This document shows positions 1-64,000 of a DNA stretch of 64,000 nt, one piece after another; within the stretch, counting starts at the first letter, position 1; each line of letters starts with the position of its first letter. Both the position numbers and the translations under genes were made by a program. The notes under the pieces were generated by a model. That model was not told where the DNA came from. It did not search any database and saw only the letters and a program-made list of their open reading frames with translations. This DNA is from an uncultured Bacilli bacterium (lineage in GTDB: Bacteria; Bacillota_I; Bacilli_A; RF39; UBA660). The DNA lies in the NCBI GenBank assembly GCA_944331895.1, contig CALVIX010000002.1, forward strand, positions 1 to 64,000, read 5' to 3'.

Positions 1-313
1 AAAGAATTTTTTGCTATTTCTATATCAGCCACAGTGCACGACGTCTACTACGTTTCAAGAAGTTGTAGAAAAATTTTCACAAGAAAATCAAATTACGATT
101 TATCGTATGCCGTTTTCTACTATGAAAAAAACTAACTTGGAAGAAAAGATTCAATACTATCCTTCCTTTGTTATCTTTCACGAAGGAAGTGTCGTTGATT
201 ATTTAGAAGCTGATAAAGAAGAAGATAAAGAGAGGTATCAAAAAGTAGAAGCACTGAGTCAATGGCTACAAGAATATATACACCTTACGAATAACTCAGA
301 TACGATCGAATAA
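1..313 (+). CDS. Thioredoxin-like protein, 5' end outside the window
   Basis: The reading frame is open from the first bases and ends at 313, so this is the C-terminal ~103 residues of a longer gene. The first in-frame start-like codon, TTG at 11, has no ribosome binding site and lies inside what looks like the first thioredoxin beta strand (L-L-F-L-Y-Q-P). This strand leads into a C-T-T-S motif, the position of the thioredoxin CxxC/CxxS active site. A cis-Pro-like segment follows (Y-Y-P-S-F-V-I-F), then an acidic, helical tail. CxxS points to a monothiol or non-reducing thioredoxin fold rather than a standard thioredoxin. The exact role is unknown. A hairpin terminator follows at once. Confidence 0.6.
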   Translation, partial: KNFLLFLYQPQCTTSTTFQEVVEKFSQENQITIYRMPFSTMKKTNLEEKIQYYPSFVIFHEGSVVDYLEADKEEDKERYQKVEALSQWLQEYIHLTNNSDTIE

Positions 314-326
314 TTCTTTCACAAAG

Positions 327-353
327 AGGCTTATCTATGAGATAGCCTTTTTT
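327..353 (+). terminator. Rho-independent terminator
   Basis: AGGC(T)TATC and GATAGCCT pair around a short loop with one bulge, followed by a T-run. It closes the thioredoxin-like gene. Confidence 0.75.
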
Positions 354-418
354 CGTTAAGAAAATACTTGATTTCGTATGATGAGAAGTTTATAATAAGG
401 AACCAAAAGGAGATATAT

Positions 419-856
419 ATGATACGAGTAGATGGGGATGGGTGTCCAGATATTAAAATAATAGAAAAGGTGGCACGAGACTATCATGTGCCAATGAAGA
501 TTTACATTGATACATCTCATCTTATCAATTGCGATTATGCTACTATCATAATCGTAGATACAGGAGCGCAAAGTGTCGATATTAAGTTGGAAAACGAAAT
601 AGTTCCAAAGGATATTGTTATAACACAAGATTATGGTGTGGCAGTTGTTGCCTTATCGAAAGACGCCTATGTCCTCCATCCAAATGGAATTGAATATACA
701 AACTATAATATATTAGAATTCTTAGAAAATCGTCATAGGAATATAAAATTACGTAGACGAGGGATAAAAACATCGAAAGTAAAAAAGAGGACTAAGAAAG
801 ATACGATGGTTTTAAAAGAAACATTGGTAAAATTGATAAAAAAGTGTGGTGAATGA
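419..856 (+). CDS. YaiI/YqxD family (DUF188, UPF0178) protein
   Basis: A 145-residue protein of the DUF188 family. It shows the family's N-terminal V-D-G-D-G-C-P (usually VDADACP), a central I-I-I-V-D-T-G-A-Q-S block, D-I-V-I-T-Q-D-Y-G-V-A and the C-terminal R-R-R-G motif with a basic tail. The family is thought to be a PIN-like/NYN-type nuclease fold, but its cellular role is not established. The start is the ATG at 419, eight bases behind AAAGGAGA; an upstream in-frame ATG at 368 has no such site. In Bacillus the homologue yqxD sits next to dnaG, but here it is 47 kb away. Its stop codon lies directly before the next gene's start (TGA-A-ATG), so the two are probably cotranscribed. Confidence 0.85.
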   Translation: MIRVDGDGCPDIKIIEKVARDYHVPMKIYIDTSHLINCDYATIIIVDTGAQSVDIKLENEIVPKDIVITQDYGVAVVALSKDAYVLHPNGIEYTNYNILEFLENRHRNIKLRRRGIKTSKVKKRTKKDTMVLKETLVKLIKKCGE

Positions 857-857
857 A

Positions 858-3335
858 ATGAGATCTAAGTTTGAAAACGGAAAGAAGATTCGTTTTGCAA
901 GTACTTTGAAAAAAGTAGAATTGTATTCTACATGTTTAGAATTATATTTAAAAATAAGGAATGAAAAAGAATTTCGTAATTACATGCAGTCGTTTTTCTC
1001 TGATGATACAATTCAAATTATATTAGACCAAATACATAATCAGTTAAGGACTTTCGCAATGATTGCTATCGTCGAAGAAGAAGCAGATCAAGTAAAACAC
1101 ATTGATGATAAAAAATTAGAGAAGAAAACGAAACAAAACAAAGATAATAAAACCAGGCAATTAGTAAAAGTGAGAAAATTTCAGGAAGAACAAGCAGAAT
1201 TAAGGCCAGTATACGAGAAAGTAAACACATTATTATCGCCAAGACAACAACAATTTGCAGAACTATACTTTGCATCAACATCCAATCGAGAATTGGTAAA
1301 AAAAGCGCAAGAAGAAATGGGGATCGCTGCCCAAAATGTTTCTGCATATAAAAATCCGCTTTTAAAGGAATTAAGAGAATGTCGTGATCATTATGATGTA
1401 TGGATGGCAGAAAAGTTAAAACAGAAAAATGCCTTAACACAAGGATGCGAAGAGTTAAAACCAATATACGAGAAAGTCAAAACGTTATTATCGCCAAGAC
1501 AACAACAATTTGCAGAATTATACTTTGCATCAACATCTAGTCAAGAGTTGATAAAAAAAGTCCAAGAGGAAATGGGAATTGCTGCCAGAAATGTATATAA
1601 TAAAAAAAGTACACTTTTAAAAGAATTAAGAGAATGTCGTGATCATGATGATAAATGGTTAGCAGAAAAGTTAAAACAAAAAAATGCCTCAGCACAAGAA
1701 CGAGAAGAACTAAAACCAATATACGAGAAAGTAAAACCATTATTATCGCCAAAGCAACAACAATTTGCAGAATTATATTTTTCGTCAACATCTAATCAAG
1801 AGTTGACAAAAAAAGCACGAGAAGAAATGGGGATCGCTGCAAAAAATATTTCTGCATATAAAAATCCGCTTTTAAAGGAATTAAGAAAGTGTCGTGACTA
1901 TTATGAAGAATGGGTAGAAGAGAAAACTAGGAAAAAGGAGAGGATACTAACGAAATCCTGCAATTCTGAAGACTTTCTTCAAACACAGGAACAATTAAGA
2001 CCGGTATATGAGAAAGTCAAAACGTTATTATCGCCAAAGCAACAACAATTTGCGGAGATCTATTTTGCTTCGAAAACGAATGGAGAGTTAATGGAAAAAG
2101 CAGTAGAACAAATGCATATCGCTCCACAGAGTGTTTATGGGACAAAATCCAAGCTTTTAGATACTTTAAAAAGCTGTCTGAATAATGATGAAGCATGGAT
2201 GAAAAGAAGACAATCGCGGAACAAGAAAGAGACTACAAAAGATAGGATAGTGCTTCAACAGAGAAAAACGAAAGTAGAATATGAAAATTTATATTATCTT
2301 TATCAACCATATATACCATTAGAGTATCAACGAGAGTTTGAATCATGGTTAAATCAAGATACGGAATTTGTCTCAAAACAATGTACTATCGTGATGCAAT
2401 ATTTATCTTGTTGTGATGCTGCGATGCAAAGACGACAAAGTCTTCCGAATTTTGAAGAGTGGTTTATGGATCAGCAAAAAAAGCCGAGGCAAAAAAAAGA
2501 TATAACGATGGAATTTTTACATTCGATTTCAAGAGAAGAAATTATGACTTTACTTTCACAGTTACCATCAGTACCTCAACTACCTAGATATCAAAGATTA
2601 TATGAATTTTATGGGATTCATACAACGCGTCACTCTGTTGAACAATTGTGCGAAAAATATCCTAAATTATCTCTCTCATCGATTAAAAGTGAATTGAAAA
2701 GAACTGTGATTTCTATTCAAAAACAAACATCGGAGATTTTGAAAGAAAGAGATACATGGGAAAGAGAAAGACAAGAATTACTCCCTAAGTTTACCTTTTC
2801 TAGTTTTGAGTTGGGTAAACTAGAAGCAATATGTGTGAATTATTATTATGGTTTTACAGTCGCCCCTATGACAATTTCTGAGATAGCAGAAAAGGTCCAT
2901 TTCAAAGAGTGGAAAGTAGAAAAGTTCATCCAGAGCGCTAAGTTAATATTAAAACAATCTAAAGTAGCTAAGAATCCCGCAATCCTAGCATCTGTCGAAA
3001 AAATTTCTAATGTGAATGAGGACAACATATCACAATTGCAAGATAAAGATTTCCGTGCATTGCGTTTAATGGTACAGCAAGCACTGACAACAGATGAAAT
3101 GAAATTGAATTTTGTACAAGAGAAAATCTTAAATCTTTTCTTTGGATTTCCAAATAAACCGATTAAGAGTTCTCGAGAAATTGCTGAATTGTGTGGATGT
3201 ACAGAACAAGATGCACGAACATATTTAATTGAAACGATAAGGTATGTTTTAAATTATATATCAAAAGAAGATTTTGAAACGAAATTTGAAGGAAAAAAAG
3301 TTGTAAAGCAATTATCTAGTATTTTTAATAAGTAG
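858..3335 (+). CDS. Large protein with tandem sigma-region-4-like HTH modules, unrecognised
   Basis: I do not recognise this 825-residue protein as a named family. Residues ~115-460 are four imperfect repeats of about 85-95 residues, beginning near residues 115, 200, 285 and 380. Each has the core Y-E-K-V-x-x-L-L-S-P-[RK]-Q-Q-Q-F-A-E-[LI]-Y-F, then E-E-M-G-I-A-A and L-L-K-E-L-R-x-C. The layout resembles sigma-70 region 4 (compare [13 protein letters not shown] and [12 protein letters not shown] in the rpoD product in this window). Three more diverged modules of similar shape lie at about residues 557-625, 648-700 and 750-800; the last reads E-I-A-E-L-C-G-C-T-E-Q-D-A. There is no signal peptide, transmembrane segment or sigma region 2. 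The ATG at 858 is chosen because GGTGA precedes it; a GTG at 846 overlaps the previous gene. Binding of nucleic acid by several HTH units is an inference. Confidence 0.8.
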   Translation: MRSKFENGKKIRFASTLKKVELYSTCLELYLKIRNEKEFRNYMQSFFSDDTIQIILDQIHNQLRTFAMIAIVEEEADQVKHIDDKKLEKKTKQNKDNKTRQLVKVRKFQEEQAELRPVYEKVNTLLSPRQQQFAELYFASTSNRELVKKAQEEMGIAAQNVSAYKNPLLKELRECRDHYDVWMAEKLKQKNALTQGCEELKPIYEKVKTLLSPRQQQFAELYFASTSSQELIKKVQEEMGIAARNVYNKKSTLLKELRECRDHDDKWLAEKLKQKNASAQEREELKPIYEKVKPLLSPKQQQFAELYFSSTSNQELTKKAREEMGIAAKNISAYKNPLLKELRKCRDYYEEWVEEKTRKKERILTKSCNSEDFLQTQEQLRPVYEKVKTLLSPKQQQFAEIYFASKTNGELMEKAVEQMHIAPQSVYGTKSKLLDTLKSCLNNDEAWMKRRQSRNKKETTKDRIVLQQRKTKVEYENLYYLYQPYIPLEYQREFESWLNQDTEFVSKQCTIVMQYLSCCDAAMQRRQSLPNFEEWFMDQQKKPRQKKDITMEFLHSISREEIMTLLSQLPSVPQLPRYQRLYEFYGIHTTRHSVEQLCEKYPKLSLSSIKSELKRTVISIQKQTSEILKERDTWERERQELLPKFTFSSFELGKLEAICVNYYYGFTVAPMTISEIAEKVHFKEWKVEKFIQSAKLILKQSKVAKNPAILASVEKISNVNEDNISQLQDKDFRALRLMVQQALTTDEMKLNFVQEKILNLFFGFPNKPIKSSREIAELCGCTEQDARTYLIETIRYVLNYISKEDFETKFEGKKVVKQLSSIFNK
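1200..2240 (+). repeat. Four in-frame tandem repeats (255-bp period)
   Basis: Repeat units begin at 1200, 1455, 1710 and 1995. The first two spacings are exactly 255 bp and the third is 285 bp, owing to a longer linker. Identity between units 1-3 is high at the DNA level, with blocks such as CGCCAAGACAACAACAATTT recurring. This implies recent in-frame duplication within the coding sequence. Confidence 0.9.
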
Positions 3336-3340
3336 ATAGA

Positions 3341-3362
3341 AGAACATTACGATGTTCTTTTT
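3341..3362 (+). terminator. Rho-independent terminator
   Basis: AGAACAT-TACG-ATGTTCT followed by a T-run. It ends the repeat-protein transcript, 12 bases before the next promoter. Confidence 0.85.
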
Positions 3363-3373
3363 CTATAGGGGTA

Positions 3374-3382
3374 TGATATAAT
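3374..3382 (+). promoter_or_regulatory. Extended -10 promoter of fhs
   Basis: TGA-TATAAT lies 17 bases before the fhs ATG, with no clear -35 box. The same arrangement recurs through the window. Confidence 0.65.
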
Positions 3383-3399
3383 GAATTAGAGGTGATACG

Positions 3400-5043
3400 A
3401 TGAAAACAGATTTGGAAATCGCACAGGGACATACAATGTTACCTATTGTAGAAATTGGTAAAAAGTTAGGACTCGAAGAAAATATGTTAGAATGTTATGG
3501 AAAGTACAAGGCAAAGATTACAGGGACACCGAGAGAAAATCACCAGGGGAAACTTATTCTTGTGACAAGTACCAATCCAACTCCATATGGCGAGGGAAAG
3601 ACGACGATGGCAATCGGACTTTCCGATGCGCTTTGTAAATTGGGATGTCGTTCTCTACCAGTATTAAGAGAACCATCTTTAGGACCTGTTTTCGGAATCA
3701 AAGGAGGAGCAACCGGCGGGGGATACGCTCAAGTAGTTCCGATGGAAGATATCAATCTGCATTTTACTGGAGATATGCATGCACTAACATCCGCTAATAA
3801 TCTTTTGTGTGCTGCAATCGATAATCATATATTTCAAGGAAACGAACTTAAGATCGATAAAAATAGGATCATGGTATCGAGAGCAATGGATATGAACGAT
3901 CGTGCATTGAGAAATATTACAGTAGGATCGAAGGAAGACAAAAGAGAGGATTCCTTTGTAATTACAGTTGCAAGTGAATTGATGGCTATTCTGTGTCTAG
4001 CAGAAAACTTAGAGGATTTAAAAGCACGAATCGCACGTATTTGTATTGGCTATAATTTAGAAGGGAAGCCACTTTACGTGAGAGATTTACACGTCGAAGG
4101 TGCGATGACGTTACTTTTAAAAGATGCGATCAAACCTAATTTAGTACAGACGCTAGAAGGGAATCCTGCCATTTTACATGGAGGACCATTTGCCAATATC
4201 GCACATGGATGTAATTCACTGATTGCGACAAAGATGGGACTGTCTTTGGCAGATTACGTAGTGACAGAAGCAGGATTTGGATCGGATCTCGGTGCGGAAA
4301 AGTTTTTGGATATCAAATGTAGATATGGAAATTTAAAACCATCTGTGATTGTTTTGAATACGACGATTCGCAGTTTAAAATATAACGGAGGATCGACGAA
4401 AGAAGCGTTAGCAGAAGAAGATCTAGATTTTTTGAAAAATGGAATTGTCAATCTAAAAGCGCATATTGAAAACATGCAGAAATATTTAAATCATGTTGTC
4501 GTATGTATCAATCAGTTTGAAAGTGATACAGAGGAAGAATTAAACTATGTGAAGAATTATTGTGAGAATCTCGAGGTATCCTGTGCTTGTTCTAGCGCAC
4601 ATACGAAGGGAAGTGCTGGTTCATTAGAACTTGCGCAACTTGTTTTAGATACATGTAAAGAAGAGAGCAAATTTCAATTGTTATATCAAGATGAAGTATC
4701 ACTTACGGAAAAGATTGAAAAGGTGAGTCATGAAATTTATAGGGCTTCCGACATTCAGTATGAACAAGGTGTTTTAGAAAAATTAAAACAATATGAAGCA
4801 ATGGGGTACGGGAGTCTACCTGTATGCATTGCTAAGACGCAATATTCTCTTTCGGATGATGCAAAAAAATTAGGGCTCCCAGAAGGGTATACGATGACGG
4901 TGCGCGATGTGAATTTGAATAGTGGAGCAGGTTTTATCGTTGTGTTGATGGGAAATATTATGACGATGCCAGGGTTACCAAAACACCCAAATTACGAGAA
5001 AATCGATATCAAAAAAGACGGGACAATCGTCGGGTTATTTTAA
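3400..5043 (+). CDS. fhs: Formate--tetrahydrofolate ligase
   Basis: A 547-residue enzyme that makes 10-formyl-THF from formate, ATP and THF, feeding purine synthesis and initiator tRNA formylation. The ATP-binding P-loop-like motif P-T-P-Y-G-E-G-K-T lies at residues 60-68. It is followed by the family signatures R-E-P-S-L-G-P-V-F-G-I-K-G-G-A and H-F-T-G-D-M-H-A, and near the C-terminus by G-N-I-M-T-M-P-G-L-P. Length matches the family. The start has AGGTGAT nine bases upstream. It is a single-gene transcript flanked by terminators. Confidence 0.97.
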   Translation: MKTDLEIAQGHTMLPIVEIGKKLGLEENMLECYGKYKAKITGTPRENHQGKLILVTSTNPTPYGEGKTTMAIGLSDALCKLGCRSLPVLREPSLGPVFGIKGGATGGGYAQVVPMEDINLHFTGDMHALTSANNLLCAAIDNHIFQGNELKIDKNRIMVSRAMDMNDRALRNITVGSKEDKREDSFVITVASELMAILCLAENLEDLKARIARICIGYNLEGKPLYVRDLHVEGAMTLLLKDAIKPNLVQTLEGNPAILHGGPFANIAHGCNSLIATKMGLSLADYVVTEAGFGSDLGAEKFLDIKCRYGNLKPSVIVLNTTIRSLKYNGGSTKEALAEEDLDFLKNGIVNLKAHIENMQKYLNHVVVCINQFESDTEEELNYVKNYCENLEVSCACSSAHTKGSAGSLELAQLVLDTCKEESKFQLLYQDEVSLTEKIEKVSHEIYRASDIQYEQGVLEKLKQYEAMGYGSLPVCIAKTQYSLSDDAKKLGLPEGYTMTVRDVNLNSGAGFIVVLMGNIMTMPGLPKHPNYEKIDIKKDGTIVGLF

Positions 5044-5048
5044 AAAAG

Positions 5049-5070
5049 AAAGCAACCATGAGGTTGCTTT
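5049..5070. terminator. Bidirectional terminator between convergent genes
   Basis: AAAGCAACC-ATGA-GGTTGCTTT has A-runs and T-runs on both sides. It serves fhs on the plus strand and the transglutaminase-like gene on the minus strand. Confidence 0.85.
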
Positions 5071-5072
5071 TA

Positions 5073-5606
5073 CTATATGATATAAAGTTGTTTTTGTAGA
5101 GGCTTTTTTTCGACGTATTGTTTGAATTCTTGTAAAGATAATCCTGTAGGGACAGAATCTATTTCATATATATTTGTATCTGATGTTACATCGAAATCGT
5201 ATTGATATCTTAATTTGGCAAAACATCTTTCTTTATTGGGATAAATATATACACCTTTTCTTTGAGCACTTGCATGTTCGAAGTGGTAGACGAGGTTATC
5301 TTTAAATACTAAAGTAAAACAATGTATACGAAAGTCAGCGTCTGTTCCACCTGTTTTTTTAGAAACGAGAGTATAAAGTTTCGTTGGAAGATTATGATAA
5401 GTAAAGTACTCTCTTTGATATAAAGATTGTTCGATACAGCTTCCCACATGATTTTTAGCTGCTTGTTCTAACGAAGAAGTACGATATAATTCGTGGAAAT
5501 TTTCCATCGTCTCTTTGTGACAAATATTATTTTCGTCCCACCATCCGTAGGAAAATTTTTCGTCCATTTCTTGCAGAAATTTTTTTAAAAACAAGTATGT
5601 ATCCAC
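5073..5606 (-). CDS. Transglutaminase-like (papain-fold) protein, tentative
   Basis: A 177-residue cytoplasmic protein with no signal peptide. The segment H-V-G-S-C-I-E-Q-S-L-Y is typical of the nucleophile helix of transglutaminase-like cysteine hydrolases. A downstream hydrophobic strand with R-I-H-C-F-T-L-V-F and Y-H-F-E-H-A-S could supply the His and the acidic residue of a triad. Substrate and pathway are unknown, and the family call rests on this pattern only. The ATG is preceded by an AGGAGG site (minus strand, around 5614-5620). It stands alone, convergent with fhs and divergent from tetR. Confidence 0.5.
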   Translation of the reverse strand: MDTYLFLKKFLQEMDEKFSYGWWDENNICHKETMENFHELYRTSSLEQAAKNHVGSCIEQSLYQREYFTYHNLPTKLYTLVSKKTGGTDADFRIHCFTLVFKDNLVYHFEHASAQRKGVYIYPNKERCFAKLRYQYDFDVTSDTNIYEIDSVPTGLSLQEFKQYVEKKPLQKQLYII

Positions 5607-5684
5607 GGTAACCCCTCCTTTTAGCCGGCTATTATATCATAGGAAGGGAAATATGTAAAATTGTGGTAAATAGAATTGTTTTGG

Positions 5685-5729
5685 TTGACACATGACACCT
5701 TGTCATATATAATGTAACATGTGACTATT
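5685..5729 (+). promoter_or_regulatory. Consensus sigma-A promoter with overlapping operator-like inverted repeat
   Basis: TTGACA (5685-5690), a 17-bp spacer and TATAAT (5708-5713) form a perfect housekeeping promoter. Half-sites TGACACATGACA and TGTAACATGTGAC form an inverted repeat around the -10 box. This is the expected position for autorepression by the TetR protein encoded immediately downstream. Confidence 0.75.
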
Positions 5730-5749
5730 TTTCAGAAAGTAGGTGTGAG

Positions 5750-6373
5750 ATGCCAACAGAAACTTTTTTTAGATTACCAAAAGAAAAGCAAGATTGTATT
5801 TTAGCTTCAGCAATGAAAGAGTTTAGCCGTGTTCCTTTTCACGAAGCTTCTATCAATCAAATTATTATGAACGCAGGAATTCCTCGTGGTAGTTTTTATA
5901 TGTATTTTAAAGATAAAGAAGATTTATACAGTTATCTTTTAAAGACACATGAGAAGAAACTAGAAGAAGGGTTTACGAAGGCACTATATGAACATGATGG
6001 CGATTTGATTGATACGTATCTTGCATTATTTGAAACTGTAATCCATAAAATAAAAACGGATAAAAACCGAGATTTTTTCCATCGTATGATTATGAATACA
6101 GATTTCAAGAACGATTCTTTTTTTAAAAAGCACGAGTTAAAAAATGTCGTTTTATCACAGATGTTCGATCATGTTGATTTTACAAAGTTAAGGTTGACGT
6201 CAAAGGAAGATTTATCTGAGATTGTCGATTTGATTCACATGATGTTCATTCATAATTTAGTGGCAATTTTAAAGTTTGGACTTACAAAGGAAGAAGCGAT
6301 GGAAAAATTTAAAAGACAATTGATGTTTCTGAAAAATGGTTTCTATCAATCCAAGGGAGGAGAAATATGCTAA
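5750..6373 (+). CDS. TetR/AcrR family transcriptional regulator
   Basis: A 207-residue regulator. Residues ~10-55 form the TetR HTH: a first helix over K-Q-D-C-I-L-A-S-A-M-K-E-F, then I-N-Q-I-I-M-N-A-G-I-P-R-G-S-F-Y-M-Y-F-K-D-K-E-D-L. The remainder is the helical ligand-binding and dimerisation domain. It overlaps the first ABC exporter gene by 7 bp, and the shared promoter contains an inverted repeat. It therefore probably represses its own operon until an exporter substrate binds; the ligand is unknown. Confidence 0.92.
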   Translation: MPTETFFRLPKEKQDCILASAMKEFSRVPFHEASINQIIMNAGIPRGSFYMYFKDKEDLYSYLLKTHEKKLEEGFTKALYEHDGDLIDTYLALFETVIHKIKTDKNRDFFHRMIMNTDFKNDSFFKKHELKNVVLSQMFDHVDFTKLRLTSKEDLSEIVDLIHMMFIHNLVAILKFGLTKEEAMEKFKRQLMFLKNGFYQSKGGEIC

Positions 6374-8526
6374 AAGTATTTAGATATTTGAAAAGTTCGA
6401 TCCTTTCTATCTTAGCGATCATCTTACTTTTATTTTTGCAAGCTTGGTGCGATTTAACTTTACCTGAATATACTTCGAAGATCGTCAATGTCGGAGTACA
6501 GCAAAGTGGGATCGAGAATGCTGCAATTACGGAGATGGGAGAAAGTACTTATCAAAAAATAATGCTTTTCCTAGATGAAAAGGATCAAAAATACGTAGCA
6601 AAGTCTTACGAAAAAGATGGTTCTTACAAAGACGAGACTATTTACAAGCGAAAAGATGGAGTAGATCAAGAGAAATTAGGTGATATTCTTGCAGAACCGA
6701 TGATGTTGATTTCTTACGCATCTGATCCTGAAGCAAGTAAGATGTTACAACTACCAGAAGGGGTAGATTTATTTCAAATGCTTTCTGTTATGCCAGAAGC
6801 ACAAAAGAAAGAAATGATGAAAGAAATCGACAAGAAGATGGAAGACATTCCAGAGACGATTGTCGATCAAGCTGCTGTTGCTTATAGTAAGACGGAACTA
6901 GTTCGAATTGGTGTCGATACAGATCAAATGCAAACAAAATACATCTTTATTACAGGTGCAAAGATGTTAGGACTTGCACTTATCATCATGTTGGATGGAA
7001 TTTTAATCGTCTTTATTGGTTCACGTATGGCAGCTCGTCTTTCTAAGACACTTCGTGAAAAGGTATTCCATAAAGTACTAGATTTTTCAAAAACAGAGAT
7101 GAAAGAGTTAAGTGCGTCTAGTTTGATTACGAGAACGACAAACGATATTCAACAGGTTCAGATGGTAATTGTATTCTTACTTCGTGTTGTATTCTATGCG
7201 CCGATCATTGCTGTCGGAGGACTGATCAAAGCGATGAATACCAACGCAAGCATGACGTATATTATCGGAATTGCAGTTCTATCTATTTCTATTCTCGTTA
7301 TCGTGATGTTTGGAATCGCAATGCCAAAGATGAAGAAAATGCAAAAGATGGTAGACCGCTTGAATCAAGTAACGAGAGAAATTTTAACGGGTCTTCCGGT
7401 CGTACGTGCTTTTGCAAACGAGAAACACGAGGAAGAACGCTTCGATGGAGTTAACGATCGTTTAACGAGACTTACACGTTTTGTCGGACGTACGATGTCA
7501 TTTATGATGCCAGCGATGATGTTTATCATGAATATGATTTGTTTACTTATCGTATGGAAGGGAGCAAATGGTGTCGATACAGGTACAATGCAAGTAGGAG
7601 ACATCATGGCTTACATTCAGTATACAATGCAAATTATCATGGCATTCTTAATGATCTCTATGATGAGTATTATGTTGCCGAGAGCAAGTGTTAGTGCGAA
7701 ACGTATTAACGAAGTGTTAGAGCATGATATTGCAATTAAGGATCCAAAAGTAAAGAAAGCGTTCGATCCAAAGAAACGTGGAACGGTAGAATTTAAAAAT
7801 GTATGTTTCCGTTATCCGGATGCCGACTATGATGTTCTTACCGATATCAACTTTGTCGCAGAACCTGGAAAGACGACGGCATTTATCGGAAGTACCGGAA
7901 GTGGAAAATCGACTGTAGTTAATTTAATTCCAAGATTCTTCGACGTTTCAAAAGGAAGTATTTTGATCGATGGAGTTGATATTCGTGAAGTTGGCGTTCA
8001 CGAGTTACGTGATAAAATTGGATTTGTTCCACAAAAAGGGGTTTTATTCAGTGGGACGATCGAATCGAATATCAAATATGGAAACGATCATATTACTGAC
8101 AAGATGATGAAGGAAAGTGCTCGCGTTGCGCAGGCGACAGAATTTATCGAAGCACAGGAAAAAGGATATCAGGCACCAATTAGCCAAGGCGGAACGAACG
8201 TCAGTGGTGGTCAAAAACAACGTCTTGCCATCGCTCGTGCACTTGCCAAAGATCCAGATATCTTTGTCTTTGACGACAGTTTCTCAGCGCTTGATTTTAA
8301 GACGGATGCTAAATTGCGTGCGGAACTTGCTAAAATTACGAAGAAAAAGACTGTTTTAATCGTTGCTCAACGTATTAGTACGATCATGAATGCAGATGAG
8401 ATCATCGTATTAAATGAAGGTGAAGTTGCAGGAAAAGGTACACACCGAGAACTTATGAAGACGTGTGACGTTTACCGCGAAATTGCATTATCACAATTAA
8501 GTAAGGAGGAGTTAGATTATGAATAA
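6367..8526 (+). CDS. ABC exporter half-transporter with degenerate ATPase site
   Basis: A 719-residue TMD-NBD fusion of the heterodimeric multidrug-exporter class (BmrC/LmrC type). After the first membrane helix (~15-35) there is an unusually long extracellular, acidic, helical insert to about residue 190 before helix 2. Walker A is G-S-T-G-S-G-K-S-T (~508-516) and the signature is V-S-G-G-Q-K-Q-R. Walker B reads F-V-F-D-D-S, so the catalytic Glu is Asp, and the H-loop reads V-A-Q-R instead of A-H-R. These changes mark the non-hydrolysing half of a heterodimer. The C-terminus overlaps the next gene by 8 bp. Confidence 0.93.
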   Translation: MLKVFRYLKSSILSILAIILLLFLQAWCDLTLPEYTSKIVNVGVQQSGIENAAITEMGESTYQKIMLFLDEKDQKYVAKSYEKDGSYKDETIYKRKDGVDQEKLGDILAEPMMLISYASDPEASKMLQLPEGVDLFQMLSVMPEAQKKEMMKEIDKKMEDIPETIVDQAAVAYSKTELVRIGVDTDQMQTKYIFITGAKMLGLALIIMLDGILIVFIGSRMAARLSKTLREKVFHKVLDFSKTEMKELSASSLITRTTNDIQQVQMVIVFLLRVVFYAPIIAVGGLIKAMNTNASMTYIIGIAVLSISILVIVMFGIAMPKMKKMQKMVDRLNQVTREILTGLPVVRAFANEKHEEERFDGVNDRLTRLTRFVGRTMSFMMPAMMFIMNMICLLIVWKGANGVDTGTMQVGDIMAYIQYTMQIIMAFLMISMMSIMLPRASVSAKRINEVLEHDIAIKDPKVKKAFDPKKRGTVEFKNVCFRYPDADYDVLTDINFVAEPGKTTAFIGSTGSGKSTVVNLIPRFFDVSKGSILIDGVDIREVGVHELRDKIGFVPQKGVLFSGTIESNIKYGNDHITDKMMKESARVAQATEFIEAQEKGYQAPISQGGTNVSGGQKQRLAIARALAKDPDIFVFDDSFSALDFKTDAKLRAELAKITKKKTVLIVAQRISTIMNADEIIVLNEGEVAGKGTHRELMKTCDVYREIALSQLSKEELDYE

Positions 8527-10336
8527 TCATGGACCAGGTCCTAAAAACAACGTCCCTGTCAAAGTAAAGGACATAAAGGGGACCTCTTTAAAATTGTGGG
8601 GGCTTTTAAAACAGTATAAAATTTCATTATTGTTCGTCATTTTATTTGCCATTGGTTCGACTGTATTTACGATCATAGGACCGAAGATATTAGGAAATAT
8701 TACGACTGAAATATTTAATGGCCTTATGTTAAAGATCAGTGGAACCGGTGGAATCGACTTTGATAAAATCAATCAAATTATTCTCGTATTGGTTGCTCTT
8801 TATATCGTAAGTTTGTTCTTCTCGTTTATTCAAGGGTTTATCATGAGCAATGTCTCTGCTAAGATCTCTTATAATTTACGTAAAGATTTAATCGAAAAAA
8901 TCAACCATTTGCCAATGAAATTTTTCGATACGAAAACACATGGAGAGGTACTTTCTCGTATTACAAATGACGTCGATATGTTGACGCAAAGTTTGAATCA
9001 AAGTATCACATCGATTATTACAAGTATTGCAACTTTGATCGGAATCTTCACCATGATGGTATCGATCAATATTCCAATGGCAATCGTCGTCTTGTTAATC
9101 GTACCATTCTGCATGATCGTTTTAGGTATCGTTATGAAGAAGAGTCAGATTCACTTCTTGAATCAGCAAAAATTCTTAGGTGATATGAATGGTCACGTAG
9201 AGGAAATCTACGGTGGACACGATATCGTAAAAGCATTTAATGGAGAAGATAAAGCAAGTGTTCACTTTAACGAAATCAATCATGATCTATACGATTCAGC
9301 ATGGAAGAGTCAATTCTTATCTACGATGATGCATCCAATTATGCAATTTATCGGAAACTTAAGTTATGTCGTCGTATCGATCTTAGGTGGATACATGGTC
9401 ATCAAAGATAAGATCGCAGTAGGAGATATTCTATCTTTTACGCAGTATGCGAGAACATTCATGCAACAGATTAGTCAGTTGTCACAAATTATGAACATGG
9501 TACAACAAGCACTGGCCGCAAGTGAGAGAGTATTTGAGTTCTTAGACGAAAAAGAGGAAGTTGAAACAGCAACGAAACCACTTCCTGTAGATAAGATCAA
9601 AGGAAATATCGAGTTTAAGCATGTTCAATTCGGTTATAACGAAGATCGTATCATCATCAAAGACTTTAGTGCGAAGGTAAAACAAGGGGCGAAAGTCGCA
9701 ATCGTTGGACCTACTGGAGCTGGTAAGTCTACGATGATTAAGCTTTTGATGCGTTTTTACGATGTCAATAGTGGTGCAATTTTAGTAGATGGACACGATG
9801 TACGTGATTTCAAACGTCAAGATCTTCGTTCTATCTTTGGAATGGTATTGCAAGACACTTGGCTATTTAGTGGAACCGTTGCAGATAATATTCGCTACGG
9901 AAAATTAGATGCATCTTTAGATGAAGTAAGAGAAGCATGTAAAACAGCAAGTGTCGATCACTTTATCCGTACATTACCAGATGGATACGATATGATTATC
10001 AATGAAGAAGCAGACAACATCTCTGGTGGACAGAAGCAATTACTTACGATCGCTCGTGTGATTCTAGCAGATCCAAAAGTATTGATCTTGGACGAAGCGA
10101 CAAGTAGTGTTGATACGAGAACAGAGTTGTTGATCCAAGATGCGATGGATAAATTGATGGAAGGTAGAACAAGTTTCATCATCGCACACCGTCTATCGAC
10201 GATTAAAAATGCAGATCTCATTATCGTTATGAACGAAGGAGATATCGTCGAGACTGGAAACCACGAAGAATTGCTTGCGAAAGATGGATTCTATGCGAAG
10301 TTATATAATTCACAATTCGAAGAAGTGGAAGAATAA
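8519..10336 (+). CDS. ABC exporter half-transporter with canonical ATPase site
   Basis: A 605-residue partner of the preceding gene. It has six membrane helices in the first ~330 residues. The NBD has Walker A G-P-T-G-A-G-K-S-T (~397-405), signature I-S-G-G-Q-K-Q-L, an intact L-I-L-D-E-A-T-S-S-V-D with catalytic Glu, and an intact I-A-H-R-L-S-T H-loop. Together the pair would have one active and one degenerate ATP site. The substrate is not evident; control by TetR suggests drug, bile salt or peptide export. Confidence 0.95.
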   Translation: MNNHGPGPKNNVPVKVKDIKGTSLKLWGLLKQYKISLLFVILFAIGSTVFTIIGPKILGNITTEIFNGLMLKISGTGGIDFDKINQIILVLVALYIVSLFFSFIQGFIMSNVSAKISYNLRKDLIEKINHLPMKFFDTKTHGEVLSRITNDVDMLTQSLNQSITSIITSIATLIGIFTMMVSINIPMAIVVLLIVPFCMIVLGIVMKKSQIHFLNQQKFLGDMNGHVEEIYGGHDIVKAFNGEDKASVHFNEINHDLYDSAWKSQFLSTMMHPIMQFIGNLSYVVVSILGGYMVIKDKIAVGDILSFTQYARTFMQQISQLSQIMNMVQQALAASERVFEFLDEKEEVETATKPLPVDKIKGNIEFKHVQFGYNEDRIIIKDFSAKVKQGAKVAIVGPTGAGKSTMIKLLMRFYDVNSGAILVDGHDVRDFKRQDLRSIFGMVLQDTWLFSGTVADNIRYGKLDASLDEVREACKTASVDHFIRTLPDGYDMIINEEADNISGGQKQLLTIARVILADPKVLILDEATSSVDTRTELLIQDAMDKLMEGRTSFIIAHRLSTIKNADLIIVMNEGDIVETGNHEELLAKDGFYAKLYNSQFEEVEE

Positions 10337-10350
10337 TCCCACTTCTTTTT
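10321..10350 (+). terminator. Terminator overlapping the end of the exporter gene
   Basis: AGAAGTGG (10321-10328) pairs with CCACTTCT (10339-10346), followed by TTTTT. The stop codon lies in the loop. Confidence 0.75.
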
Positions 10351-10368
10351 GTTTAAATAGACATTTAC

Positions 10369-10397
10369 TTGACGTTGTGCAATTGACTTTATATGGT
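10369..10397 (+). promoter_or_regulatory. Possible promoter of an intergenic RNA
   Basis: TTGACG, 17 bp and TATGGT stand upstream of a gene-free stretch that ends in a terminator-like hairpin. Confidence 0.4.
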
Positions 10398-10399
10398 AA

Positions 10400-10553
10400 A
10401 GTAAAGAGAAGAAAAAAACGATGCTTGTCGAGAGTAAAAGTACTTAAAATATCAAGGAATATAATAGTTTATACGCCTTCCTAACAATCTGCACATCGCA
10501 CTGTGGATAAAAACGATCAAAGAAATATGAAGATTCATACTCCGTTTTTATTT
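10400..10553 (+). ncRNA. Candidate structured intergenic RNA, unidentified
   Basis: A ~150-nt gene-free stretch between two operons with nested complementarity. CGATGC (10419-10424) faces GCACATCG (10491-10498), and inside this AAGGAA (10454-10459) faces TTCCT (10478-10482). It ends with a hairpin of AAAAACG (10509-10515) and CGTTTTT (10543-10549), enclosing a perfect TATGA-AGAT-TCATA stem, then TATTT. With the upstream promoter-like sequence this looks like a small RNA gene with its own terminator. It could instead be a leader of murT, but murT has its own promoter after the hairpin. I cannot match it to a known RNA class. Confidence 0.4.
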
Positions 10554-10581
10554 GAAAAATAAGTCGATTTCGTTTTATAAT
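10552..10581 (+). promoter_or_regulatory. Promoter of the murT operon
   Basis: TTGAAA, 18 bp, TATAAT, ending 31 bases before the murT start. Confidence 0.6.
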
Positions 10582-10612
10582 ATTTTATAGTTAGTATGGA
10601 ATGGGTGATGGA

Positions 10613-11935
10613 ATGAAAGTACTTGTAATTATGTTTACTAAGATATTGCAAAGAATATTAAAATTATTTGGAAGAGGTAGTTCTCTGCCAGGGACGATTG
10701 CTCGTAAATTAAGCCCCAACATTTTAAACAAATTTAAACTCCCTAATATTACGATCTGCGTGACAGGGACGACTGGAAAGACATCGATTTCTGGAATTCT
10801 CTGTCAGATCTACGAACAGGCAGGATATACAGTTGGAAATAATTCAAAAGGATCGAATTTGGAAGATGGTGTCATTAGCTTACTTTTGGAAAATTCCACA
10901 GTTACAGGGAAAGTGAAAACAGATGTATTAGTTATCGAGCTTGATGAACGGTATGTGAAACGCGTATTTAAACATATGCAACCGGATTATTTTATTGTAA
11001 ACAACATATCACGTGATCAAATGGCGAGAAATGGTCATTTTGATATCGTATGGAATGACATTCACGAAAATATTACAGATTCTATCCATTTGATTTTGAA
11101 TGCCGATGATCCGCTCATCTACCGTATGGCTTTAGATCATCAGGGAAAGGTTTCCTACTATGGACTTAGAAGAACAAAGTATTCTCGCGATAAAGCAAAT
11201 GGTGCACTCGACTTGAGTTATTGTCCTATTTGTCATCACAAATTAATTTTCGATTATTTTCACTATGGAAATATCGGTGGGTATCATTGTCCAAACCATG
11301 ATTTTTCACGTCCTAATGTCGTTTATGAGAGCGTATTAAACGACGATGGCTCTTTCACGATCGATGGACAAGTCATTCAGACCGAGAATAATGCGCTATA
11401 TCAGATTTACAATTTATCTGCAGGATATGTAACCGCACTTGTATCAGGAGCGGTAGATAGAGAAAAGATTGCCTATGCATTAAATTATCTTAAATTAAAG
11501 ACAAAGCGACTCGATACATTTCAAATTGGAAAAGTAGAGGCAACTTTACTATTAAGTAAAAATGATACGCCGATTTCTTACAATCAATCGATCGATTATA
11601 TATGTAATCAAAAAGGAAAGAAGACGGTATTTTTAGGTTTTAATACCATCAGTATTATGTATAACATCAAAGATATCTCTTGGATGTATGATGTAAATTT
11701 TGAATTGTTACAGGACGAGAGCATCGAAAAAATCGTCTGCATGGGAAGTTTTGCTTACGATATCGGAGTTCGTTTGAAATATGCGAATATCGATATGGAA
11801 AAAGTAGTTTATTTTGAAGATTCCACGCCGATGCTTTCGATTATCGCAGAAAATACAATAGGACATGCATATCTCGTGTTCCCATTTGATATGGAACATC
11901 AGTTTCAAGCACTTATGAAAGAGAAGGTGAAATAA
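10613..11935 (+). CDS. murT: Lipid II isoglutaminyl synthase subunit MurT
   Basis: A 440-residue Mur-ligase-like enzyme. With GatD, MurT amidates the alpha-carboxyl of D-Glu in lipid II. A hydrophobic N-terminus is followed by the Mur ligase P-loop T-G-T-T-G-K-T (residues 51-57), the D-E-R-Y and N-N-I-S-R-D-Q motifs, and an inserted zinc-ribbon region (C-P-I-C at 204-207, C-P-N-H near 226-229). The fourth ligand is His where characterised MurT proteins have Cys. The C-terminal domain keeps D-I-S-W-M-Y-D, matching the conserved D-x-S-W-x-x-D motif that supplies the triad Asp to GatD. The start is the ATG at 613 after GGTGAT, not the in-frame ATG 12 bases earlier. It abuts gatD. Confidence 0.93.
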   Translation: MKVLVIMFTKILQRILKLFGRGSSLPGTIARKLSPNILNKFKLPNITICVTGTTGKTSISGILCQIYEQAGYTVGNNSKGSNLEDGVISLLLENSTVTGKVKTDVLVIELDERYVKRVFKHMQPDYFIVNNISRDQMARNGHFDIVWNDIHENITDSIHLILNADDPLIYRMALDHQGKVSYYGLRRTKYSRDKANGALDLSYCPICHHKLIFDYFHYGNIGGYHCPNHDFSRPNVVYESVLNDDGSFTIDGQVIQTENNALYQIYNLSAGYVTALVSGAVDREKIAYALNYLKLKTKRLDTFQIGKVEATLLLSKNDTPISYNQSIDYICNQKGKKTVFLGFNTISIMYNIKDISWMYDVNFELLQDESIEKIVCMGSFAYDIGVRLKYANIDMEKVVYFEDSTPMLSIIAENTIGHAYLVFPFDMEHQFQALMKEKVK

Positions 11936-12672
11936 TGGAATTTCATATCGCACATCTATATTACGATATTTTAAATTTGTATGGGGAACACGGAAACCTC
12001 AACGCATTAAAAAGGCAATTAGAAACACAAGGGATAGAACCTGTGATTCACTTTCTTTCCATCGATGATGAGATCGATATCTCTAAGTTTGATCTTATCT
12101 ATATCGGTGCCGGAACGGAGGAAAACGAAAAGTTTGTCTTAAGTCATTTGATGAAATATAAAAACGACATTTTATCGGCGATCGATAATGGTACATTTTT
12201 CTTGATTACGGGAAGTGCACTTAATTTCTTTGGTAAAAAATGGATTCAAAAAGATGATACAGAGTTGGAATGCCTTGGGGCATTTGGCTTTGAAGTGAAG
12301 GAAGAGCCGATGCGAATGATCGATGAGTGTTATTTTACGTGTGACTTTTTAAAAACACCAGTCATTGGGTTTCAAAATCAATGTACTGTAATGAAGAATA
12401 ACGATGCTACGATGTTTACTGTAAAGCGTGGGATTGGAATGTATCCGAATAGTCAAAGAGAAGGGGTACATAAGAATCATTTTTATGGAACTTATCTAAT
12501 TGGACCTGTGTTGGTGCGAAATCCAGAATTATTACAATATTTGGCAATGGAGATGATTCGAACAAAGTATCCAGATGTTGTATTTCAACCATTTGATTTA
12601 GAATTAGATTTGAAAGCACACGATCACTATATCGATCGATATTTTTCAAAGTTAAAAATAGAGGAGGAGTAG
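11935..12672 (+). CDS. gatD: GatD-like glutamine amidotransferase subunit lacking catalytic Cys and His
   Basis: A 245-residue class-I-GATase fold protein starting on the last base of murT. It aligns with GatD throughout: L-N-L-Y-G-E-H-G-N near residue 14, Y-I-G-A-G-T-E-E-N at ~56, F-G-K-K-W-I...T-E-L-E-C-L-G at ~99-114, and G-T-Y-L-x-G-P at 185-191. The nucleophile elbow, normally I-C-G-G-Y-Q, reads I-T-G-S-A-L with no Cys. The catalytic His in G-T-Y-L-H-G-P is Ile (residue 189). The substrate loop H-G-G-R-T is also not conserved. The reading frame is intact, so this is a maintained protein rather than a pseudogene. It may bind MurT without hydrolysing glutamine. Confidence 0.88.
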   Translation: MEFHIAHLYYDILNLYGEHGNLNALKRQLETQGIEPVIHFLSIDDEIDISKFDLIYIGAGTEENEKFVLSHLMKYKNDILSAIDNGTFFLITGSALNFFGKKWIQKDDTELECLGAFGFEVKEEPMRMIDECYFTCDFLKTPVIGFQNQCTVMKNNDATMFTVKRGIGMYPNSQREGVHKNHFYGTYLIGPVLVRNPELLQYLAMEMIRTKYPDVVFQPFDLELDLKAHDHYIDRYFSKLKIEEE

Positions 12673-12673
12673 A

Positions 12674-14053
12674 ATGAATACGATGATGATTGCACTTGCT
12701 TTTACAAGTGTCATGTTACTACTAGGAATGTTATTGCGTGCAAATGTTCCGCTATTTAGAAAAATGTTAGTTCCAACGAGCGTACTTGCGGGAATGATTG
12801 GTTTTATCTTATTAAATTTGAATTTAAAAATTTTTGATGGACTTTCATCTGATACGTTTACGACGATCGTCAACGAGTTATTTACATTGTCGTTTATCTC
12901 GATTGGACTTACAAGTGTCGGAAAAAGTTCGGAGAAAAAAGGGAAGACAGCAAAAGAAATTGCGAAAGGATCCCTTGGAATGGGAACGATTTGGTGTATC
13001 TTATATGCATTACAACCACTATTGGGAGCTCTCATTGTCATATTGATTGGATCTTTCTTTGGAATGAATCCAATTTACGGATTATTGATTCCATTTGGTT
13101 TTGCGCAAGGACCTGGACAAGCTGCAACGTTTGGAGGACTATTCGAGGAGTATGGATTTGAAAATGCTGCTATGGTCGGCCTATCATTTGCAGTCATCGG
13201 ATTTTTGATGGCTTTCTTCGTAGGAGTCATCTTGGTAAAACTCGCAATGAAACGTGGTATTATCAAAAATCAGAAAAGTGATATTACTGTGGAGAGAGGA
13301 TATTATAAAGAACCGAATGAAAATGAAGTCATGGGGTATGAAACGACACATAGTGGAAATATTGAAACACTCGCTTTTCATTTCTCTATTATGGGATTAT
13401 GTTATTTAATTGCGATCGGAATATCTAAATTATTTTCATATTTACCAAGTTTCTTAGGAAGTAGTATGAGTGGAATGATGTTCATGAATGGAATGATTGC
13501 TGCTTATTTGGTAAAGGCAATTATGAAGAAATTAAAGTTAGATGGAATGATCGAAAATACATTGCAAAGTAAAATTACAGGATTTTTAACAGACTTTGTC
13601 GTTGCATGTTCTTTCATGGCAGTACGTGTTGGAGTAATCGGTTCAGTAATCGTACCAATTCTCGTGGTTTCTGCCGTCGGTACAGTTGCGACTGTTGCGA
13701 TTTGTCTTTATTTTGGAAGTCGTATTGGTGGTAAAAATGATTTTGAAAGGACACTGGGGCTCTATGGAACAAGCACTGGAACGGTTCCATCTGGAATTGC
13801 CCTCGTACGTATGGTAAATCCAAAATTAACTGGTACGACAGCGATCGAACTTGGTATGATGAATATTACGATGATGTTATCTGCGCCAGTTTATCTTTTA
13901 ATTTTAGCTTGTGCATCTAAGACGGTATCTTTAACGATCACATTAGTTGGACTGTTCGTTCTTACAGTCGTATATATTGTTTTCATGAAAGTATTCCGCT
14001 GTTGGGGAAAACCAACATATCATTGGTTTGATAGAAAGAAGGAAGCAGAATGA
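12674..14053 (+). CDS. Sodium/glutamate symporter family (GltS-type) membrane protein
   Basis: A 459-residue polytopic membrane protein with about 12 helices. The pore-loop signature G-F-A-Q-G-P-G-Q-A-A near residue 140 and its second-half counterpart around G-L-Y-G-T-S-T-G-T-V-P-S-G (~360) are hallmarks of the GltS fold. GltS carriers import glutamate with sodium. It starts one base after gatD behind GAGGAGG and overlaps the next gene by 4 bp, so it belongs to the murT operon. Glutamate or glutamine transport would suit that context, but the substrate is an inference. Some GltS relatives transport other anions. Confidence 0.85.
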   Translation: MNTMMIALAFTSVMLLLGMLLRANVPLFRKMLVPTSVLAGMIGFILLNLNLKIFDGLSSDTFTTIVNELFTLSFISIGLTSVGKSSEKKGKTAKEIAKGSLGMGTIWCILYALQPLLGALIVILIGSFFGMNPIYGLLIPFGFAQGPGQAATFGGLFEEYGFENAAMVGLSFAVIGFLMAFFVGVILVKLAMKRGIIKNQKSDITVERGYYKEPNENEVMGYETTHSGNIETLAFHFSIMGLCYLIAIGISKLFSYLPSFLGSSMSGMMFMNGMIAAYLVKAIMKKLKLDGMIENTLQSKITGFLTDFVVACSFMAVRVGVIGSVIVPILVVSAVGTVATVAICLYFGSRIGGKNDFERTLGLYGTSTGTVPSGIALVRMVNPKLTGTTAIELGMMNITMMLSAPVYLLILACASKTVSLTITLVGLFVLTVVYIVFMKVFRCWGKPTYHWFDRKKEAE

Positions 14054-15636
14054 AAAAACTTTATTATGGTGGTACGATCATTACGATGGAAGAGCCGATG
14101 ACGGTAGAAGCAATCGTCACGGATTTCGATCGCATCGTTGCTCTTGGAGCCTTCGAAGAATTGAAAGCAGCATATCCAGAATCTGAATTCATAGATCTTG
14201 AGGGACTTACATTGATGCCAGCATTCATCGATCCACATAGCCATATTACGATGACGGCAAATATGATGATGGCAACGGATTTAACAGAGTGTTTATCTTT
14301 TGATGATATTGTTGCAACATTAAAAAAAGATTTAGAGAAAAAACATTTAGGAAAAGATGATGTTTTAATTGGATTTGGTTACGATCACAACGTGTTAAAA
14401 GAAGAAAAACATCCGACGAAAGATGTTCTAGATCAAGTTTCAAAAGAAGTGCCAATATTTATCACGCACGTCTCTGGACATATGGGATGTGGTTCTAGCA
14501 AAGTATTAGAACTTGCTCGCGTTACGGCAGATACGAAGGATCCTGAGGGAGGTAAATTTGGTAGAGTCGATGGTACGATGGAACCAGATGGATATTTTGA
14601 AGAGGGTGCGATGATGCAACTCTATCAAGCATTTGGAAGTCGTATGCAAGTAGATACGTTAAGTTTATTAAAAGAAGCAGAAAAGTTATACGCAAGTTAT
14701 GGAATTACGACTGTGCAAGATGGTGCTAGTACCAAAGAGACGATCGAACTTTTAAAAGCAGCGGGAAAACACGGAGTTTTATATCTCGATGTCGTCGCTT
14801 ATCCACTTTATAGCGCAGGTGCTGAAAGTATCATGAGAGAAAATGAAGACTATACGAAGTTTTATCATAATCATTTAAAGATAGGCGGATATAAGCTTAT
14901 TTTAGATGGTTCTCCGCAGGGAAAGTCAGCATGGATGACACAACCTTATGAAAATAGTGGAGATTATAAAGGATATCCATGGATGAAGGATGAAGATGTT
15001 CTTACATGTATTGAAAGTGCTATCGAAAACAAACGTCAAGTACTTGCACATTGTAATGGAGATGCCGCATCCGATCAGTACCTAAGATGCTATCAAAAAG
15101 CATTAGAAAAGAACGATGATCGAACGCTGAGACCTGTGATGATTCACTGTCAGACAGTTCGAAAAGATCAGTTGGAACAGATGAAAAACATTCATATGAT
15201 TCCATCCATCTTTATCGGACATACATACTTTTGGGGAGATGTTCACGTTAGAAACTTTGGTATCGATAGAGGAACTCATATTAGCCCAGCAGGTTCTGCC
15301 CTAAAGTTAGGATTACCAGTTAACTTTCATCAAGATACACCTGTTACGAAACCTAATATGATGCACTCTGTTTGGTGTGCTGTAAATCGTATTTCAAGAA
15401 GTGGTAAAGTGCTTGCAGAGGAAGAAAGAATTTCTGTATTGGATGCACTGAAAGCAGTAACGATCAATGCCGTATACGAATATTTCGAAGAAGGGGAAAA
15501 AGGAAGTTTAAAAGTAGGAAAGAAAGCAGATTTCGCACTTTTAGACCAAGATCCACTTATGATCGATCCTATGAAACTGAAAGATATCGTCGTAATGAAG
15601 ACGATCAAAGATGGAGAAGTTATCTACGAACGTTAA
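14050..15636 (+). CDS. YtcJ-like amidohydrolase
   Basis: A 528-residue metal-dependent hydrolase of the amidohydrolase superfamily. The N-terminal beta-sandwich strand is followed by the metal-binding H-S-H at residues 63-65 (F-I-D-P-H-S-H). Later metal and catalytic positions fall in V-L-A-H-C-N-G-D and P-V-M-I-H-C-Q, and the terminal Asp in F-H-Q-D-T-P. The C-terminal G-S-L-K-V-G-K-K-A-D-F-A-L-L-D is typical. YtcJ-type enzymes act on amide or imide bonds of small molecules; the substrate is unknown here. It overlaps the GltS gene by 4 bp and is the last gene of the operon. Confidence 0.88.
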   Translation: MKKLYYGGTIITMEEPMTVEAIVTDFDRIVALGAFEELKAAYPESEFIDLEGLTLMPAFIDPHSHITMTANMMMATDLTECLSFDDIVATLKKDLEKKHLGKDDVLIGFGYDHNVLKEEKHPTKDVLDQVSKEVPIFITHVSGHMGCGSSKVLELARVTADTKDPEGGKFGRVDGTMEPDGYFEEGAMMQLYQAFGSRMQVDTLSLLKEAEKLYASYGITTVQDGASTKETIELLKAAGKHGVLYLDVVAYPLYSAGAESIMRENEDYTKFYHNHLKIGGYKLILDGSPQGKSAWMTQPYENSGDYKGYPWMKDEDVLTCIESAIENKRQVLAHCNGDAASDQYLRCYQKALEKNDDRTLRPVMIHCQTVRKDQLEQMKNIHMIPSIFIGHTYFWGDVHVRNFGIDRGTHISPAGSALKLGLPVNFHQDTPVTKPNMMHSVWCAVNRISRSGKVLAEEERISVLDALKAVTINAVYEYFEEGEKGSLKVGKKADFALLDQDPLMIDPMKLKDIVVMKTIKDGEVIYER

Positions 15637-15657
15637 AAAGCTAGATAGCTTTTTTTC
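15635..15657 (+). terminator. Rho-independent terminator
   Basis: AAAAAGCT-AGAT-AGCTTTTT beginning at the stop codon, followed within five bases by the addB promoter. Confidence 0.85.
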
Positions 15658-15661
15658 TTTA

Positions 15662-15670
15662 TGATATAAT
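15662..15670 (+). promoter_or_regulatory. Extended -10 promoter of addBA
   Basis: TGA-TATAAT, 15 bases before the addB start. The upstream terminator T-run occupies the -35 region. Confidence 0.65.
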
Positions 15671-15685
15671 GAATTAGGTGGTAGG

Positions 15686-18076
15686 ATGAAGTTAGAGACA
15701 TACTATAGAAAACCTTGTATTATCATTTTAGATGAGAGCCAAAAGAAAAACATTTTAGAAGAGTTAGAACGACAAAAAGAACTATACCATTGTAAATTTT
15801 TGACGATGCGGGAGCTTCTACTCTCATGGTATGGAACTTATGATATAGAAACATTGGTGGCAATCAAAAAAATGAAAGAAGTTTCCCTTTCAAATGCTTT
15901 ATTGATTGCACGTAATTTGCCATGGATCGAAGATAAAAACTATGAAAGTTCTACTTTCAATGAATTAGTTGAATTAAAAAAGAAATTACGTGAATTAGGA
16001 TTATGGAGACAGGATAAGATTCTTTCTTCTTATCTTCATCATAAAAAAATCGTCGTATTAAAGACAAATCTAACGAAGAAAGAAAAGAAAATTTTAGGCG
16101 ATTTGTCACGGGATAATGAAATTATCTATTCTAGTAGGGAAGAGGAGAGAAAAACGTATTCTTATGGAAGCTACGATAGTGTGGAAGATGAAGTCGTTGC
16201 TACATTAGAACAAATTTTGGACTTGTTAAAACAACAAACTGATATCAACCGAATCAAGCTATGGCTTCCTAATTCTGATTATCATACGACGCTTCATCGA
16301 TTGTTTTCTCTTTTTCAAATTCCTCTTGATCTCGTTGATCATAAACCTTTAGATACTTATCCATTCGTACAGAAATATTTGGAATCAAGAGATAAAAACG
16401 ATCATTCTTTAGATGAGTTATCTATAACATCTGCAATCGAAGATGAACTATTTGAACGACTTGTACAAATTGAAAAAGAAACGTTACCGTTGGATCCTCA
16501 AGATCGTTATGAAGCAATTTCTTATTTATGTCATACGAAGTATTATACAAAGCCAAGATATCAAAACTGTGTTAGTGAGATCAGGTCCTTAGAGGAAGCA
16601 AGAGAAGAAGATATCGTATTTGCACTCGGAATGAGTCTAGGATGTACACCTCGTATTGCTAGAGATGACGATTATTTGTCCGATATTGAAAAAGAAATGA
16701 TCGGAGTTGAAACGTCTCAAGAGAAAAATAAAAGAGAAAAAGAAGTGCTGTTAGAACAGATCTTACATACGAAGCATCTATATCTTTCCTATGCTAGAAA
16801 GAGCCGTAGTGGGGAATATGCAGAAAGTCCAGTGATCGATCTTTTAAAAGAGCGTCACATTCTTTTAGAAAACAACACTACATATACATACGATAATGAG
16901 TTATACAACCAATATTTACTCACATGTGCTTGGAATCAATATGTAAAATATCAAGAAAAGACAAAAGAGTTTCAAGATCTATCTTCTCACGTTCCAAACG
17001 TATATCAAACGTATCATCATGAATTTCAAGGAGTCGATGAGAAACAACTTCATCGTTATTTACAGGAACTAACGCTGTCTTATTCTTCGATTCAAACGTT
17101 TTATCAGTGTCAATTCCGATATTATTTAAATCACGTTTTAAAACTTTACGACAAACAAGAAAAGACGACAAGTACGTTACTTGGAAATATCGTCCACGCT
17201 ATTTTATGTAGAGTATTAAAAGAAAAAATAGATGCTTATGACGAAGTGATCGACGACGTTATGAAAGAGTACTATGAAACCTTGAAACTAGAAAAGAGAG
17301 ATTTATTTTATCAAAGAAAATATAAAGAAGAAATCATATCCTTGATCGATATTATAAAAAAACAGCTTGCAAATACGAAATTTGAAGGAACTTACTACGA
17401 AGAGAAGTTTTCTGTTTCCTTCGAACATAAGATTCCAGTAACATTAAAAGGCTTCATCGATAAAGTGATGACACTTACGATCGGAGATTATGAATACGTA
17501 CTGATCATCGATTATAAAACTGGTACGATCGAGACGAACTTTAATCCAGTCATTTACGGATTAAATATGCAACTATTGATCTATTACTATTTACTTTTCA
17601 AAAACAATCCGAACACTCGGTTTGCGGGAATGTACTGGCAAAACATTATGAAAGATCTACTTCCTTACGAAAAAGGAAAAACATATCAAGAGAGAGAAGA
17701 AAGTGCTTATCGATGGAATGGATATACGACTAGAGATCGTGAGATTTTAGATAGAATCGATACAGATTTAGATCACTCTTTTATCCAATCGATGAAATTA
17801 AAAAAAGATGGGACGTATTATCACTATGTCAAAGCGTTAGATGACCATGAACTAGAGAGATTACTTACAATCGTGGAAGATCATATGAAAGAAGCAATCG
17901 AACATATTTTAAAAGCGGATTTTAAGATCAATCCGAAAAAGATAGGGATCGAACAAGATATTACAGGGTGTAGATTTTGTCCATATCGCAATATTTGTTT
18001 CATGCAACGAGAGGACATCGTATCACAAAAAGAGTATAAGAACTTAGAATTTTTGAAGGAAGAAGGCGATTTATAA
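15686..18076 (+). CDS. addB: AddB-like helicase-nuclease subunit
   Basis: A 796-residue protein, shorter than Bacillus AddB (~1160). The N-terminus has no intact Walker A. A C-terminal PD-(D/E)xK nuclease domain starts with L-S-Y-S-S-I-Q-T-F-Y-Q-C (first cluster Cys near residue 475). It continues with G-F-I-D-K-V and I-I-D-Y-K-T-G and ends with C-R-F-C-P-Y-R-N-I-C (~762-771), completing the 4Fe-4S ligands. With AddA it processes double-strand DNA ends for RecA loading. It is followed after one base by addA. Confidence 0.88.
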   Translation: MKLETYYRKPCIIILDESQKKNILEELERQKELYHCKFLTMRELLLSWYGTYDIETLVAIKKMKEVSLSNALLIARNLPWIEDKNYESSTFNELVELKKKLRELGLWRQDKILSSYLHHKKIVVLKTNLTKKEKKILGDLSRDNEIIYSSREEERKTYSYGSYDSVEDEVVATLEQILDLLKQQTDINRIKLWLPNSDYHTTLHRLFSLFQIPLDLVDHKPLDTYPFVQKYLESRDKNDHSLDELSITSAIEDELFERLVQIEKETLPLDPQDRYEAISYLCHTKYYTKPRYQNCVSEIRSLEEAREEDIVFALGMSLGCTPRIARDDDYLSDIEKEMIGVETSQEKNKREKEVLLEQILHTKHLYLSYARKSRSGEYAESPVIDLLKERHILLENNTTYTYDNELYNQYLLTCAWNQYVKYQEKTKEFQDLSSHVPNVYQTYHHEFQGVDEKQLHRYLQELTLSYSSIQTFYQCQFRYYLNHVLKLYDKQEKTTSTLLGNIVHAILCRVLKEKIDAYDEVIDDVMKEYYETLKLEKRDLFYQRKYKEEIISLIDIIKKQLANTKFEGTYYEEKFSVSFEHKIPVTLKGFIDKVMTLTIGDYEYVLIIDYKTGTIETNFNPVIYGLNMQLLIYYYLLFKNNPNTRFAGMYWQNIMKDLLPYEKGKTYQEREESAYRWNGYTTRDREILDRIDTDLDHSFIQSMKLKKDGTYYHYVKALDDHELERLLTIVEDHMKEAIEHILKADFKINPKKIGIEQDITGCRFCPYRNICFMQREDIVSQKEYKNLEFLKEEGDL

Positions 18077-18077
18077 G

Positions 18078-21000
18078 ATGCACTTTACGGAAGAACAACA
18101 ACAAGCAATCTATGAAACCGGGCATAATATTATCGTCAGTGCGGGAGCGGGAAGTGGTAAAACCGCTGTATTAACGGAAAGAATTATCGAAAAGTTGAAA
18201 TCGGGAATTTCTCTTTCCGAACTCGTTGTTTTAACTTTTACAAATGCTGCTGCGTTTGAGATGAAAGAACGCGTTCGGAAGAAACTCGTAAAAGAAGTAG
18301 AAAATGGGAATGCCGCACTCGCATCACAGTTAGATTTACTCGATACAGCTGACATCTGTACATTTGATAGCTATAGTTTAGGCCTCGTAAAAAAGTATCA
18401 CTATCTATTAGGTCTTGAAAAAGAGGTAAATATTTGCGATAATGTCATGATCGAAAGCAAGAAAAAAGAATTGATGGATGACGTATTTAAAGAACTATTC
18501 GAGGAAGAAGATCCGTGCTTTCTAGCATTCGTGGATACGTTTACTTTGAAAAGTGATCAGAAGTTGCAATCGGCGATGCTAACGATGTATCGTAAGTTAG
18601 AGACGATTCAAAAGAAAGATGAGTTTTTAGATACTTACGAAAAAACACATTATAATCCTTCCTTCGAAGAAAAACTGATTCGTGATTATACAAAGGTAAT
18701 TCTAAGAGAAAAAGAGTCTATGCTCGGACTTTTAGAGCAGATGGAAAATGTCATACATAACGAAGTTTTAAGAGACTGGTATGAAAAATTGCATATGGTT
18801 TTAGAGCCTCTTATACATGCCGATACTTATGATGAAATCGTAGCTTTATTACCTAAATCACTACCAAGTATGACAGCAAGTAAAAAAGTAGAGGACGAAG
18901 AGAAGGAAGAAGTAAAAAAGTATTACGATCCTATGAAAAAATACTATCAAACGATAAAAGAGTTGTGCGATTATGAAAGTGCATCCGATATCATTGACGA
19001 ATATCGAAGTACGAAAGAGAGTGCGCAAGCAGTGATCAAAATTTTAAAACGGTTCGAAGAAAAACTGATGCAACTCAAAAGAAAGTATCAGGTATTTGAG
19101 TTTAGCGACATTACTCGTTTTGGAGTATTACTTTTTGAAAAATATCCAGAAATCAGGAAACAATATCAATCGAAGATCAAAGAAATTATGATCGATGAAT
19201 ATCAAGATACGAACGATGTTGGAGATTATTTCATTTCTCTCATCGCCAACAATAATATTTATATGGTAGGAGATGTGAAACAATCGATCTATAGTTTTCG
19301 TAATGCCAATCCCTCTCTCTTTATGGAAAAATATAAAGCTTATCAAGATCCAAGTGTAGGATGTAAGATCGATCTCATGAAAAACTTTCGCTCAAGGAGA
19401 GAAGTTTTATCTTCGATCAACTTTTTGTTCGAACGGTGGATGAACGAAAGACTAGGTGGAGTCAATTATAATGAAGGGCACGAGATGATCTTTGGCAATA
19501 CTTCATACGAAGAAAAAGGTGCGAGCAATGTCGATCATCAGTTGGAGATTCTAGATTATGCACACCTCGATCATAGTTACCGAAAAGAAGAGATCGAAGC
19601 ATTTTTAATCGCATCTGACATTGCGAAAAAAATAAAAGGGCACTATCCCATCTTCGATATGAAAGAAGGGAAAATAAGAAATTTAGAGTACCGCGATATT
19701 ACGATACTTATGGATCGTAAGACAAACTTTGATTTATATAAGAAAATATTTACATATTTACAAATACCGATGAATATTCATAAAGAAGATGGCTTCGTGA
19801 TTTCGGATGAGATTTTTGTCTTGCATAGTATTCTTACAATTTTAACATGCATGCAAAAAAAAGATTACAACAGTACGACATTTCGTCACCATGTCATGGG
19901 AGTACTTCGCAGTTTTCTATTTTCCTATCCAGATGAAGAAATCTTTTCATTGTTTTTAGATGTAAAAGAAAATAACATTTCATTTTATCAGGCATGGAAA
20001 GAAAAAGAATCGTTTGCAGAATCTTTTTCCAAGATAAAAGAAGTATATCAGTTGCTATCGACGCTTTCTTTAGAACAACTTTTAAGAAAAATTCTAGAGA
20101 CGTTTTGTTTTTATGAAAAGTTAATGACAAAAACAGATGTCGCTTTAACGCATGCAAAGATGGAGTACTGTCTTACTTTAGCGCAGTCTTTAGAAAAACT
20201 CGGATATAATCTATCACAGTTTACAGACTATTTTAAAACCGCATACGAAGAGAAAATCGACGTTCAATTTCAAATGGGAAAAGAGACGCAGAATGCAGTA
20301 CAATTGATGACGATTCATAAATCGAAAGGATTAGAGTTCCCACTTTGCTATTACAGTGGTCTATATAAGACATTTTCTAAGGAAGACTTTAAGGATCGTT
20401 ACTTGTTGAATCAAACGTACGGGATTGTTTTACCAGTATGGAGAGAAGGACTCAAAGATACGATTTTAAAAACACTCGTAAAAGAAGAGTATTACGAGAA
20501 AGATATCTCCGAAAAGATTCGTTTATTTTACGTTGCGACGACACGTGCGAAAGAAAAGATGATCATAGTAGCACCTCTACAGGATTACGAGCAAGAAATC
20601 GACGATACGACGGATGCGAATAAACTTAGATATCGAAGTTTTCTAGATATGTTAATATCGATTAAAAACGCATTAAAACCATATTGTCGTAGTGTAAGCC
20701 TAGATGATACTTCTCGTACTCATGATTACGATAAAATGCCAGCTATCGAAAGGACAAGTGAAGTAAAAAAACCATTTACATACTTTGATTACAAAGGAAA
20801 AAAAGAAGAAAAACAAAGAGGAAGATATTCTAAAAAAAGTACCTTGCCCGACTTAAAAGAAAGAGAAATGATGGAAAAAGGAACAGAATTTCATAGGTTT
20901 TTAGAATTGATCGATTGGAACGATAGGGAAAAATTTTATAAAACACATCATATAGATTCATCTGTTGTAAAATGGATCGAACAATTTTTTCAAGCACCAT

Positions 21001-21257
21001 TTTTAAAAGAGGTGAAACCAATTGAGATCTACCGGGAATACGAATTTACCGACGAAGGTAGACATGGTGTGATCGATTTAATGGTGGAAACAAAAGATAG
21101 ATTTATGATTGTCGATTACAAATTAAAGAATATCGATGCTAAAAGTTACGATGAACAATTAAATGGATATCGTACCTATTTAAAAAAGATCACAGATAAA
21201 GAAATTAAATGTTATTTGTATTCCATTATAGATGGAATCTATCGTGAAATAAAATAG
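18078..21257 (+). CDS. addA: ATP-dependent helicase/nuclease subunit A
   Basis: A 1059-residue UvrD-type helicase fused to a nuclease. Motif I is S-A-G-A-G-S-G-K-T (21-29), motif II I-D-E-Y-Q-D-T (~371), motif III-like G-D-V-K-Q-S-I-Y-S-F-R, and a late V-A-T-T-R-A-K-E motif. The C-terminal nuclease reads H-G-V-I-D-L-M...I-V-D-Y-K-L-K-N (~996-1020). It is about 150 residues shorter than Bacillus AddA, mostly in the linker regions. It acts with AddB in recombinational repair. Confidence 0.95.
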   Translation: MHFTEEQQQAIYETGHNIIVSAGAGSGKTAVLTERIIEKLKSGISLSELVVLTFTNAAAFEMKERVRKKLVKEVENGNAALASQLDLLDTADICTFDSYSLGLVKKYHYLLGLEKEVNICDNVMIESKKKELMDDVFKELFEEEDPCFLAFVDTFTLKSDQKLQSAMLTMYRKLETIQKKDEFLDTYEKTHYNPSFEEKLIRDYTKVILREKESMLGLLEQMENVIHNEVLRDWYEKLHMVLEPLIHADTYDEIVALLPKSLPSMTASKKVEDEEKEEVKKYYDPMKKYYQTIKELCDYESASDIIDEYRSTKESAQAVIKILKRFEEKLMQLKRKYQVFEFSDITRFGVLLFEKYPEIRKQYQSKIKEIMIDEYQDTNDVGDYFISLIANNNIYMVGDVKQSIYSFRNANPSLFMEKYKAYQDPSVGCKIDLMKNFRSRREVLSSINFLFERWMNERLGGVNYNEGHEMIFGNTSYEEKGASNVDHQLEILDYAHLDHSYRKEEIEAFLIASDIAKKIKGHYPIFDMKEGKIRNLEYRDITILMDRKTNFDLYKKIFTYLQIPMNIHKEDGFVISDEIFVLHSILTILTCMQKKDYNSTTFRHHVMGVLRSFLFSYPDEEIFSLFLDVKENNISFYQAWKEKESFAESFSKIKEVYQLLSTLSLEQLLRKILETFCFYEKLMTKTDVALTHAKMEYCLTLAQSLEKLGYNLSQFTDYFKTAYEEKIDVQFQMGKETQNAVQLMTIHKSKGLEFPLCYYSGLYKTFSKEDFKDRYLLNQTYGIVLPVWREGLKDTILKTLVKEEYYEKDISEKIRLFYVATTRAKEKMIIVAPLQDYEQEIDDTTDANKLRYRSFLDMLISIKNALKPYCRSVSLDDTSRTHDYDKMPAIERTSEVKKPFTYFDYKGKKEEKQRGRYSKKSTLPDLKEREMMEKGTEFHRFLELIDWNDREKFYKTHHIDSSVVKWIEQFFQAPFLKEVKPIEIYREYEFTDEGRHGVIDLMVETKDRFMIVDYKLKNIDAKSYDEQLNGYRTYLKKITDKEIKCYLYSIIDGIYREIK

Positions 21258-21275
21258 AACAAAAGAAGTAAAATA

Positions 21276-21284
21276 TGATATAAT
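21276..21284 (+). promoter_or_regulatory. Extended -10 promoter of the DUF368-uppP operon
   Basis: TGA-TATAAT, 29 bases before the start codon. Confidence 0.65.
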
Positions 21285-21313
21285 GAATAAGTCAAAATAA
21301 AAGGAGTGATATC

Positions 21314-22189
21314 ATGAATAAAATAAAAGAAAACGTCATTCTTGGAGTAAAGGGGTTTATCATGGGAATTGCCAATATTATTCCAGGGGTCAGTGGAGGA
21401 ACGCTTGCTTTAACGCTCGGGATTTATGAACGATTTATTGGAGCGATTAGTCACTTCTTTTCTAACTTAAAAGAAAACATCAAATTCTTATTGCCGATTG
21501 CGATCGGACTATGTCTTGCGATCTTATCGATGAGTCGAGTGATCGATTATTCATATGAACAATTTCCAATCCCAACGACGTTATTTTTCGTAGGACTTGT
21601 AATCGGTGGCATTCCGATGTTATATCACAAGGTAAAAGGGAAAAAAGAAGGGAAACATATTTCTAGCTGGATCATCCTTCTTATGACTTTTTCACTTGTT
21701 ATCGTAATGGCATTTGCAGATCAATTATTTGGTACGACAGCAAAAGTAAATTTGAATGGACTAGACCTTTGGGGATACTTGATTCTATTTTGCGTCGGAG
21801 TGATTGCAGCAGCAACGATGGTAATACCAGGGGTAAGTGGTTCTTTAGTATTGATGTTACTCGGATATTATTATCCTATTTTAAAGATTGTAAAAGCCCT
21901 TACGAAATTTGAAAATTTAGGAGAGAATATCGTGATTGCCGGAGTCTTTGGTGTCGGGGTACTCGTTGGAATCGTGCTGATTTCTAAAATAATTGAATTT
22001 TTACTCAAGAAGTTTGAAACGAAAACATATTATGGAGTGCTAGGTTTTATTTTTGCAAGCGTTCTTGCGATTCCAATTTCTACTTATAATGAAGTAGAAA
22101 ATCTAGTATTTTCCATACCACAAGTTTTCATAGGAATCATTATGATGGCAATTGGAGGAATAATTGCCTATAAGTTAGGAGATGAATAA
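21314..22189 (+). CDS. DUF368 family membrane protein (undecaprenyl phosphate translocase type)
   Basis: A 291-residue polytopic membrane protein with the duplicated DUF368 signature: I-I-P-G-V-S-G-G-T-L-A near residue 27 and V-I-P-G-V-S-G-S-L near residue 175. DUF368 proteins (PopT) have been reported to flip undecaprenyl phosphate back across the membrane. The gene sits in an operon with uppP, which makes undecaprenyl phosphate from the diphosphate. This supports a role in recycling the lipid carrier for wall synthesis. The RBS AAGGAG precedes the ATG. Confidence 0.9.
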   Translation: MNKIKENVILGVKGFIMGIANIIPGVSGGTLALTLGIYERFIGAISHFFSNLKENIKFLLPIAIGLCLAILSMSRVIDYSYEQFPIPTTLFFVGLVIGGIPMLYHKVKGKKEGKHISSWIILLMTFSLVIVMAFADQLFGTTAKVNLNGLDLWGYLILFCVGVIAAATMVIPGVSGSLVLMLLGYYYPILKIVKALTKFENLGENIVIAGVFGVGVLVGIVLISKIIEFLLKKFETKTYYGVLGFIFASVLAIPISTYNEVENLVFSIPQVFIGIIMMAIGGIIAYKLGDE

Positions 22190-22190
22190 C

Positions 22191-23006
22191 ATGCTTTGGA
22201 TCGAAGTTATTATTTTGGGAATCGTGCAAGGAATTGCTGAATTCTTGCCGATTTCTTCTTCTGCTCATTTGATTATTTTTCGAGATGTCTTTGGAATTGG
22301 AAGTGGAATTGGAAGCAATATTTCAATGACGTTTGATATCGCGTTACATTTAGGAACCTTACTTGCGATTTTGATTTACTTTTTTAAAGATTTCTGGAAG
22401 ATTTTAATGAATGGATTTACAAAACCAAAAACGACAGATGGAAAACTTATGTGGTTTATCTTAATTGCGACGATTCCTGCAGCCATTTTTGGAGTATTAT
22501 TTGAAGAGACGATCGAGGAATTACTCCGCGGTAACTTTATCCTAATCGCCTGTGCTCTTATCTTCATGGGAATTATCATCTATTTAGCGGATGTATATTT
22601 TAAGCAGAAAAAAACATTCGAGGATATGAAGTGGACGGATGCTCTCGTGATTGGGTGTGCTCAAGTATTTGCTTTAATTCCAGGTTTTTCGAGAAGTGGT
22701 ACGACGATTTCAGCTGCTCGTGCGATGAAATTAAATCGTGAAGACGCTGCAAAATTTTCTTTCTACTTATCAGCCCCTGTTATCTTTGGAGCATCTTTCT
22801 TAACACTACTCAAAGATAATACAGTGTCACTTATAGCATCTAATGTTGGAATTTTTGCGATTGGAATTTTAGTTGCATTTATTACTGGACTTTTATGTAT
22901 TGAATTTTTAATGAAATATATTAAAAAACACGATTTCAAAATTTTCATGTGGTACCGTGTTGCAATGGGAATTATCGTTCTTTTATGGACGTTATTCGTA
23001 TTATAG
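22191..23006 (+). CDS. uppP: Undecaprenyl-diphosphatase
   Basis: A 271-residue BacA/UppP family membrane phosphatase that converts undecaprenyl diphosphate to the monophosphate carrier. It shows the two catalytic signatures: G-I-A-E-F-L-P-I-S-S-S-A-H near the N-terminus and P-G-F-S-R-S-G-T-T-I in the second half. The ATG at 22191 is preferred because AGGAGAT lies 7 bases upstream; an in-frame ATG at 22182 sits on top of that site. It is preceded by DUF368. Confidence 0.96.
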   Translation: MLWIEVIILGIVQGIAEFLPISSSAHLIIFRDVFGIGSGIGSNISMTFDIALHLGTLLAILIYFFKDFWKILMNGFTKPKTTDGKLMWFILIATIPAAIFGVLFEETIEELLRGNFILIACALIFMGIIIYLADVYFKQKKTFEDMKWTDALVIGCAQVFALIPGFSRSGTTISAARAMKLNREDAAKFSFYLSAPVIFGASFLTLLKDNTVSLIASNVGIFAIGILVAFITGLLCIEFLMKYIKKHDFKIFMWYRVAMGIIVLLWTLFVL

Positions 23007-23029
23007 AGATTGAGATAATCTCTTTTTTT
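23002..23029 (+). repeat. 28-bp direct repeat, copy 1 (uppP terminator)
   Basis: The sequence contains the hairpin AGAGATT-GAGAT-AATCTCT and seven T. An identical 28-bp copy lies at 24082-24109, exactly 1080 bp away, so the pair brackets the pilin gene. It functions as the uppP terminator. Confidence 0.9.
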
Positions 23030-23065
23030 GTGCTTGAAAACGTGTAAAAACAAAAGAAAAATCAC

Positions 23066-23097
23066 TTGACAAATTTGCTTGGGGGGGGGGGTATAAT
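23066..23097 (+). promoter_or_regulatory. Promoter with an 11-G homopolymer in the spacer (candidate phase-variable switch)
   Basis: TTGACA (23066-23071) and TATAAT (23092-23097) are both perfect consensus boxes separated by 20 bases, of which the last 11 are G (23081-23091). A 17-base spacer would need 8 G. Slippage in the G-run would change the spacer and therefore promoter strength. As given, the spacer is too long for strong sigma-A activity. Confidence 0.75.
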
Positions 23098-23142
23098 TCT
23101 ATTATAGAATAGGAAGTGTCAAATAGTTAGGGAGGTAACAAT

Positions 23143-24027
23143 ATGAATGATACAAAAGGATTTACGTTGATTGAATTGTTAGCAGTGATCGTGATATTAG
23201 CGGTAATTGCGTTGATTGCGACACCACTTATCATGAACGTCATTGACGAAGCAAGAATGGGTGCAGCAGAAGACTCAATGAATCATTATATCGACGCAGT
23301 TGAACTATCTCTAGTGAGAGCAGAGGTAACTAGCCAGGAGAATGGCAATAGCTCGATTGATGGACTTTACGAAACTAAAGACGGTAATTTATATATGGAT
23401 GGAAATAAAAAGTTTGATGTAGAGGTAAAAGGAACAGCGCCAGCAGATGGTAGCGAAATTTACATCAAAGACAAAAAAATAGTAAATGCTCACTTTACTT
23501 TTTCTGGATATCAGATGAATTATACAAAACCTGGTGAAAACTTGTTATTAGGAACCAAAACAATGGAGCACAATGATGAAGTTTTTGTAATCGACGGAGA
23601 AATGATAGACGAAACTATGGATGGCAATAAAGTATTAAAAACCAGTGGAGCTTGGCGCGGCTATAAATTTAGATTTAATAAAGTAGCACCACGTGTTGGA
23701 ATTAAAGTAGGAGATACTTTAACGTATTCAATTTATGTGAAAACAGATGCAATTCCAACGAAAGATGTTTCATTGGATTTTTATGTTTGGAATGATTCAA
23801 ATAATAGTCTTACATATAGTGGAACAAGAATAAAAACGATTTCAATGGAAGATAGCATGCAATGGCAACAAATTAGTTTTACATTTGTCGTTACAGAAGA
23901 TTTATTAGAAGCAACTGCCATGAGAATTGAATCGGATTATTATGAAAATGAGGATTACACTACTAGTCAAGCCAATGTATTGTTTAGTTCTCCTAAACTA
24001 GAGTTTGGATCAAAAGCAACTCCATAG
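23143..24027 (+). CDS. Type IV pilin-like protein with carbohydrate-binding-like C-terminus
   Basis: A 294-residue prepilin. A short leader M-N-D-T-K-G is cleaved before F-T-L-I-E-L-L-A-V-I-V-I-L-A, the class III signal for the prepilin peptidase, with Glu at +5. After the helical stalk and a short variable section (to ~130), residues ~140-290 form a beta-rich domain. It begins N-L-L-L-G-T, contains V-G-D-T-L-T-Y-S-I-Y-V-K-T-D and ends L-F-S-S-P-K-L-E. That layout is seen in jelly-roll carbohydrate-binding modules and phage tail adhesins. This suggests an adhesive pilus subunit, though the ligand is unknown. It stands alone, with its own promoter and terminator, 28 kb from pilBCD. Confidence 0.85.
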   Translation: MNDTKGFTLIELLAVIVILAVIALIATPLIMNVIDEARMGAAEDSMNHYIDAVELSLVRAEVTSQENGNSSIDGLYETKDGNLYMDGNKKFDVEVKGTAPADGSEIYIKDKKIVNAHFTFSGYQMNYTKPGENLLLGTKTMEHNDEVFVIDGEMIDETMDGNKVLKTSGAWRGYKFRFNKVAPRVGIKVGDTLTYSIYVKTDAIPTKDVSLDFYVWNDSNNSLTYSGTRIKTISMEDSMQWQQISFTFVVTEDLLEATAMRIESDYYENEDYTTSQANVLFSSPKLEFGSKATP

Positions 24028-24043
24028 TGTTTGGTTCAGGAAC

Positions 24044-24073
24044 TTTAATTCTGTGAAATTTCACGGAATTAAA
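24044..24073 (+). repeat. Near-perfect 30-bp palindrome after the pilin gene
   Basis: The 15-base arms TTTAATTCTGTGAAA and TTTCACGGAATTAAA pair fully with one G-U and no loop. There is no T-run directly after. It could be a processing or attenuation hairpin, or a recombination or operator site. The true terminator is the repeat copy just downstream. Confidence 0.7.
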
Positions 24074-24081
24074 ATTAAATG

Positions 24082-24109
24082 TATAGAGATTGAGATAATC
24101 TCTTTTTTT
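24082..24109 (+). repeat. 28-bp direct repeat, copy 2 (pilin terminator)
   Basis: Identical to 23002-23029. It terminates the pilin transcript and is followed immediately by the promoter of the TtcA-like gene. Confidence 0.9.
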
Positions 24110-24110
24110 A

Positions 24111-24119
24111 TGATATGAT
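24111..24119 (+). promoter_or_regulatory. Extended -10 promoter of the TtcA-like gene
   Basis: TGA-TATGAT directly behind the terminator T-run, 16 bases before the start. Confidence 0.55.
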
Positions 24120-24135
24120 AAATGAGGAGGTCGTT

Positions 24136-24981
24136 ATGGAAGAATATCGTAAAATAGAAAAAAGTATTATTAAAAAATATCGTCGTAAGTTATGGAGTAA
24201 ATTTGTAAGAGCGATCAAAGATTATGAACTAATAAAGCCAAATGATCATATTGCTGTATGTATTAGTGGTGGGAAAGATTCTATGTTACTTGCAAAATGT
24301 ATGGAAGAATTAAAACGACATGGGCAATTTGATTTTGATGTCAGTTACATTGTAATGGATCCAGGATATCAAGAAGAGAATCGGAAGAAAGTAGAAGAAA
24401 ATTTGAAAAAACTTCATATCGATGCTGAAATTTTTCGCTCTGATATATTCAAGGTTGCGGAAAAAACGAGTGTCGAAAGTAATACACCGTGTTATTTATG
24501 TGCTCGTATGAGAAGAGGAAACTTGTATGCGAAAGCAAAAGAATTAGGATGTAACAAAATTGCCTTAGGACATCATTTTAACGATGTCATCGAAACGATT
24601 CTTTTAAATATGATTTATACGGGTCAATATTCTTCTATGTTGCCAAAACTTCACAGCGATAATTTTGAAGGAATGGAACTGATTCGTCCCTTATACTACA
24701 TAAAAGAAAAAGATATCGAAGCATGGGTTCGTTATAATGAACTTTCATTTATCGATTGTGCATGTTCGGTTACGAAAAAGGGTAGCGGGAAAAGAGAAGA
24801 AATGAAAAGACTTGTAAAAGAGTTAGTAGATTTATACGAGGACGCGGATATTCATATTTTTAAATCGAGCGAAAATGTAAATATGAATACGATCTTAGGA
24901 TATCGCTGGAATGGAGAAAAGCATAGTTTTTTAGAATATTATGAAAATGAGAAAGATGATTTGGGTAAAAAAACTACATAA
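24136..24981 (+). CDS. TtcA/TilS-family tRNA-thiolation-type ATPase
   Basis: A 281-residue PP-loop protein. The ATP-binding S-G-G-K-D-S is at residues 44-49, C-x-x-C at 119-122 (T-P-C-Y-L-C), the G-H-H-F-N-D motif follows, and a later C-A-C-S could supply a third cluster ligand. This is the TtcA pattern, an iron-sulfur enzyme that 2-thiolates tRNA cytidine. Firmicute homologues are often annotated only as a tRNA 2-thiocytidine biosynthesis protein, and the true substrate here is uncertain. The ATG at 24136 lies behind GAGGAGG; the upstream in-frame ATG at 24115 falls inside the promoter. Confidence 0.82.
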   Translation: MEEYRKIEKSIIKKYRRKLWSKFVRAIKDYELIKPNDHIAVCISGGKDSMLLAKCMEELKRHGQFDFDVSYIVMDPGYQEENRKKVEENLKKLHIDAEIFRSDIFKVAEKTSVESNTPCYLCARMRRGNLYAKAKELGCNKIALGHHFNDVIETILLNMIYTGQYSSMLPKLHSDNFEGMELIRPLYYIKEKDIEAWVRYNELSFIDCACSVTKKGSGKREEMKRLVKELVDLYEDADIHIFKSSENVNMNTILGYRWNGEKHSFLEYYENEKDDLGKKTT

Positions 24982-25005
24982 CTACTATCTTTTCACATAT
25001 AATTG

Positions 25006-25014
25006 TGATATAAT
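25006..25014 (+). promoter_or_regulatory. Extended -10 promoter of the 6S-like RNA
   Basis: TGA-TATAAT ends five bases before the closing stem of the RNA. That is where transcription of a 6S-type RNA should begin. Confidence 0.6.
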
Positions 25015-25018
25015 GAAG

Positions 25019-25183
25019 ATGCTAGAGGGATAAAGATTAAGAAAAAACTCTAAAATATAACGATTGGGAATCTAATTGAAATACGGTGTTGAAAACTTGC
25101 CCTTGTGAGCAAGGATCCTAATGTGTTTCATGTGATGCCCACCTGGGAGACTGGGTTTTATCGTTAACTGTCCTTCTAGCATT
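25019..25183 (+). ncRNA. ssrS: 6S-like regulatory RNA (candidate ssrS)
   Basis: A ~165-nt gene-free stretch folding into one long irregular hairpin. ATGCTAGAGGGA (25019-25030) pairs fully with TCCTTCTAGCAT (25171-25182) as the closing stem. A large asymmetric bubble follows (25031-25057 against 25167-25170). TAACGAT (25058-25064) pairs with ATCGTTA (25160-25166), TGAAATAC (25077-25084) with GTGTTTCA (25123-25130), and the tip is CCTTG-TGAG-CAAGG (25101-25114). A small CCCA/TGGG hairpin lies on the 3' side. Closing stem, open central bubble and length all fit 6S RNA, which traps sigma-A RNA polymerase. The identity rests on architecture, not on a database match. Confidence 0.55.
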
Positions 25184-25198
25184 TATATTGTATGTAAC

Positions 25199-25289
25199 CT
25201 TATCAAGAGTGGTGGAGGGATAGGCCCTGCGAAACCCAGCGACCTACCATAGTGTGTGGTGCTAACCTACGGGAAACCGAAAGATGAGG
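25199..25289 (+). promoter_or_regulatory. SAM-I (S-box) riboswitch
   Basis: A classic S-box aptamer. The P1 stem pairs CTTATC with GATGAG, and the conserved core includes ATCAAGAG, GGTGGAGGGA, GGCCC and GAAACCC, with later GGGAAACCGA. It precedes metK, so SAM would end transcription when abundant. Confidence 0.96.
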
Positions 25290-25293
25290 AGTG

Positions 25294-25320
25294 CTCCTTA
25301 GTCTTTCTAAGGAGTTTTTT
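25294..25320 (+). terminator. Riboswitch expression-platform terminator
   Basis: CTCCTTAG-TCTTT-CTAAGGAG and six T. The aptamer's last bases (GAGGAG) can compete for the CTCC strand, as expected for an antiterminator switch. Confidence 0.92.
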
Positions 25321-25334
25321 AGTGGAGGATAAAA

Positions 25335-26498
25335 ATGAAAAGATTAGTAACATGCGAATCTGTCACTTGTGGTCATCCAGATAAAGTTTGTGATCAAGTT
25401 GCAGATGCCATTTTAGATGCATATAAGAAGGAAGATCCAGAGAGCCATGTGGCAATCGAGGTATCGATGAGTTATCGTCGTGTATTTGTCATGGGAGAAG
25501 TTCGTTCTAAGGCCAAGATTGATATAGAATCACTGATTAGAAAAACGATCTGTGAAATTGGTTATGATCATGATAATTTAGAGTTTAATGGAAATACAAT
25601 TCCGGTTGTGATCGACATTCGTGCGCAGTCAGAAGATATTTCGATGGGAGTCGACCATGCACGTGATGTCGTAGGGCAATTAGGTGCAGGGGATCAAGGA
25701 ATTATGTATGGATATGCTTGCTCTGATACGGAAAATAAAATGCCGTATCCATATGAACTTGCAACAAAATTAGCACACCGTTTGGAAGTGGTTCGAAAAG
25801 AACAGTTGATTCCATATTTAAGACCGGATGGAAAGACACAGGTAACGATGGAATATGATGAAGAGGAACCTGTACGCATTCAAACGATACTAATTTCAAC
25901 ACAACACGAGCCAAATATTGAATTAACACAACTGCGAAAAGATCTACTTACACATGTCATCGATCCAGTATTAGAAGCAAGATGGGATAGTGCTTCGATT
26001 CAGATTTTAGTGAATCCTACAGGTCGGTTTGTCCTAGGTGGTCCTGCTGCAGATAGTGGGTTAACAGGAAGAAAGATCATTGCTGATACCTATGGAGGGA
26101 TTGGGCATCATGGTGGTGGTGCTTTTAGTGGAAAAGATGCGACTAAAGTGGATCGTACAGCTGCTTATTATACGAGATATGTCGCAAAGAATTTAGTTGC
26201 CGCCAATTGTTGCCGTAAATGCGAAGTCTCTGTAAGTTATGCGATTGGGGTAGCAAATCCACTCTCAATTTCGATCGATACTTTTGATACGGCACGATAC
26301 CCGGAGGAAATCCTTCTTCACGTGATTGAAACCGTGTTCGATTTTAGACCGTCACAGATGATAGAATCTCTTTCTTTAGATAAAGTAGAATTTCAAAAGT
26401 TATCTAATTATGGCCATTTTGGATGGAATGCGAGTTCGTTACCATGGGAACAAACGGACAAGGTGGATGAAATCAAAGAAGCACTAAAAACGCTTTAA
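25335..26498 (+). CDS. metK: S-adenosylmethionine synthetase
   Basis: A 387-residue enzyme making SAM from methionine and ATP. It contains E-S-V-T-C-G-H-P-D-K-V-C-D near the N-terminus, the G-A-G-D-Q-G-I-M-Y-G-Y-A loop and the C-terminal G-G-G-A-F-S-G-K-D motif, all diagnostic. Length is normal. The gene is controlled by the S-box riboswitch directly upstream. It may also receive read-through from the 6S-like RNA promoter, because no terminator separates that RNA from the riboswitch. Confidence 0.97.
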   Translation: MKRLVTCESVTCGHPDKVCDQVADAILDAYKKEDPESHVAIEVSMSYRRVFVMGEVRSKAKIDIESLIRKTICEIGYDHDNLEFNGNTIPVVIDIRAQSEDISMGVDHARDVVGQLGAGDQGIMYGYACSDTENKMPYPYELATKLAHRLEVVRKEQLIPYLRPDGKTQVTMEYDEEEPVRIQTILISTQHEPNIELTQLRKDLLTHVIDPVLEARWDSASIQILVNPTGRFVLGGPAADSGLTGRKIIADTYGGIGHHGGGAFSGKDATKVDRTAAYYTRYVAKNLVAANCCRKCEVSVSYAIGVANPLSISIDTFDTARYPEEILLHVIETVFDFRPSQMIESLSLDKVEFQKLSNYGHFGWNASSLPWEQTDKVDEIKEALKTL

Positions 26499-26509
26499 TT
26501 TAAAAGCAG

Positions 26510-26533
26510 AAAGGCACGTGGGTGTCTTTTCTT
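26510..26533 (+). terminator. metK terminator
   Basis: AAAGGCAC-GTGG-GTGTCTTT with one G-U pair, followed by a T-rich run. Confidence 0.75.
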
Positions 26534-26546
26534 TTACTATAAAACA

Positions 26547-26555
26547 TGATATAAT
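26547..26555 (+). promoter_or_regulatory. Extended -10 promoter of the TM2 gene
   Basis: TGA-TATAAT, 38 bases before the TTG start. Confidence 0.55.
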
Positions 26556-26593
26556 AAATAGCATATGAGTAAGAATGATAAGGAGGAATCAAT

Positions 26594-27001
26594 TTGAAGA
26601 AAAATATTTGTCCTAACTGTGCAGGAACGATAAAACCTGGTAGTACAATTTGTAAGCACTGTGGATATACGTTAGAGCAAAAAGAATCGGTAAGACCATA
26701 CGAGGAGAAATATCAAGAGGAAGAGACGTTTGAACAAGATCGACCTCTCGATAGCGATGAAAAGCGTCCGTTTATCAACTATGGAATTATTCGTGGTCCT
26801 TATTGTAAATGGATTAGCATTCCTCTTTGTTTATTATTAGGGTGGCTTGGAGGCCACAAGTTTTATGAAGGTAAATATTTTATTGGTATTTTATATGCAT
26901 TTACTTTTGGTTTTTTTGGAATCGGTATTTTATTAGATCTGATACAATTATTTCAAAAGAAAAAATATTATTATGTATCAAGTATTCCTTTTGTCATGTA
27001 A
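26594..27001 (+). CDS. Zinc-ribbon plus TM2-domain membrane protein
   Basis: A 135-residue protein. The N-terminal zinc ribbon has Cys at residues 6, 9, 20 and 23 (C-P-N-C...C-K-H-C). A charged linker follows, then a C-terminal TM2 domain of two membrane helices: W-I-S-I-P-L-C-L-L-L-G-W-L-G-G-H-K-F-Y, with the family's G-x-H-x-F-Y pattern, and a following G-F-F-G-I-G-I helix. Function is unknown. The start codon is TTG, decided by AGGAGG seven bases upstream and by the ribbon beginning at once. Confidence 0.85.
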   Translation: MKKNICPNCAGTIKPGSTICKHCGYTLEQKESVRPYEEKYQEEETFEQDRPLDSDEKRPFINYGIIRGPYCKWISIPLCLLLGWLGGHKFYEGKYFIGILYAFTFGFFGIGILLDLIQLFQKKKYYYVSSIPFVM

Positions 27002-27029
27002 TAAAGAAATATATAATTGAGGTGAGAAA

Positions 27030-27725
27030 ATGGATCAATTGAGTCGATTTGAATTGTTGATCGGTGAAAAAATGGAAAAGATTAAGAATCTGACGGTTCT
27101 TGTTGTTGGATTAGGTGGTGTAGGTAGCTATGCGACGGAAGCACTATGTCGTAGTGGTGTCGGAAGATTGATATTGATCGATCACGATACGATTGATATT
27201 ACGAATTTGAATCGCCAATTGATGACGCTTCATTCTAATATAGGAAGATCAAAAGTCGAAGTATGGGAAGAGAGAATCAAAGATATCAATCCAGAATGTG
27301 AAGTGATTGGAATGCAAGAATTTCTAACATCTGAGACAGTGGAAGACTTACTTTTTCCTTATGGAATTGATTATATCGTCGATGCTTGTGATACCGTTGA
27401 TGCGAAGCTTGCTTTAATCGAGTATGCACAAACACATCATATTAAGTTAATTTCATGTATGGGAACGGGAAACAAATTAAATGCGACCAAAGTGGAAATT
27501 ATGGAGTTGAAACGAACACAGAATGATCCTCTCGCTCGCGTCATGAGGAAAAAAATCAGGGAACGAGGATTAAGCGACGATGTCATCGTCGTTTGTAGTA
27601 AAGAACTCCCATGCCCTAACGAGTCGAAAGTAATCGGATCGACTGCATTCGTGCCGAGTGTTGCGGGACTATATTGTGCAAGTTATGTCGTAAATGATCG
27701 ATTGAACTGTGAGGGGAATCTATGA
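27030..27725 (+). CDS. tcdA: tRNA threonylcarbamoyladenosine dehydratase (TcdA/CsdL)
   Basis: A 231-residue ThiF/E1-like enzyme that cyclises t6A37 to ct6A in tRNA using ATP. It shows the early R-F-E-L-L-I-G motif, the dinucleotide-type G-L-G-G-V-G-S (27-33), the I-D-H-D-T-I-D-I-T-N-L-N-R-Q nucleotide-binding stretch and V-D-A-C-D-T-V-D-A-K. The late F-V-P-S-V-A-G segment is also typical. It overlaps the next gene by 4 bp. Confidence 0.92.
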   Translation: MDQLSRFELLIGEKMEKIKNLTVLVVGLGGVGSYATEALCRSGVGRLILIDHDTIDITNLNRQLMTLHSNIGRSKVEVWEERIKDINPECEVIGMQEFLTSETVEDLLFPYGIDYIVDACDTVDAKLALIEYAQTHHIKLISCMGTGNKLNATKVEIMELKRTQNDPLARVMRKKIRERGLSDDVIVVCSKELPCPNESKVIGSTAFVPSVAGLYCASYVVNDRLNCEGNL

Positions 27726-28255
27726 AAAAAGTAGAAAGAGAACTATGTAATATTGTAGAAAAATTAGAGGGGAATTTAATTGGTATTGGTCTTTCAGAAC
27801 CAAAATTGTTAGATAGAATAGAAAAAAATAGTAAGATTACAGAATGTACCCTTTTGAATGATGAGACGGGTGCATTAAATGAAGAGAGCGGAAGGAGAAC
27901 GAAAAAGTTAAACATTCGAAAACTTCGCAAAAAATTTAAAAAGAAGAGAATTGATACAATTATATGTGCGACAGAACAGATCGCACAATACACTAAGACG
28001 TTTGTAAAAGATAGTATCTTTATTACGAAGGGAACAATTTATTTTTACGGTGATGATTTCGAGATGTTAGAAAATATTCAAGAGAAATATAAACGATATC
28101 AAGTTAGTACGAAACAAGAAAAGTACGGACAATCGTATCTTTATGTCGTGGAAGTAAATGGTGCGAAAAATCATCGTATCAAAGAGATTGGATATTACGT
28201 AAAAGATACGGTGATGAATGGAGTCGATTATTTAAGTGACTACCTTGTACATTAA
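27722..28255 (+). CDS. Uncharacterised protein downstream of tcdA
   Basis: I do not recognise this 177-residue soluble protein. It begins with an amphipathic helix, then I-G-I-G-L-S-E-P, a basic central helix (K-K-L-N-I-R-K-L-R-K-K-F-K-K-K-R) and a Rossmann-like strand, D-T-I-I-C-A-T-E-Q-I. The later part is beta-alpha rich (T-I-Y-F-Y-G-D-D-F). A degenerate methyltransferase-like or RNA-binding protein is possible but unproven. Its ATG overlaps the tcdA stop, so the two are translationally coupled. Confidence 0.75.
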   Translation: MKKVERELCNIVEKLEGNLIGIGLSEPKLLDRIEKNSKITECTLLNDETGALNEESGRRTKKLNIRKLRKKFKKKRIDTIICATEQIAQYTKTFVKDSIFITKGTIYFYGDDFEMLENIQEKYKRYQVSTKQEKYGQSYLYVVEVNGAKNHRIKEIGYYVKDTVMNGVDYLSDYLVH

Positions 28256-28272
28256 GGAATTGATTCCTTTTT
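28254..28272 (+). terminator. Rho-independent terminator
   Basis: AAGGAA-TTGA-TTCCTT with a T-run, starting at the stop codon and followed by the smc promoter (TATAAT at 28286-28291). Confidence 0.8.
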
Positions 28273-28315
28273 TGTCGATTTATAGTATAATAAAATAGTT
28301 GAAATAGGTGATAGG

Positions 28316-31270
28316 ATGTATTTAAAAGAAATTAAGGCACATGGATTTAAGTCGTTTGCGGATAAGATCAATATCGAGCTAGGAACTGGGATTTCTGGAA
28401 TTGTTGGACCGAACGGAAGTGGAAAGAGTAATGTCGTAGATGCGGTTCGATGGGTACTTGGAGAACAGTCAGTAAAGTCTCTTCGTGGAGAAGGGAATAT
28501 GAGCGATGTTATCTTTTCTGGTAGTAAATCGAGAAACGCACAGAATGTAGCGAGTGTTACACTTGTTTTCGATAATAGCGATCGATATTTAAATGTCGAT
28601 TATACTGAGGTTTCTATTCAAAGACGCGTATATAAAGATGGAACTAACGAATACTTGCTCAATGGAGAACGTTGTAGATTGAAAGATATTACCGATATTC
28701 TATTAGATACGGGAATTGCGAAGGAAAGTTTTAATATTATTTCGCAGGGAAAAATTGAAGAAATTATCAGTAGCAAGCCAGCTGAAAGAAGAATCATTTT
28801 TGAAGAAGCTGCAGGAGTATTGAAATATAAGAAAAGAAAAGAAGAAGCGCTTCGCAAGTTAGAACGTACGCATGATAATATGAATCGTGTCGACGATATT
28901 ATCGAGGAATTAAAAGACCAAGTAGAGCCTTTGAAAGAACAAAGAGAAAAAGCATTGCTCTATAAAGAAGTAAAGGGAAAATTAGAAAATACAGAGATCG
29001 CGCTTATCACACACGACATTACGACTTTAAATACATCGTATCAATTAAATAAAGTGAAAGTAGATGCACTGAACGAAGAAATTTTAAATATGGGTTCTAG
29101 CAGTCGAACGAGTGAGGCAGAAATTACAAAGTTTAAAGTAAGTTTGGATGCCCTAGAACAAAAATGGAGTCAAGTTCAAAAAGATTGGATAGAAAAAACG
29201 ACAGAGTTAGAGAGAATCAATGGACAAAAACAAATTCTATTGGAACGAAAAAAATACGAAGTAGAAGATCAAAAATTACACGATGCTATACTGCAGTTGA
29301 AAGAGCAAGAATTGAAACTACAAACAGATTTACATGCCTTAGTAGGTGAACTTGCAAATAGAAAAACTGATTTAGAACAATCTCAAAAAGAAAGAGAAGA
29401 AAAAGAAAGGCAATTAGAACAGATTCGCAGTCGTAAACAGACGATACAATCACAGCTTTCTGATCTTTTCAAACAGCAAACTATGAAAATGCATCAGATT
29501 GATCAGTTGCGTACTTCGATCGAGCATAATAGTTCTCTACCGTATGCCGTTAAGAGTATTCTGGATCATCCGAAGTTAACGGGAATTCACCATGTCATTG
29601 GGAAGCTATTCGAGGTAGAAGAAAAATATGCGACAGCAATTTCGACATCTCTCGGAGGCGCGAGTCACTATTTGGTCGTAGATAATGAGGATGTTGCCAA
29701 AGCATGCATCAATTATCTGAAGCAAAATACCCTTGGAAGAGCGACATTTTTTCCAATCAACGTGATAAAACCAAAGGAGATCGATTCTAGCACTGCAAAC
29801 AACATCTCTCATATGCCAGGATTTGTCGCGATCGCATCTACATTGATCCAGTATCATCCAATGTACGATGGGATTATGAAAAATTTACTTGGGAATGTAA
29901 TTGTCGCAACGGATCTAGATCACGCTAACGAAATCTCTCGCAAATTGATGGGACGATATAAAATAGTAACACTAGATGGAGAGTTGATTCATGTAGGTGG
30001 ATCTGTTACCGGAGGAAAATCTAAGAAAGTAAGCAACATCGTTAGTGAAAAATACGAGTTAGAAAGAGCATTGAAAGAAGAAAGTGCACTGACTGACAAG
30101 ATCACTTCACTGGAAAATAAAATGAACGAAGTGGATCACGATTTGAAATCGGCAGAGGACAAGTTATATTTGATTCAAAAAGAGGTTGTGACAAAAGAAG
30201 AAAGTTACCATCAAAAACAAAGGCAACAAAGGGAAGTCGAGGCAAAATTAGAACAAGTACAATCAGAGAAAAAAGGAACTGGAAATATTTTAAATCAAAC
30301 GCTTTCTGAAGAAGAAGACGAGATTCTAAAGAAATATTATCAGGTAGAGCAAGAAAAGAGCGACCTGGAGAGAACTTTGGAAAAGCTAAAGAAAGAAAAA
30401 AATGATGTAACAGAGCAACTAGGGGAGATAGAATTTTCTTACAAACAAGAAAACAGTCTATTGAATCAAAAGAGTAGAGAATTGAAAAATTTAGAGATCG
30501 AGTTAAACCGCGCGGATGTAAAGTTAGATACATTACTCTCATCGCTTTCTGAAAATTATGGAATGACCTATGAAAAAGCAATGACACTTTACGAATTAGA
30601 TAGCGATGTTGAAAGTGCTCGCATGAAAGTAAGTCGCTTGAAAGCAAAATTGAAAGAACTAGGCGAAGTTAATTTAGGTGCGATCGAAGAGTATGAACGT
30701 GTCAGCGTACGTTATGATTTCTTGTTAAATCAAAAAGCTGATTTACAACAAGCAGAAGATACTTTGCTTGAGATTATCAAAGAGATGGACGATGTCATGG
30801 AAAAAGAATTTATTACGACGTTTGAAATAGTTCGTAAAAACTTTACTGAGACATTCAAGGAACTATTCCGTGGTGGGAATGCGGACTTATGTCTCACTGA
30901 CGAAGATCATATTTTAGAAACGGGAATTGAGATTGTCGCTAGTCCACCAGGAAAGAAACTGACGAGTATTTCTCTTCTCTCCGGTGGAGAAAAGACCTTT
31001 ACGGCAATCAGCTTGTTATTTGCTATTTTAAAATCTCGTCCAGTACCATTCTGTATTTTAGACGAAGTTGAAGCAGCCTTAGATGAAGCAAATGTAGATA
31101 GTTTTGGTAAATATATAGAATCTTTAAAAGAAAAGACGCAGTTCATATTGATTACACACAAGAAAAAGACGATGGAATATGCAGATGTACTCTACGGAAT
31201 TACGATGCAAGAATCTGGTGTTAGTAAATTAGTGAGTGTAAAATTAGAGGATTTAGATAAAACTGTCTAA
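28316..31270 (+). CDS. smc: Chromosome condensation ATPase SMC with short coiled-coil arms
   Basis: A 984-residue SMC; the usual bacterial length is about 1170-1190. The N-head has F-K-S-F-A-D-K and Walker A G-P-N-G-S-G-K-S (31-38). The first coiled-coil arm runs ~165-405 and the hinge ~407-562, ending with V-G-G-S-V-T-G-G. The second arm runs ~570-785. The C-head has signature L-L-S-G-G-E-K (~887) and Walker B F-C-I-L-D-E-V-E-A-A-L-D. Head and hinge motifs are complete; the shortfall is about 100 residues in each arm and is symmetric. It would act with ScpA/ScpB, which are not in the window. AGGTGAT precedes the ATG. Confidence 0.96.
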   Translation: MYLKEIKAHGFKSFADKINIELGTGISGIVGPNGSGKSNVVDAVRWVLGEQSVKSLRGEGNMSDVIFSGSKSRNAQNVASVTLVFDNSDRYLNVDYTEVSIQRRVYKDGTNEYLLNGERCRLKDITDILLDTGIAKESFNIISQGKIEEIISSKPAERRIIFEEAAGVLKYKKRKEEALRKLERTHDNMNRVDDIIEELKDQVEPLKEQREKALLYKEVKGKLENTEIALITHDITTLNTSYQLNKVKVDALNEEILNMGSSSRTSEAEITKFKVSLDALEQKWSQVQKDWIEKTTELERINGQKQILLERKKYEVEDQKLHDAILQLKEQELKLQTDLHALVGELANRKTDLEQSQKEREEKERQLEQIRSRKQTIQSQLSDLFKQQTMKMHQIDQLRTSIEHNSSLPYAVKSILDHPKLTGIHHVIGKLFEVEEKYATAISTSLGGASHYLVVDNEDVAKACINYLKQNTLGRATFFPINVIKPKEIDSSTANNISHMPGFVAIASTLIQYHPMYDGIMKNLLGNVIVATDLDHANEISRKLMGRYKIVTLDGELIHVGGSVTGGKSKKVSNIVSEKYELERALKEESALTDKITSLENKMNEVDHDLKSAEDKLYLIQKEVVTKEESYHQKQRQQREVEAKLEQVQSEKKGTGNILNQTLSEEEDEILKKYYQVEQEKSDLERTLEKLKKEKNDVTEQLGEIEFSYKQENSLLNQKSRELKNLEIELNRADVKLDTLLSSLSENYGMTYEKAMTLYELDSDVESARMKVSRLKAKLKELGEVNLGAIEEYERVSVRYDFLLNQKADLQQAEDTLLEIIKEMDDVMEKEFITTFEIVRKNFTETFKELFRGGNADLCLTDEDHILETGIEIVASPPGKKLTSISLLSGGEKTFTAISLLFAILKSRPVPFCILDEVEAALDEANVDSFGKYIESLKEKTQFILITHKKKTMEYADVLYGITMQESGVSKLVSVKLEDLDKTV

Positions 31271-31294
31271 GATGCTCGAGATATGATAGAATGA

Positions 31295-31323
31295 TTGACA
31301 ACTTTTGGAAATTCCACTACAAT
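31295..31323 (+). promoter_or_regulatory. Strong sigma-A promoter
   Basis: TTGACA, 17 bp, TACAAT, driving the anchored-protein/glycosyltransferase operon. The leader before the ATG is about 40 bases. Confidence 0.7.
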
Positions 31324-31370
31324 GAAACTATAGTAATAAGTATAAAAGATAGAGAAAGGAGCATGGTGTT

Positions 31371-32084
31371 ATGCGGAAAATAAGAAAACGTAAGACAAAT
31401 CGAAATCTTATTTACGGAATCTTATTTTCAGCGATGCTCTTTTTAACTATCGGATATTCTGTACTTACGACATCATTAAACTTCAATATTACGGCGAATA
31501 AGAAGGCTGATACTTTTGAAATTAGGGATCAAGTGAAAGTATTAGGACTGCAGCCGACATTTCACGTTGTCGAAGTAGAGGATAATTATTTAAAATTGCT
31601 TTGTGATATCTCTGTTGGATATTCTTTATTTAGTTCATATCCAGTAAGTAGATTTGAAGATTCAGAGATGTATTATAAACTTCTTTCTGCTACTGCTTCT
31701 TGGAAAAGCGATATAGCGAGCGCTGGAGGGTTAACCAATTATTATAATATATATTTGATCAGTCAAGACGAACTCAATCAGTTGATTGCTACAAAAGCAC
31801 CAGGAGTTGATACTACGTCCATGTTTAGTTTGATGGCGACGGATTTAGAATGGCTAGTAAACTACGCTTGGGAATGGGATAATTCTACTGGCGGATACAT
31901 TACAGGTTTTGCAACTAGTACGATTGATTGGAGTAATGGTACTGCTAGGTTGATCAATCTCGTTACATATCCATCTACAGCTTCCGCTATGTATATGACG
32001 ATTAACTATGGTTATAATTATGGTTATGGTTTAGATGTTCGTCCATATCTTACAATCGATATAGAAAGTGTAAAAAAGGCATAG
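31371..32084 (+). CDS. Membrane-anchored exported protein of unknown function
   Basis: A 237-residue protein. A basic N-terminus (M-R-K-I-R-K-R-K) leads into one hydrophobic segment (~13-34) ending G-Y-S-V-L-T-T-S-L-N-F-N-I-T-A-N. The rest is extracellular, aromatic and Ser/Thr/Tyr rich, with a late N-Y-G-Y-N-Y-G-Y-G-L stretch. The N-terminal pattern (basic cluster, helix, G-Y-[AS]-x-L-x-T-x-L-N-[FI]) recurs in the protein at 61954, so both belong to one export-anchor type. No sortase or lipobox motif was seen. It is the first gene of an operon with two glycosyltransferases, one base before the next start. Confidence 0.75.
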   Translation: MRKIRKRKTNRNLIYGILFSAMLFLTIGYSVLTTSLNFNITANKKADTFEIRDQVKVLGLQPTFHVVEVEDNYLKLLCDISVGYSLFSSYPVSRFEDSEMYYKLLSATASWKSDIASAGGLTNYYNIYLISQDELNQLIATKAPGVDTTSMFSLMATDLEWLVNYAWEWDNSTGGYITGFATSTIDWSNGTARLINLVTYPSTASAMYMTINYGYNYGYGLDVRPYLTIDIESVKKA

Positions 32085-32085
32085 T

Positions 32086-32775
32086 ATGAAAGAGATGATC
32101 GTTGTAATACCAGCATACAATCCACCGAAGAGAATGGTTACGTATGTCGAGCAATTGATAAAGTTAGGGTTTTTAAAAATTGTTATAGTAAACGATGGAA
32201 GCGATGATTGCTTTCGACCGATATTTGAGCAAGTACAGAAATACAAAGAAGTTATAATTTTGCACAATAAGAAAAACAAGGGGAAAGGGTATAGCTTGAA
32301 AAAGGCCTTTTCCTTTATTTTAAAATCATACGATTGTATGGGAGTTATCACTGTAGATGCCGATGGACAACACACGGTATCGGATGTTAAAAAATTAACT
32401 AGATTGTTTTTAAAAGACCCAACTGAGTGTATTTTAGGAATCCGTGATTTTAGCGAGAAACAAGTTCCTTTTATTAGAAAATGTTCTAATCGCTTGACGA
32501 ATTTTATCTTCGCACGATTTTATCATAGACAGATTCATGATACACAATCTGGATTTCGAATTTTTCCGCGCTCTGTTCTATCCGATTTATGCGAGTTAGA
32601 AGGGGACCGTTATGAATATGAACTTATGGTACTGATTGATTTAGTAAAGAAAAATTGCGAGATTCGAGAATATCCGATTGAAACCGTATATCATAGAGAA
32701 AAGAATGCTTCTTCGTTTCGACCGATTCATGATTCGATGATGGTCTATAAGATGATGTGGAAAGGAAAGAGTTGA
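32086..32775 (+). CDS. Family 2 glycosyltransferase
   Basis: A 229-residue GT-A fold enzyme resembling dolichyl/polyprenyl-phosphate sugar synthases. It has V-V-I-P-A-Y-N-P-P at the N-terminus, V-N-D-G-S-D-D, N-K-G-K-G-Y and the metal-binding V-D-A-D-G-Q, followed by D-T-Q-S-G-F-R and Y-E-Y-E-L. There is no C-terminal membrane segment. It would make a polyprenyl-phosphate sugar or transfer a sugar on the cytoplasmic face. The next gene is a GT-C-type membrane transferase, which could use such a lipid-linked donor. Confidence 0.88.
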   Translation: MKEMIVVIPAYNPPKRMVTYVEQLIKLGFLKIVIVNDGSDDCFRPIFEQVQKYKEVIILHNKKNKGKGYSLKKAFSFILKSYDCMGVITVDADGQHTVSDVKKLTRLFLKDPTECILGIRDFSEKQVPFIRKCSNRLTNFIFARFYHRQIHDTQSGFRIFPRSVLSDLCELEGDRYEYELMVLIDLVKKNCEIREYPIETVYHREKNASSFRPIHDSMMVYKMMWKGKS

Positions 32776-32779
32776 TGTT

Positions 32780-34498
32780 ATGATATTTTGTTTTTTAGGA
32801 ATATTTCTATTTATAATTTTACTTTCCTTTTCCACTAGCGTAATTTTAGAAAAGGAATTAAAATATACGATTCCTTTTTCTTTTTTCTCTATGATTTTAT
32901 GGATGTATATAGGTGGTTTATTTTTAGATTTACGCCTTGTCTTTGGAATGTTTTTGGTCTGTTATGGAATCACTGTCGGTTATGGTATATATCGTATAAG
33001 AGGTAAATGGAAAACAAAAATAAAACAGTACTTATACGATCCGATCTTATTACTTTATTTTCTTTTATTTTTGATTTTCCTATCTTTTAACTTTAATCGA
33101 CATATTTCTTATATTGACGAATATCGCCATTGGGGCGCTGTCGTAAAAGCAATGTGGGAATCACATCAGTTATCATTTCATATGGATTATATTATGTATC
33201 CATCTTATCCGCCAGCAATCTCTCTTTTACAATATACATTTCTATCTTTATGTGGATTTTATAGCGAGAATATTTTGTTTATCACGCTTTATTTATTTGG
33301 TACCTCTTTGATGCTACCATTTTTGAAAGTAACGAGAAAGAATTTCTTATTCTATTTCATTCTCGTCCTCTTCTTGCCAACGGTTTTATTTAATAGTTAT
33401 TATAATTGTATTTATGTAGATGGATTACTTGGAATCTTATTTGCATTTTCTATGCTCTTTATTACAAAGAGAGTAGATAAAAATACGACGAAATTTGATT
33501 TGGCTATGTTGACATTTTCTCTCGTCGTATTGACTTTGTTAAAGGATATAGGATTCTATTTCGCACTGATCGCTATATTATATTGGGGGATTATCATCCA
33601 AATAAGAAAATTAGATCAATGGAAGAGCTTTTTCTTGCTTGCGACAGTCGTTATTTTAAGTCGATTTAGTTGGAGTTTATGTCTTTCGTTATTCGATACA
33701 CCTCTTCAACATCAAAATGCTATGTCTTTAAAAGAAATAGGAAATTTATTTACCTTTCAATGGAACGACACGCAAATAACGATACTATCACAGTTTTTTA
33801 AGAATTTCTTTCAATTAAAAATTATTTCGGATCCGGTTACACTTGATTATATCTCTATCTTAATCGTATTCCTCTTGGGAGCTTATTGGATTTATCGGAA
33901 AGGTAAAAAAGAGGATCGTAAAGTATTAAAATATTTTAATATGTTTATGATCGGGGGAGCTATTTTATACCCATTTACATTATTGCTCATGTATTTATTT
34001 CAAATGGATCCATATGATGCTGTGAGACTTTCTTCTTACGATCGTTACATCGTCATTTTTATCAATTCCGTATTGATTGCAGGAATATTGCTGATATTTG
34101 AGCAATTTCAAAAGCCGAAAGATTATGTCATAGGAATTTGTATTTTTTGTTTATTTGTCCCATATGCACAAATATTAAGTTGGTTTGATCAACACGATTT
34201 GAACCTCGAATATGAGTGGAAAGAAGTAGGAATACTCGCAAAAGAACACGATGTTTTGATTTATGATCCGACCCTGTTAGAAGTTGAGTATGCAAAAGTA
34301 AGATACTATATGAATGTAACATCAAAAGAAAACTTCGAACATATTACAATATCGCATTCGTTTGATATAGATGATATAGAAAAGTATCAGTATGTTTATT
34401 TTAAACGTGTTCCAAAATCTTTGGAAGGAAGAATCGAAAAGGAAAAGGTGTATCAAGTGAAAAGTGATGGAACTTTGAAGTTGATTCATTCAGTTTGA
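32780..34498 (+). CDS. Polytopic membrane protein, probable GT-C glycosyltransferase
   Basis: A 572-residue protein with roughly 11-12 membrane helices and a ~100-residue extracellular C-terminal domain. The first large external loop contains S-Y-I-D-E-Y-R-H-W-G, an acidic motif where GT-C enzymes carry their catalytic Asp/Glu. The operon position behind a GT2 gene suggests transfer of a sugar from a lipid carrier to a surface acceptor. The acceptor could be the co-encoded anchored protein or a wall polymer; this is inference. No named family was recognised. Confidence 0.7.
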   Translation: MIFCFLGIFLFIILLSFSTSVILEKELKYTIPFSFFSMILWMYIGGLFLDLRLVFGMFLVCYGITVGYGIYRIRGKWKTKIKQYLYDPILLLYFLLFLIFLSFNFNRHISYIDEYRHWGAVVKAMWESHQLSFHMDYIMYPSYPPAISLLQYTFLSLCGFYSENILFITLYLFGTSLMLPFLKVTRKNFLFYFILVLFLPTVLFNSYYNCIYVDGLLGILFAFSMLFITKRVDKNTTKFDLAMLTFSLVVLTLLKDIGFYFALIAILYWGIIIQIRKLDQWKSFFLLATVVILSRFSWSLCLSLFDTPLQHQNAMSLKEIGNLFTFQWNDTQITILSQFFKNFFQLKIISDPVTLDYISILIVFLLGAYWIYRKGKKEDRKVLKYFNMFMIGGAILYPFTLLLMYLFQMDPYDAVRLSSYDRYIVIFINSVLIAGILLIFEQFQKPKDYVIGICIFCLFVPYAQILSWFDQHDLNLEYEWKEVGILAKEHDVLIYDPTLLEVEYAKVRYYMNVTSKENFEHITISHSFDIDDIEKYQYVYFKRVPKSLEGRIEKEKVYQVKSDGTLKLIHSV

Positions 34499-34523
34499 CA
34501 AATATAGTCGAGGGTGTTATACT
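34495..34523 (+). promoter_or_regulatory. Near-consensus sigma-A promoter overlapping the preceding stop codon
   Basis: TTGACA (34495-34500), 17 bp and TATACT (34518-34523), with TG one base before the -10 box. The TGA stop of the membrane protein gene lies inside the -35 box. Confidence 0.75.
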
Positions 34524-34547
34524 ACAACTCGTTTGGAGAAATGAGAT

Positions 34548-35126
34548 ATGGAAAAAGAAAAAGAAATGTTACCTGAAGATAGAGAAATTCAAGAAATAGA
34601 AATGATGATAATTTTAAAGAAACTCGAACTACTTTCCCTTCGTCGTCATCGATTTTTATCATTGGGTGGAGGAGTACTAGAAGTATCTGCATTAGCGTTG
34701 TTGATGCTTGCTGATTACGATCCTGTTTTGACGGCAGGTACTGTTTGTCAAGGGCTTAGTATTGCCTCTGTTTGTACGCATCACGCTTTGAAAAAGCAAA
34801 AAAAGAGAATCATATTGAGTTCGAGAGAATTAAGTAAAAATCAAAAGATCCATATTCATTATATTAACGCGACTGCCTTTTTAGCTCCTATCTGTACTGT
34901 ATATGCACTCCAAAATGGCGCTAGTTTGCCATTGAGTGTCCTCATCTTAGTAAGTTCTAAATTATTATGCCAACTGTCTGACAACTTTTCTGTTTGGAAT
35001 AGAGAGGTGAAAACGACGAAAGCTGATATTCAATCGTTGGAAGAATTGCGAAACAGTGAATTGGAAGAATGGAGCAAGCAAAAAGAATATGGGAAGCAAA
35101 AAAATAAGAACTGTAAAAAATTATAG
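34548..35126 (+). CDS. Four-helix membrane protein, unrecognised
   Basis: A 192-residue protein not matched to a family. A charged N-terminal ~38 residues precede four hydrophobic segments at roughly residues 40-60, 63-83, 103-122 and 126-145. The tail is acidic and coiled-coil-like and ends in a Lys-rich stretch. It has its own strong promoter and a terminator overlapping its last codons, so it is a separate, probably well-expressed transcript. Confidence 0.7.
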   Translation: MEKEKEMLPEDREIQEIEMMIILKKLELLSLRRHRFLSLGGGVLEVSALALLMLADYDPVLTAGTVCQGLSIASVCTHHALKKQKKRIILSSRELSKNQKIHIHYINATAFLAPICTVYALQNGASLPLSVLILVSSKLLCQLSDNFSVWNREVKTTKADIQSLEELRNSELEEWSKQKEYGKQKNKNCKKL

Positions 35127-35137
35127 TTCTTTTTTTG
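35107..35137 (+). terminator. Terminator overlapping the gene end
   Basis: AGAACTGTAA-AAAA-TTATAGTTCT (one G-U) followed by T7. The stop codon is in the 3' arm. Confidence 0.8.
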
Positions 35138-35182
35138 ATGTTTTGAAACAGGTATGGTATTATAAATGTAGTAGGTGATAGA

Positions 35183-35950
35183 ATGGGAAACGAGCTATTG
35201 AATATATTAAAAGATTATGCGGGAGCACCACGGTCAATGTTATACAATGCTCTCATTATTCTCGATAGTGAAAGTCGTTTTAACGAAGATGAATTGAACC
35301 GTTTTATTGCTGGATTCACTTTATTAAGTAAAGAAGAAATGACAGAGGAAGAATATCGAAAAATGATGTCTAACATAGATAAAGTCAGTCCAGATAAATT
35401 TGATAAACTAAAGCAAGATTTCAAACTGATGAATTCAGATTGGATCGGCGTTTCAGGGAAAAAGACAAATCAAAAGAAAAACATATTAAAAATCTATTTA
35501 AGTGTCGATAATTGTGATCTACACTATTTTGCAAATTTATTGATCTTACAATTATTAAAAGAAAAATGTGAAGATTATGATTTTAAGATCAACTATAATC
35601 AAGATATTAACAGGAGAGATAATATCGTAATCTATTGTAATAACGAAAACTTTGGAAAGTATGTTGCGATCGTACAAGACATTATAAAAAAGAATTCAAA
35701 TATTCGGTGGAACTCGCCTAATTTACTAGGAATTCCTTACGATGAACATATCTATTGTGGCATAGATTCGGACGATGGGGAAAAAAGTTATACAGAGATG
35801 CTTTGTAACGGTATTTCTCTTGCAGTTCAACAAGGAAAAAGTGTGGAAGATATCGTAGATAATATGAAATTGAAACAATTACGCATGTCTGAAGAACTTC
35901 ATACACTAGCTGCACAAACAGTTGGAAATGAATTTGGAAAAAGAAAATAA
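35183..35950 (+). CDS. Uncharacterised protein, possibly HopA1-like
   Basis: A 255-residue soluble protein. The segment from about residue 98 reads I-L-K-I-Y-L-S, then F-K-I-N-Y-N-Q-D-I-N-R-R-D-N-I-V-I-Y, and later L-L-G-I-P-Y-D-E-H-I-Y-C-G-I-D. This pattern of a Lys-bearing strand, R-x-D, a hydrophobic strand and a late Gly-rich strand recalls HopA1-type phosphothreonine lyase-like proteins. It is a weak pattern match only. The N-terminal ~90 residues are helical and acidic. It is a single gene between an extended -10 (TGG-TATTAT, 35155-35163) and a terminator. Otherwise unknown. Confidence 0.65.
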   Translation: MGNELLNILKDYAGAPRSMLYNALIILDSESRFNEDELNRFIAGFTLLSKEEMTEEEYRKMMSNIDKVSPDKFDKLKQDFKLMNSDWIGVSGKKTNQKKNILKIYLSVDNCDLHYFANLLILQLLKEKCEDYDFKINYNQDINRRDNIVIYCNNENFGKYVAIVQDIIKKNSNIRWNSPNLLGIPYDEHIYCGIDSDDGEKSYTEMLCNGISLAVQQGKSVEDIVDNMKLKQLRMSEELHTLAAQTVGNEFGKRK

Positions 35951-35962
35951 CGATTTATGTTC

Positions 35963-36003
35963 GCACATGAGAGGAAGTTTAGGCGCGGATCATGTGCTTT
36001 TTT
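35963..36003 (+). terminator. Rho-independent terminator with long loop
   Basis: GCACATGA (35963-35970) and TCATGTGC (35990-35997) followed by T6; the loop is 19 bases. Confidence 0.8.
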
Positions 36004-36024
36004 CTTTGCAATTGAAATAATTTA

Positions 36025-36046
36025 TGATATGATGATAACGTTATCA
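36025..36046 (+). promoter_or_regulatory. Extended -10 with cre-like palindromic operator
   Basis: TGA-TATGAT (36025-36033) runs into the perfect 14-bp palindrome TGATAACGTTATCA (36033-36046). This satisfies the catabolite-response element consensus TGWNANCGNTNWCA. Its position over the transcription start would give repression by CcpA or another LacI-family protein. Confidence 0.55.
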
Positions 36047-36060
36047 AAAGAGGTGATAAG

Positions 36061-37662
36061 ATGTTGAAAGTTCAAAACGTTAGTCTACGTTTCGGAAAGA
36101 GAACATTGTTTGAAAATGTCAATATGGAATTTACAGATGATAATTGTTATGGGTTGATTGGAGCAAACGGAGCTGGGAAGTCGACATTTCTAAAAATTTT
36201 AAGCGGAGAAATCGAGACGACGACAGGGACTGTAAGTGTTCCAAACGGAGAACGTATTTCTATTTTGAAACAAAATCACAACGAATTTGATGCGTACCCT
36301 GTATTGGAGACAGTCATCATGGGAGATAGTGAATTATACGATATCATGAAAGAAAAAGAAGCAATTTACATGAAACCAGATTTTAGTGAAGAAGATGGAA
36401 TTCGCGCGGGTGAGTTAGAGGAAAGATTCGAAGCTAAAAATGGGTGGCAAGCAGAAAGTGATGCAGCAATTTTACTTTCAGGATTAGGACTTCCCGTCGA
36501 ATTACATTCATCGATGATGGGAGACTTAAAAGATACGGATAAAGTAAAGGTGTTATTAGCCCGTGCTTTATTTGGGAATCCCGATATCCTACTTTTGGAT
36601 GAGCCGACGAACGGACTTGATATTGCAAGTAAAATGTGGTTAGAAGAATTCTTAATCAATTTTAAAAATACAGTGATCGTCGTAAGTCACGATCGTCATT
36701 TTTTAAATAAAGTATGTACTCATATGGTGGATATCGACTATCAGAAGTTGACGATGTTTGTAGGAAATTATGATTTCTGGTTTGAATCGAGTGAACTGAT
36801 TCAAAAGCAAATGAGAGATTCTAACAAGAAAAAGGAAGAGAAGATAGCAGAGTTGAAATCGTTTATTCAACGATTTTCTGCGAACGCTTCCAAGTCAAAA
36901 CAAGCGACATCTCGAAAAAAAGCGCTTGAGAAAATTAAACTCGACGAGATAATTCCGTCTAGTAGAAAATATCCATTTGTCAGTTTTGAGGTAGAAAGAC
37001 CGTTAGGGAAAGAAGTGTTGACACTTGAAAAAATAAATAAAACTGTCGATGGCAAAGTATTGTTAAAAGATTTTTCTTTAACAGTACGTCCAGATGATAA
37101 AATTGCTTTTGTCGGCATGAACGAGCAGGCAAAGACGATGTTATTTAAAATCATCGCAGGTGAAGAAAAACCGGATAGTGGCACGATCAAATTTGGAACG
37201 ACAGTGAAATTATCTTATTTTGCAAAAGATCATAGCGAGTATTTTGAAAGTGAACTGAACTTAGTAGAATGGTTAAGACAGTATTCTAAAAACCAAGAAG
37301 AGAGTTTTATTCGAGGATTTTTGGGACGAATGTTATTTTCTGGAGAGGAAAGTTTAAAAAAAGTATCCGTATTATCTGGTGGTGAAAAAGTACGCAGTAT
37401 GCTCGCTAAAATGATGCTAGAACAAGGAAACTTATTGTTGTTCGATGAACCGACCAATCATTTGGATATCGAATCGATTCATTCTCTCAATCTTGGAATG
37501 AAAAAATTCACAGGAGCAATCTTGTTTTCAAGTTTTGATTTAGAATTGATCGAAACGGTTGCGAATCGCATTATTGAGATCACAGATGATGGGAATTATA
37601 TCGATAAACAGATGACATATGAGGAGTATTTAGAATTTCAAAATGACAAAGCTGATAAATAG
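36061..37662 (+). CDS. ABC-F family ATPase (YkpA/YbiT type)
   Basis: A 533-residue soluble protein with two ABC domains and no membrane part. Domain 1 has Walker A G-A-N-G-A-G-K-S-T and Walker B L-L-L-D-E-P-T-N. Its signature region reads M-G-D-L-K-D-T-D-K-V-K rather than L-S-G-G-E. The linker (~240-310) is basic. Domain 2 has a degenerate Walker A G-M-N-E-Q-A-K-T but an intact L-S-G-G-E-K and F-D-E-P-T-N-H-L-D. Degeneracy of the second P-loop is usual in the YkpA/YbiT subgroup, ribosome-associated translation factors. The altered first signature is less usual. It overlaps the YlmH-like gene by 20 bp. Confidence 0.92.
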   Translation: MLKVQNVSLRFGKRTLFENVNMEFTDDNCYGLIGANGAGKSTFLKILSGEIETTTGTVSVPNGERISILKQNHNEFDAYPVLETVIMGDSELYDIMKEKEAIYMKPDFSEEDGIRAGELEERFEAKNGWQAESDAAILLSGLGLPVELHSSMMGDLKDTDKVKVLLARALFGNPDILLLDEPTNGLDIASKMWLEEFLINFKNTVIVVSHDRHFLNKVCTHMVDIDYQKLTMFVGNYDFWFESSELIQKQMRDSNKKKEEKIAELKSFIQRFSANASKSKQATSRKKALEKIKLDEIIPSSRKYPFVSFEVERPLGKEVLTLEKINKTVDGKVLLKDFSLTVRPDDKIAFVGMNEQAKTMLFKIIAGEEKPDSGTIKFGTTVKLSYFAKDHSEYFESELNLVEWLRQYSKNQEESFIRGFLGRMLFSGEESLKKVSVLSGGEKVRSMLAKMMLEQGNLLLFDEPTNHLDIESIHSLNLGMKKFTGAILFSSFDLELIETVANRIIEITDDGNYIDKQMTYEEYLEFQNDKADK

Positions 37663-38353
37663 ACAAGAAAAAATGTTTTTTGCTTCCGGTATCGAGCGTT
37701 TAGGAAGAGGAGAATCTACTCATTTTTTAGATCCTAGGCAAAGTACGATCCTTTCACAAATGTGTAAAAAGAAAAGGATATCTTACCATGTTTTTCGACC
37801 ATTGAAAGAAGCAGAGAAGGTAGTGCTATATTATGATGAACCTAGGGTTGTTTGCATTAAAGTGATCGCCAAAGAAACGGTAACGCACTCTCAGGTGTTA
37901 GGAACATTGTTTTCTCATCAAATAGAACCTGAAATGTACGGAGATATCGTCGTAATGGATAACGTCGTCTATTTGTGGATCTTGCGTTCTTGCTTTTCAT
38001 ATTTTGAACAATATTTTACACATATCGGAAAGGTACCGATTCAATTTGTAGAATGCCCACTAGACATAGTTGCAGATTACAAACCCGTAAAAATAAAAAA
38101 GACTTATCTTTCGTCAAGTCTTCGATTAGATGCGGTGGTTGCGGCCATTACCGGACTTTCAAGGAAGAAAGTATTCGAACTTTTCGATCAACAATACATC
38201 GTATATCAGTATCAAGAGATAGATAGGGGAATCATAGAGATGAAGGAAGGGGATGTGTTTTCTATTCGAAAATACGGAAAATATCAACTTCATGCGATTG
38301 TAGGGAAGAGTAAAAAAGGGAAGTATATTTTAGAAATTGCAAAATATCAATAA
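37643..38353 (+). CDS. YlmH-like S4-domain RNA-binding protein
   Basis: A 236-residue protein. The N-terminal ~150 residues carry a YlmH-type domain (T-H-F-L-D-P-R-Q, and later S-H-Q-V-L-G-T-L-F). The C-terminal S4 domain begins S-S-S-L-R-L-D-A-V-V-A-A-I and continues S-R-K-K-V-F-E-L-F and E-G-D-V-F-S-I-R-K-Y-G-K-Y. YlmH binds the ribosome/tRNA in rescue of stalled large subunits. The start overlaps the ABC-F gene, another ribosome-associated factor, by 20 bp, which points to cotranslation. Confidence 0.87.
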   Translation: MTKLINRQEKMFFASGIERLGRGESTHFLDPRQSTILSQMCKKKRISYHVFRPLKEAEKVVLYYDEPRVVCIKVIAKETVTHSQVLGTLFSHQIEPEMYGDIVVMDNVVYLWILRSCFSYFEQYFTHIGKVPIQFVECPLDIVADYKPVKIKKTYLSSSLRLDAVVAAITGLSRKKVFELFDQQYIVYQYQEIDRGIIEMKEGDVFSIRKYGKYQLHAIVGKSKKGKYILEIAKYQ

Positions 38354-38383
38354 AAAAGGTGATTTTTAGTAAATCACCTTTTT
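38353..38383. terminator. Bidirectional terminator
   Basis: AAAAAGGTGATTT and AAATCACCTTTTT around a five-base loop, between convergent genes. Confidence 0.9.
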
Positions 38384-38386
38384 CTA

Positions 38387-38788
38387 TTATCTACCATAAC
38401 TTGGATTTGGTAACATTGGATTGATATAACGTTCGTGAGTTTCTCCATCGTAAATAGGAGCGTTATAAGAAACATGATAAGAATCATCTGGGTTGTAGTC
38501 AGACATATCCATTGGAACTGGCTCATCCTTTTCATATAGTGAACTATCGTGAAAAGAAGAGTTTTCAAATGCCGAAAGATCGAACCATTTTACTTGCTTG
38601 GTTACTTGATCTGTATATAAGATAATACGATATTGAGTATCTACTGTATTTTTCAAATTGGTTTTAGAATCTACAAAATAACGCTCTGACCAACCACTCC
38701 ACATTTTGTCTTTTGAGATCCAATCTCTTTTTTGATATTGGATGAGTTTCTTTTCTACGGCATCTTTTAATTTATCAAAATTGTTCAT
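38387..38788 (-). CDS. Small uncharacterised acidic protein
   Basis: A 133-residue soluble protein, not recognised. The N-terminal ~85 residues look globular (W-I-S-K-D-K-M-W-S-G-W-S-E-R-Y, then R-I-I-L-Y-T-D-Q-V-T). The C-terminal ~45 residues are low-complexity, rich in Asp, Pro, Ser, Tyr and Asn, and likely disordered. AAAGGAG lies 6 bases before the ATG. It is the last gene of a minus-strand operon behind the aryl-sulfotransferase-like gene (25-bp gap). Confidence 0.7.
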   Translation of the reverse strand: MNNFDKLKDAVEKKLIQYQKRDWISKDKMWSGWSERYFVDSKTNLKNTVDTQYRIILYTDQVTKQVKWFDLSAFENSSFHDSSLYEKDEPVPMDMSDYNPDDSYHVSYNAPIYDGETHERYINPMLPNPSYGR

Positions 38789-38813
38789 TTTTTCTCCTTT
38801 ATGAATATTTAAT

Positions 38814-40742
38814 CTAATAAGTCACATATAAATCTGTATCATATACAGTACCGTTAATTTTAAGGTAAATGTAGAATTTTCCTTTCAATCCTGCGTCATT
38901 GATATACTTTGTAACGGAAATTCCATTTTCTTTTTCTTCCTCGTTAAAGATATCGACACACATTGCAGTATATGGTTTTTTAGAAATAACCATGTCATAT
39001 ACTTTTTTGTTGAATGTATTATCTAGAATGATTTCAACTTTATCTGATTTTTTAAATGTTCCAGTAACTGAAAGGCGGTCTTTTTCTTTTATGATTTTGA
39101 TATCGTGTGATTTATAAGTATCGTTGATTGATTTATTGATGAGACACAAAGTTTGCTTTCCACTTGCCTTAGTCTCTCCCATACTACCAATTGTTTTTCC
39201 TTTTCCAGTTTTGAAGACATTGTTAGCGTATAAACTCATTTTCTCTGCACGATAGAAATTTCCAGGCAATTGCATTTCAAAGATAACTTCGTCGTCTTTT
39301 ACTTCTGTCGTAATGGAATTCATAGAACCAGCTTTTTGTATTCCTGCAGGCTCGTTATTTGGTTTTCCATCTTCGGTTTTAGAAATTCCTCCAGAGTGGA
39401 TTAAATAGTGTCCGTCTTCAAAGTAGTCGACATCGGAAATATATGGAGAGTAAAATTCACTACCACGTTCTTTTCCATATTGCCATACTTGATGAATCGT
39501 TTTATTTTCTTTGTCTAATTGATAGATGACACCACGGCTATAATTGTTTTCTGCACTAACTGCATTTTCTTCTGTTTTAGAACGATTGTTTCCGTTATCG
39601 AATACAAATAGAGTTCCATTTGGTAAAATCATGGCAGCATGTTGAGACCATTGAAATTCGGTATTTGCATCAGGTTCAAAGAAGTATTTTTGCATCTCTT
39701 TGCTCCAACCATCTTTCGAACCGACAATCCAGTTGATTTCGTTTGTAGAATAATCCAAATTGACAACCGCATCTTGATGTCGTCCAGATAGAGTAAGAGA
39801 ATTCGTCGCCGCATCATACCAAACTGAGTTGTTGTGGAACCAATCGTAATCTGTCGCATTCACATTGCGACCTTCCTCTTGTGGTAAGATTTTAGATAGA
39901 TCGATTGTTTTTACAATTTCTCCAGTATTGCGATCCATTTCAACGATAAAGTCTTCTACAGTTCCATTGTCGAAATTATCACTTGCGATGATAAAATTAC
40001 CATTATCTAACTCGAACACATCGTGATGATATCCTCCAGGTAATGTGTATTCATAGTAAACTTTTCCAAGTAGATCCATCTCCATCAGTCCAGTCATATA
40101 GTAGGGTGGATTGATTAAACGATTACTACTCAATAAAATATTACCGTTGTTGAGTCTTTGAATATCCCAAGTAAACATTTCTGTCAGATACCAACGTACA
40201 TCGCCATTGACATCGTATGCAGCAACATATCCATCGGAAGATGGTGTCACAAAGTATAGGTCGTTATCGAGCTCTTGTTTGTTACTTTCTACTTTAGTAG
40301 GAATGGTGAGATCCTCTGGGAGTGGATCTGTCTTAATGTAAAAGACGTTCTTTTTTCCGTTACATTCAATCGTAATTTCATTGTTGGTATCTGGATATAA
40401 TCCATAGATAGGTAAGATGTGTTTCTTCGATGGAGTAAACGTCTTGGTAAATGTCGTATTTTCGTCTTTTCCTTTGATCGTAACTTCAGGTGCTGTAAGA
40501 TCACTTGTTTCAAAAATGACAAGTGCAGTAAGTGGAGAAATATCGTAAGGATCCAAAATAATGTTGGGATGTTCCATCGTATAATTCGTGTCTGCTAAAA
40601 ATTTGTCTTCTAGCTTTTCCTGTTTTGCAATCAAATCCTCTTGAAATGTTACCGGTTTTGCTTTATCTACTTTGTAGTAAATCAAAATGGAACAAATGCA
40701 TGCGAATGCAACGAGTAAAATTAGTTTGTATTGTGTTTTCAT
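38814..40742 (-). CDS. Aryl-sulfate sulfotransferase family protein, membrane-anchored
   Basis: A 642-residue protein with an N-terminal membrane anchor (~6-26) and an extracellular Ig-like section. A beta-propeller follows, made of repeated W-x-x-x-N-G-N-I-L-type blades. Residues comparable to the ASST active site are visible: Y-H-H-D-V-F, W-F-H-N-N-S-V, L-S-G-R-H-Q-D and S-Q-H-A-A, the last matching the sulfo-accepting His region. ASST enzymes move sulfate between phenolic compounds without PAPS, a trait of gut bacteria handling aryl sulfates. It starts 9 bases after def behind AGGAGGGG. Substrate unknown. Confidence 0.9.
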   Translation of the reverse strand: MKTQYKLILLVAFACICSILIYYKVDKAKPVTFQEDLIAKQEKLEDKFLADTNYTMEHPNIILDPYDISPLTALVIFETSDLTAPEVTIKGKDENTTFTKTFTPSKKHILPIYGLYPDTNNEITIECNGKKNVFYIKTDPLPEDLTIPTKVESNKQELDNDLYFVTPSSDGYVAAYDVNGDVRWYLTEMFTWDIQRLNNGNILLSSNRLINPPYYMTGLMEMDLLGKVYYEYTLPGGYHHDVFELDNGNFIIASDNFDNGTVEDFIVEMDRNTGEIVKTIDLSKILPQEEGRNVNATDYDWFHNNSVWYDAATNSLTLSGRHQDAVVNLDYSTNEINWIVGSKDGWSKEMQKYFFEPDANTEFQWSQHAAMILPNGTLFVFDNGNNRSKTEENAVSAENNYSRGVIYQLDKENKTIHQVWQYGKERGSEFYSPYISDVDYFEDGHYLIHSGGISKTEDGKPNNEPAGIQKAGSMNSITTEVKDDEVIFEMQLPGNFYRAEKMSLYANNVFKTGKGKTIGSMGETKASGKQTLCLINKSINDTYKSHDIKIIKEKDRLSVTGTFKKSDKVEIILDNTFNKKVYDMVISKKPYTAMCVDIFNEEEKENGISVTKYINDAGLKGKFYIYLKINGTVYDTDLYVTY

Positions 40743-40751
40743 AAACCCCTC

Positions 40752-41300
40752 CTATATAAGACGAATTTCGTCTTCTCTGTAAAATGGTTTTTTCGGATCG
40801 ATTCGATCGTAGAATAAAATACCATCTAGGTGATCGATCTCGTGTTGAAATGCAATAGAGAGTTCCTCTCGTGCACGAACGCGAATTTTATTTCCTTCCT
40901 CATCGTATCCTTCAATTGTGACACGAGCGTGTCTAGGAACATGTCCTTCTACTTCGCGATTGACACTCAGACATCCTTCTCCCACTTCTGCGGCGATGAT
41001 TTCTTCCGATTCGCTTATAATTTTAGGATTGATTACGACGTAGTTATCAAAAGTTTCATCGTCGATTTCATGTACGATTACGATAATTCTTTTGTTAAGT
41101 CCCAGTTGGGGGAATGCTAGTCCCATACCAGGTCGTAGATCGTATTTTTTTTCATATTCTTCGATTTGACTATATGTTAAATGATCGATTGCTCTTTGAA
41201 TCAATTTTTTATCTTCTTTTGAAAGAGGGAATGTTACTTCCGTGCTTTTTTTTCGAAGATGTGGATCTTTTTCATCCAATATATCTAATTTTTTAAACAT
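40752..41300 (-). CDS. def: Peptide deformylase
   Basis: A 182-residue metal enzyme that removes the formyl group from nascent proteins. The motifs are G-M-G-L-A-F-P-Q (motif 1, normally GxGLAAPQ), E-G-C-L-S (motif 2) and H-E-I-D-H-L-D-G (motif 3), giving Cys and two His metal ligands and the catalytic Glu. The start is the ATG at 41300 behind GGAG. A longer in-frame extension to 41393 would run through the upstream terminator and is not used. It is the first gene of the def-ASST-small protein operon. Confidence 0.95.
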   Translation of the reverse strand: MFKKLDILDEKDPHLRKKSTEVTFPLSKEDKKLIQRAIDHLTYSQIEEYEKKYDLRPGMGLAFPQLGLNKRIIVIVHEIDDETFDNYVVINPKIISESEEIIAAEVGEGCLSVNREVEGHVPRHARVTIEGYDEEGNKIRVRAREELSIAFQHEIDHLDGILFYDRIDPKKPFYREDEIRLI

Positions 41301-41373
41301 GTTATCAACTCCATATAATATTGTAACATAAAAAGTAATGATTGAATAGGGAAGAAAATGAGTTCTATATGAA

Positions 41374-41402
41374 AAAAGCAGTATGTTTTCCATACCGCTT
41401 TC
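41374..41402 (-). terminator. Terminator of the YjcZ-like gene (minus strand)
   Basis: Read on the minus strand: AGCGGTATG-GAAAA-CATACTGCT then T6. It separates the tiny gene from def. Confidence 0.8.
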
Positions 41403-41404
41403 AT

Positions 41405-41575
41405 TTATCTAGGATTTGGTCCAAAAGCACGGCAACCGATGACGATGACAAGCAATATGAATAAAACTAGAATGATTGCTGCACCATATCCAGTCCCACC
41501 GCCATAAGGATAGCCACCGTAGCAAGGTTGTGGTTGACCACATCCGTATCCTTGGTAACCTCCATAGTAATACAT
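41405..41575 (-). CDS. YjcZ/SscA-family tiny membrane protein
   Basis: A 56-residue protein. The N-terminal ~30 residues are rich in Gly, Tyr, Pro and Cys (Y-Y-Y-G-G-Y-Q-G-Y-G-C-G). A single hydrophobic helix follows (A-A-I-I-L-V-L-F-I-L-L-V-I-V-I-G-C), then a short tail. This is the layout of Bacillus YjcZ/SscA proteins, some of which are spore-associated. AAAGGAGG lies six bases before the ATG. It has its own terminator. A CATACAAT box upstream resembles a sporulation sigma -10, but no matching -35 is clear. Confidence 0.78.
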   Translation of the reverse strand: MYYYGGYQGYGCGQPQPCYGGYPYGGGTGYGAAIILVLFILLVIVIGCRAFGPNPR

Positions 41576-41658
41576 AATCCAACCTCCTTTACCATATTGT
41601 ATGTATATCTGTGCAGAATGACTAGTAAAATTGACCTATTTTCAAAAAGATTAAACTA

Positions 41659-41667
41659 TGGTATGAT
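41659..41667 (+). promoter_or_regulatory. Extended -10 promoter of ftsW
   Basis: TGG-TATGAT, 17 bases before the start. Confidence 0.5.
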
Positions 41668-41684
41668 GAATAATAGGTGATCAT

Positions 41685-42854
41685 ATGAGGAAGGTTGTTA
41701 AAAGTATAAAACATATTATACAAGATATGGATAAAACACTATTGTTTGTCAGCATTGCTTTATTCGTATTTGGGTTACTTAATATTGTTACTGCTTCTAG
41801 TAGTGAAGCCGTCACCTCAGAGGCACCACTATATTACTATTTTTATCAACAATTAAAAATGTTAGTGGCCGGTTTTATCGTCAGTATTATCATTTTTGGT
41901 TATGATACAAAGAAATATAAATTACCAGCACTCCTCGGATTCGTTGCAATTTTAGGTATCTTATTATATTTGAGTATGTATGGAACAGATCACCGTGGAA
42001 GTCGAAACTGGATTGCTTTACCGATTGTTGGTAGGGTACAACCAAGTGAGTTTGCTAAACCAGTGATGATTGTCTGTCTAGCACTTTTATTTGAACTATT
42101 TTATGCACGACTTAGAAATAAGAAGATCAATCATTACGACATGATAGGAATCATTCTATTCGTAGGCCTTTCTTATCCTGCAATCGTCTTTTTGCAAAAG
42201 GATTTTGGAACGATGTTTATATTGTTTATGATCTTTTTCGTCATGTTCCTAGGTAGTCCGATTTTGAAAATAGATAAACTGAAAACGTTTGGTTTCCTCG
42301 TTGTACTAGCCATCTTTGCGGGGCTCGTGTTATTAAGCACAAAAGGATATATTTTATCTCCAGAGCAATTGGACCGCTTTAACTTTTTCAATCCTTGCAG
42401 TAACTATGAAGAAGGTGGGTATCAGACTTGTAATGGGTTTATAGCAATCAACGACGGGGGTGCATTTGGACTAGGTGGAGGAAAAAGTAAGCAAAAGTAT
42501 TCTTACATTCCAGAACCACATACAGATAGTGTATTTGCAATTATCGTAGAAGAACAAGGATTTTTTAAATCACTCGTTATTTTCCTTGGATATATCATCG
42601 TATTAAAACGCATTTTATCTTTATCTTCGAAGGCAAACACACTTAGAGGACGTTATATATGCCTCGGTGTTGCAACGTATATTTTTATGCACATTCTAGT
42701 AAACTTAGGAGGAATTTTTGGAATTATGCCACTAACCGGTGTACCAAATCCATTCTTAAGTTATGGAGGATCGTTTACGATATCGCTCATTATCTCTTTA
42801 GCGCTCGTACAACGAATCCACATCGAAACGAAAAGACAAAAGATAAAAGTTTAG
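41685..42854 (+). CDS. ftsW: SEDS peptidoglycan polymerase, FtsW/RodA family
   Basis: A 389-residue polytopic protein with about ten helices. It shows family motifs G-S-R-N-W-I-A-L and V-Q-P-S-E-F-A-K after helix 3, the large external loop with S-Y-I-P-E-P-H-T-D-S-V-F-A-I-I, and N-P-F-L-S-Y-G-G-S. It polymerises lipid II glycan chains with a partner PBP. FtsW is preferred over RodA because of overall similarity at the N-terminus, but the sequence alone does not settle this. A UUCG-loop terminator follows. Confidence 0.88.
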   Translation: MRKVVKSIKHIIQDMDKTLLFVSIALFVFGLLNIVTASSSEAVTSEAPLYYYFYQQLKMLVAGFIVSIIIFGYDTKKYKLPALLGFVAILGILLYLSMYGTDHRGSRNWIALPIVGRVQPSEFAKPVMIVCLALLFELFYARLRNKKINHYDMIGIILFVGLSYPAIVFLQKDFGTMFILFMIFFVMFLGSPILKIDKLKTFGFLVVLAIFAGLVLLSTKGYILSPEQLDRFNFFNPCSNYEEGGYQTCNGFIAINDGGAFGLGGGKSKQKYSYIPEPHTDSVFAIIVEEQGFFKSLVIFLGYIIVLKRILSLSSKANTLRGRYICLGVATYIFMHILVNLGGIFGIMPLTGVPNPFLSYGGSFTISLIISLALVQRIHIETKRQKIKV

Positions 42855-42880
42855 AAGATTCTTCGGAATCTTTTTTTTGT
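42855..42880 (+). terminator. Terminator with UUCG tetraloop
   Basis: AAGATTC-TTCG-GAATCTT followed by eight T. Confidence 0.92.
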
Positions 42881-42927
42881 GGCAGGAAATAACGAGAAGG
42901 TATGGAACAATATCGATAGGTGATAAA

Positions 42928-43599
42928 ATGAAGCAAAAAATGAGTATTGTAATTATCTTACTTGTCTTTATATTTTCGTGTATATATTTTAATGTGCATG
43001 CGGAAGCAGAAGAAGAGGTTGTTTTAGAATCGATCGATGAGAAACAAGATAAAAAAGAAAATAAAAAGATATACGTCGATTTAAAGGGGGCTGTGATCAA
43101 TCCTGGGGTATATGAGTGTAAAGAGAATATGACTGTGATGCAATTGATTGAAAAAGCAGGAGGACTTAGGCAAGATGCATCAACAGAGTATATCAACCTA
43201 AGTAAAAGGTTGAAAGATGAAATGGTCGTCATTATTTATACGCAAACAGAAATCAACGAACAAAAAGAAGGAAGTACTAGCGTCAAAGTGATAGATCAGA
43301 CATGTGTCTGTCCTAAACTAGAAAACGATGCATGTTTAGAAAAAGATAATACGATAACGAACGAAAAAGAATCACAGACAGAAAAGTCCGAGGAATCGCA
43401 AGTGAAATTTCCGATTTCCTTAAATCAAGCTTCGTTAGAAGAATTGATGGCACTTCCTGGAATCGGAGAGAAAAAAGCACAAGATATTATTGCGTATCGA
43501 GAGAGTCACAATGGGTTTCAAACGCTAGAAGAACTAAAAGAAGTGAAGGGAATTGGAGAAGCGTCTTACGAGAAAATCGAACCATATATCACATTATAG
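42928..43599 (+). CDS. comEA: Competence DNA receptor ComEA
   Basis: A 223-residue protein anchored by an N-terminal helix (~5-22). Residues ~48-105 are an SLBB-type domain (I-Y-V-D-L-K-G-A-V-I-N-P-G-V-Y). A charged linker with three Cys follows. The C-terminal ~60 residues carry the double helix-hairpin-helix that binds dsDNA: L-N-Q-A-S-L-E-E-L-M-A-L-P-G-I-G and V-K-G-I-G-E. The start is the ATG at 42928 with AGGTGAT upstream. It is followed by comEC in overlapping frame, so DNA uptake genes are cotranscribed. Confidence 0.94.
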   Translation: MKQKMSIVIILLVFIFSCIYFNVHAEAEEEVVLESIDEKQDKKENKKIYVDLKGAVINPGVYECKENMTVMQLIEKAGGLRQDASTEYINLSKRLKDEMVVIIYTQTEINEQKEGSTSVKVIDQTCVCPKLENDACLEKDNTITNEKESQTEKSEESQVKFPISLNQASLEELMALPGIGEKKAQDIIAYRESHNGFQTLEELKEVKGIGEASYEKIEPYITL

Positions 43600-45658
43600 T
43601 AAATATATATGGTTTCTTTTGTTGGCCTCTATTGTGTATAGCACTATCATTCGCCATACAGCGCATTTTGTAGAACGCGAACAAACAATAGAGAAAACGG
43701 GAATTATTTTGTCGTACGAAATAGATGGAAATCTTTGGAAAGGAATTTTAGAAGCAGGGAGAGAAAAATATCAATTTTATATTACGATTCAGTCGGAGCA
43801 AGAAAAAGAAACATTAGAAAAGAATATTCATCTAGGAACGACCCTGACGATTTTGGGTACTCGTAAATTGCCCCTAACGAGTGGAAACAAAATATTATTT
43901 CAATATCGCGACTATTTAAAATCGATTGGAGTTTTTTATCAGATCGAAGGAATAAACTACCAAATTCATAAGAGAACGCCTTCTTTGATATATAAAGTAA
44001 AAGAGAAAATATACCAAAAATTAAATAAAGTTGAGGTTCCATATTTACAGGCATTGTTATTCGGAAATTTAGATAATTTGGAAAAAGAAGAGCAAGATGC
44101 GATCCAAAAAACTGGTATTCAGCATCTCTTTTCGGTGTCTGGATTACATTTCCAAGTGTTGATTATTGGAATCCGATATTTGATAACTTGTAAAAATAGG
44201 ACTTTTCAAAACGCAATTATTTTATTTATTTTAACAGCATATTCTATGCTTGTTGGGTTTACGCCTTCCGTTCTCCGTGTTTTTCTTTTCTTCTTGCTAA
44301 AGTCGGTAAAAGAATATTTTCAAGTAGAGTGTAGTACTTTAGATTTGTTTTGTATGACACTTACTATCGTTTTATCGATAAATCCGTGGATCATTTACCA
44401 TGTTGGATTTCAATTTAGTTTTGGAATCAGTTTCTTTTTGATATATTATGCGAAATATTTTAAATGTCAAAAAGGAATGTGGTGGAAACTACCCGTATTC
44501 GTCTTTTTTGTAAGTGCTCCAATCAGCATGTTTCATTTCTATGAACTTAACCTGTTATCGCCAGTTTTTAATATGATTTTCGTTCCATTTGTCACGATTA
44601 TTTTATTTCCCTGTGCACTGATTACGCTCGTGTTTCCACCGATTGTTTATATTTTTCAACTTCTCCAAACACTGTTTCAAATGTTACTGTTAACGTGTGC
44701 GCAAATCGATGTTGGAGTGATTTGGTTTGCAAAACCCAGTATATGGTATATCGCAATCTATTATGCCATGTTATTCTATCATGTATATGCCGTTCGTACG
44801 CATCGATATTATGGAATGATTTTATTACCAATTTTACTAGGGTGTCATTATATGAAGTTATGGTTATCTCCGTTTACCCAAATACATATGATAGACGTTG
44901 GGCAAGGAGATGCATCCATCATCATTTTACCTCACTCAAAAGAAGCGATCATGATTGATACCGGAGGAAGGTTATCATATAAAAAAGAAGATTGGCAAGA
45001 GAGAAAAAAAGATTATGATATGGCTCAATCAGTCATCGTTCCGTATTTAAAAGCAATTGGAGTTAACCATATTTCTACATTGATCCTATCACATGGCGAC
45101 TACGATCATATGGGAGAGGCTACCGAGTTAGTTTGCAATGTCGAAGTTGAGAGAGTGATATTTAATTGTGGTGAAGTGAATGAACTTGAGCGAGAACTCA
45201 TTCAAGTATTAGATAAAAGGAAGATACCGTATTATTCCGGAGTGAAAGAATTAAATATAGATAATAACAAACTATTTTTTCTCCAAACAAAAGAATATGA
45301 TAACGAAAATGATAATAGTAATGTTATTTATATGGAATTGAACGGATATCAGTTTATGTTTATGGGGGATGCAGGGATTGAAAAAGAAAAGGATATTTTA
45401 GAAAAATATAATATATCGAATGTTGATGTATTAAAAGTAGGACATCATGGAAGCAAGACAAGCTCTAGTAAAAGTTTTATAGACACATTGGATCCTAAAT
45501 ATTCGATGATAAGCGTCGGCAAAGACAATCGTTATGGGCATCCTGATAAAGCGGTATTAGATAATTTAAAACATTCAAAAATATATAGAACCGATCAAAA
45601 CGGAAGTATTATGATTCGTATAAAAAAGAAAATACAAATAGAAACATGTCTACCGTAG
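43553..45658 (+). CDS. comEC: DNA uptake channel ComEC
   Basis: About 701 residues. After an N-terminal membrane region and a soluble OB-like domain (~30-130), the Competence domain begins with H-L-F-S-V-S-G-L-H-F and has about seven helices. The C-terminal metallo-beta-lactamase domain has I-D-V-G-Q-G-D-A, S-H-G-D-Y-D-H (~513) and V-G-H-H-G-S-K. The start is uncertain: no in-frame ATG precedes the first membrane helix, and TTG at 43553 (47-bp overlap with comEA, weak GAAGGG site) is the best candidate. A decayed partial copy of the 3' region follows. Confidence 0.92.
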   Translation: MEKRLTRKSNHISHYSKYIWFLLLASIVYSTIIRHTAHFVEREQTIEKTGIILSYEIDGNLWKGILEAGREKYQFYITIQSEQEKETLEKNIHLGTTLTILGTRKLPLTSGNKILFQYRDYLKSIGVFYQIEGINYQIHKRTPSLIYKVKEKIYQKLNKVEVPYLQALLFGNLDNLEKEEQDAIQKTGIQHLFSVSGLHFQVLIIGIRYLITCKNRTFQNAIILFILTAYSMLVGFTPSVLRVFLFFLLKSVKEYFQVECSTLDLFCMTLTIVLSINPWIIYHVGFQFSFGISFFLIYYAKYFKCQKGMWWKLPVFVFFVSAPISMFHFYELNLLSPVFNMIFVPFVTIILFPCALITLVFPPIVYIFQLLQTLFQMLLLTCAQIDVGVIWFAKPSIWYIAIYYAMLFYHVYAVRTHRYYGMILLPILLGCHYMKLWLSPFTQIHMIDVGQGDASIIILPHSKEAIMIDTGGRLSYKKEDWQERKKDYDMAQSVIVPYLKAIGVNHISTLILSHGDYDHMGEATELVCNVEVERVIFNCGEVNELERELIQVLDKRKIPYYSGVKELNIDNNKLFFLQTKEYDNENDNSNVIYMELNGYQFMFMGDAGIEKEKDILEKYNISNVDVLKVGHHGSKTSSSKSFIDTLDPKYSMISVGKDNRYGHPDKAVLDNLKHSKIYRTDQNGSIMIRIKKKIQIETCLP

Positions 45659-45689
45659 AAAGGAGTTATATGAATTATTATTAAGTTGG

Positions 45690-45955
45690 AGTCGTTATGG
45701 TGAAGTCTTTTGATGAATTGGGTGAGTGGATTTGCATTATAATAAGTATATTATAAAATATTGTTCCGGTGATAAGCTGTTGCTCGAGAGCATGAATTAG
45801 TGTGATCGTCTACACAAAAGTCAGAAAGAAACATATTCTATGAATGAGTGATGTCGATACGAAGAAAAATTGGTTGTGAGATGAATATAACATTTCAAGT
45901 GTGGATATATTAAAAGTAGAACATTACTGGATTACGACTACGGCATGAGTTTTTA
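45690..45955 (+). pseudogene. Decayed partial duplicate of the comEC 3' region
   Basis: Three blocks match intact comEC in order. GGTGAAGT...GATGAATTGGGTGAG (~45699) matches the segment near 45170. ATTGTTCCGGTGATAAGC (~45761) matches near 45231, the offset from the previous block being 65 bases here and 66 in comEC. The block from 45883 (AATATAACATTTCAAGTG, continuing to GAACATTACTGGA) matches ~45405-45455, with about 50 bases lost between. Similarity is roughly 70-75% by eye, and the frame is broken. It is a tandem duplication in decay. Confidence 0.7.
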
Positions 45956-45986
45956 ATATTTAATCGAAGTACATAGTGGAGGTGAA

Positions 45987-46076
45987 ATGATCCGAACATA
46001 CGAGTACGAAAAGCTCCAATATGCTTGGATCATAGCAGAGCCGCTAATCGCTTGTGGTTGGCGTTTATATAGATAG
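45987..46076 (+). CDS. Possible 29-codon ORF or gene remnant
   Basis: ATG at 45987 with a perfect GGAGGTGA five bases upstream and a stop at 46074-46076. The encoded peptide starts M-I-R-T-Y-E-Y-E-K and resembles nothing known. It follows the decayed comEC copy, so it may be the start of another decayed gene. Little else supports coding. Confidence 0.2.
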   Translation: MIRTYEYEKLQYAWIIAEPLIACGWRLYR

Positions 46077-46091
46077 AGAAATAATTCTCTG

Positions 46092-46118
46092 AAAAAGCAA
46101 ACACTTTACGTGTTTGCT
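46092..46118 (-). terminator. Terminator of the DUF6512 gene (minus strand)
   Basis: AGCAAACAC/GTGTTTGCT stem with a five-base loop; the T-run is on the minus strand. Confidence 0.85.
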
Positions 46119-46138
46119 GTTTTGTTGAAAGTAAGTGT

Positions 46139-46675
46139 TTACTTTTTTAATTCGAGCCCATACGTATTGTTTTGTGGATCGCGAAACAGACTTGATTTCG
46201 GAGGATCGTACGTTAAATACGTAAAGCATGCATAACTGATTACGATGAGAATTAGTGTTAGCACATTTAAATTTTTATAATCCTGGAAACGATTTAAAAG
46301 TTGAAATTGAATCCACTTTGTAATTGCGATTGCAAGAAACATCAGAAGAATCGTAACGATCATCTGTTCTTTGATGATAGAATATATTGGTAGGAAGATG
46401 AGTAAAAAGATCGGAATGATGAGTAAGGCAGAGATCCATAGAGAAAATAATTCATTTTTCGTATCTTGATGATAATGTTTTAAGAGAGGGTATTCAATAA
46501 TACCGAAACATAGATAAGTCGTAAATAGCATCTTCATGTGTTCCCAGATACTTTCGTTAACTGGAAAGAAAATAGCGCTCACTGGATTTGGGAATATGTC
46601 GTATCCGAAGTGAAATGGGAATGCGAGTAAGAATGTACCAATGATATAAATCCATATTCTTTTCTTTTGTTTCAT
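46139..46675 (-). CDS. DUF6512-family membrane protein
   Basis: A 178-residue protein with five to six membrane helices. The conserved N-E-S-I-W-E-H-M-K-M-L-F segment after helix 1 marks the DUF6512 group of Firmicute membrane proteins of unknown function. The ATG at 46675 is chosen because AAAGGA precedes it; the reading frame extends seven codons further upstream without such a site. It is divergent from uvsE. Confidence 0.8.
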   Translation of the reverse strand: MKQKKRIWIYIIGTFLLAFPFHFGYDIFPNPVSAIFFPVNESIWEHMKMLFTTYLCFGIIEYPLLKHYHQDTKNELFSLWISALLIIPIFLLIFLPIYSIIKEQMIVTILLMFLAIAITKWIQFQLLNRFQDYKNLNVLTLILIVISYACFTYLTYDPPKSSLFRDPQNNTYGLELKK

Positions 46676-46715
46676 AAATTTTTCCTTTCTAACCATACTA
46701 TCAACAGGTGATAAT

Positions 46716-47669
46716 ATGAAAATAAATTTAGGGTATGTCGCACTTCCAATTACACTCGATATTACTTCTTCCCATACGATGACGTATACGAGATATCAAA
46801 TGTTAGGACCTGAGCTTGGAAATGCGCAGCTCCACAAAATCATCCTATCTAATTTTGATGCGCTCGAAAAAATTTTATACTATAATTATAAAAATAAAAT
46901 TCATTTTTATCGGATGACATCAAATTTGATTCCACTAGCAACACACCCCGAAGTGCATTATGACTTTTACGAACAGTATAAAGAACGATATCGACAAATA
47001 GGGAAGATGATTCACGATTATCAAATACGTGTCGATTTTCATCCCGATCAATATTGTGTCTTAAATAGTGTTCGTAACGATGTAGTGGATGCGAGTATTC
47101 GGCTTTTAAAGCACCATGTAAAAATGATGGAAATGATGGGAATTGAAATGAAACTTGTGTTGCATTTAGGTGGAGGAACATATGGTAAGAAGGCGGGAAT
47201 GAATCGCTTCATGAAAGTATTTCACTTGTTAGATTCCAACATACAATCTAAGATTGTTTTAGAAAATGACGATAAACTATATCATGCGGAAGATATTCTA
47301 GAAGTATGTCAGATGTTAGATCTACCAATGGTATTAGATTACCACCATCATATTTGCAATCCATCGAAAACTTCTATTATGCTTTTGCTTCCTAAAATTT
47401 ATGAGACTTGGAAAAAAGAAATCTTACCACCAAAGATGCATTTTTCGTCTTCTGCTTCGAAACGTGATTTTAGAAGTCATAATGATTATATCGAGATAGG
47501 ACATTTTATCGATTTTGTCGAGTTATTAAAACAATATGAAAGAGATGTCGATCTTATGATTGAGGCAAAAAAGAAAGATGAGGCATTGTTTCGGCTTGTT
47601 CGTCAATTACGTTTTCATAATTATATATTAGAAGGAACAACTTTATTTTTGCATTACGACAAAAAATAA
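46716..47669 (+). CDS. uvsE: UV damage endonuclease UvsE/UvdE
   Basis: A 317-residue TIM-barrel endonuclease that nicks DNA 5' of UV photoproducts. Metal-binding and catalytic residues are in typical context: F-Y-R-M-T-S-N-L-I-P, R-V-D-F-H-P-D-Q-Y, V-L-H-L-G-G, V-L-E-N-D-D and D-Y-H-H-H. AGGTGAT precedes the ATG. It stands alone upstream of the dnaG promoter. Confidence 0.94.
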   Translation: MKINLGYVALPITLDITSSHTMTYTRYQMLGPELGNAQLHKIILSNFDALEKILYYNYKNKIHFYRMTSNLIPLATHPEVHYDFYEQYKERYRQIGKMIHDYQIRVDFHPDQYCVLNSVRNDVVDASIRLLKHHVKMMEMMGIEMKLVLHLGGGTYGKKAGMNRFMKVFHLLDSNIQSKIVLENDDKLYHAEDILEVCQMLDLPMVLDYHHHICNPSKTSIMLLLPKIYETWKKEILPPKMHFSSSASKRDFRSHNDYIEIGHFIDFVELLKQYERDVDLMIEAKKKDEALFRLVRQLRFHNYILEGTTLFLHYDKK

Positions 47670-47709
47670 TAAGATTGTTCTTTTTTTTCATCGTTACCTT
47701 GTTTTTCCT

Positions 47710-47737
47710 TTGAAAAAGGAAAGAATAATGTTATAAT
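47710..47737 (+). promoter_or_regulatory. Promoter of the dnaG-rpoD operon
   Basis: TTGAAA, 16 bp, TATAAT with TG one base before the -10. A ~90-base AT-rich leader follows. Confidence 0.6.
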
Positions 47738-47829
47738 AGGCATGTTTTTATTAAAAAAATTAAAAATATATGTATAAAAAAAGGAAAATGAGTTTTTTTG
47801 TCGTATATATATAGTATGGGGGTGGAAGT

Positions 47830-49581
47830 ATGCTGCAGACAGAAGAAATCAACCAGATTCGTAGTAGCGTCGATATTGTCGATGTCATTTCTGGCTATCT
47901 TCCACTGACACAAAAAGGAAAAAATTTTTTCGGGGTATGTCCGTTTCACGATGATCATTCACCTAGTATGAGTGTTTCTCGTGAAAAGCAGATTTATACA
48001 TGTTTCAGTTGTGGTGCGACGGGGAATGTATTCAAATTTCTAATGGATTATGAAAACATAACGTTTCCTGAAGCGGTACAAAAAGTTGCTGACAAAGCTG
48101 GAATTGCAGTCGATCTACATATCAAGAGTCATCATGTAAAGACTGCGAATCAAGAGCTTTATGATATCTATGACTATGCTTTAAAGTGCTATCAAAATCA
48201 CTTGAATACGGAAAGTGGACAAACTGCGAAGGAGTATTTACACGATAGGAATATTAGCGACGAAGTGATGAAAGAGTTTAAGATAGGGTATTCTTTTCAA
48301 AAAAGAGAACAACTTACTAGCATGCTTCGCAAAAAAGGATATTCCGATAAAGATCTATTGCGTAGTGGCCTTGTAATACAAAACGAATATGGATATACAG
48401 ATATTTATTATGATCGTATTATGTTTCCACTTTACGATATGAATGGAAGAGTAGTGGGATTCTCTGGTCGTATCTATAAACCTGGGAAAGATTTTAAATA
48501 TATCAATACGAAGGAAACGGAGATTTTTAAAAAAGGGGAACTACTTTATAATTACCATCGTGCGAAAGATATTGCGAGGCAGAAAAATCAAGTGATCGTA
48601 ATGGAAGGATTTATGGATGTCATTCGAGCATTTACGATCGATGTGAAAAATGCGATCGCAACGATGGGAACAGCTGTTACGAAAGAACAAGCGCTGGCCA
48701 TTAAGAAGATGGCGAAAGAAGTGATCTTGTGCTTCGATGGAGATCAAGCGGGAGAGAAAGCAACCTACGCTTGTTCTAATGAACTTTTGGCAATTGGGGT
48801 TGTTCCAAAAATCGTGAGACTCGAAGAGAATTTGGATCCGGACGAATATATTCAAAAATACGGGAAGGAACAATTCGAACGAAAGTTAGATCAACCGATG
48901 AACGTATTGGATTTTAAGATGTTATATTATAAACATCACAGAGATTTACAAAACAGTATGGATCTTGCAAACTATGTCAACGATATGATTGAGGAAGTAT
49001 CTAAAGTAGAGGATGAGGTTCTAAGAGAGTTAACGTTACAAAAAGTTGCTGATGATTCTGGACTGACGGTAGAGTTTTTAAAAGAAAAATTAGAACAAAA
49101 AGAAAAAACAGTTACGTTAACAACAGTAAAACCAAAGTCTTCAACACGAGAGACGAAAAAGATGTCCAAGACGGAACAGGCAGAGCGAAACTTAATCTTT
49201 TACATGTTACGTAGTGCAGAAGTGATCAAGATGTATCAGAAAAAAGTAGCGTTTATGCCGACAGAGGAATATCGTTTCTTAGCAAGAGAAATTAGTTTTT
49301 ATTATAAGGCATATCACGAGATGAACGAGGCAGATTTTTTGACGAGTATCGCAGATAAGCCTAAACTGATGAAGACACTTGGTAAGATTTCGTCGTTAGA
49401 ACTAAAAGAAGACTACACACTAGAGGAAATTGAGGATTATATAAAAGCGATTCAACAATATAATATTCAGTATGAGATCGACCGTATGAAGATTCGTTTG
49501 AAGGAAGAAGTCGATCCGATGAAAAAAGCAAAGTATGCTGAGAAAATCGTGGAGTTAAAAAGGAAGGAAGAGGCAATATGA
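47830..49581 (+). CDS. dnaG: DNA primase
   Basis: A 583-residue primase. The CHC2 zinc finger has C37, H40, C58 and C61 (C-P-F-H-D-D-H...C-F-S-C). The Toprim core shows [16 protein letters not shown] and [10 protein letters not shown] helical C-terminal domain would contact the replicative helicase. It ends in a 4-bp overlap with rpoD, the classic macromolecular synthesis operon without rpsU. Confidence 0.97.
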
Positions 49582-50678
49582 TAAATGAAATTAAATCGTT
49601 TGAGGAAAGAAAAAAAGAGTTAGTAAGAAAAGGAAAAGAAAAAGGGTTTATCACTTATGAACAATTAGCGCAAGCCTTAAAAGGACTCGATTTAGACGCA
49701 GACTCTCTCGATGATCTTTATACGGTGTTTAGCGAAAATAGCATTGCTATCGTAACAGAAGAAGAAGCTGGAGAAGGTGGAAGTAAACCGAAACAATCAT
49801 CGACAGATCAATTGTTATTGGACGATAACACATTGACAAAAGACCTTACGATCAACGATCCTGTTCGTATGTACTTAAAAGAAATCGGACAAATCAAATT
49901 GTTGACGATGGAAGAGGAATTAGAGTTGTCAGACCGCATTGCTGCTGGTGACGAGGAAGCAAAGACAATCTTAGCAGAGGCCAATTTACGTCTTGTCGTA
50001 TCGATTGCAAAACGATATGTAGGAAGAGGAATGTTGTTTTTAGACCTGATTCAAGAGGGAAACATCGGTCTTATGAAGGCAGTTGAAAAATTCGATGTCA
50101 CCAAGGGATTTAAATTTTCTACGTATGCGACTTGGTGGATCCGTCAGGCTATCACAAGAGCGATTGCCGATCAAGCACGTACGATTCGCGTTCCTGTTCA
50201 CATGGTAGAAACGATCAATAAACTCGCTCGAATTCAAAGACAATTAACGTTGGAATTAAATCGTGAGCCGACAGAAGAAGAACTTGCAAAGAAGATGAAT
50301 ATGTCTGTCGATAAGATTCGCGACATTTATAAAATCAGCCAAGAGCCAGTTAGTTTGGAAACTCCAATCGGGGAAGAGGACGATTCTCATTTAGGAGATT
50401 TCGTACCAGATGAACACAACATGAGTCCAGAAGAATATGCGACAAACGAATTATTAAAAGATGAAATTGCAGAAGTATTACTAACTCTCACAGAACGTGA
50501 AGAACGAGTGATTCGCTTACGTTTTGGACTAGAAGATGGAAAAAGTAGAACGCTAGAAGAAGTAGGACAAATGTTTGGTGTTACAAGGGAACGTATTCGT
50601 CAGATTGAAGCAAAAGCGTTACGTAAATTGAGACATCCATCTCGTTCTCGTAAATTGAAAGATTATATGGGAGACTAG
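49578..50678 (+). CDS. rpoD: Housekeeping RNA polymerase sigma factor
   Basis: A 366-residue sigma-70/SigA protein. It has a region 1.1-like N-terminus, then region 1.2 ([11 protein letters not shown]). Region 2 contains [13 protein letters not shown] and [16 protein letters not shown]. Region 3 has [10 protein letters not shown], and region 4 ends with [18 protein letters not shown]. It is translationally coupled to dnaG. Confidence 0.98.
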
Positions 50679-50691
50679 ATCTCCTTTTTTT
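50670..50691 (+). terminator. rpoD terminator
   Basis: GGAGA-CTAGA-TCTCC with T7; the stop codon is in the loop. Confidence 0.85.
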
Positions 50692-50692
50692 G

Positions 50693-51199
50693 TTAAAATT
50701 TTGGGTGGGATAGGATTGTAAATGTTAAGTCGACGATAAAGAAAAGCAGCAATAAGAAAAAAATCCAGTTTGGAATTTTTCGGAGCCATTGATTTAATTT
50801 CGGATCGATGATGTAAATGAAAAAGATAGAAGCAATGCCCCACATGAAACTCATAGTAAGGGAGATGTAAGGACCTAGATGATACGCATGATTGGAATAA
50901 TCCCAGAAATGCGTGTGAAATATTGCCTCAATTATAACGCCACCCAACCACTCTAGAAGAGTGAGCAAGATTGTTACTGTAAAAAATACGATGATTGTTT
51001 CGATGATGCGATTTCGATGTAGATGCAGGAACAAATATTGTGCTAAAACGTGAATTAGAATGGCGCCAAATCCATAGATGGGAGTCCAAGGACCAAATAA
51101 AATACCACTTTCAAAATGCCATCCACAGATACAAGCAACACTGCTTTCTAGTAGATATCCTAAAATAGAATAGATGAAAAACATTTTAATATAGCGCAT
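50693..51199 (-). CDS. CmpB/DUF1113-family membrane protein
   Basis: A 168-residue protein with about five membrane helices. The segment Y-S-I-L-G-Y-L-L-E-S followed by G-W-H-F-E-S-G-I-L-F-G-P-W-T-P-I-Y-G-F-G is the hallmark of the putative ABC-transporter type IV (CmpB) family. The function is unproven. ATG at 51199 follows GGTGA; the reading frame extends further upstream, but that extension lies over the promoter of trmK. Confidence 0.82.
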   Translation of the reverse strand: MRYIKMFFIYSILGYLLESSVACICGWHFESGILFGPWTPIYGFGAILIHVLAQYLFLHLHRNRIIETIIVFFTVTILLTLLEWLGGVIIEAIFHTHFWDYSNHAYHLGPYISLTMSFMWGIASIFFIYIIDPKLNQWLRKIPNWIFFLLLLFFIVDLTFTILSHPKF

Positions 51200-51240
51200 A
51201 AAAATCACCAATATTAGTATGGCTAGATCTAGTAGAAGTA

Positions 51241-51249
51241 TGCTATAAT
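51241..51249 (+). promoter_or_regulatory. Extended -10 promoter of trmK
   Basis: TGC-TATAAT, 21 bases before the ATG. Confidence 0.6.
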
Positions 51250-51270
51250 GAAAAAAATGAGGTGTTCTAT

Positions 51271-51930
51271 ATGAAATTATCAAAACGTTTAAAGACAATT
51301 GCTAATATGATACCTATAAATACTAGAGTTTTAGATATTGGATGTGATCACGCGCTACTAGATATTTATTTAACTTTAGAAAAAGGATGTCGTTGTGTTG
51401 CAAGTGATATCAATGATCGCGCATTAAAAAGCGCAAGAGACAATGTGATAAAATATGATTTGAAAAATAAGATTGATATTGTTTGTGCTCCAGGATTAGA
51501 TGGGGTAGAGGTGACGGAAGATAGTTATGTCGTCATTGCCGGTATGGGAACGATGACGATTTTAGATATTTTGTCGTCGCCACAAGTGAATAAAATTCAA
51601 CATTTAATACTGCAGTCTAATCGCGAATTAGAGACGCTTCGCAAAGAGGTAACACGGTTAGGTTTTTATATTCGAGAGGAACATGCCATCGAAGAAAAAG
51701 GCATATACTACGTGATCATTTTATTAGAAAAAGGAGTTGTTAGCTATCGAGAGATGGAGTATCGATATGGTCCTTATCTATTAAAACACGATCGTTCTTA
51801 CTTGAAGTGGGCATTGGAAAGAGAAAGAGAAATGCTTGCTTGTTTGCCAGAGATATATGTCGAAAAAAGAAAGAAGCAAGAGCAAAATATTCTATTTTTA
51901 GAGGCTTGTATAGGTTGTCAAAAAAAATAA
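51271..51930 (+). CDS. trmK: tRNA (adenine22-N1)-methyltransferase
   Basis: A 219-residue SAM-dependent methyltransferase for m1A22 in tRNA. It has L-S-K-R-L-K-T-I-A at the N-terminus, the SAM-binding V-L-D-I-G-C-D-H-A-L-L, then V-A-S-D-I-N and the V-I-A-G-M-G-T-M-T catalytic loop. The C-terminal ~60 residues are a coiled coil, as in the family. GAGGTG precedes the ATG at 51271. Its place after dnaG-rpoD matches Bacillus. Confidence 0.94.
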   Translation: MKLSKRLKTIANMIPINTRVLDIGCDHALLDIYLTLEKGCRCVASDINDRALKSARDNVIKYDLKNKIDIVCAPGLDGVEVTEDSYVVIAGMGTMTILDILSSPQVNKIQHLILQSNRELETLRKEVTRLGFYIREEHAIEEKGIYYVIILLEKGVVSYREMEYRYGPYLLKHDRSYLKWALEREREMLACLPEIYVEKRKKQEQNILFLEACIGCQKK

Positions 51931-51931
51931 A

Positions 51932-51949
51932 AGACACCATTTGGTGCCT
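51932..51949. terminator. Hairpin between convergent genes
   Basis: AGACACC-ATTT-GGTGCCT (one mismatch). The minus strand has a long T-rich run downstream, so it mainly serves the yqfQ-like gene. Confidence 0.6.
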
Positions 51950-52301
51950 ATAAGAAAAAAGTTGGTTGGTTATCTGTAGTCGTATTAGAAACAGAAGTAT
52001 TTTTAGAGTTAGAAGAAGATAAAGATGCAGTAGAAAGAGGAGTCGATGTCGTAGGATGATCGACTTTTTTAAATTCGTTCATCACTTGAAACATCGTTTT
52101 GGCATTACGCATAACAGGTGTGATTTGTTTGACGACAGGAATTGCCTGATTGATAATTCCGAGAGTCCTTTGCGTATTATTTAAAATAGAACTCCAGTTG
52201 ATTCCTCGCGTTCCTTGAAGAAGTCCGCGGGAAAGTCCACCACGCATTGCATTTGTTCCTGCATATGGAGCCATTGAAAAATAGGGATTGTAAAAATTCA
52301 T
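51948..52301 (-). CDS. YqfQ/VrrA-like protein
   Basis: A 117-residue protein. The N-terminal ~35 residues are Gly/Arg/Asn rich. A hydrophobic helical core resembles YqfQ (I-L-N-N-T-Q-R-T-L-G-I-I-N-Q-A-I-P-V-V-K-Q-I-T-P). A Ser/Thr-rich disordered tail follows. Bacillus yqfQ also neighbours sigA and trmK (yqfN), which supports the call. The ATG at 52301 is seven bases from AAAGGAG; the ATG two codons upstream is too close to that site. Confidence 0.75.
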   Translation of the reverse strand: MNFYNPYFSMAPYAGTNAMRGGLSRGLLQGTRGINWSSILNNTQRTLGIINQAIPVVKQITPVMRNAKTMFQVMNEFKKVDHPTTSTPLSTASLSSSNSKNTSVSNTTTDNQPTFFL

Positions 52302-52416
52302 AGGCATACTCCTTTCTAAATTATTATATGTTTTTTGAGGAAAATTGTTTTCTATTTTTCGAAATTATGTTATAATTTAATATAGTAAAAGAATAGGAAG
52401 ATAGGCAGGTGTTTTT

Positions 52417-54372
52417 ATGGCAAATAAACCAATCATATTTTGGCCTTGCATTCTTGTATATAGAGTGGTTTATTACGCTTATGTTGGAACACAGGTAACA
52501 ATATATAGTATCTTACAGTTGATCCGGAATTTCTTGAGATATGTACTGATTGGATTTATTGTTTGTTGTGAAGGGGTATATCAAATAGTACGTATACTTG
52601 GAATCGTACTATTGCATTTTTGGAAATATGTATACTTTGGAATATTAGCGGTTGGACTCGCAGTCCAAATTGGTTATTTGTTCTTGTACGATCATACATT
52701 GCGTAAATTCGTCATGATCTTAATTGCAAATCATCAGGAGAGGCTTGCTAGAAAAGATCGTAGATTGCGTGAATTAGAAGCACGTCGTCGTGAAAAAGAA
52801 GCGTTGAAAGAGCAGACGAGGTTACACAATTTATCAGTTGTAGAAGAAGCACAAAGAATTGCTGAAGAGCAGAGAAAAGAAGCGGAAGAATCCGAGTTAA
52901 GAAAGAAACAATTTATCGAGGGATTAGAAGACGAAGCTGCTGTTGAAGCAATGTTGGATTCGAAACCAAAGAAGACTTTCGCACAGCGATTGGAAGAATT
53001 CTTTAAGGCACTAGGGGCGCTTCCAGGTAAGATTGTAAAGGCGTTAAATAGTCCGATCGGAGCTGAGAAGAAGGCGTTGAGAGAGGCCGAGAAACACGAG
53101 GCACTTTTAATCGACTTAGCGAAAGAATCCGAAGAGAAAAGTGATAAGAAAATTCTTTTCGAGTATGTTGCAAAAAATGAAGATGGAAAGATCGTAAAAG
53201 GTTATTTCGAAGCTTTTTCTAAGTTGGAAGTACATTCATTTTTGATTAGTCAAGGTTTTGAAGTTTATAGTATTCGTAGTAGTAAGTGGGTTACATTTCT
53301 ACATGGAGATTCAGGATTTGGATCTGTTAAGATTAAAACGAAGGATCTCATCTTCTTTATCACACAGTTATCAACTTATATCAAAGCCGGAATTCCACTG
53401 GTAGATAGTTTAAAGATATTAACGAGACAGTATAAGAATCCGGGATATCAGAAAGTATTCCGTACGATGATGTACGATTTAACGATGGGAGATAGCTTTA
53501 GTACAGCGTTAGAGAAACAAGGAAAAGCGTTCCCAGGTCTTTTTGTCAACATGGTAAAATCGAGTGAGTTAACAGGAGAACTTCCTGAAGTGCTCGACGA
53601 CATGGAAGAGTATTACACACAGACGGAAAAGACAAAAAAACAGATGATCAATGCATTGTTATATCCATGTATGGTATTATTTGTAGCAATCGTCGTTATT
53701 ATCTTCATCATGGTATACGTTATTCCACAGTTCGTTGAGATCTACTCAAGTATGGATCCGACTGCAATTCCTGCATTTACATTATGGATTTTGGATTGTA
53801 GCCATTTCTTACGTGATTATGGTATCTTTATATTGATTGGAGTTGTCATTTTCTTTATTATATATATCTATTTATTCAGAAAGGTACAACCGTTTAGAAA
53901 AGCAATGCAAACGGTACTTATGAAAGTCCCTGTATTAGGAGATGTCGTTATATATAACGAAGTAACACTCTTTACAAAGACCCTTGGATCATTGATGGCA
54001 CACAACGTATTCATTACAGATAGTATGGAGATTTTGAACCGAATTACATCGAACGAAATTTATAAAGAGATGATCAATAAGACGTTGCAAAATCTATCGA
54101 CTGGAGAGAGTATTTCGGCATCGTTCAAAGGACATTGGGCATTCCCAGTTCCTGCCTACGAAATGCTTGTAACAGGAGAAAAAACTGGAGAACTTCCAGA
54201 AATGATGCAGAAAGTATCATCTTATTATCAAGAATTGCACGAGACGGCAGTAGCTCGTATCAAGACATTTGTCGAACCAATCTTAATTGTCTTACTAACT
54301 GGAGTTGTTGGTGTTATCGTTCTTGCAATCGTAATTCCAATGTTCAACATGTACAATACAATTCAAGAGTAG
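52417..54372 (+). CDS. pilC: Type IV pilus inner-membrane platform protein PilC with long N-terminal extension
   Basis: A 651-residue protein; typical PilC/GspF proteins are ~400. Two T2SF domains occupy about residues 305-430 and 508-635 (F-F-I-T-Q-L-S-T-Y-I-K-A-G-I-P-L, later M-L-V-T-G-E-K-T-G-E-L-P), with the usual three membrane helices. The extra N-terminal ~245 residues hold about three hydrophobic helices (~8-30, 38-65, 70-95). They then carry a highly charged coiled coil (~105-180) and a linker. I have not seen this extension described. It is followed by pilD after 10 bases. Confidence 0.92.
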   Translation: MANKPIIFWPCILVYRVVYYAYVGTQVTIYSILQLIRNFLRYVLIGFIVCCEGVYQIVRILGIVLLHFWKYVYFGILAVGLAVQIGYLFLYDHTLRKFVMILIANHQERLARKDRRLRELEARRREKEALKEQTRLHNLSVVEEAQRIAEEQRKEAEESELRKKQFIEGLEDEAAVEAMLDSKPKKTFAQRLEEFFKALGALPGKIVKALNSPIGAEKKALREAEKHEALLIDLAKESEEKSDKKILFEYVAKNEDGKIVKGYFEAFSKLEVHSFLISQGFEVYSIRSSKWVTFLHGDSGFGSVKIKTKDLIFFITQLSTYIKAGIPLVDSLKILTRQYKNPGYQKVFRTMMYDLTMGDSFSTALEKQGKAFPGLFVNMVKSSELTGELPEVLDDMEEYYTQTEKTKKQMINALLYPCMVLFVAIVVIIFIMVYVIPQFVEIYSSMDPTAIPAFTLWILDCSHFLRDYGIFILIGVVIFFIIYIYLFRKVQPFRKAMQTVLMKVPVLGDVVIYNEVTLFTKTLGSLMAHNVFITDSMEILNRITSNEIYKEMINKTLQNLSTGESISASFKGHWAFPVPAYEMLVTGEKTGELPEMMQKVSSYYQELHETAVARIKTFVEPILIVLLTGVVGVIVLAIVIPMFNMYNTIQE

Positions 54373-54382
54373 GAGGAATCAA

Positions 54383-55147
54383 ATGGAAGTATATTATATC
54401 GTTATCTTCTTCATATTAGGAACGATTATGGCATCATTTTTTAACGTCGTTGGTTCTAGGCGTGCAAATGGACAATCTATTATCTCGCCTAGATCACACT
54501 GTACGAAATGTGGACATGTATTAAAACCGATTGAATTGATTCCTATCTTTTCTTTTCTAATACAAAGAGGGAAATGTAGAGCGTGTAAAACGAAGTTATC
54601 GTGGATTTATCCAGTTCATGAGTTTTGTACGGGAGCTTTATACGCACTTAGTTTTTATCAATATGGATTTTCGATTGATTTTGTAATCGCACTTACATTT
54701 GTTTCGATGTTATCTATCGTATTTATAAGTGATTATGAATCGATGATCATTTTAGATGAAGTATTGGCAATAGGATCGATACTACTCATCATCGAGTATT
54801 GTATACGCGATGGAATCAACGACGCATGCTATTATATTTTGTCTGGATGTATCGCTTTTGGAATCATGTATCTATTAAAATTATTTGGCGACTTTTTATT
54901 CCAAAAAGAATCGATGGGTGGGGGAGACATCAAACTTTTATTCGTGTTTGGTCTCGTCCTTGGATTTCAAATGTCAGTCGTTACGATTTTCTTGGCTGCT
55001 TTAATCGGCCTTCCAATCGCTTTGATTGTCACATATAAAAAGCAGACGAATATCATTGCGTTTGGCCCATTTTTAATCGTTGCAGCTTTGATGATATATT
55101 TTACACATTTTAGTTGGAATCAATTAGTTGCATTTTTAATCGCATAG
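54383..55147 (+). CDS. pilD: Prepilin peptidase
   Basis: A 254-residue A24-family aspartic protease that cleaves and methylates prepilins. The N-terminal cytoplasmic loop has two C-x-x-C pairs (C-T-K-C and C-R-A-C). The catalytic Asp residues are in F-I-S-D-Y-E-S (~114) and G-G-G-D-I-K-L (~181). About eight membrane helices. Its substrates are expected to be the prepilins at 23143, 56724 and 58170. Confidence 0.94.
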   Translation: MEVYYIVIFFILGTIMASFFNVVGSRRANGQSIISPRSHCTKCGHVLKPIELIPIFSFLIQRGKCRACKTKLSWIYPVHEFCTGALYALSFYQYGFSIDFVIALTFVSMLSIVFISDYESMIILDEVLAIGSILLIIEYCIRDGINDACYYILSGCIAFGIMYLLKLFGDFLFQKESMGGGDIKLLFVFGLVLGFQMSVVTIFLAALIGLPIALIVTYKKQTNIIAFGPFLIVAALMIYFTHFSWNQLVAFLIA

Positions 55148-55149
55148 AA

Positions 55150-55174
55150 AAAAACCTCATGAAAATGAGGTTTT
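55150..55174. terminator. Bidirectional terminator
   Basis: AAAACCTCAT-GAAA-ATGAGGTTTT, GNRA-type loop, between convergent pilD and pilB. Confidence 0.9.
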
Positions 55175-55183
55175 ATTGTACAA

Positions 55184-55209
55184 AAAAACATGGTAGAGAG
55201 CCATGTTTT
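55184..55209 (-). terminator. pilB terminator (minus strand)
   Basis: AAAACATGG and CCATGTTTT around a seven-base loop, with a T-run on the minus strand. Confidence 0.8.
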
Positions 55210-56629
55210 ATAAATCTAGAATATCGATCTTATCATCGATCGGCGGTTGTGTAGTTGTCGGTTGTGCTGCTTGTACAGGTGTTGTCGGCGTAGTCTGTGT
55301 CGTTGTTTGTACAGATGGAGCCATCTGTTTGTCACTATTATTCGCAGCAGCTAAATGCCCTATATCTTCTTTTACTGCAATACCAGTATAGGCAAGAGCA
55401 GCTTCTAGTCCAGATTTTTCTTTTTGATCATTTCCGAGAGACTCATCATCGTCAAGTTCGATCAATTTCAAAATTTCTTCGATCGTCGTATAACCATCTA
55501 CTACTTTTTGAAGACCATCTTGTAACATTGTCGTTACATCAGAACCATATACCATCTCTCTTAATTTTTCTTTCGAAACGCTACTACTGATGGCATCACG
55601 AATTTCTTGATTGATTAGTAGTACCTCGTGAATTGAAATACGTCCTTTATAACCAGAACCGCATTCCTCGCATCCTTCAGCAGTTTTTACTTCATTTACT
55701 TCTAAACCGAGTGCTTTTTTAAATAATTCTTTCTCATATTGATTTGTCGGTCTCGTTTTTTGACATTTCGTACAAAGGCGACGCGCCAATTTTTGAGAAA
55801 TAATACCCGTAAGGGAAGCAGATAACAAGTATCTTTCTACATCCATATCGAGTAGACGTTCGATTGTGTTTAACGAGTTGTTGGTGTGGATAGTAGATAA
55901 TACTAAGTGTCCTGTAATAGAAGCACGAACGGCAATCTGTGCAGTTTCGTTATCACGAATCTCTCCGATCATGATGATGTTCGGGTCTTGACGCAAAATA
56001 GAACGTAGAGCACTCGCAAAAGTCAAACCAATTTCACTATTGGTCTGTACCTGATTGATTCCTTCGATTTCCATTTCGACTGGATCCTCGACGGTAATAA
56101 TATTGACATCTTCACGATTTAATCTGTTTAAAATAGAATATACTGTCGTTGATTTTCCGGAACCAGTTGCTCCAGTAACTAGGATAATTCCATTTGGAAC
56201 AGCGATCATTCTAAGTACTTTTTTAAGGTTATCTTGGCTGAGTCCTAAAGTTTCAAGTCCTGATATACTCATTGAATAGTCTAAGATACGAATAACGACT
56301 TTTTCTCCTTCTTTTGTAGGTAGGGCAGACACACGGAGATCTAAAGGCATATCTTGGATCTTCTGTTTGATTGCTCCATCCTGAGGAAGTCTCGTCTCTG
56401 TAATATTCATTCCGGCTAAGATTTTAACACGCGTTACTAAGTTTTTCTGCATGACGCTTGGAACATCAGCATAATCGACTAAAGCCCCGTCGATACGAAT
56501 TCTAATTTTCATGCCATCTGTACGGGGATCCATGTGAATATCACTAGCTCCTCTCTTGGCCGAATCTACTAATATATCGTTTAAGATTTCTGTAATAGGT
56601 ATTTTATTAAAGTCATATTTCTTAAGCAC
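55208..56629 (-). CDS. pilB: Pilus extension ATPase PilB/GspE
   Basis: A 473-residue secretion ATPase. Residues ~1-110 are the N2 domain (I-L-V-D-S-A-K-R-G-A-S-D-I-H). Walker A is G-A-T-G-S-G-K-S-T, with the Asp box V-E-D-P-V-E, Walker B I-M-I-G-E-I-R-D, the His box T-I-H-T-N-N and a tetracysteine zinc motif (C-T-K-C, C-E-E-C). It lacks the N-terminal MshEN/GspE-N domain. The C-terminal ~85 residues are a Thr/Pro/Gln-rich tail not usual in PilB. The start codon is GTG behind AAAGGGG. It lies on the opposite strand between pilD and the minor pilins. Confidence 0.94.
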   Translation of the reverse strand: MLKKYDFNKIPITEILNDILVDSAKRGASDIHMDPRTDGMKIRIRIDGALVDYADVPSVMQKNLVTRVKILAGMNITETRLPQDGAIKQKIQDMPLDLRVSALPTKEGEKVVIRILDYSMSISGLETLGLSQDNLKKVLRMIAVPNGIILVTGATGSGKSTTVYSILNRLNREDVNIITVEDPVEMEIEGINQVQTNSEIGLTFASALRSILRQDPNIIMIGEIRDNETAQIAVRASITGHLVLSTIHTNNSLNTIERLLDMDVERYLLSASLTGIISQKLARRLCTKCQKTRPTNQYEKELFKKALGLEVNEVKTAEGCEECGSGYKGRISIHEVLLINQEIRDAISSSVSKEKLREMVYGSDVTTMLQDGLQKVVDGYTTIEEILKLIELDDDESLGNDQKEKSGLEAALAYTGIAVKEDIGHLAAANNSDKQMAPSVQTTTQTTPTTPVQAAQPTTTQPPIDDKIDILDL

Positions 56630-56723
56630 ATTTTCAACCCCTTTTATATTTTTGGACTAGCTTTTATCCTGATAATATTATATAATAGTTTTATGATAAA
56701 TACAATAATAAAGGAGTCAGTTT
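56630..56723. promoter_or_regulatory. Divergent pilB/pilin promoter region
   Basis: A 94-bp AT-rich gap between divergent genes. On the plus strand TTGGAC, 18 bp, TATTAT (overlapping a second TATAAT) precede the pilin; no clear matching pair was seen for pilB. Sharing this region would coordinate ATPase and pilin expression. Confidence 0.45.
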
Positions 56724-58154
56724 ATGAAAAAAAAGAATAACCTGGGGTTTTCGTTGATGGAAACATTGATTGTATCAGTGTTCGTTACATCATTATTAGT
56801 ATTTTTATTTGTTCAATTTCAAAAAGTAAATAGTAGTTATGAAACGACATTTTCATATAATACTGTAAATGCATTGTATGGTGCGCAGAGCATCAATCAA
56901 TACATTCAACAAGATGGATATGATCAACTTATCAATACATACGAAAACAATGTTTTAGATGGTGTTTTTTACGTTGATTTCTCCGATTGCTCTAGCGAGT
57001 ACTTTGTAGAGACTGCGTACTGTCAACAACTGCTGCTTTCTCTAAATGTGGAACACGCATATTTTACTGGTAGCAACGTAACAAACTTCTTAAAAAATTT
57101 AGAGTCTCACGATATGAACGAAGAGACGAAAGAATTTGTACGTTATATCAATACAGATAGCACGTCCGATGGATATCGATTGATCGTCGAATATACGAAC
57201 GGTGAGTATGCGACTTTGAAAATGGGAGCTAATACACTCACTTACCAATTTTACTATACGGGAAATTATCAAACGTTTATCGTTCCAGAATCCGGGTTAT
57301 ATCGAATTGAGACTTGGGGAGCTGCCGGAGGTGGCGAAGAAGGTGGACATGGAGCGTATGCTGCTGGATCTGTCTATTTAAATAAAGGAACAAAATTATA
57401 TGTTTACGTCGGTGGAAAAGGTGCCGATAGCAGTCGAACGGATAGCTTTAACGGCGGTGCTGGAGGAAGTGGTTCTAAACGTGCCGATGGTGGAAATAAA
57501 GATCAAATGATCGGAGCTGCCGGAGGCGGTGCAAGTGATGTAAGGTTGTCTTTAGGAGATAACACATTCGCCTATGCAAGTAGAATTATCGTCGCTGCCG
57601 GAGGTGGTGGACAAGGAGCTTCTAGAAATCCTGGAGGAGCCGGAGGTGCCTTGCAAGGACTTCCTACAAGTTCTTCATCTGCTTCCGATATTACGAATGG
57701 TAGATCAGGTGTCGGTGCGACAGCAACGAAAGGTGGTGCCGGAGGAATCGCCGCTTCTGCTTACGCTTCTAATGGTCTTACTGGGAAGGCCGGTGTTTTA
57801 GGAGTAGGAGGACATCCTGTTGAAAGCGATGCGATACAAAATGTAGCTGGAGGAGCCGGAGGTGGCGGAGGTGGCTACTACGGTGGTGGTGCCGGAGGAG
57901 CTGGTGCCTATGGAACCGGTGGCGGAGGAGCCGGAGGTTCATCTTTTATCTCTGGATATAGTGGATGTAACTCCCTTGCTTCCAACGGAACACATACAGG
58001 ATCTCCTGTGCATCCATCCGCACTAGTATTTTCTAATGGAGTTATGATCGCTGGAGACCAGTCGATGCCAAATCCAAACAAAACAGGAATGGTGACTGGA
58101 AATGCTGGAAATGGGCAGGTCAACATTTCTTACATTTCGACATTTTCTAAATAA
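56724..58154 (+). CDS. Prepilin with ALK/LTK-like glycine-rich head, copy 1
   Basis: A 476-residue protein. The class III leader ends at L-G before F-S-L-M-E-T-L-I-V-S-V-F-V-T, with Glu at +5, followed by the pilin helix. Residues ~30-175 are a pilin-like region with Cys pairs. From about residue 180 (Y-Q-F-Y-Y-T-G-N-Y-Q-T-F-I-V-P-E-S-G) it becomes a glycine-rich domain. That domain opens Y-R-I-E-T-W-G-A-A-G-G, has many G-G-A-G-G runs, and ends G-G-S-S-F-I-S-G-Y-S-G-C-N. It matches the PF12810-type glycine-rich domain of ALK/LTK receptors. Local base composition is GC-rich from GCCGGAGGT-type codons. Probably a minor or tip pilin. Confidence 0.88.
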   Translation: MKKKNNLGFSLMETLIVSVFVTSLLVFLFVQFQKVNSSYETTFSYNTVNALYGAQSINQYIQQDGYDQLINTYENNVLDGVFYVDFSDCSSEYFVETAYCQQLLLSLNVEHAYFTGSNVTNFLKNLESHDMNEETKEFVRYINTDSTSDGYRLIVEYTNGEYATLKMGANTLTYQFYYTGNYQTFIVPESGLYRIETWGAAGGGEEGGHGAYAAGSVYLNKGTKLYVYVGGKGADSSRTDSFNGGAGGSGSKRADGGNKDQMIGAAGGGASDVRLSLGDNTFAYASRIIVAAGGGGQGASRNPGGAGGALQGLPTSSSSASDITNGRSGVGATATKGGAGGIAASAYASNGLTGKAGVLGVGGHPVESDAIQNVAGGAGGGGGGYYGGGAGGAGAYGTGGGGAGGSSFISGYSGCNSLASNGTHTGSPVHPSALVFSNGVMIAGDQSMPNPNKTGMVTGNAGNGQVNISYISTFSK

Positions 58155-58169
58155 CGAGGAGGAATAGAG

Positions 58170-59840
58170 ATGAAATTATTTCAAAAAGATACGCAAAAAT
58201 TAAATCAACGAGGATTTACGGTCGTAGAATTGGTTGTTTCTTTTGCTCTTGCAATGATCGTTATCGTCTTCTTATTCCAAGTCCTCATTCAAGTAAAAGA
58301 ACTATATGTCTCTGGAGTATTCAAGACAGAACTCTTAACGAAACAGACGAATATTACGAAGGCAATCAGTGATGACTTAAGCAATAAAAAAGTACTCTAC
58401 GCAACGAATTGTGGAGAATACTGTCTCAATTTTACATTTGATGATAATACGACAAAACAATTCAAAGTAGATAAAACGAATAAAGTTGTGCGGTACGGAA
58501 ATTATGCAATCAAATTAGCAGATGGTAGTAAAATTGGAGAGATGCACGTTACGACGGAAACACCAATGACAAGTCCATCGGCTGCCATGATGGGAAACAA
58601 TTCATTTATCCGCATCGACGTACCTATCACTCACCATTTATTTACGGGAGACAATTTTGGAATTCGTCTCGTATATCAATACAATAATCAAGAGACTGCA
58701 TTAAATAATATCGTTTTTGAAGGTAACGGTCAGACGGAACATTTATATTTGCGCGGATTAGAAGAGATGGTGCTATATGATACGATCGCATATCAAGAAC
58801 CAGGTTGGTTTGTCATCGACGAAGATGGAAACATGATCGAAAACGATAGTCGTGTCAGAACAAATTGCGCCGTCGGAAGTACAGTAGGACAAACTTACAC
58901 ATGTGAATATTCTTTTTACGATAACGGAGTCTTGGTAAATCAAAGAACACGTCGCGTTACGATCGTACCTGCAGAGACAGACTATCAATATACAGGTCAG
59001 GAACAAATATTTATTCCTCCTGTGAGTGGAACTTATCAAGTAGAGCTTTGGGGCGCACAAGGTGGAGGGCCATCCGGAGGTAATGGTGCATATACAAGTG
59101 GAACGATCAATTTAACGTCATCAGATACACTTTATGTTTATGTTGGCGAACATAAAGAACGTGGAGACGTTGCCGTTGCTTTTAATGGTGGTGGTTCTGC
59201 AATGTTGGAAGATTCTCAAGCAAATGATAGTAATCGTTATAATAGTGGCGGTGGAGCTACGGACATACGTCTTGTCGGTGGTGATTGGAGTAGTTTAAAC
59301 GGATTACAGAGCCGTATTATGGTTGCTGCCGGAGGTGGCGGAGGTTTCAAATCATCTACAAGTGAGATTCTAGGTGGTGCCGGAGGAACACTTACTGGAA
59401 TCGATGGAAAAATTTTGGGACCGAGCGCTGTGACTGTAGCAAAAGGCGGTACTCAGACGGCTGGGGGAGCTGGAGGAAGTGGTCCTTATGCAAAGGGAGA
59501 TCCAGGTGCATTTGGTCGCGGAGGAAACAGTGGATCTAAATTCCTAAGCGGTGGTGGCGGAGGTTACTACGGAGGAGGTGCTTCCGGAGTAGCCACTGAT
59601 ACTGCTGCAAGTGGAGCTGGAGGTTCATCCTTTATTTCTGGCTATACTGGGTGCAATGCAATCGATAAAGAAGGAAAACATACAGGAAAGCCTCAACATT
59701 ATTCTGGGAAAGTTTTCTCTAATGGAAAAATGGTTGCCGGAACAGGTTCAATGCCAGGATATAATGAAGCTACAATACCTGGGAATGCAGGACATGGCTA
59801 TGCACGTTTTACGTTAGTTTCAATCGTAAGCTCTAATTAG
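58170..59840 (+). CDS. Prepilin with Ig-like and ALK/LTK-like glycine-rich domains, copy 2
   Basis: A 556-residue paralogue of the preceding gene, starting 15 bases after it. The leader ends R-G before F-T-V-V-E-L-V-V-S-F-A-L, with Glu at +5. A pilin-like section (~35-195) is followed by a beta-sandwich resembling Ig-like repeats (E-P-G-W-F-V-I-D-E-D-G-N-M, to ~275). The glycine-rich head runs ~285-550. The head shares the closing block S-S-F-I-S-G-Y-[ST]-G-C-N...H-T-G...V-F-S-N-G-x-M with copy 1, so one arose from the other. Likely partner minor pilins. The stop overlaps the convergent ylbJ stop by 4 bp. Confidence 0.88.
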   Translation: MKLFQKDTQKLNQRGFTVVELVVSFALAMIVIVFLFQVLIQVKELYVSGVFKTELLTKQTNITKAISDDLSNKKVLYATNCGEYCLNFTFDDNTTKQFKVDKTNKVVRYGNYAIKLADGSKIGEMHVTTETPMTSPSAAMMGNNSFIRIDVPITHHLFTGDNFGIRLVYQYNNQETALNNIVFEGNGQTEHLYLRGLEEMVLYDTIAYQEPGWFVIDEDGNMIENDSRVRTNCAVGSTVGQTYTCEYSFYDNGVLVNQRTRRVTIVPAETDYQYTGQEQIFIPPVSGTYQVELWGAQGGGPSGGNGAYTSGTINLTSSDTLYVYVGEHKERGDVAVAFNGGGSAMLEDSQANDSNRYNSGGGATDIRLVGGDWSSLNGLQSRIMVAAGGGGGFKSSTSEILGGAGGTLTGIDGKILGPSAVTVAKGGTQTAGGAGGSGPYAKGDPGAFGRGGNSGSKFLSGGGGGYYGGGASGVATDTAASGAGGSSFISGYTGCNAIDKEGKHTGKPQHYSGKVFSNGKMVAGTGSMPGYNEATIPGNAGHGYARFTLVSIVSSN

Positions 59841-60817
59841 ATGATTAGTATCCAGTAATCGAATAAGAAGTAGACGAGAAAAGCAGCGATTGATGCGTGA
59901 AGAAGTCGAGCTGTAAAAAACGGCAGGTATTTAATCTTAGTATCACTCAAAATACCGATCATCTGCATATGTACAGATAATCCACCAAATGATAATATCA
60001 TCGCGGTGATCGTGCTTTTGAATTTTAATGGAATATCAAGTAAACTTACATATTTTAATCCTTGTGTCATCTCGATGAATCCATTTAAAATACTCTGGTG
60101 ATAACTGTTGATATTTAAATTTTGATCGATCATCGTCGTGATAACTAAAAACATCGTCACGACACCTAGGATCAACAATAATGTTTGAATCGCATTTTGT
60201 AAAGAATTTGTAATGATTTTGCCAAGGCCGGAATGATTATGAATTCTTTTTTCATGCATCTTCAAAATAGCACGTTTGAAGGAAACTTTCGTGTGATCTT
60301 TTTTACTTGGTGCATAGTCTCGAAAGATCAGCCCGATGATAATGTTTGTGCTATAGTGACAAAGTAAAATAAGAAGACCTATTTCTTTATTGTTTAAAAA
60401 AAGAAGAGCGACAGTTCCCATGATAAAAAGAGGGTTAGAAAAGTGTGTAAATGTAAGAATTTTCGAAGCTTCACTTTCCGAGATGGTTCCATTTAAATAA
60501 AGTTCACGAGTGTATTTGGCGTTTGATGGAAATCCTGATATAATACTCATAATGAAGATAAAAGCGCATTCTCCTTTGATTCGGAACAAAGACTGCATCA
60601 AAGGGCGCATTAACTCTCCAACGAGTTCGATGAACCCGTATTGGGTTAAAATCTCAGATAAAACGAAAAACGGGAATAAGGATGGAAAAATATTTTCCTG
60701 CCATATTTTAAAAGAAAAAGAGACGGATTCCATGATGTATTGAGAAGAGGTTAAAATCTCAATTGCAATAAAAATTAAAACTGTCATTATGGCAATACTT
60801 GTACATACTTTTTTCAT
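59837..60817 (-). CDS. ylbJ: YlbJ-like membrane protein
   Basis: A 326-residue polytopic protein. The pattern F-P-F-F-V-L-S-E near residue 45, S-G-F-P-S-N-A-K-Y and the later G-x-x-x-T-N helix pair fit YlbJ, a Gate-domain (nucleoside-recognition-like) sporulation membrane protein. The ATG at 60817 lies behind GGTGGT; a longer reading frame overlaps the divergent gene start and is not used. YlbJ and YlbL are also close neighbours in Bacillus. Confidence 0.85.
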   Translation of the reverse strand: MKKVCTSIAIMTVLIFIAIEILTSSQYIMESVSFSFKIWQENIFPSLFPFFVLSEILTQYGFIELVGELMRPLMQSLFRIKGECAFIFIMSIISGFPSNAKYTRELYLNGTISESEASKILTFTHFSNPLFIMGTVALLFLNNKEIGLLILLCHYSTNIIIGLIFRDYAPSKKDHTKVSFKRAILKMHEKRIHNHSGLGKIITNSLQNAIQTLLLILGVVTMFLVITTMIDQNLNINSYHQSILNGFIEMTQGLKYVSLLDIPLKFKSTITAMILSFGGLSVHMQMIGILSDTKIKYLPFFTARLLHASIAAFLVYFLFDYWILII

Positions 60818-60863
60818 AATACCACCTGTTTTTCTATAGGATAAAGTAGAAAGGAGAGATCTC

Positions 60864-61874
60864 GTGATCAGTAAAGTATATGATAAAGTAAAACAAATCA
60901 TCAAAGAAAATAGAATTTTCTTTGTTACCCTTATCGTAACAAGTATAATATGTTTAATTCCGTTCCCATATTATATCAACGCTCCAGGAGGCGTAATTGA
61001 TGTTTCGGATAAAATTGAAATGGAAGGAAAAGAAAAGACGAGTGGGAGTTTAAATCTCGCCTATGTCAGCGAATATCGAGCGACGATTCCAACGCTACTT
61101 TATGCGTTGATTCATCCCAATTGGGATATTTTAAAAAAAGAGGAAGTATTATACGAAAATGAAACGATGGAAGATGCTTCATTTCGAAATCACATGCTGC
61201 TAGAAGAAGCCAATCAAAACGCGATCATGGTAGCGCTTTCGAGAGCGGGGAAAAGTGTAATCATTGAGAAAACGAAACTATACGTAACCTATATCGATCC
61301 CAATGCTGATACGACATTAAAAGTACGGGATCAATTGTTGACATTTGAAGGAAAAGAGATTTGTTCGAAAAGTGAATTATTAAGTGATATCAGTACGTAT
61401 CCAGCAGGTTCACAAGTAAAATTCACGGTAAGACGAGACGGAAAAGAAATTGAAGCGACAGCAACTTTGTATAAAGAAGATGATCGGATACTCGTAGGAA
61501 TGATGGTATCAGAACAGAAAAAATTGGATCAAGGAGAGATCGAATTTCATTTTCGATCAGATGAGTCTGGACCAAGTGGAGGCTTTATGATGACACTTGC
61601 CTTATATCAAACTCTCGTTGGGGAGGATTTGACACATGGTTTAAAAATCGTCGGAACGGGAACGATCGATGAAAATGGATCGGTAGGAACGATTGGAGGC
61701 GTAGAATATAAGTTGCAAGGTGCTGTAAAAGAGAAAGCTGATTTGTTCTTCGTACCAGCCGGAGAAAACTATGAAGAGGCAAAAAAAATCAAACAAGAAC
61801 ATAACTATAAAATCAAATTAGTCGAAATATCGTCGATTGATCAGGCAATTGAATATTTGGAAATGTTGTCGTGA
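60864..61874 (+). CDS. ylbL: YlbL/SepM-type PDZ Lon-like protease
   Basis: A 336-residue protein with one N-terminal membrane helix (~18-38). Its extracellular region contains a PDZ domain (~135-210, V-R-D-Q-L-L-T-F-E-G-K-E-I) and an S16/Lon-like protease domain. The Ser-Lys dyad is in G-P-S-G-G-F-M-M and G-V-E-Y-K-L-Q-G-A. The start codon is GTG behind AAGGAGAG. Homologues process surface proteins or competence peptides; the substrate here is unknown. Divergent from ylbJ. Confidence 0.92.
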   Translation: MISKVYDKVKQIIKENRIFFVTLIVTSIICLIPFPYYINAPGGVIDVSDKIEMEGKEKTSGSLNLAYVSEYRATIPTLLYALIHPNWDILKKEEVLYENETMEDASFRNHMLLEEANQNAIMVALSRAGKSVIIEKTKLYVTYIDPNADTTLKVRDQLLTFEGKEICSKSELLSDISTYPAGSQVKFTVRRDGKEIEATATLYKEDDRILVGMMVSEQKKLDQGEIEFHFRSDESGPSGGFMMTLALYQTLVGEDLTHGLKIVGTGTIDENGSVGTIGGVEYKLQGAVKEKADLFFVPAGENYEEAKKIKQEHNYKIKLVEISSIDQAIEYLEMLS

Positions 61875-61887
61875 AAGGATAATTTAT

Positions 61888-61916
61888 TTGCAAAACTTAA
61901 ATGTATAGATTATAAT
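61888..61916 (+). promoter_or_regulatory. Sigma-A promoter of the anchored LRR gene
   Basis: TTGCAA, 17 bp, TATAAT, 37 bases before the start. Confidence 0.7.
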
Positions 61917-61953
61917 ATAGGTAGTAAAATACAAGTAGTAAAGAGGTAAAGAT

Positions 61954-63078
61954 ATGAGAAGAGTAGGTCGAAGAAGAAATACAAAACAAAGGTGGATTAT
62001 CGTAGGAGTACTATCCGCATTGTTTATTTTTAGTACGGGGTACGCTTTATTGGCGACACGATTAAATATTCGTGGAACGTCGAATATTAGTTCAGATCTC
62101 AGTATATATATATCAGATATACAAGAAACTACTTTATATCATGCAACGACAAACACTGCGGAAATTGGAAGCGATAGATTATCTGCAAACTTTGACGTTT
62201 CTCTAGAAATGCCAGGAAGTTATGCGGAGTATACGATAACGGTTAAAAATGATAGTAATTTTAATGTAAAATTATCGATAGGTAACAATTCTTTTTGGGA
62301 CGGCATCAACTATGAAGAGGAACCTTATGAAATTTATTTTTCGACAAACGGAATTACCGAAGGAGAAATACTAGAGGCAGGGGAAACAGTAGACTTCATT
62401 CTAAGAGCTGATTTCGATATCAATGCAACTAGTATACCGACTATTAACCATAAAGATATATGGTTACAATTAAATTATGAACAAGTAAGCGGAGAGGCAT
62501 CGATACCGACGGAAGATTCTTGCTTTGCGATAGACGGGGCAAATAATGTGATTTTAGAATATAATTGTAATGATACAGACATTATTATTCCAAGAACAGT
62601 GAACGGGTATCCAATACACGAGATCCAACCAAATGCTTTCGCATCTGAAAATCTGACAAGTGTAGTAATTCCAGATTCGATTACCACTATAGGAGCAACC
62701 GCATTTGCTAACAATAATCTTACAGAAGTGACGATACCAAATTCTGTAACATCTATGGGATCTGGTGCATTCTCATATAACCCAATCGAAAAGTTAACGC
62801 TTTCGAGAAACTTAACGACGATACCAGAAGATGCATTTTATGGTTCTAATTTAACGGAGATAACGATATATGAGCAAGTAACGTCGATTGGGAAAAATGC
62901 CTTTGGAGGGCTAACAGGCACTGTAGAAGTTAGTAATCGACCAGCGCTAGGATTTAACTGGTGTGAAATTTTCTCTTTCGACGACCTGGGTCCAAATAAT
63001 TATAATGAAGATGATTGTTGTATGCCTGCTGGAGTTTTGGGAGTAAATGGATTAAATGTTTATATAAGCGAATATTAG
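61954..63078 (+). CDS. Membrane-anchored BspA-like leucine-rich repeat surface protein
   Basis: A 374-residue exported protein. A basic N-terminus (M-R-R-V-G-R-R-R) and one helix (~14-34) end G-Y-A-L-L-A-T-R-L-N-I-R-G-T-S-N-I, the same anchor pattern as the protein at 31371. Residues ~45-175 form a beta-sandwich. From ~215 there are about five LRR_5/BspA repeats with the core A-F-x-x-N-x-L-T-x-[VI]-x-I-P-x-S-[IV]-T-x-[IM]-G. The C-terminus has a short Cys-containing cap and no sortase motif. BspA-type repeats are common in adhesins of gut bacteria. Confidence 0.85.
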   Translation: MRRVGRRRNTKQRWIIVGVLSALFIFSTGYALLATRLNIRGTSNISSDLSIYISDIQETTLYHATTNTAEIGSDRLSANFDVSLEMPGSYAEYTITVKNDSNFNVKLSIGNNSFWDGINYEEEPYEIYFSTNGITEGEILEAGETVDFILRADFDINATSIPTINHKDIWLQLNYEQVSGEASIPTEDSCFAIDGANNVILEYNCNDTDIIIPRTVNGYPIHEIQPNAFASENLTSVVIPDSITTIGATAFANNNLTEVTIPNSVTSMGSGAFSYNPIEKLTLSRNLTTIPEDAFYGSNLTEITIYEQVTSIGKNAFGGLTGTVEVSNRPALGFNWCEIFSFDDLGPNNYNEDDCCMPAGVLGVNGLNVYISEY

Positions 63079-63080
63079 TA

Positions 63081-63102
63081 AAAGAGCGTATGCTCTTTTT
63101 TC
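63081..63102 (+). terminator. Rho-independent terminator
   Basis: AAAGAGC-GTAT-GCTCTTT and further T. Confidence 0.88.
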
Positions 63103-63107
63103 GCTTG

Positions 63108-63136
63108 TTGCAATTTCAATTCATCTACGATATAAT
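63108..63136 (+). promoter_or_regulatory. Sigma-A promoter of the last gene
   Basis: TTGCAA, 17 bp, TATAAT, 28 bases before the start, the same boxes as the preceding gene. Confidence 0.65.
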
Positions 63137-63164
63137 AAACGATTAAGAAAAGGAGAGTGGAAGT

Positions 63165-64000
63165 ATGCCAAGTGCGATGACACATGCTTATTTTGCAGAA
63201 GATGTATATCGAAAATTACCGCCTCGTGTAAAACAGAAAATAGAACGCGATACGATGCGTGTATTTGCACAAGGTCCCGACGTATTTTACGCTCACTTCT
63301 TTTCTAAAAAGACACGTTTGTTCGGACGTGAGATGCACGTTCATAAGACAAAACGATTTTTCGAAAATTATATTGAATATATGAAGAGATATCGACTAGA
63401 AAAAAAGAGAGAAACTATTTCTGCTTGCTATGGATTTTTACTCCACTACATATTGGATATGAGAACGCATCCGTTAATTTTTTACAAGACTGGATCTGCT
63501 TCTCAGGATAAAAATTCTCATAGAGAAATGGAATTATTATTAGATCTTTACTACATGGAGAAGAAGGAGAAGAAAACTCCTGCAAGTATTCGACAGGATC
63601 GGTATTTATTCCAGACTTGTTCTTTTAGTGCCTCTTTAGAACACCTTTTAGACGATGTTTTGATGAAGACTTACCAAAGAGAAAATATGGGTAAGGTATA
63701 TATGAGATCATTGCGGAAGATGAGATTTGTACATCGCTTTTTCTCTTATGATCCTCATGGCGTAAAGTTAAAACTTTATCGCATTGGTGATCGCTTGAGG
63801 ACGAACAGAGGGAAAAAGTGGCAGTATATATCGTATGCGAACGATTTACGAAGCAAAGCGGCATACTTTAATTGTGAGCATAATAACTGGTGTTACCCGG
63901 TAGATGCAACGATTAGGAAAACGGAGTCTTTTTTCGAGTTATATGAAGAGGCGATCGAAGAAGCGGTGATGTGGATTTCAAAGTTTCACGACGTTTTTGT
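63165..64000 (+). CDS. Zinc-dependent phospholipase C-like protein, 3' end outside the window
   Basis: Open from the ATG at 63165, behind AGGAGAG, to the window end, at least 278 residues. The start M-P-S-A-M-T-H-A-Y-F-A-E-D-V and the early F-A-Q-G-P-D-V-F-Y fit the zinc-dependent phospholipase C/S1-P1 helical fold. Possible metal ligands are His in T-H-A, R-E-M-H-V-H-K, L-L-H-Y-I-L-D, R-T-H-P-L and S-H-R-E. There is no signal peptide, so a cytoplasmic hydrolase is more likely than a secreted toxin. The substrate is unknown. Confidence 0.75.
   Translation, partial: MPSAMTHAYFAEDVYRKLPPRVKQKIERDTMRVFAQGPDVFYAHFFSKKTRLFGREMHVHKTKRFFENYIEYMKRYRLEKKRETISACYGFLLHYILDMRTHPLIFYKTGSASQDKNSHREMELLLDLYYMEKKEKKTPASIRQDRYLFQTCSFSASLEHLLDDVLMKTYQRENMGKVYMRSLRKMRFVHRFFSYDPHGVKLKLYRIGDRLRTNRGKKWQYISYANDLRSKAAYFNCEHNNWCYPVDATIRKTESFFELYEEAIEEAVMWISKFHDVF

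Follow-up and report, generated by a model that had tools for sequence, protein, structure and literature searches.

Cysteine-less MurT–GatD pairs with a remodelled MurT, candidate amino-acid ligases of the peptidoglycan precursor

The lipid II isoglutaminyl synthase MurT/GatD, a drug target in major pathogens, is taken to be an amidase in whatever organism it is found. Among other enzymes acting on the peptidoglycan precursor, MurD and MurE add an amino acid to one of its carboxyls. The structure of type B walls has been known since the 1970s, and we know of no ligase identified for their cross-bridge. This bridge, which occurs in Microbacteriaceae and Erysipelothrix, links the alpha-carboxyl of D-Glu to D-Ala4 and needs the same carboxyl that MurT activates.

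The MurT/GatD enzymes of S. aureus, S. pneumoniae and S. pyogenes (PDB 6gs2, 6h5e, 6fqb and 9sq9) are among the closest known systems. In S. aureus GatD, the substitutions C94G and C94S abolished glutamine-dependent amidation (PMC3266927, PMC6113224). MurT combined with GatD C94G used no glutamine at either pH and no ammonia at pH 7.5, and kept ammonia-dependent amidation of lipid II at pH 8.5 (PMC3266927 Table 2); GatD was still required as a structural partner (PMC3266927).

The pairs described in this study share with canonical MurT/GatD the two genes and their order, both folds, the P-loop, the Pfam domains and, in the clade of the window, the equivalent of Asp349. They differ from the canonical enzyme in lacking Cys94 and His189, in the replacement of ENHGG, KNPxG and NDxxDGxDxSW, and in scoring far under the equivalog cut-offs. 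GatD is retained as partner here as in the S. aureus C94G mutant, and the window GatD has the same residue at the nucleophile site; unlike that mutant, the naturally occurring pairs have lost His189 as well, and their MurT is remodelled. With MurD and MurE the pairs have in common an expected ATP-dependent acyl-phosphate chemistry and a C-domain motif that aligns with NDSKATN of MurD, whereas their MurT lacks the UDP-binding N-terminal domain and has a GatD-like partner.

The pair in the window and the wall genes of its genome

The window, meaning the whole stretch of 64,000 nucleotides of DNA from an uncultured Bacilli bacterium that was analyzed, carries murT and gatD as adjoining genes sharing one base (Table 1). 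Window MurT matched Pfam MurT_C (PF08353, 74 bits) and Mur_ligase_M (PF08245, 37.5 bits), both over cut-off, and scored 195.6 and 200.8 bits with the NCBIfam MurT equivalogs, for which the curated cut-off of 800 was not reached. Window GatD, a Pfam GATase_3 protein, was matched by S. aureus GatD with a phmmer E-value of 6e-28, and its scores of 104 and 107 bits likewise did not reach the curated equivalog cut-offs of 400 (NF045636) and 450 (NF052463). In AlphaFold2 modelling, carried out on single chains, the MurT model (pLDDT 86.0) had MurT chains as its best PDB matches, and the GatD model (pLDDT 88.5) matched GatD crystal structures first, with VIA-align Z scores of 26.6-28.5 and the next matches at 17.3.

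Table 1. Coordinates in the window of the murT-gatD pair, its diagnostic sites and its flanking genes
Feature	Position	Strand	Evidence
MurT-like Mur ligase paired with the Cys-less GatD, 444 aa	10601..11935	+	Pfam, NCBIfam, AF2
GatD-like subunit lacking the catalytic Cys and His, 245 aa	11935..12672	+	alignment, AF2
MurT P-loop GTTGKT, kept	10766..10783	+	alignment
MurT C-domain motif SKNDTPISYNQS in place of canonical KNP[AT]GxN	11555..11590	+	alignment, hhalign
MurT GFNTISIMYNIKDISWMYD in place of LNDNAADGRDTSWIYD	11636..11692	+	alignment
MurT D358, equivalent of Asp349, kept	11672-11674	+	alignment
GatD Gly93 codon, position of S. aureus Cys94	12211..12213	+	alignment
GatD Ile189 codon, position of S. 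aureus His189	12499..12501	+	alignment
TetR-family regulator, then two ABC exporter half-transporters	5750-10336		
Sodium/glutamate symporter (PF03616; GltS) and Amidohydro_3 genes	12674-15636		

A sequence-only reading of this DNA had described a GatD lacking both catalytic residues with its fold motifs and reading frame kept. Alignment to S. aureus GatD (6gs2/5n9m) agreed, placing Gly93 and Ile189 at the two positions; the former elbow reads F-L-I-T-G-S-A-L-N-F-F-G, the residues around Ile189 read G-T-Y-L-I-G-P, and QNQCT stands where S. aureus GatD has ENHGG. The open reading frame is intact, and the structural matches above bear out the fold. The same reading had called MurT intact-looking, which holds for the GTTGKTS P-loop and for the residue equivalent to Asp349 but not for two canonical motifs, since SKNDTPISYNQS and ISIMYNIKDISW are found where KNPxG and NDxxDGxDxSW would be expected. 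Loss of glutaminase activity is expected in GatD of the window type, and with glycine at position 94 it is nearly certain, because C94G and C94S each abolish glutamine-dependent amidation in S. aureus.

The genome that holds the window (1.12 Mb, 83% complete) has a second MurT-GatD pair, likewise without Cys and His. It also encodes MurC, MurD, two tandem MurE, MurF and a membrane-anchored MurF-like protein, so that MurE, MurF and MurT genes are all duplicated; the presence of MurC, D, E and F means that a peptidoglycan precursor exists. One of the MurE paralogues has DNPRHEDP, the meso-DAP motif, and the other DDPHNEDP, which suggests, at the level of motifs, a second amino acid at or near position 3. 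For RF39 bacteria, a wall of the meso-DAP type has been predicted (PMC10868615). In the MurF-like ligase, the usual UDP-binding domain is replaced by a hydrophobic N-terminal region that probably spans the membrane; a normal MurF is also present.

The regulator and exporter genes lie directly upstream of murT. On the other side, the symporter gene begins one base past the gatD stop codon, and the Amidohydro_3 gene follows, overlapping it. At this locus murT-gatD may be co-transcribed with the glutamate uptake gene; the downstream GltS gene formed no recurrent neighbour cluster in relatives.

Breadth of the family and independent losses of the cysteine

Of the first 14 GatD loci read, ten had no Cys, and each of these lay next to murT. 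The set examined grew to 212 distinct Cys-less pairs, drawn from RF39-like and Erysipelotrichaceae genomes, from Clostridia and from Microbacteriaceae. When sampling was widened, Cys-less pairs predominated in the family of the window and were common in a second family, which includes Erysipelothrix, alongside genera with canonical pairs. The Bacillota pairs fall into two subclades, R (GPxLxRNP), to which the window belongs, and L (GPxLxLNP). When named genomes were scanned with an L-clade profile, 80 loci were recovered, none of which has the Cys; they lie in Erysipelothrix sp. HDW6A, an Erysipelothrix MAG, Neglectibacter, Acutalibacter, Anaeromassilibacillus, Scatolibacter and [Eubacterium] infirmum, as well as in many Clostridia MAGs, two Propionibacteriaceae MAGs and one Microbacteriaceae MAG. 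Several genomes had two or three pairs. Across 135 neighbourhoods, no recurrent partner was seen beyond MurT-GatD itself, with MurB, alanine racemase and PheST as occasional neighbours.

The Cys-less family has conserved motifs of its own, for example TGN[AS]xELFG at the former elbow, and its frames are open in nearly all genomes. Among close relatives, dN/dS (Nei-Gojobori) was 0.04-0.14 for GatD and 0-0.13 for MurT, both values for the most distant pair being saturated; judged by these ratios, purifying selection on the two subunits is strong. A sequencing error that hid the Cys and His of GatD, or a pseudogene, was rejected, as the replacement is fixed across the family (more than 200 distinct pairs), recurs in the second pair of the same genome and is accompanied by low dN/dS.

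Among 100 Microbacteriaceae genomes, with membership assigned through the seed genome and through the likeness of the Cys+His members to a Leifsonia plasmid pair, 66 had a Cys-less pair (two of these also a canonical one), 12 had Cys+His only and 22 had no detected GatD, though E-value searches can overlook divergent copies and a closer second profile added ten Microbacteriaceae pairs, all Cys-less. Cys-less GatD was therefore present in 66 of the 78 genomes having any GatD. Sampled evenly, the class Actinomycetes yielded 70 GatDs, of which 65 had Cys and His; three of the other five belonged to the Microbacteriaceae clade and two had Asp, so that outside this clade 2 of 67 were Cys-less. Fisher's test of 66/12 against 2/65 gave P 4e-26, a value that treats genomes as independent though the tree indicates essentially one loss.

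In a concatenated tree, the Cys-less clade of Microbacteriaceae was nested in canonical Actinobacteria with support 1.0, apart from the Cys-less clade of Bacillota, and this topology shows, for the sequences sampled, that the cysteine was lost at least twice independently. Within Microbacteriaceae the tree placed the loss as essentially one event at the base of the clade, and position 94 is now occupied by several different residues. In at least four Microbacteriaceae the single pair found is of the Bacillota type (L-clade), with His at position 94 (FTHNA), and a fifth genome has a still more divergent pair. This pattern suggests that a Cys-less pair was exchanged for another by horizontal transfer.

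The two Actinomycetes GatDs with Asp at position 94 represent a third Cys-less kind, in which His is kept and MurT has KNPAG without NDxxDGxD. On a plasmid of Leifsonia shinshuensis (2724-5673), a MurT-GatD pair lies by a VanY-like M15 peptidase gene, among metal-resistance genes; it was considered as a type B example and rejected, being a canonical Cys+His pair beside a VanY gene.

Remodelling of MurT and the reaction of the pair

The C-domain of canonical MurT carries KNP[AT]G, and NDxxDGxDxSW around Asp349; the second motif includes the DNAAD element, which is suspected to bind the muropeptide (PMC6113224). In their place, R-clade MurTs have SKNExxxSYxQS and xISRRYxxxDLSW, L-clade MurTs have KxxNPxxxSRVFD and SENxAW, with Asn instead of Asp349, and the Cys-less MurTs of Microbacteriaceae have KNPxSLQxNLD and DEGTPDPSW. 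With duplicates removed and pairs counted without adjustment for shared ancestry, 101 of the 102 Cys+His pairs had NDxxDGxDxSW, against none of the 212 Cys-less pairs. The P-loop is retained throughout the Cys-less MurTs, and the ATP and acceptor residues of the middle domain are kept (N81 and E113 among the invariants). By hhalign, the remodelled SKNDTP falls opposite NDSKATN of MurD, the site at which MurD holds the incoming D-Glu. From these alignments, the remodelling of MurT is read as a change of amine substrate.

The reading that we prefer, and to which we would give about an even chance, is that the pair is an ATP-dependent ligase that joins an amino acid, and not ammonia derived from glutamine, to a carboxyl of the peptidoglycan precursor. 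Such a pair would descend from a lipid II isoglutaminyl synthase whose GatD stopped being a glutaminase. On the membrane-bound precursor, MurT would still convert a carboxylate to an acyl phosphate, and this carboxylate would most likely be the one that canonical MurT activates, the alpha-carboxyl of D-Glu2. GatD would act as a structural or amine-binding subunit, and the amino group of the amino acid would take the place of glutamine-derived ammonia as nucleophile. The Asp349 equivalent, which MurT of the window clade retains, counts against this reading.

The sequence-only reading, which covered neither the second pair nor the changes in MurT nor how widespread the family is, had left three options: use of free ammonia by MurT, supply of ammonia by another enzyme, or a different modification of lipid II. 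The third fits best, because the amine-site and muropeptide motifs of MurT change alongside the loss of the cysteine and because this loss recurred within a family with type B walls.

Free ammonia ranks second and appears unlikely. The pair would then still make D-isoglutamine, from NH3/NH4+ rather than from glutamine. The gut, the presumed habitat of many Cys-less lineages, is rich in ammonia, and the S. aureus C94G protein, having the residue of the window GatD, retains ammonia-dependent amidation of lipid II while still being needed as a structural partner; this activity, however, was seen at pH 8.5 and not at pH 7.5. Additionally, a free-ammonia amidase predicts neither the replaced amine-site and muropeptide motifs of MurT, nor the varied residues at position 94 in Microbacteriaceae, nor the enrichment in a family that cross-links through the D-Glu alpha-carboxyl. 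It is placed second because the rebuilt MurT and the concentration in the type B family are left unexplained.

Somewhat less likely again is the same chemistry on another substrate, either a different carboxyl of the stem peptide (e.g., that of meso-DAP) or an acid outside peptidoglycan. Such a change would agree with the replacement of NDxxDGxD, the suspected muropeptide binder (PMC6113224), and with the duplicated MurE, MurF and MurT genes of the window genome, but less well with the retention of the middle-domain ATP and acceptor residues and with a pair that remains an isolated two-gene operon, sometimes by MurB or alanine racemase. Supply of ammonia in trans, from another glutaminase that docks either with MurT or with the inactive GatD, is formally possible and very improbable, as no amidotransferase gene recurred in the 135 neighbourhoods and GatD itself is conserved beside MurT. 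Decay of the pair under relaxed selection, where amidation of D-Glu is not needed, would fit its complete absence from some relatives, but the low dN/dS of both genes, the new conserved motifs, the frames open in nearly all genomes and the maintenance of multiple paralogues leave it hardly any room.

Fit and misfit with type B walls

In the type B peptidoglycan of Microbacteriaceae, the alpha-carboxyl of D-Glu is the attachment point of the bridge (PMC4156110, PMC5945732, PMC9603630), the wall being B2beta in Rhodoluna (PMC4156110) and B2gamma in Subtercola (PMC5945732) and Clavibacter (PMC9603630). The wall of Erysipelothrix rhusiopathiae is B1delta, with D-Glu-Gly-L-Lys (PMC4062643). Related chemistry is found in an A-type wall, that of Intrasporangium, where the D-Glu alpha-carboxyl bears glycine (PMC3035309). 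A bridge extended in the C direction, starting at the D-Glu carboxyl, needs a carboxyl-activating ligase, such as a Mur-type enzyme, and not a FemABX-type transfer. In type B lineages, the proposed amino-acid ligase would attach the first residue of this bridge, and the two or three paralogous pairs of some genomes would fit the addition of successive residues. A search of openly licensed full texts found no paper on a Cys-less GatD or on an assigned type B ligase.

Cys-less pairs are frequent in taxa with the type B cross-bridge, but the two distributions match only partly. Although Microbacteriaceae are described as a type B family, 22 of the 100 genomes had no GatD and 12 had Cys+His only, which counts against a type B role. 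In most Erysipelothrix genomes the search for GatD found nothing, the two positives being sp. HDW6A and the MAG. In one complete Erysipelothrix genome, MurT was absent from the 1.2 of 1.9 Mb searched, where MurC-F were present; type B walls therefore cannot need the pair everywhere. The DNPR-type (meso-DAP) MurE of the window genome was also counted against the type B reading. Altogether, the link to type B walls, drawn from genome content, is suggestive but incomplete. It is thus only tentatively, and with more doubt than for an amino-acid ligase as such, that we propose the glutaminase-dead MurT/GatD pairs as the ligases of the D-Glu alpha-carboxyl bridge in type B and related alpha-substituted walls, evolved at least twice and with GatD as the amine-substrate subunit.

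Large bacterial groups thus appear to have versions of MurT/GatD that are unable to use glutamine, with the partner rebuilt alongside, and automated annotation names the Cys-less GatD proteins glutamine amidotransferases. If these pairs are amino-acid ligases, they would explain the making of the C-directional type B bridge, and they would provide a natural experiment in which an amidotransferase was converted to a peptide ligase in at least two convergent events.

Follow-up and report, generated by a model that had tools for sequence, protein, structure and literature searches.

In the group of uncultured Bacilli examined here, slippage-driven, phase-variable promoters appear to control surface-protein repertoires, and the site described below would be the single representative of its genome, a reading to which we assign a probability of about 0.83. 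This site lies in a stretch of 64,000 nucleotides, here called the window, and contains a run of 11 consecutive G (G11) within the promoter of a gene encoding a type IV pilin-like protein. Judged by the closest named relatives, the source bacterium is RF39-like, its exact order being assigned tentatively. It is proposed that the promoter is of the sigma-70 type and that G11 serves as its switch through replication slippage, in that gain or loss of G would change the spacing between the -35 and -10 boxes and, in turn, the transcription of the surface protein. Based on the spacing rule of such promoters, the sequenced 20-bp state is predicted to give little or no expression (OFF), and tracts shortened to G7-G9 (spacers of 16-18 bp) would be ON. 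In related genomes, many such promoters, each located before its own surface-protein gene, could give rise to combinatorially variable cell surfaces.

The G11 promoter and its pilin gene

The following features were identified in the promoter-pilin unit:
23066..23071, + strand: -35 box TTGACA, perfect consensus (direct sequence reading)
23072..23091, + strand: promoter spacer, 20 bp (direct reading)
23081..23091, + strand: G11 tract, the proposed slippage site, with best expression predicted near G7-G9 (spacer 16-18)
23092..23097, + strand: -10 box TATAAT, perfect consensus (direct reading)
23130..23135, + strand: Shine-Dalgarno sequence GGGAGG, 7 nt upstream of the ATG (direct reading)
23143..24027, + strand: type IV pilin-like protein, 294 aa, N-terminus GFTLIELLAV (profile matches)
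23539..24024, + strand: C-terminal region (residues 133-294) of this protein, with weak similarity to CBM4_9/cenC and phage tail-fibre domains

Positions 23066-23097 read TTGACA-AATTTGCTT-GGGGGGGGGGG-TATAAT, and the 20-bp spacer is composed of AATTTGCTT and the G11 tract at its end. Direct reading bore out an earlier note on this DNA, which had described two perfect boxes, G11 and a 20-bp spacer, and which had also claimed that this is the sole long G or C homopolymer of the window; no other G or C run in the 64 kb exceeds 5 nucleotides. Perfect TTGACA-N14-22-TATAAT pairs occur just twice in the window, the second being at 5685 with a spacer of 17 bp. Under a zero-order model, 0.0015 runs of G or C of at least 11 are expected per 64 kb, and four overlapping matches to G8 were observed versus 0.09 expected from dinucleotide shuffles. 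When both strands of the draft genome (1.12 Mb, 13 contigs, completeness 83%) were searched, G11 was again the only run of G9 or longer, and the length of the tract is far above chance for the host genome.

The downstream gene starts with ATG at 23143, and its protein begins MNDTKGFTLIELLAVIVILAVIALIATP. The prepilin N-terminal methylation motif in this 294-aa protein was matched by Pfam N_methyl (PF07963, E 4.9e-8) and by TIGR02532 (2e-7). A hydrophobic N-terminal helix covering residues 9-44 is predicted by an AlphaFold model that was made without homologues (mean pLDDT 46.6) and from which this helix alone was used. Given the weak resemblance to CBM4_9/cenC and tail-fibre domains, it is plausible that the window pilin binds sugar via its C-terminal domain. 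When 291 family genomes were searched with the full-length pilin at E 1e-25, close homologues were not found. The same genome contains 14 other pilin-like matches, and no G tracts were found upstream of these genes, the promoters of which are ordinary.

The unit is flanked by uppP (BacA family) and, downstream, by a gene for a PP-loop ATPase, and several repeats and hairpins are present between these genes:
23002..23032, + strand: first copy of a 31-bp repeat, which resembles a terminator (an AT-rich hairpin with a T-run) and follows uppP
24041..24076, + strand: near-perfect palindrome of 36 bp, a strong hairpin after the pilin gene and possible terminator
24082..24112, + strand: second copy of the 31-bp repeat, sharing 97% identity with the first

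The promoter-pilin unit lies between these two direct repeats, which have no further copies genome-wide, as would be seen after insertion or duplication of a promoter and its gene. In 80 related loci compared by synteny, uppP never stood beside the PP-loop gene; the relatives did not retain this neighbourhood, and no empty insertion site was found. Folding of the palindrome together with the terminator that follows it was far better than that of shuffled sequences (z -6.4). Further along the window, a 6S RNA (25016-25186) is directly followed by a SAM riboswitch (25197-25290) upstream of metK (Rfam).

Recurrence of G-run promoters and exclusive use of G

The distribution of such promoters was examined by using a strict pattern, TTGACA-N3-14-G7-N0-10-TATAAT, which demands perfect boxes and at least seven G within the spacer. 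This pattern was present in 41/291 genomes of the same family, with a maximum of 21 sites per genome. A second, overlapping sample gave 48 positive genomes out of 288, and the richest of them contained 35 (G299) and 32 (G315) sites. At the level of the class, 24 of 395 genomes were positive, including 18 (among 341) outside the family that were spread over six other families, and one further family emerged from a phylum-wide draw that overlapped for the most part with the genomes already sampled. Similar G-run promoters number in the hundreds among relatives and are mostly located ahead of surface-protein genes.

A reversed control pattern was found in none of the genomes of the 291-genome and 288-genome samples, and a version of the strict pattern with a C-run was absent from all 262 family genomes in which it was sought; it follows that in these promoters the non-template strand always carries the G run. 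The bias toward G is complete, despite differences among genera in the letters that flank the run and in where it lies, and may offer a clue to promoter function or to the polarity of slippage. Additional types of G-run promoters with other -35 and -10 letters, such as TTTGACAAATATGC-Gn-TATCCT and TTGCAATATGCACAC-Gn-TATTATATACC, were detected (G012 and G001; loci L240-L250), which means that the strict pattern undercounts them.

Two possible sources of these tracts were considered and rejected. MutS_I was found in 41 of the 42 genomes examined, whether rich in G runs or not, so that loss of MutS does not account for the long tracts and slippage is not boosted in this way. A phage origin was also rejected, as a search of 2.9 million viral contigs with the strict pattern yielded no more than 21 stretches; these were mostly G7 in DNA of higher GC content and shared no gene type.

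Genes downstream of G-run promoters

At the window locus and at 130 distinct sites that were read together with their first downstream ORF, a recognisable -35 box precedes the G tract and a recognisable -10 box follows it. By a simple hydropathy rule, 104 of the 120 classifiable downstream genes encode a pilin or a protein with an N-terminal signal or anchor (7 with the pilin motif and 97 with a signal/anchor and an otherwise soluble body), whereas in related loci both classes combined made up 97 of 701 background ORFs (Fisher P 4e-57, with sites within one genome being non-independent). Exported genes were the majority in 34 of 40 genomes. Among the downstream families recognised by Pfam and NCBIfam are BspA leucine-rich repeats, camelysin/SipW-type proteins, InlB-like repeats, PARCEL repeats and pilins. 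A sugar transferase, a glycosyltransferase and UDP-galactopyranose mutase are among the exceptions and could have an influence on surface glycans; a few downstream genes are not surface-related (e.g., 0/4 in G240).

Inspection by eye of further sites gave a comparable picture. Nine of 12 class-wide loci (L271-L282) precede signal/anchor proteins, several of them with a lipoprotein-type cysteine. Most of 40 stretches around G9+ runs that failed the strict pattern (five genomes) showed an exported gene and a near-consensus -10 box, such as TATTAT, TATCCT or TATACT, among others. A dense group of seven same-direction G-run promoters was observed within 19 kb of one contig (G291 contig 6, 8.3-27 kb; L335-L339), where each of the five that were read precedes a gene for a secreted protein.

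Variation in spacer and tract length

Across 0.9 Mb of related loci, 22 ordinary TTGACA-TATAAT pairs have a spacer between 14 and 22 bp, and in 18 of these it measures 16-17 bp; the suggestion in the earlier note that loss of three G from the window tract would give the ideal spacing is thus sound. The spacers of G-run promoters range from 15 to 25 bp, except for a single spacer of 10 bp; the most frequent length is 19 bp, and the majority fall at 18-20 bp. The runs comprise 7-16 G and end 0-10 bp from the -10 box.

Promoters that are identical outside the G run were then grouped within one genome, and the length of the run was found to differ in 22 of 29 such groups from relatives, each species being represented by one genome. 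Since the lengths differ with identical flanks, the G run changes faster than its surroundings, and these changes shift the spacing across the range in which sigma-70 promoters are sensitive. In G299, 12 of the 13 listed copies of one promoter are G8 (spacer 15) and one is G10 (spacer 17), and in G315 spacers of 15, 16 and 17 bp occur in 7, 2 and 2 copies, respectively. The genes behind these near-identical promoters form large paralogous families of anchored proteins in both G299 (L304-L314) and G315 (L315-L325). Constant length was seen in other sets, with G9 in eight of eight identical promoters of G119 and in all five listed for G355, which is not expected from free slippage alone, although an assembly consensus can mask variation. 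The sets of spacers are offset in a lineage-specific manner.

It was also observed that 22 of 100 G-run sites lie within 200 bp of a contig end, versus 2.5 expected, and that some contigs terminate inside the run. This pattern would fit length heterogeneity but was rejected as proof of it because repeats also break assemblies.

Alternative explanations

Simple slippage does not call for the complete preference for G over C, which hints at a function of G on the non-template strand. The run might then be a fixed regulatory or structural element whose length differences would be neutral, for instance a site for protein binding or a spacer that is stiff or forms a G-quadruplex. The promoter sets of constant length also speak for such an element. 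However, both the number of G (7-16) and the distance to the -10 box (0-10 bp) vary, which would not be expected of a fixed binding site; the flanks remain identical where lengths differ, and the resulting spacers span the range to which sigma-70 promoters respond; a fixed element is thus considered unlikely. The same strand preference bears on a sequencing or assembly artefact, in which poly-G miscalls would have lengthened a shorter run. Homopolymer lengths are indeed unreliable in metagenome assemblies, and the excess of contig ends near the runs could be viewed in the same light. Yet an artefact would affect both orientations, and C-runs are absent from promoter spacers, so the exclusive occurrence of G on the non-template strand argues against it. 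Moreover, dozens of independent assemblies have runs that separate the two promoter boxes of exported genes, and an artefact appears very improbable.

With regard to the window locus, the G tract could be real and the promoter weak or decaying, leaving the pilin gene as the relic of an acquired cassette without a working switch. The single G-run promoter in the genome, its 20-bp spacer, the flanking 31-bp repeat found only twice in the genome and the lack of close full-length pilin homologues among the 291 family genomes would all agree with this idea. On the other hand, the 294-codon ORF is intact, the boxes are perfect and the Shine-Dalgarno sequence is good, and retention of G11 is not expected of a decaying promoter; a relic therefore has a low probability, similar to that of a fixed element. 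A slippage-variable pilin promoter, as put forward in the earlier note, is supported by the recurrence of the architecture (41/291 genomes), the empty reversed and C-run controls, the linkage to exported or pilin genes (104/120) and the length differences between otherwise identical promoters (22/29). The mechanism proposed there is very probably right, and its scale was understated. Under this reading, the window locus itself would be expected to switch, with slippage occurring in living populations and altering transcription there, and a role in adhesion or evasion may be envisaged.

Comparison with known systems

In Neisseria meningitidis, a poly-G tract of 9-11 G between the -35 and -10 boxes of porA gives graded expression of a surface protein (PMC3639595). 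The present promoters resemble porA in having homopolymeric G between both boxes, whereas porA concerns one Gram-negative outer-membrane porin, and the window tract precedes a pilin gene in an uncultured Bacilli bacterium whose relatives have tens of independent genes of this kind per genome. In the porA strain studied, 11G is the high state (PMC3639595), in contrast to the low state predicted for G11 here; presumably, the fixed part of the spacer differs.

The earlier note regarded this mechanism as mainly Gram-negative, leaving out the vlp and vmm examples from mycoplasmas (PMC10502178). Each surface-protein gene of the Vlp system of Mycoplasma hyorhinis is described as having a promoter poly-A tract with gene-by-gene ON/OFF switching (PMC10502178, citing Citti and Wise 1995). 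Similarly, the relatives G299, G315 and G119 have several surface genes, each with its own homopolymer promoter, but the window genome has one G9+ run rather than several such genes. Unlike Vlp, which involves poly-A and lipoproteins, a G tract and a pilin are found here, and the genes of the relatives belong to many unrelated families dispersed genome-wide. In the Vmm system of Mycoplasma mycoides, a surface protein is switched when the number of repeats in its promoter spacer changes (PMC10502178), although the repeat is a dinucleotide, unlike the present G tracts, and one gene is involved.

Slippage is also known to control pili. In the gut commensal Bifidobacterium breve, G-tract slippage controls sortase pili, with measured population heterogeneity, and further G-tracts in promoter spacers were mentioned by the authors (PMC9187656); the tract studied differs from ours in being intragenic (frameshift), in another phylum and linked to sortase pili. 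Phase variation of the pil1 pilus of Streptococcus gallolyticus, a member of the Gram-positive Bacilli, is based on repeat slippage (PMC3894217) but involves GCAGA repeats in a leader peptide and attenuation rather than promoter spacing. Literature searches on phase variation in RF39, homopolymers in uncultured Firmicutes and SSRs in gut metagenome-assembled genomes, in which subscription papers were incompletely covered, found no report.

Implications for uncultured Bacilli

Promoter slippage as a mechanism is already known, and its genome-wide, multi-family use for switching surface proteins in an uncultured Bacilli lineage appears to be undescribed. It is possible, although this is held only tentatively, that tens of unlinked and in part paralogous surface genes, each with a G-tract promoter and mostly off the optimal spacing by at least one base, leave one or a few members ON per cell in a large group of uncultured Bacilli with reduced genomes. 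Such a repertoire would be the slippage counterpart of antigenic-variation repertoires.

If the slippage reading is true, promoter-slippage phase variation would extend from a few pathogen loci to a widespread uncultured lineage with tens of such promoters per genome, and the cell surfaces of these bacteria would be randomised cell by cell. Because the DNA signature is simple and exact, the predicted ON/OFF states could be read from existing metagenomes, so that switching in vivo, and the selection acting on it, would become testable without culture.
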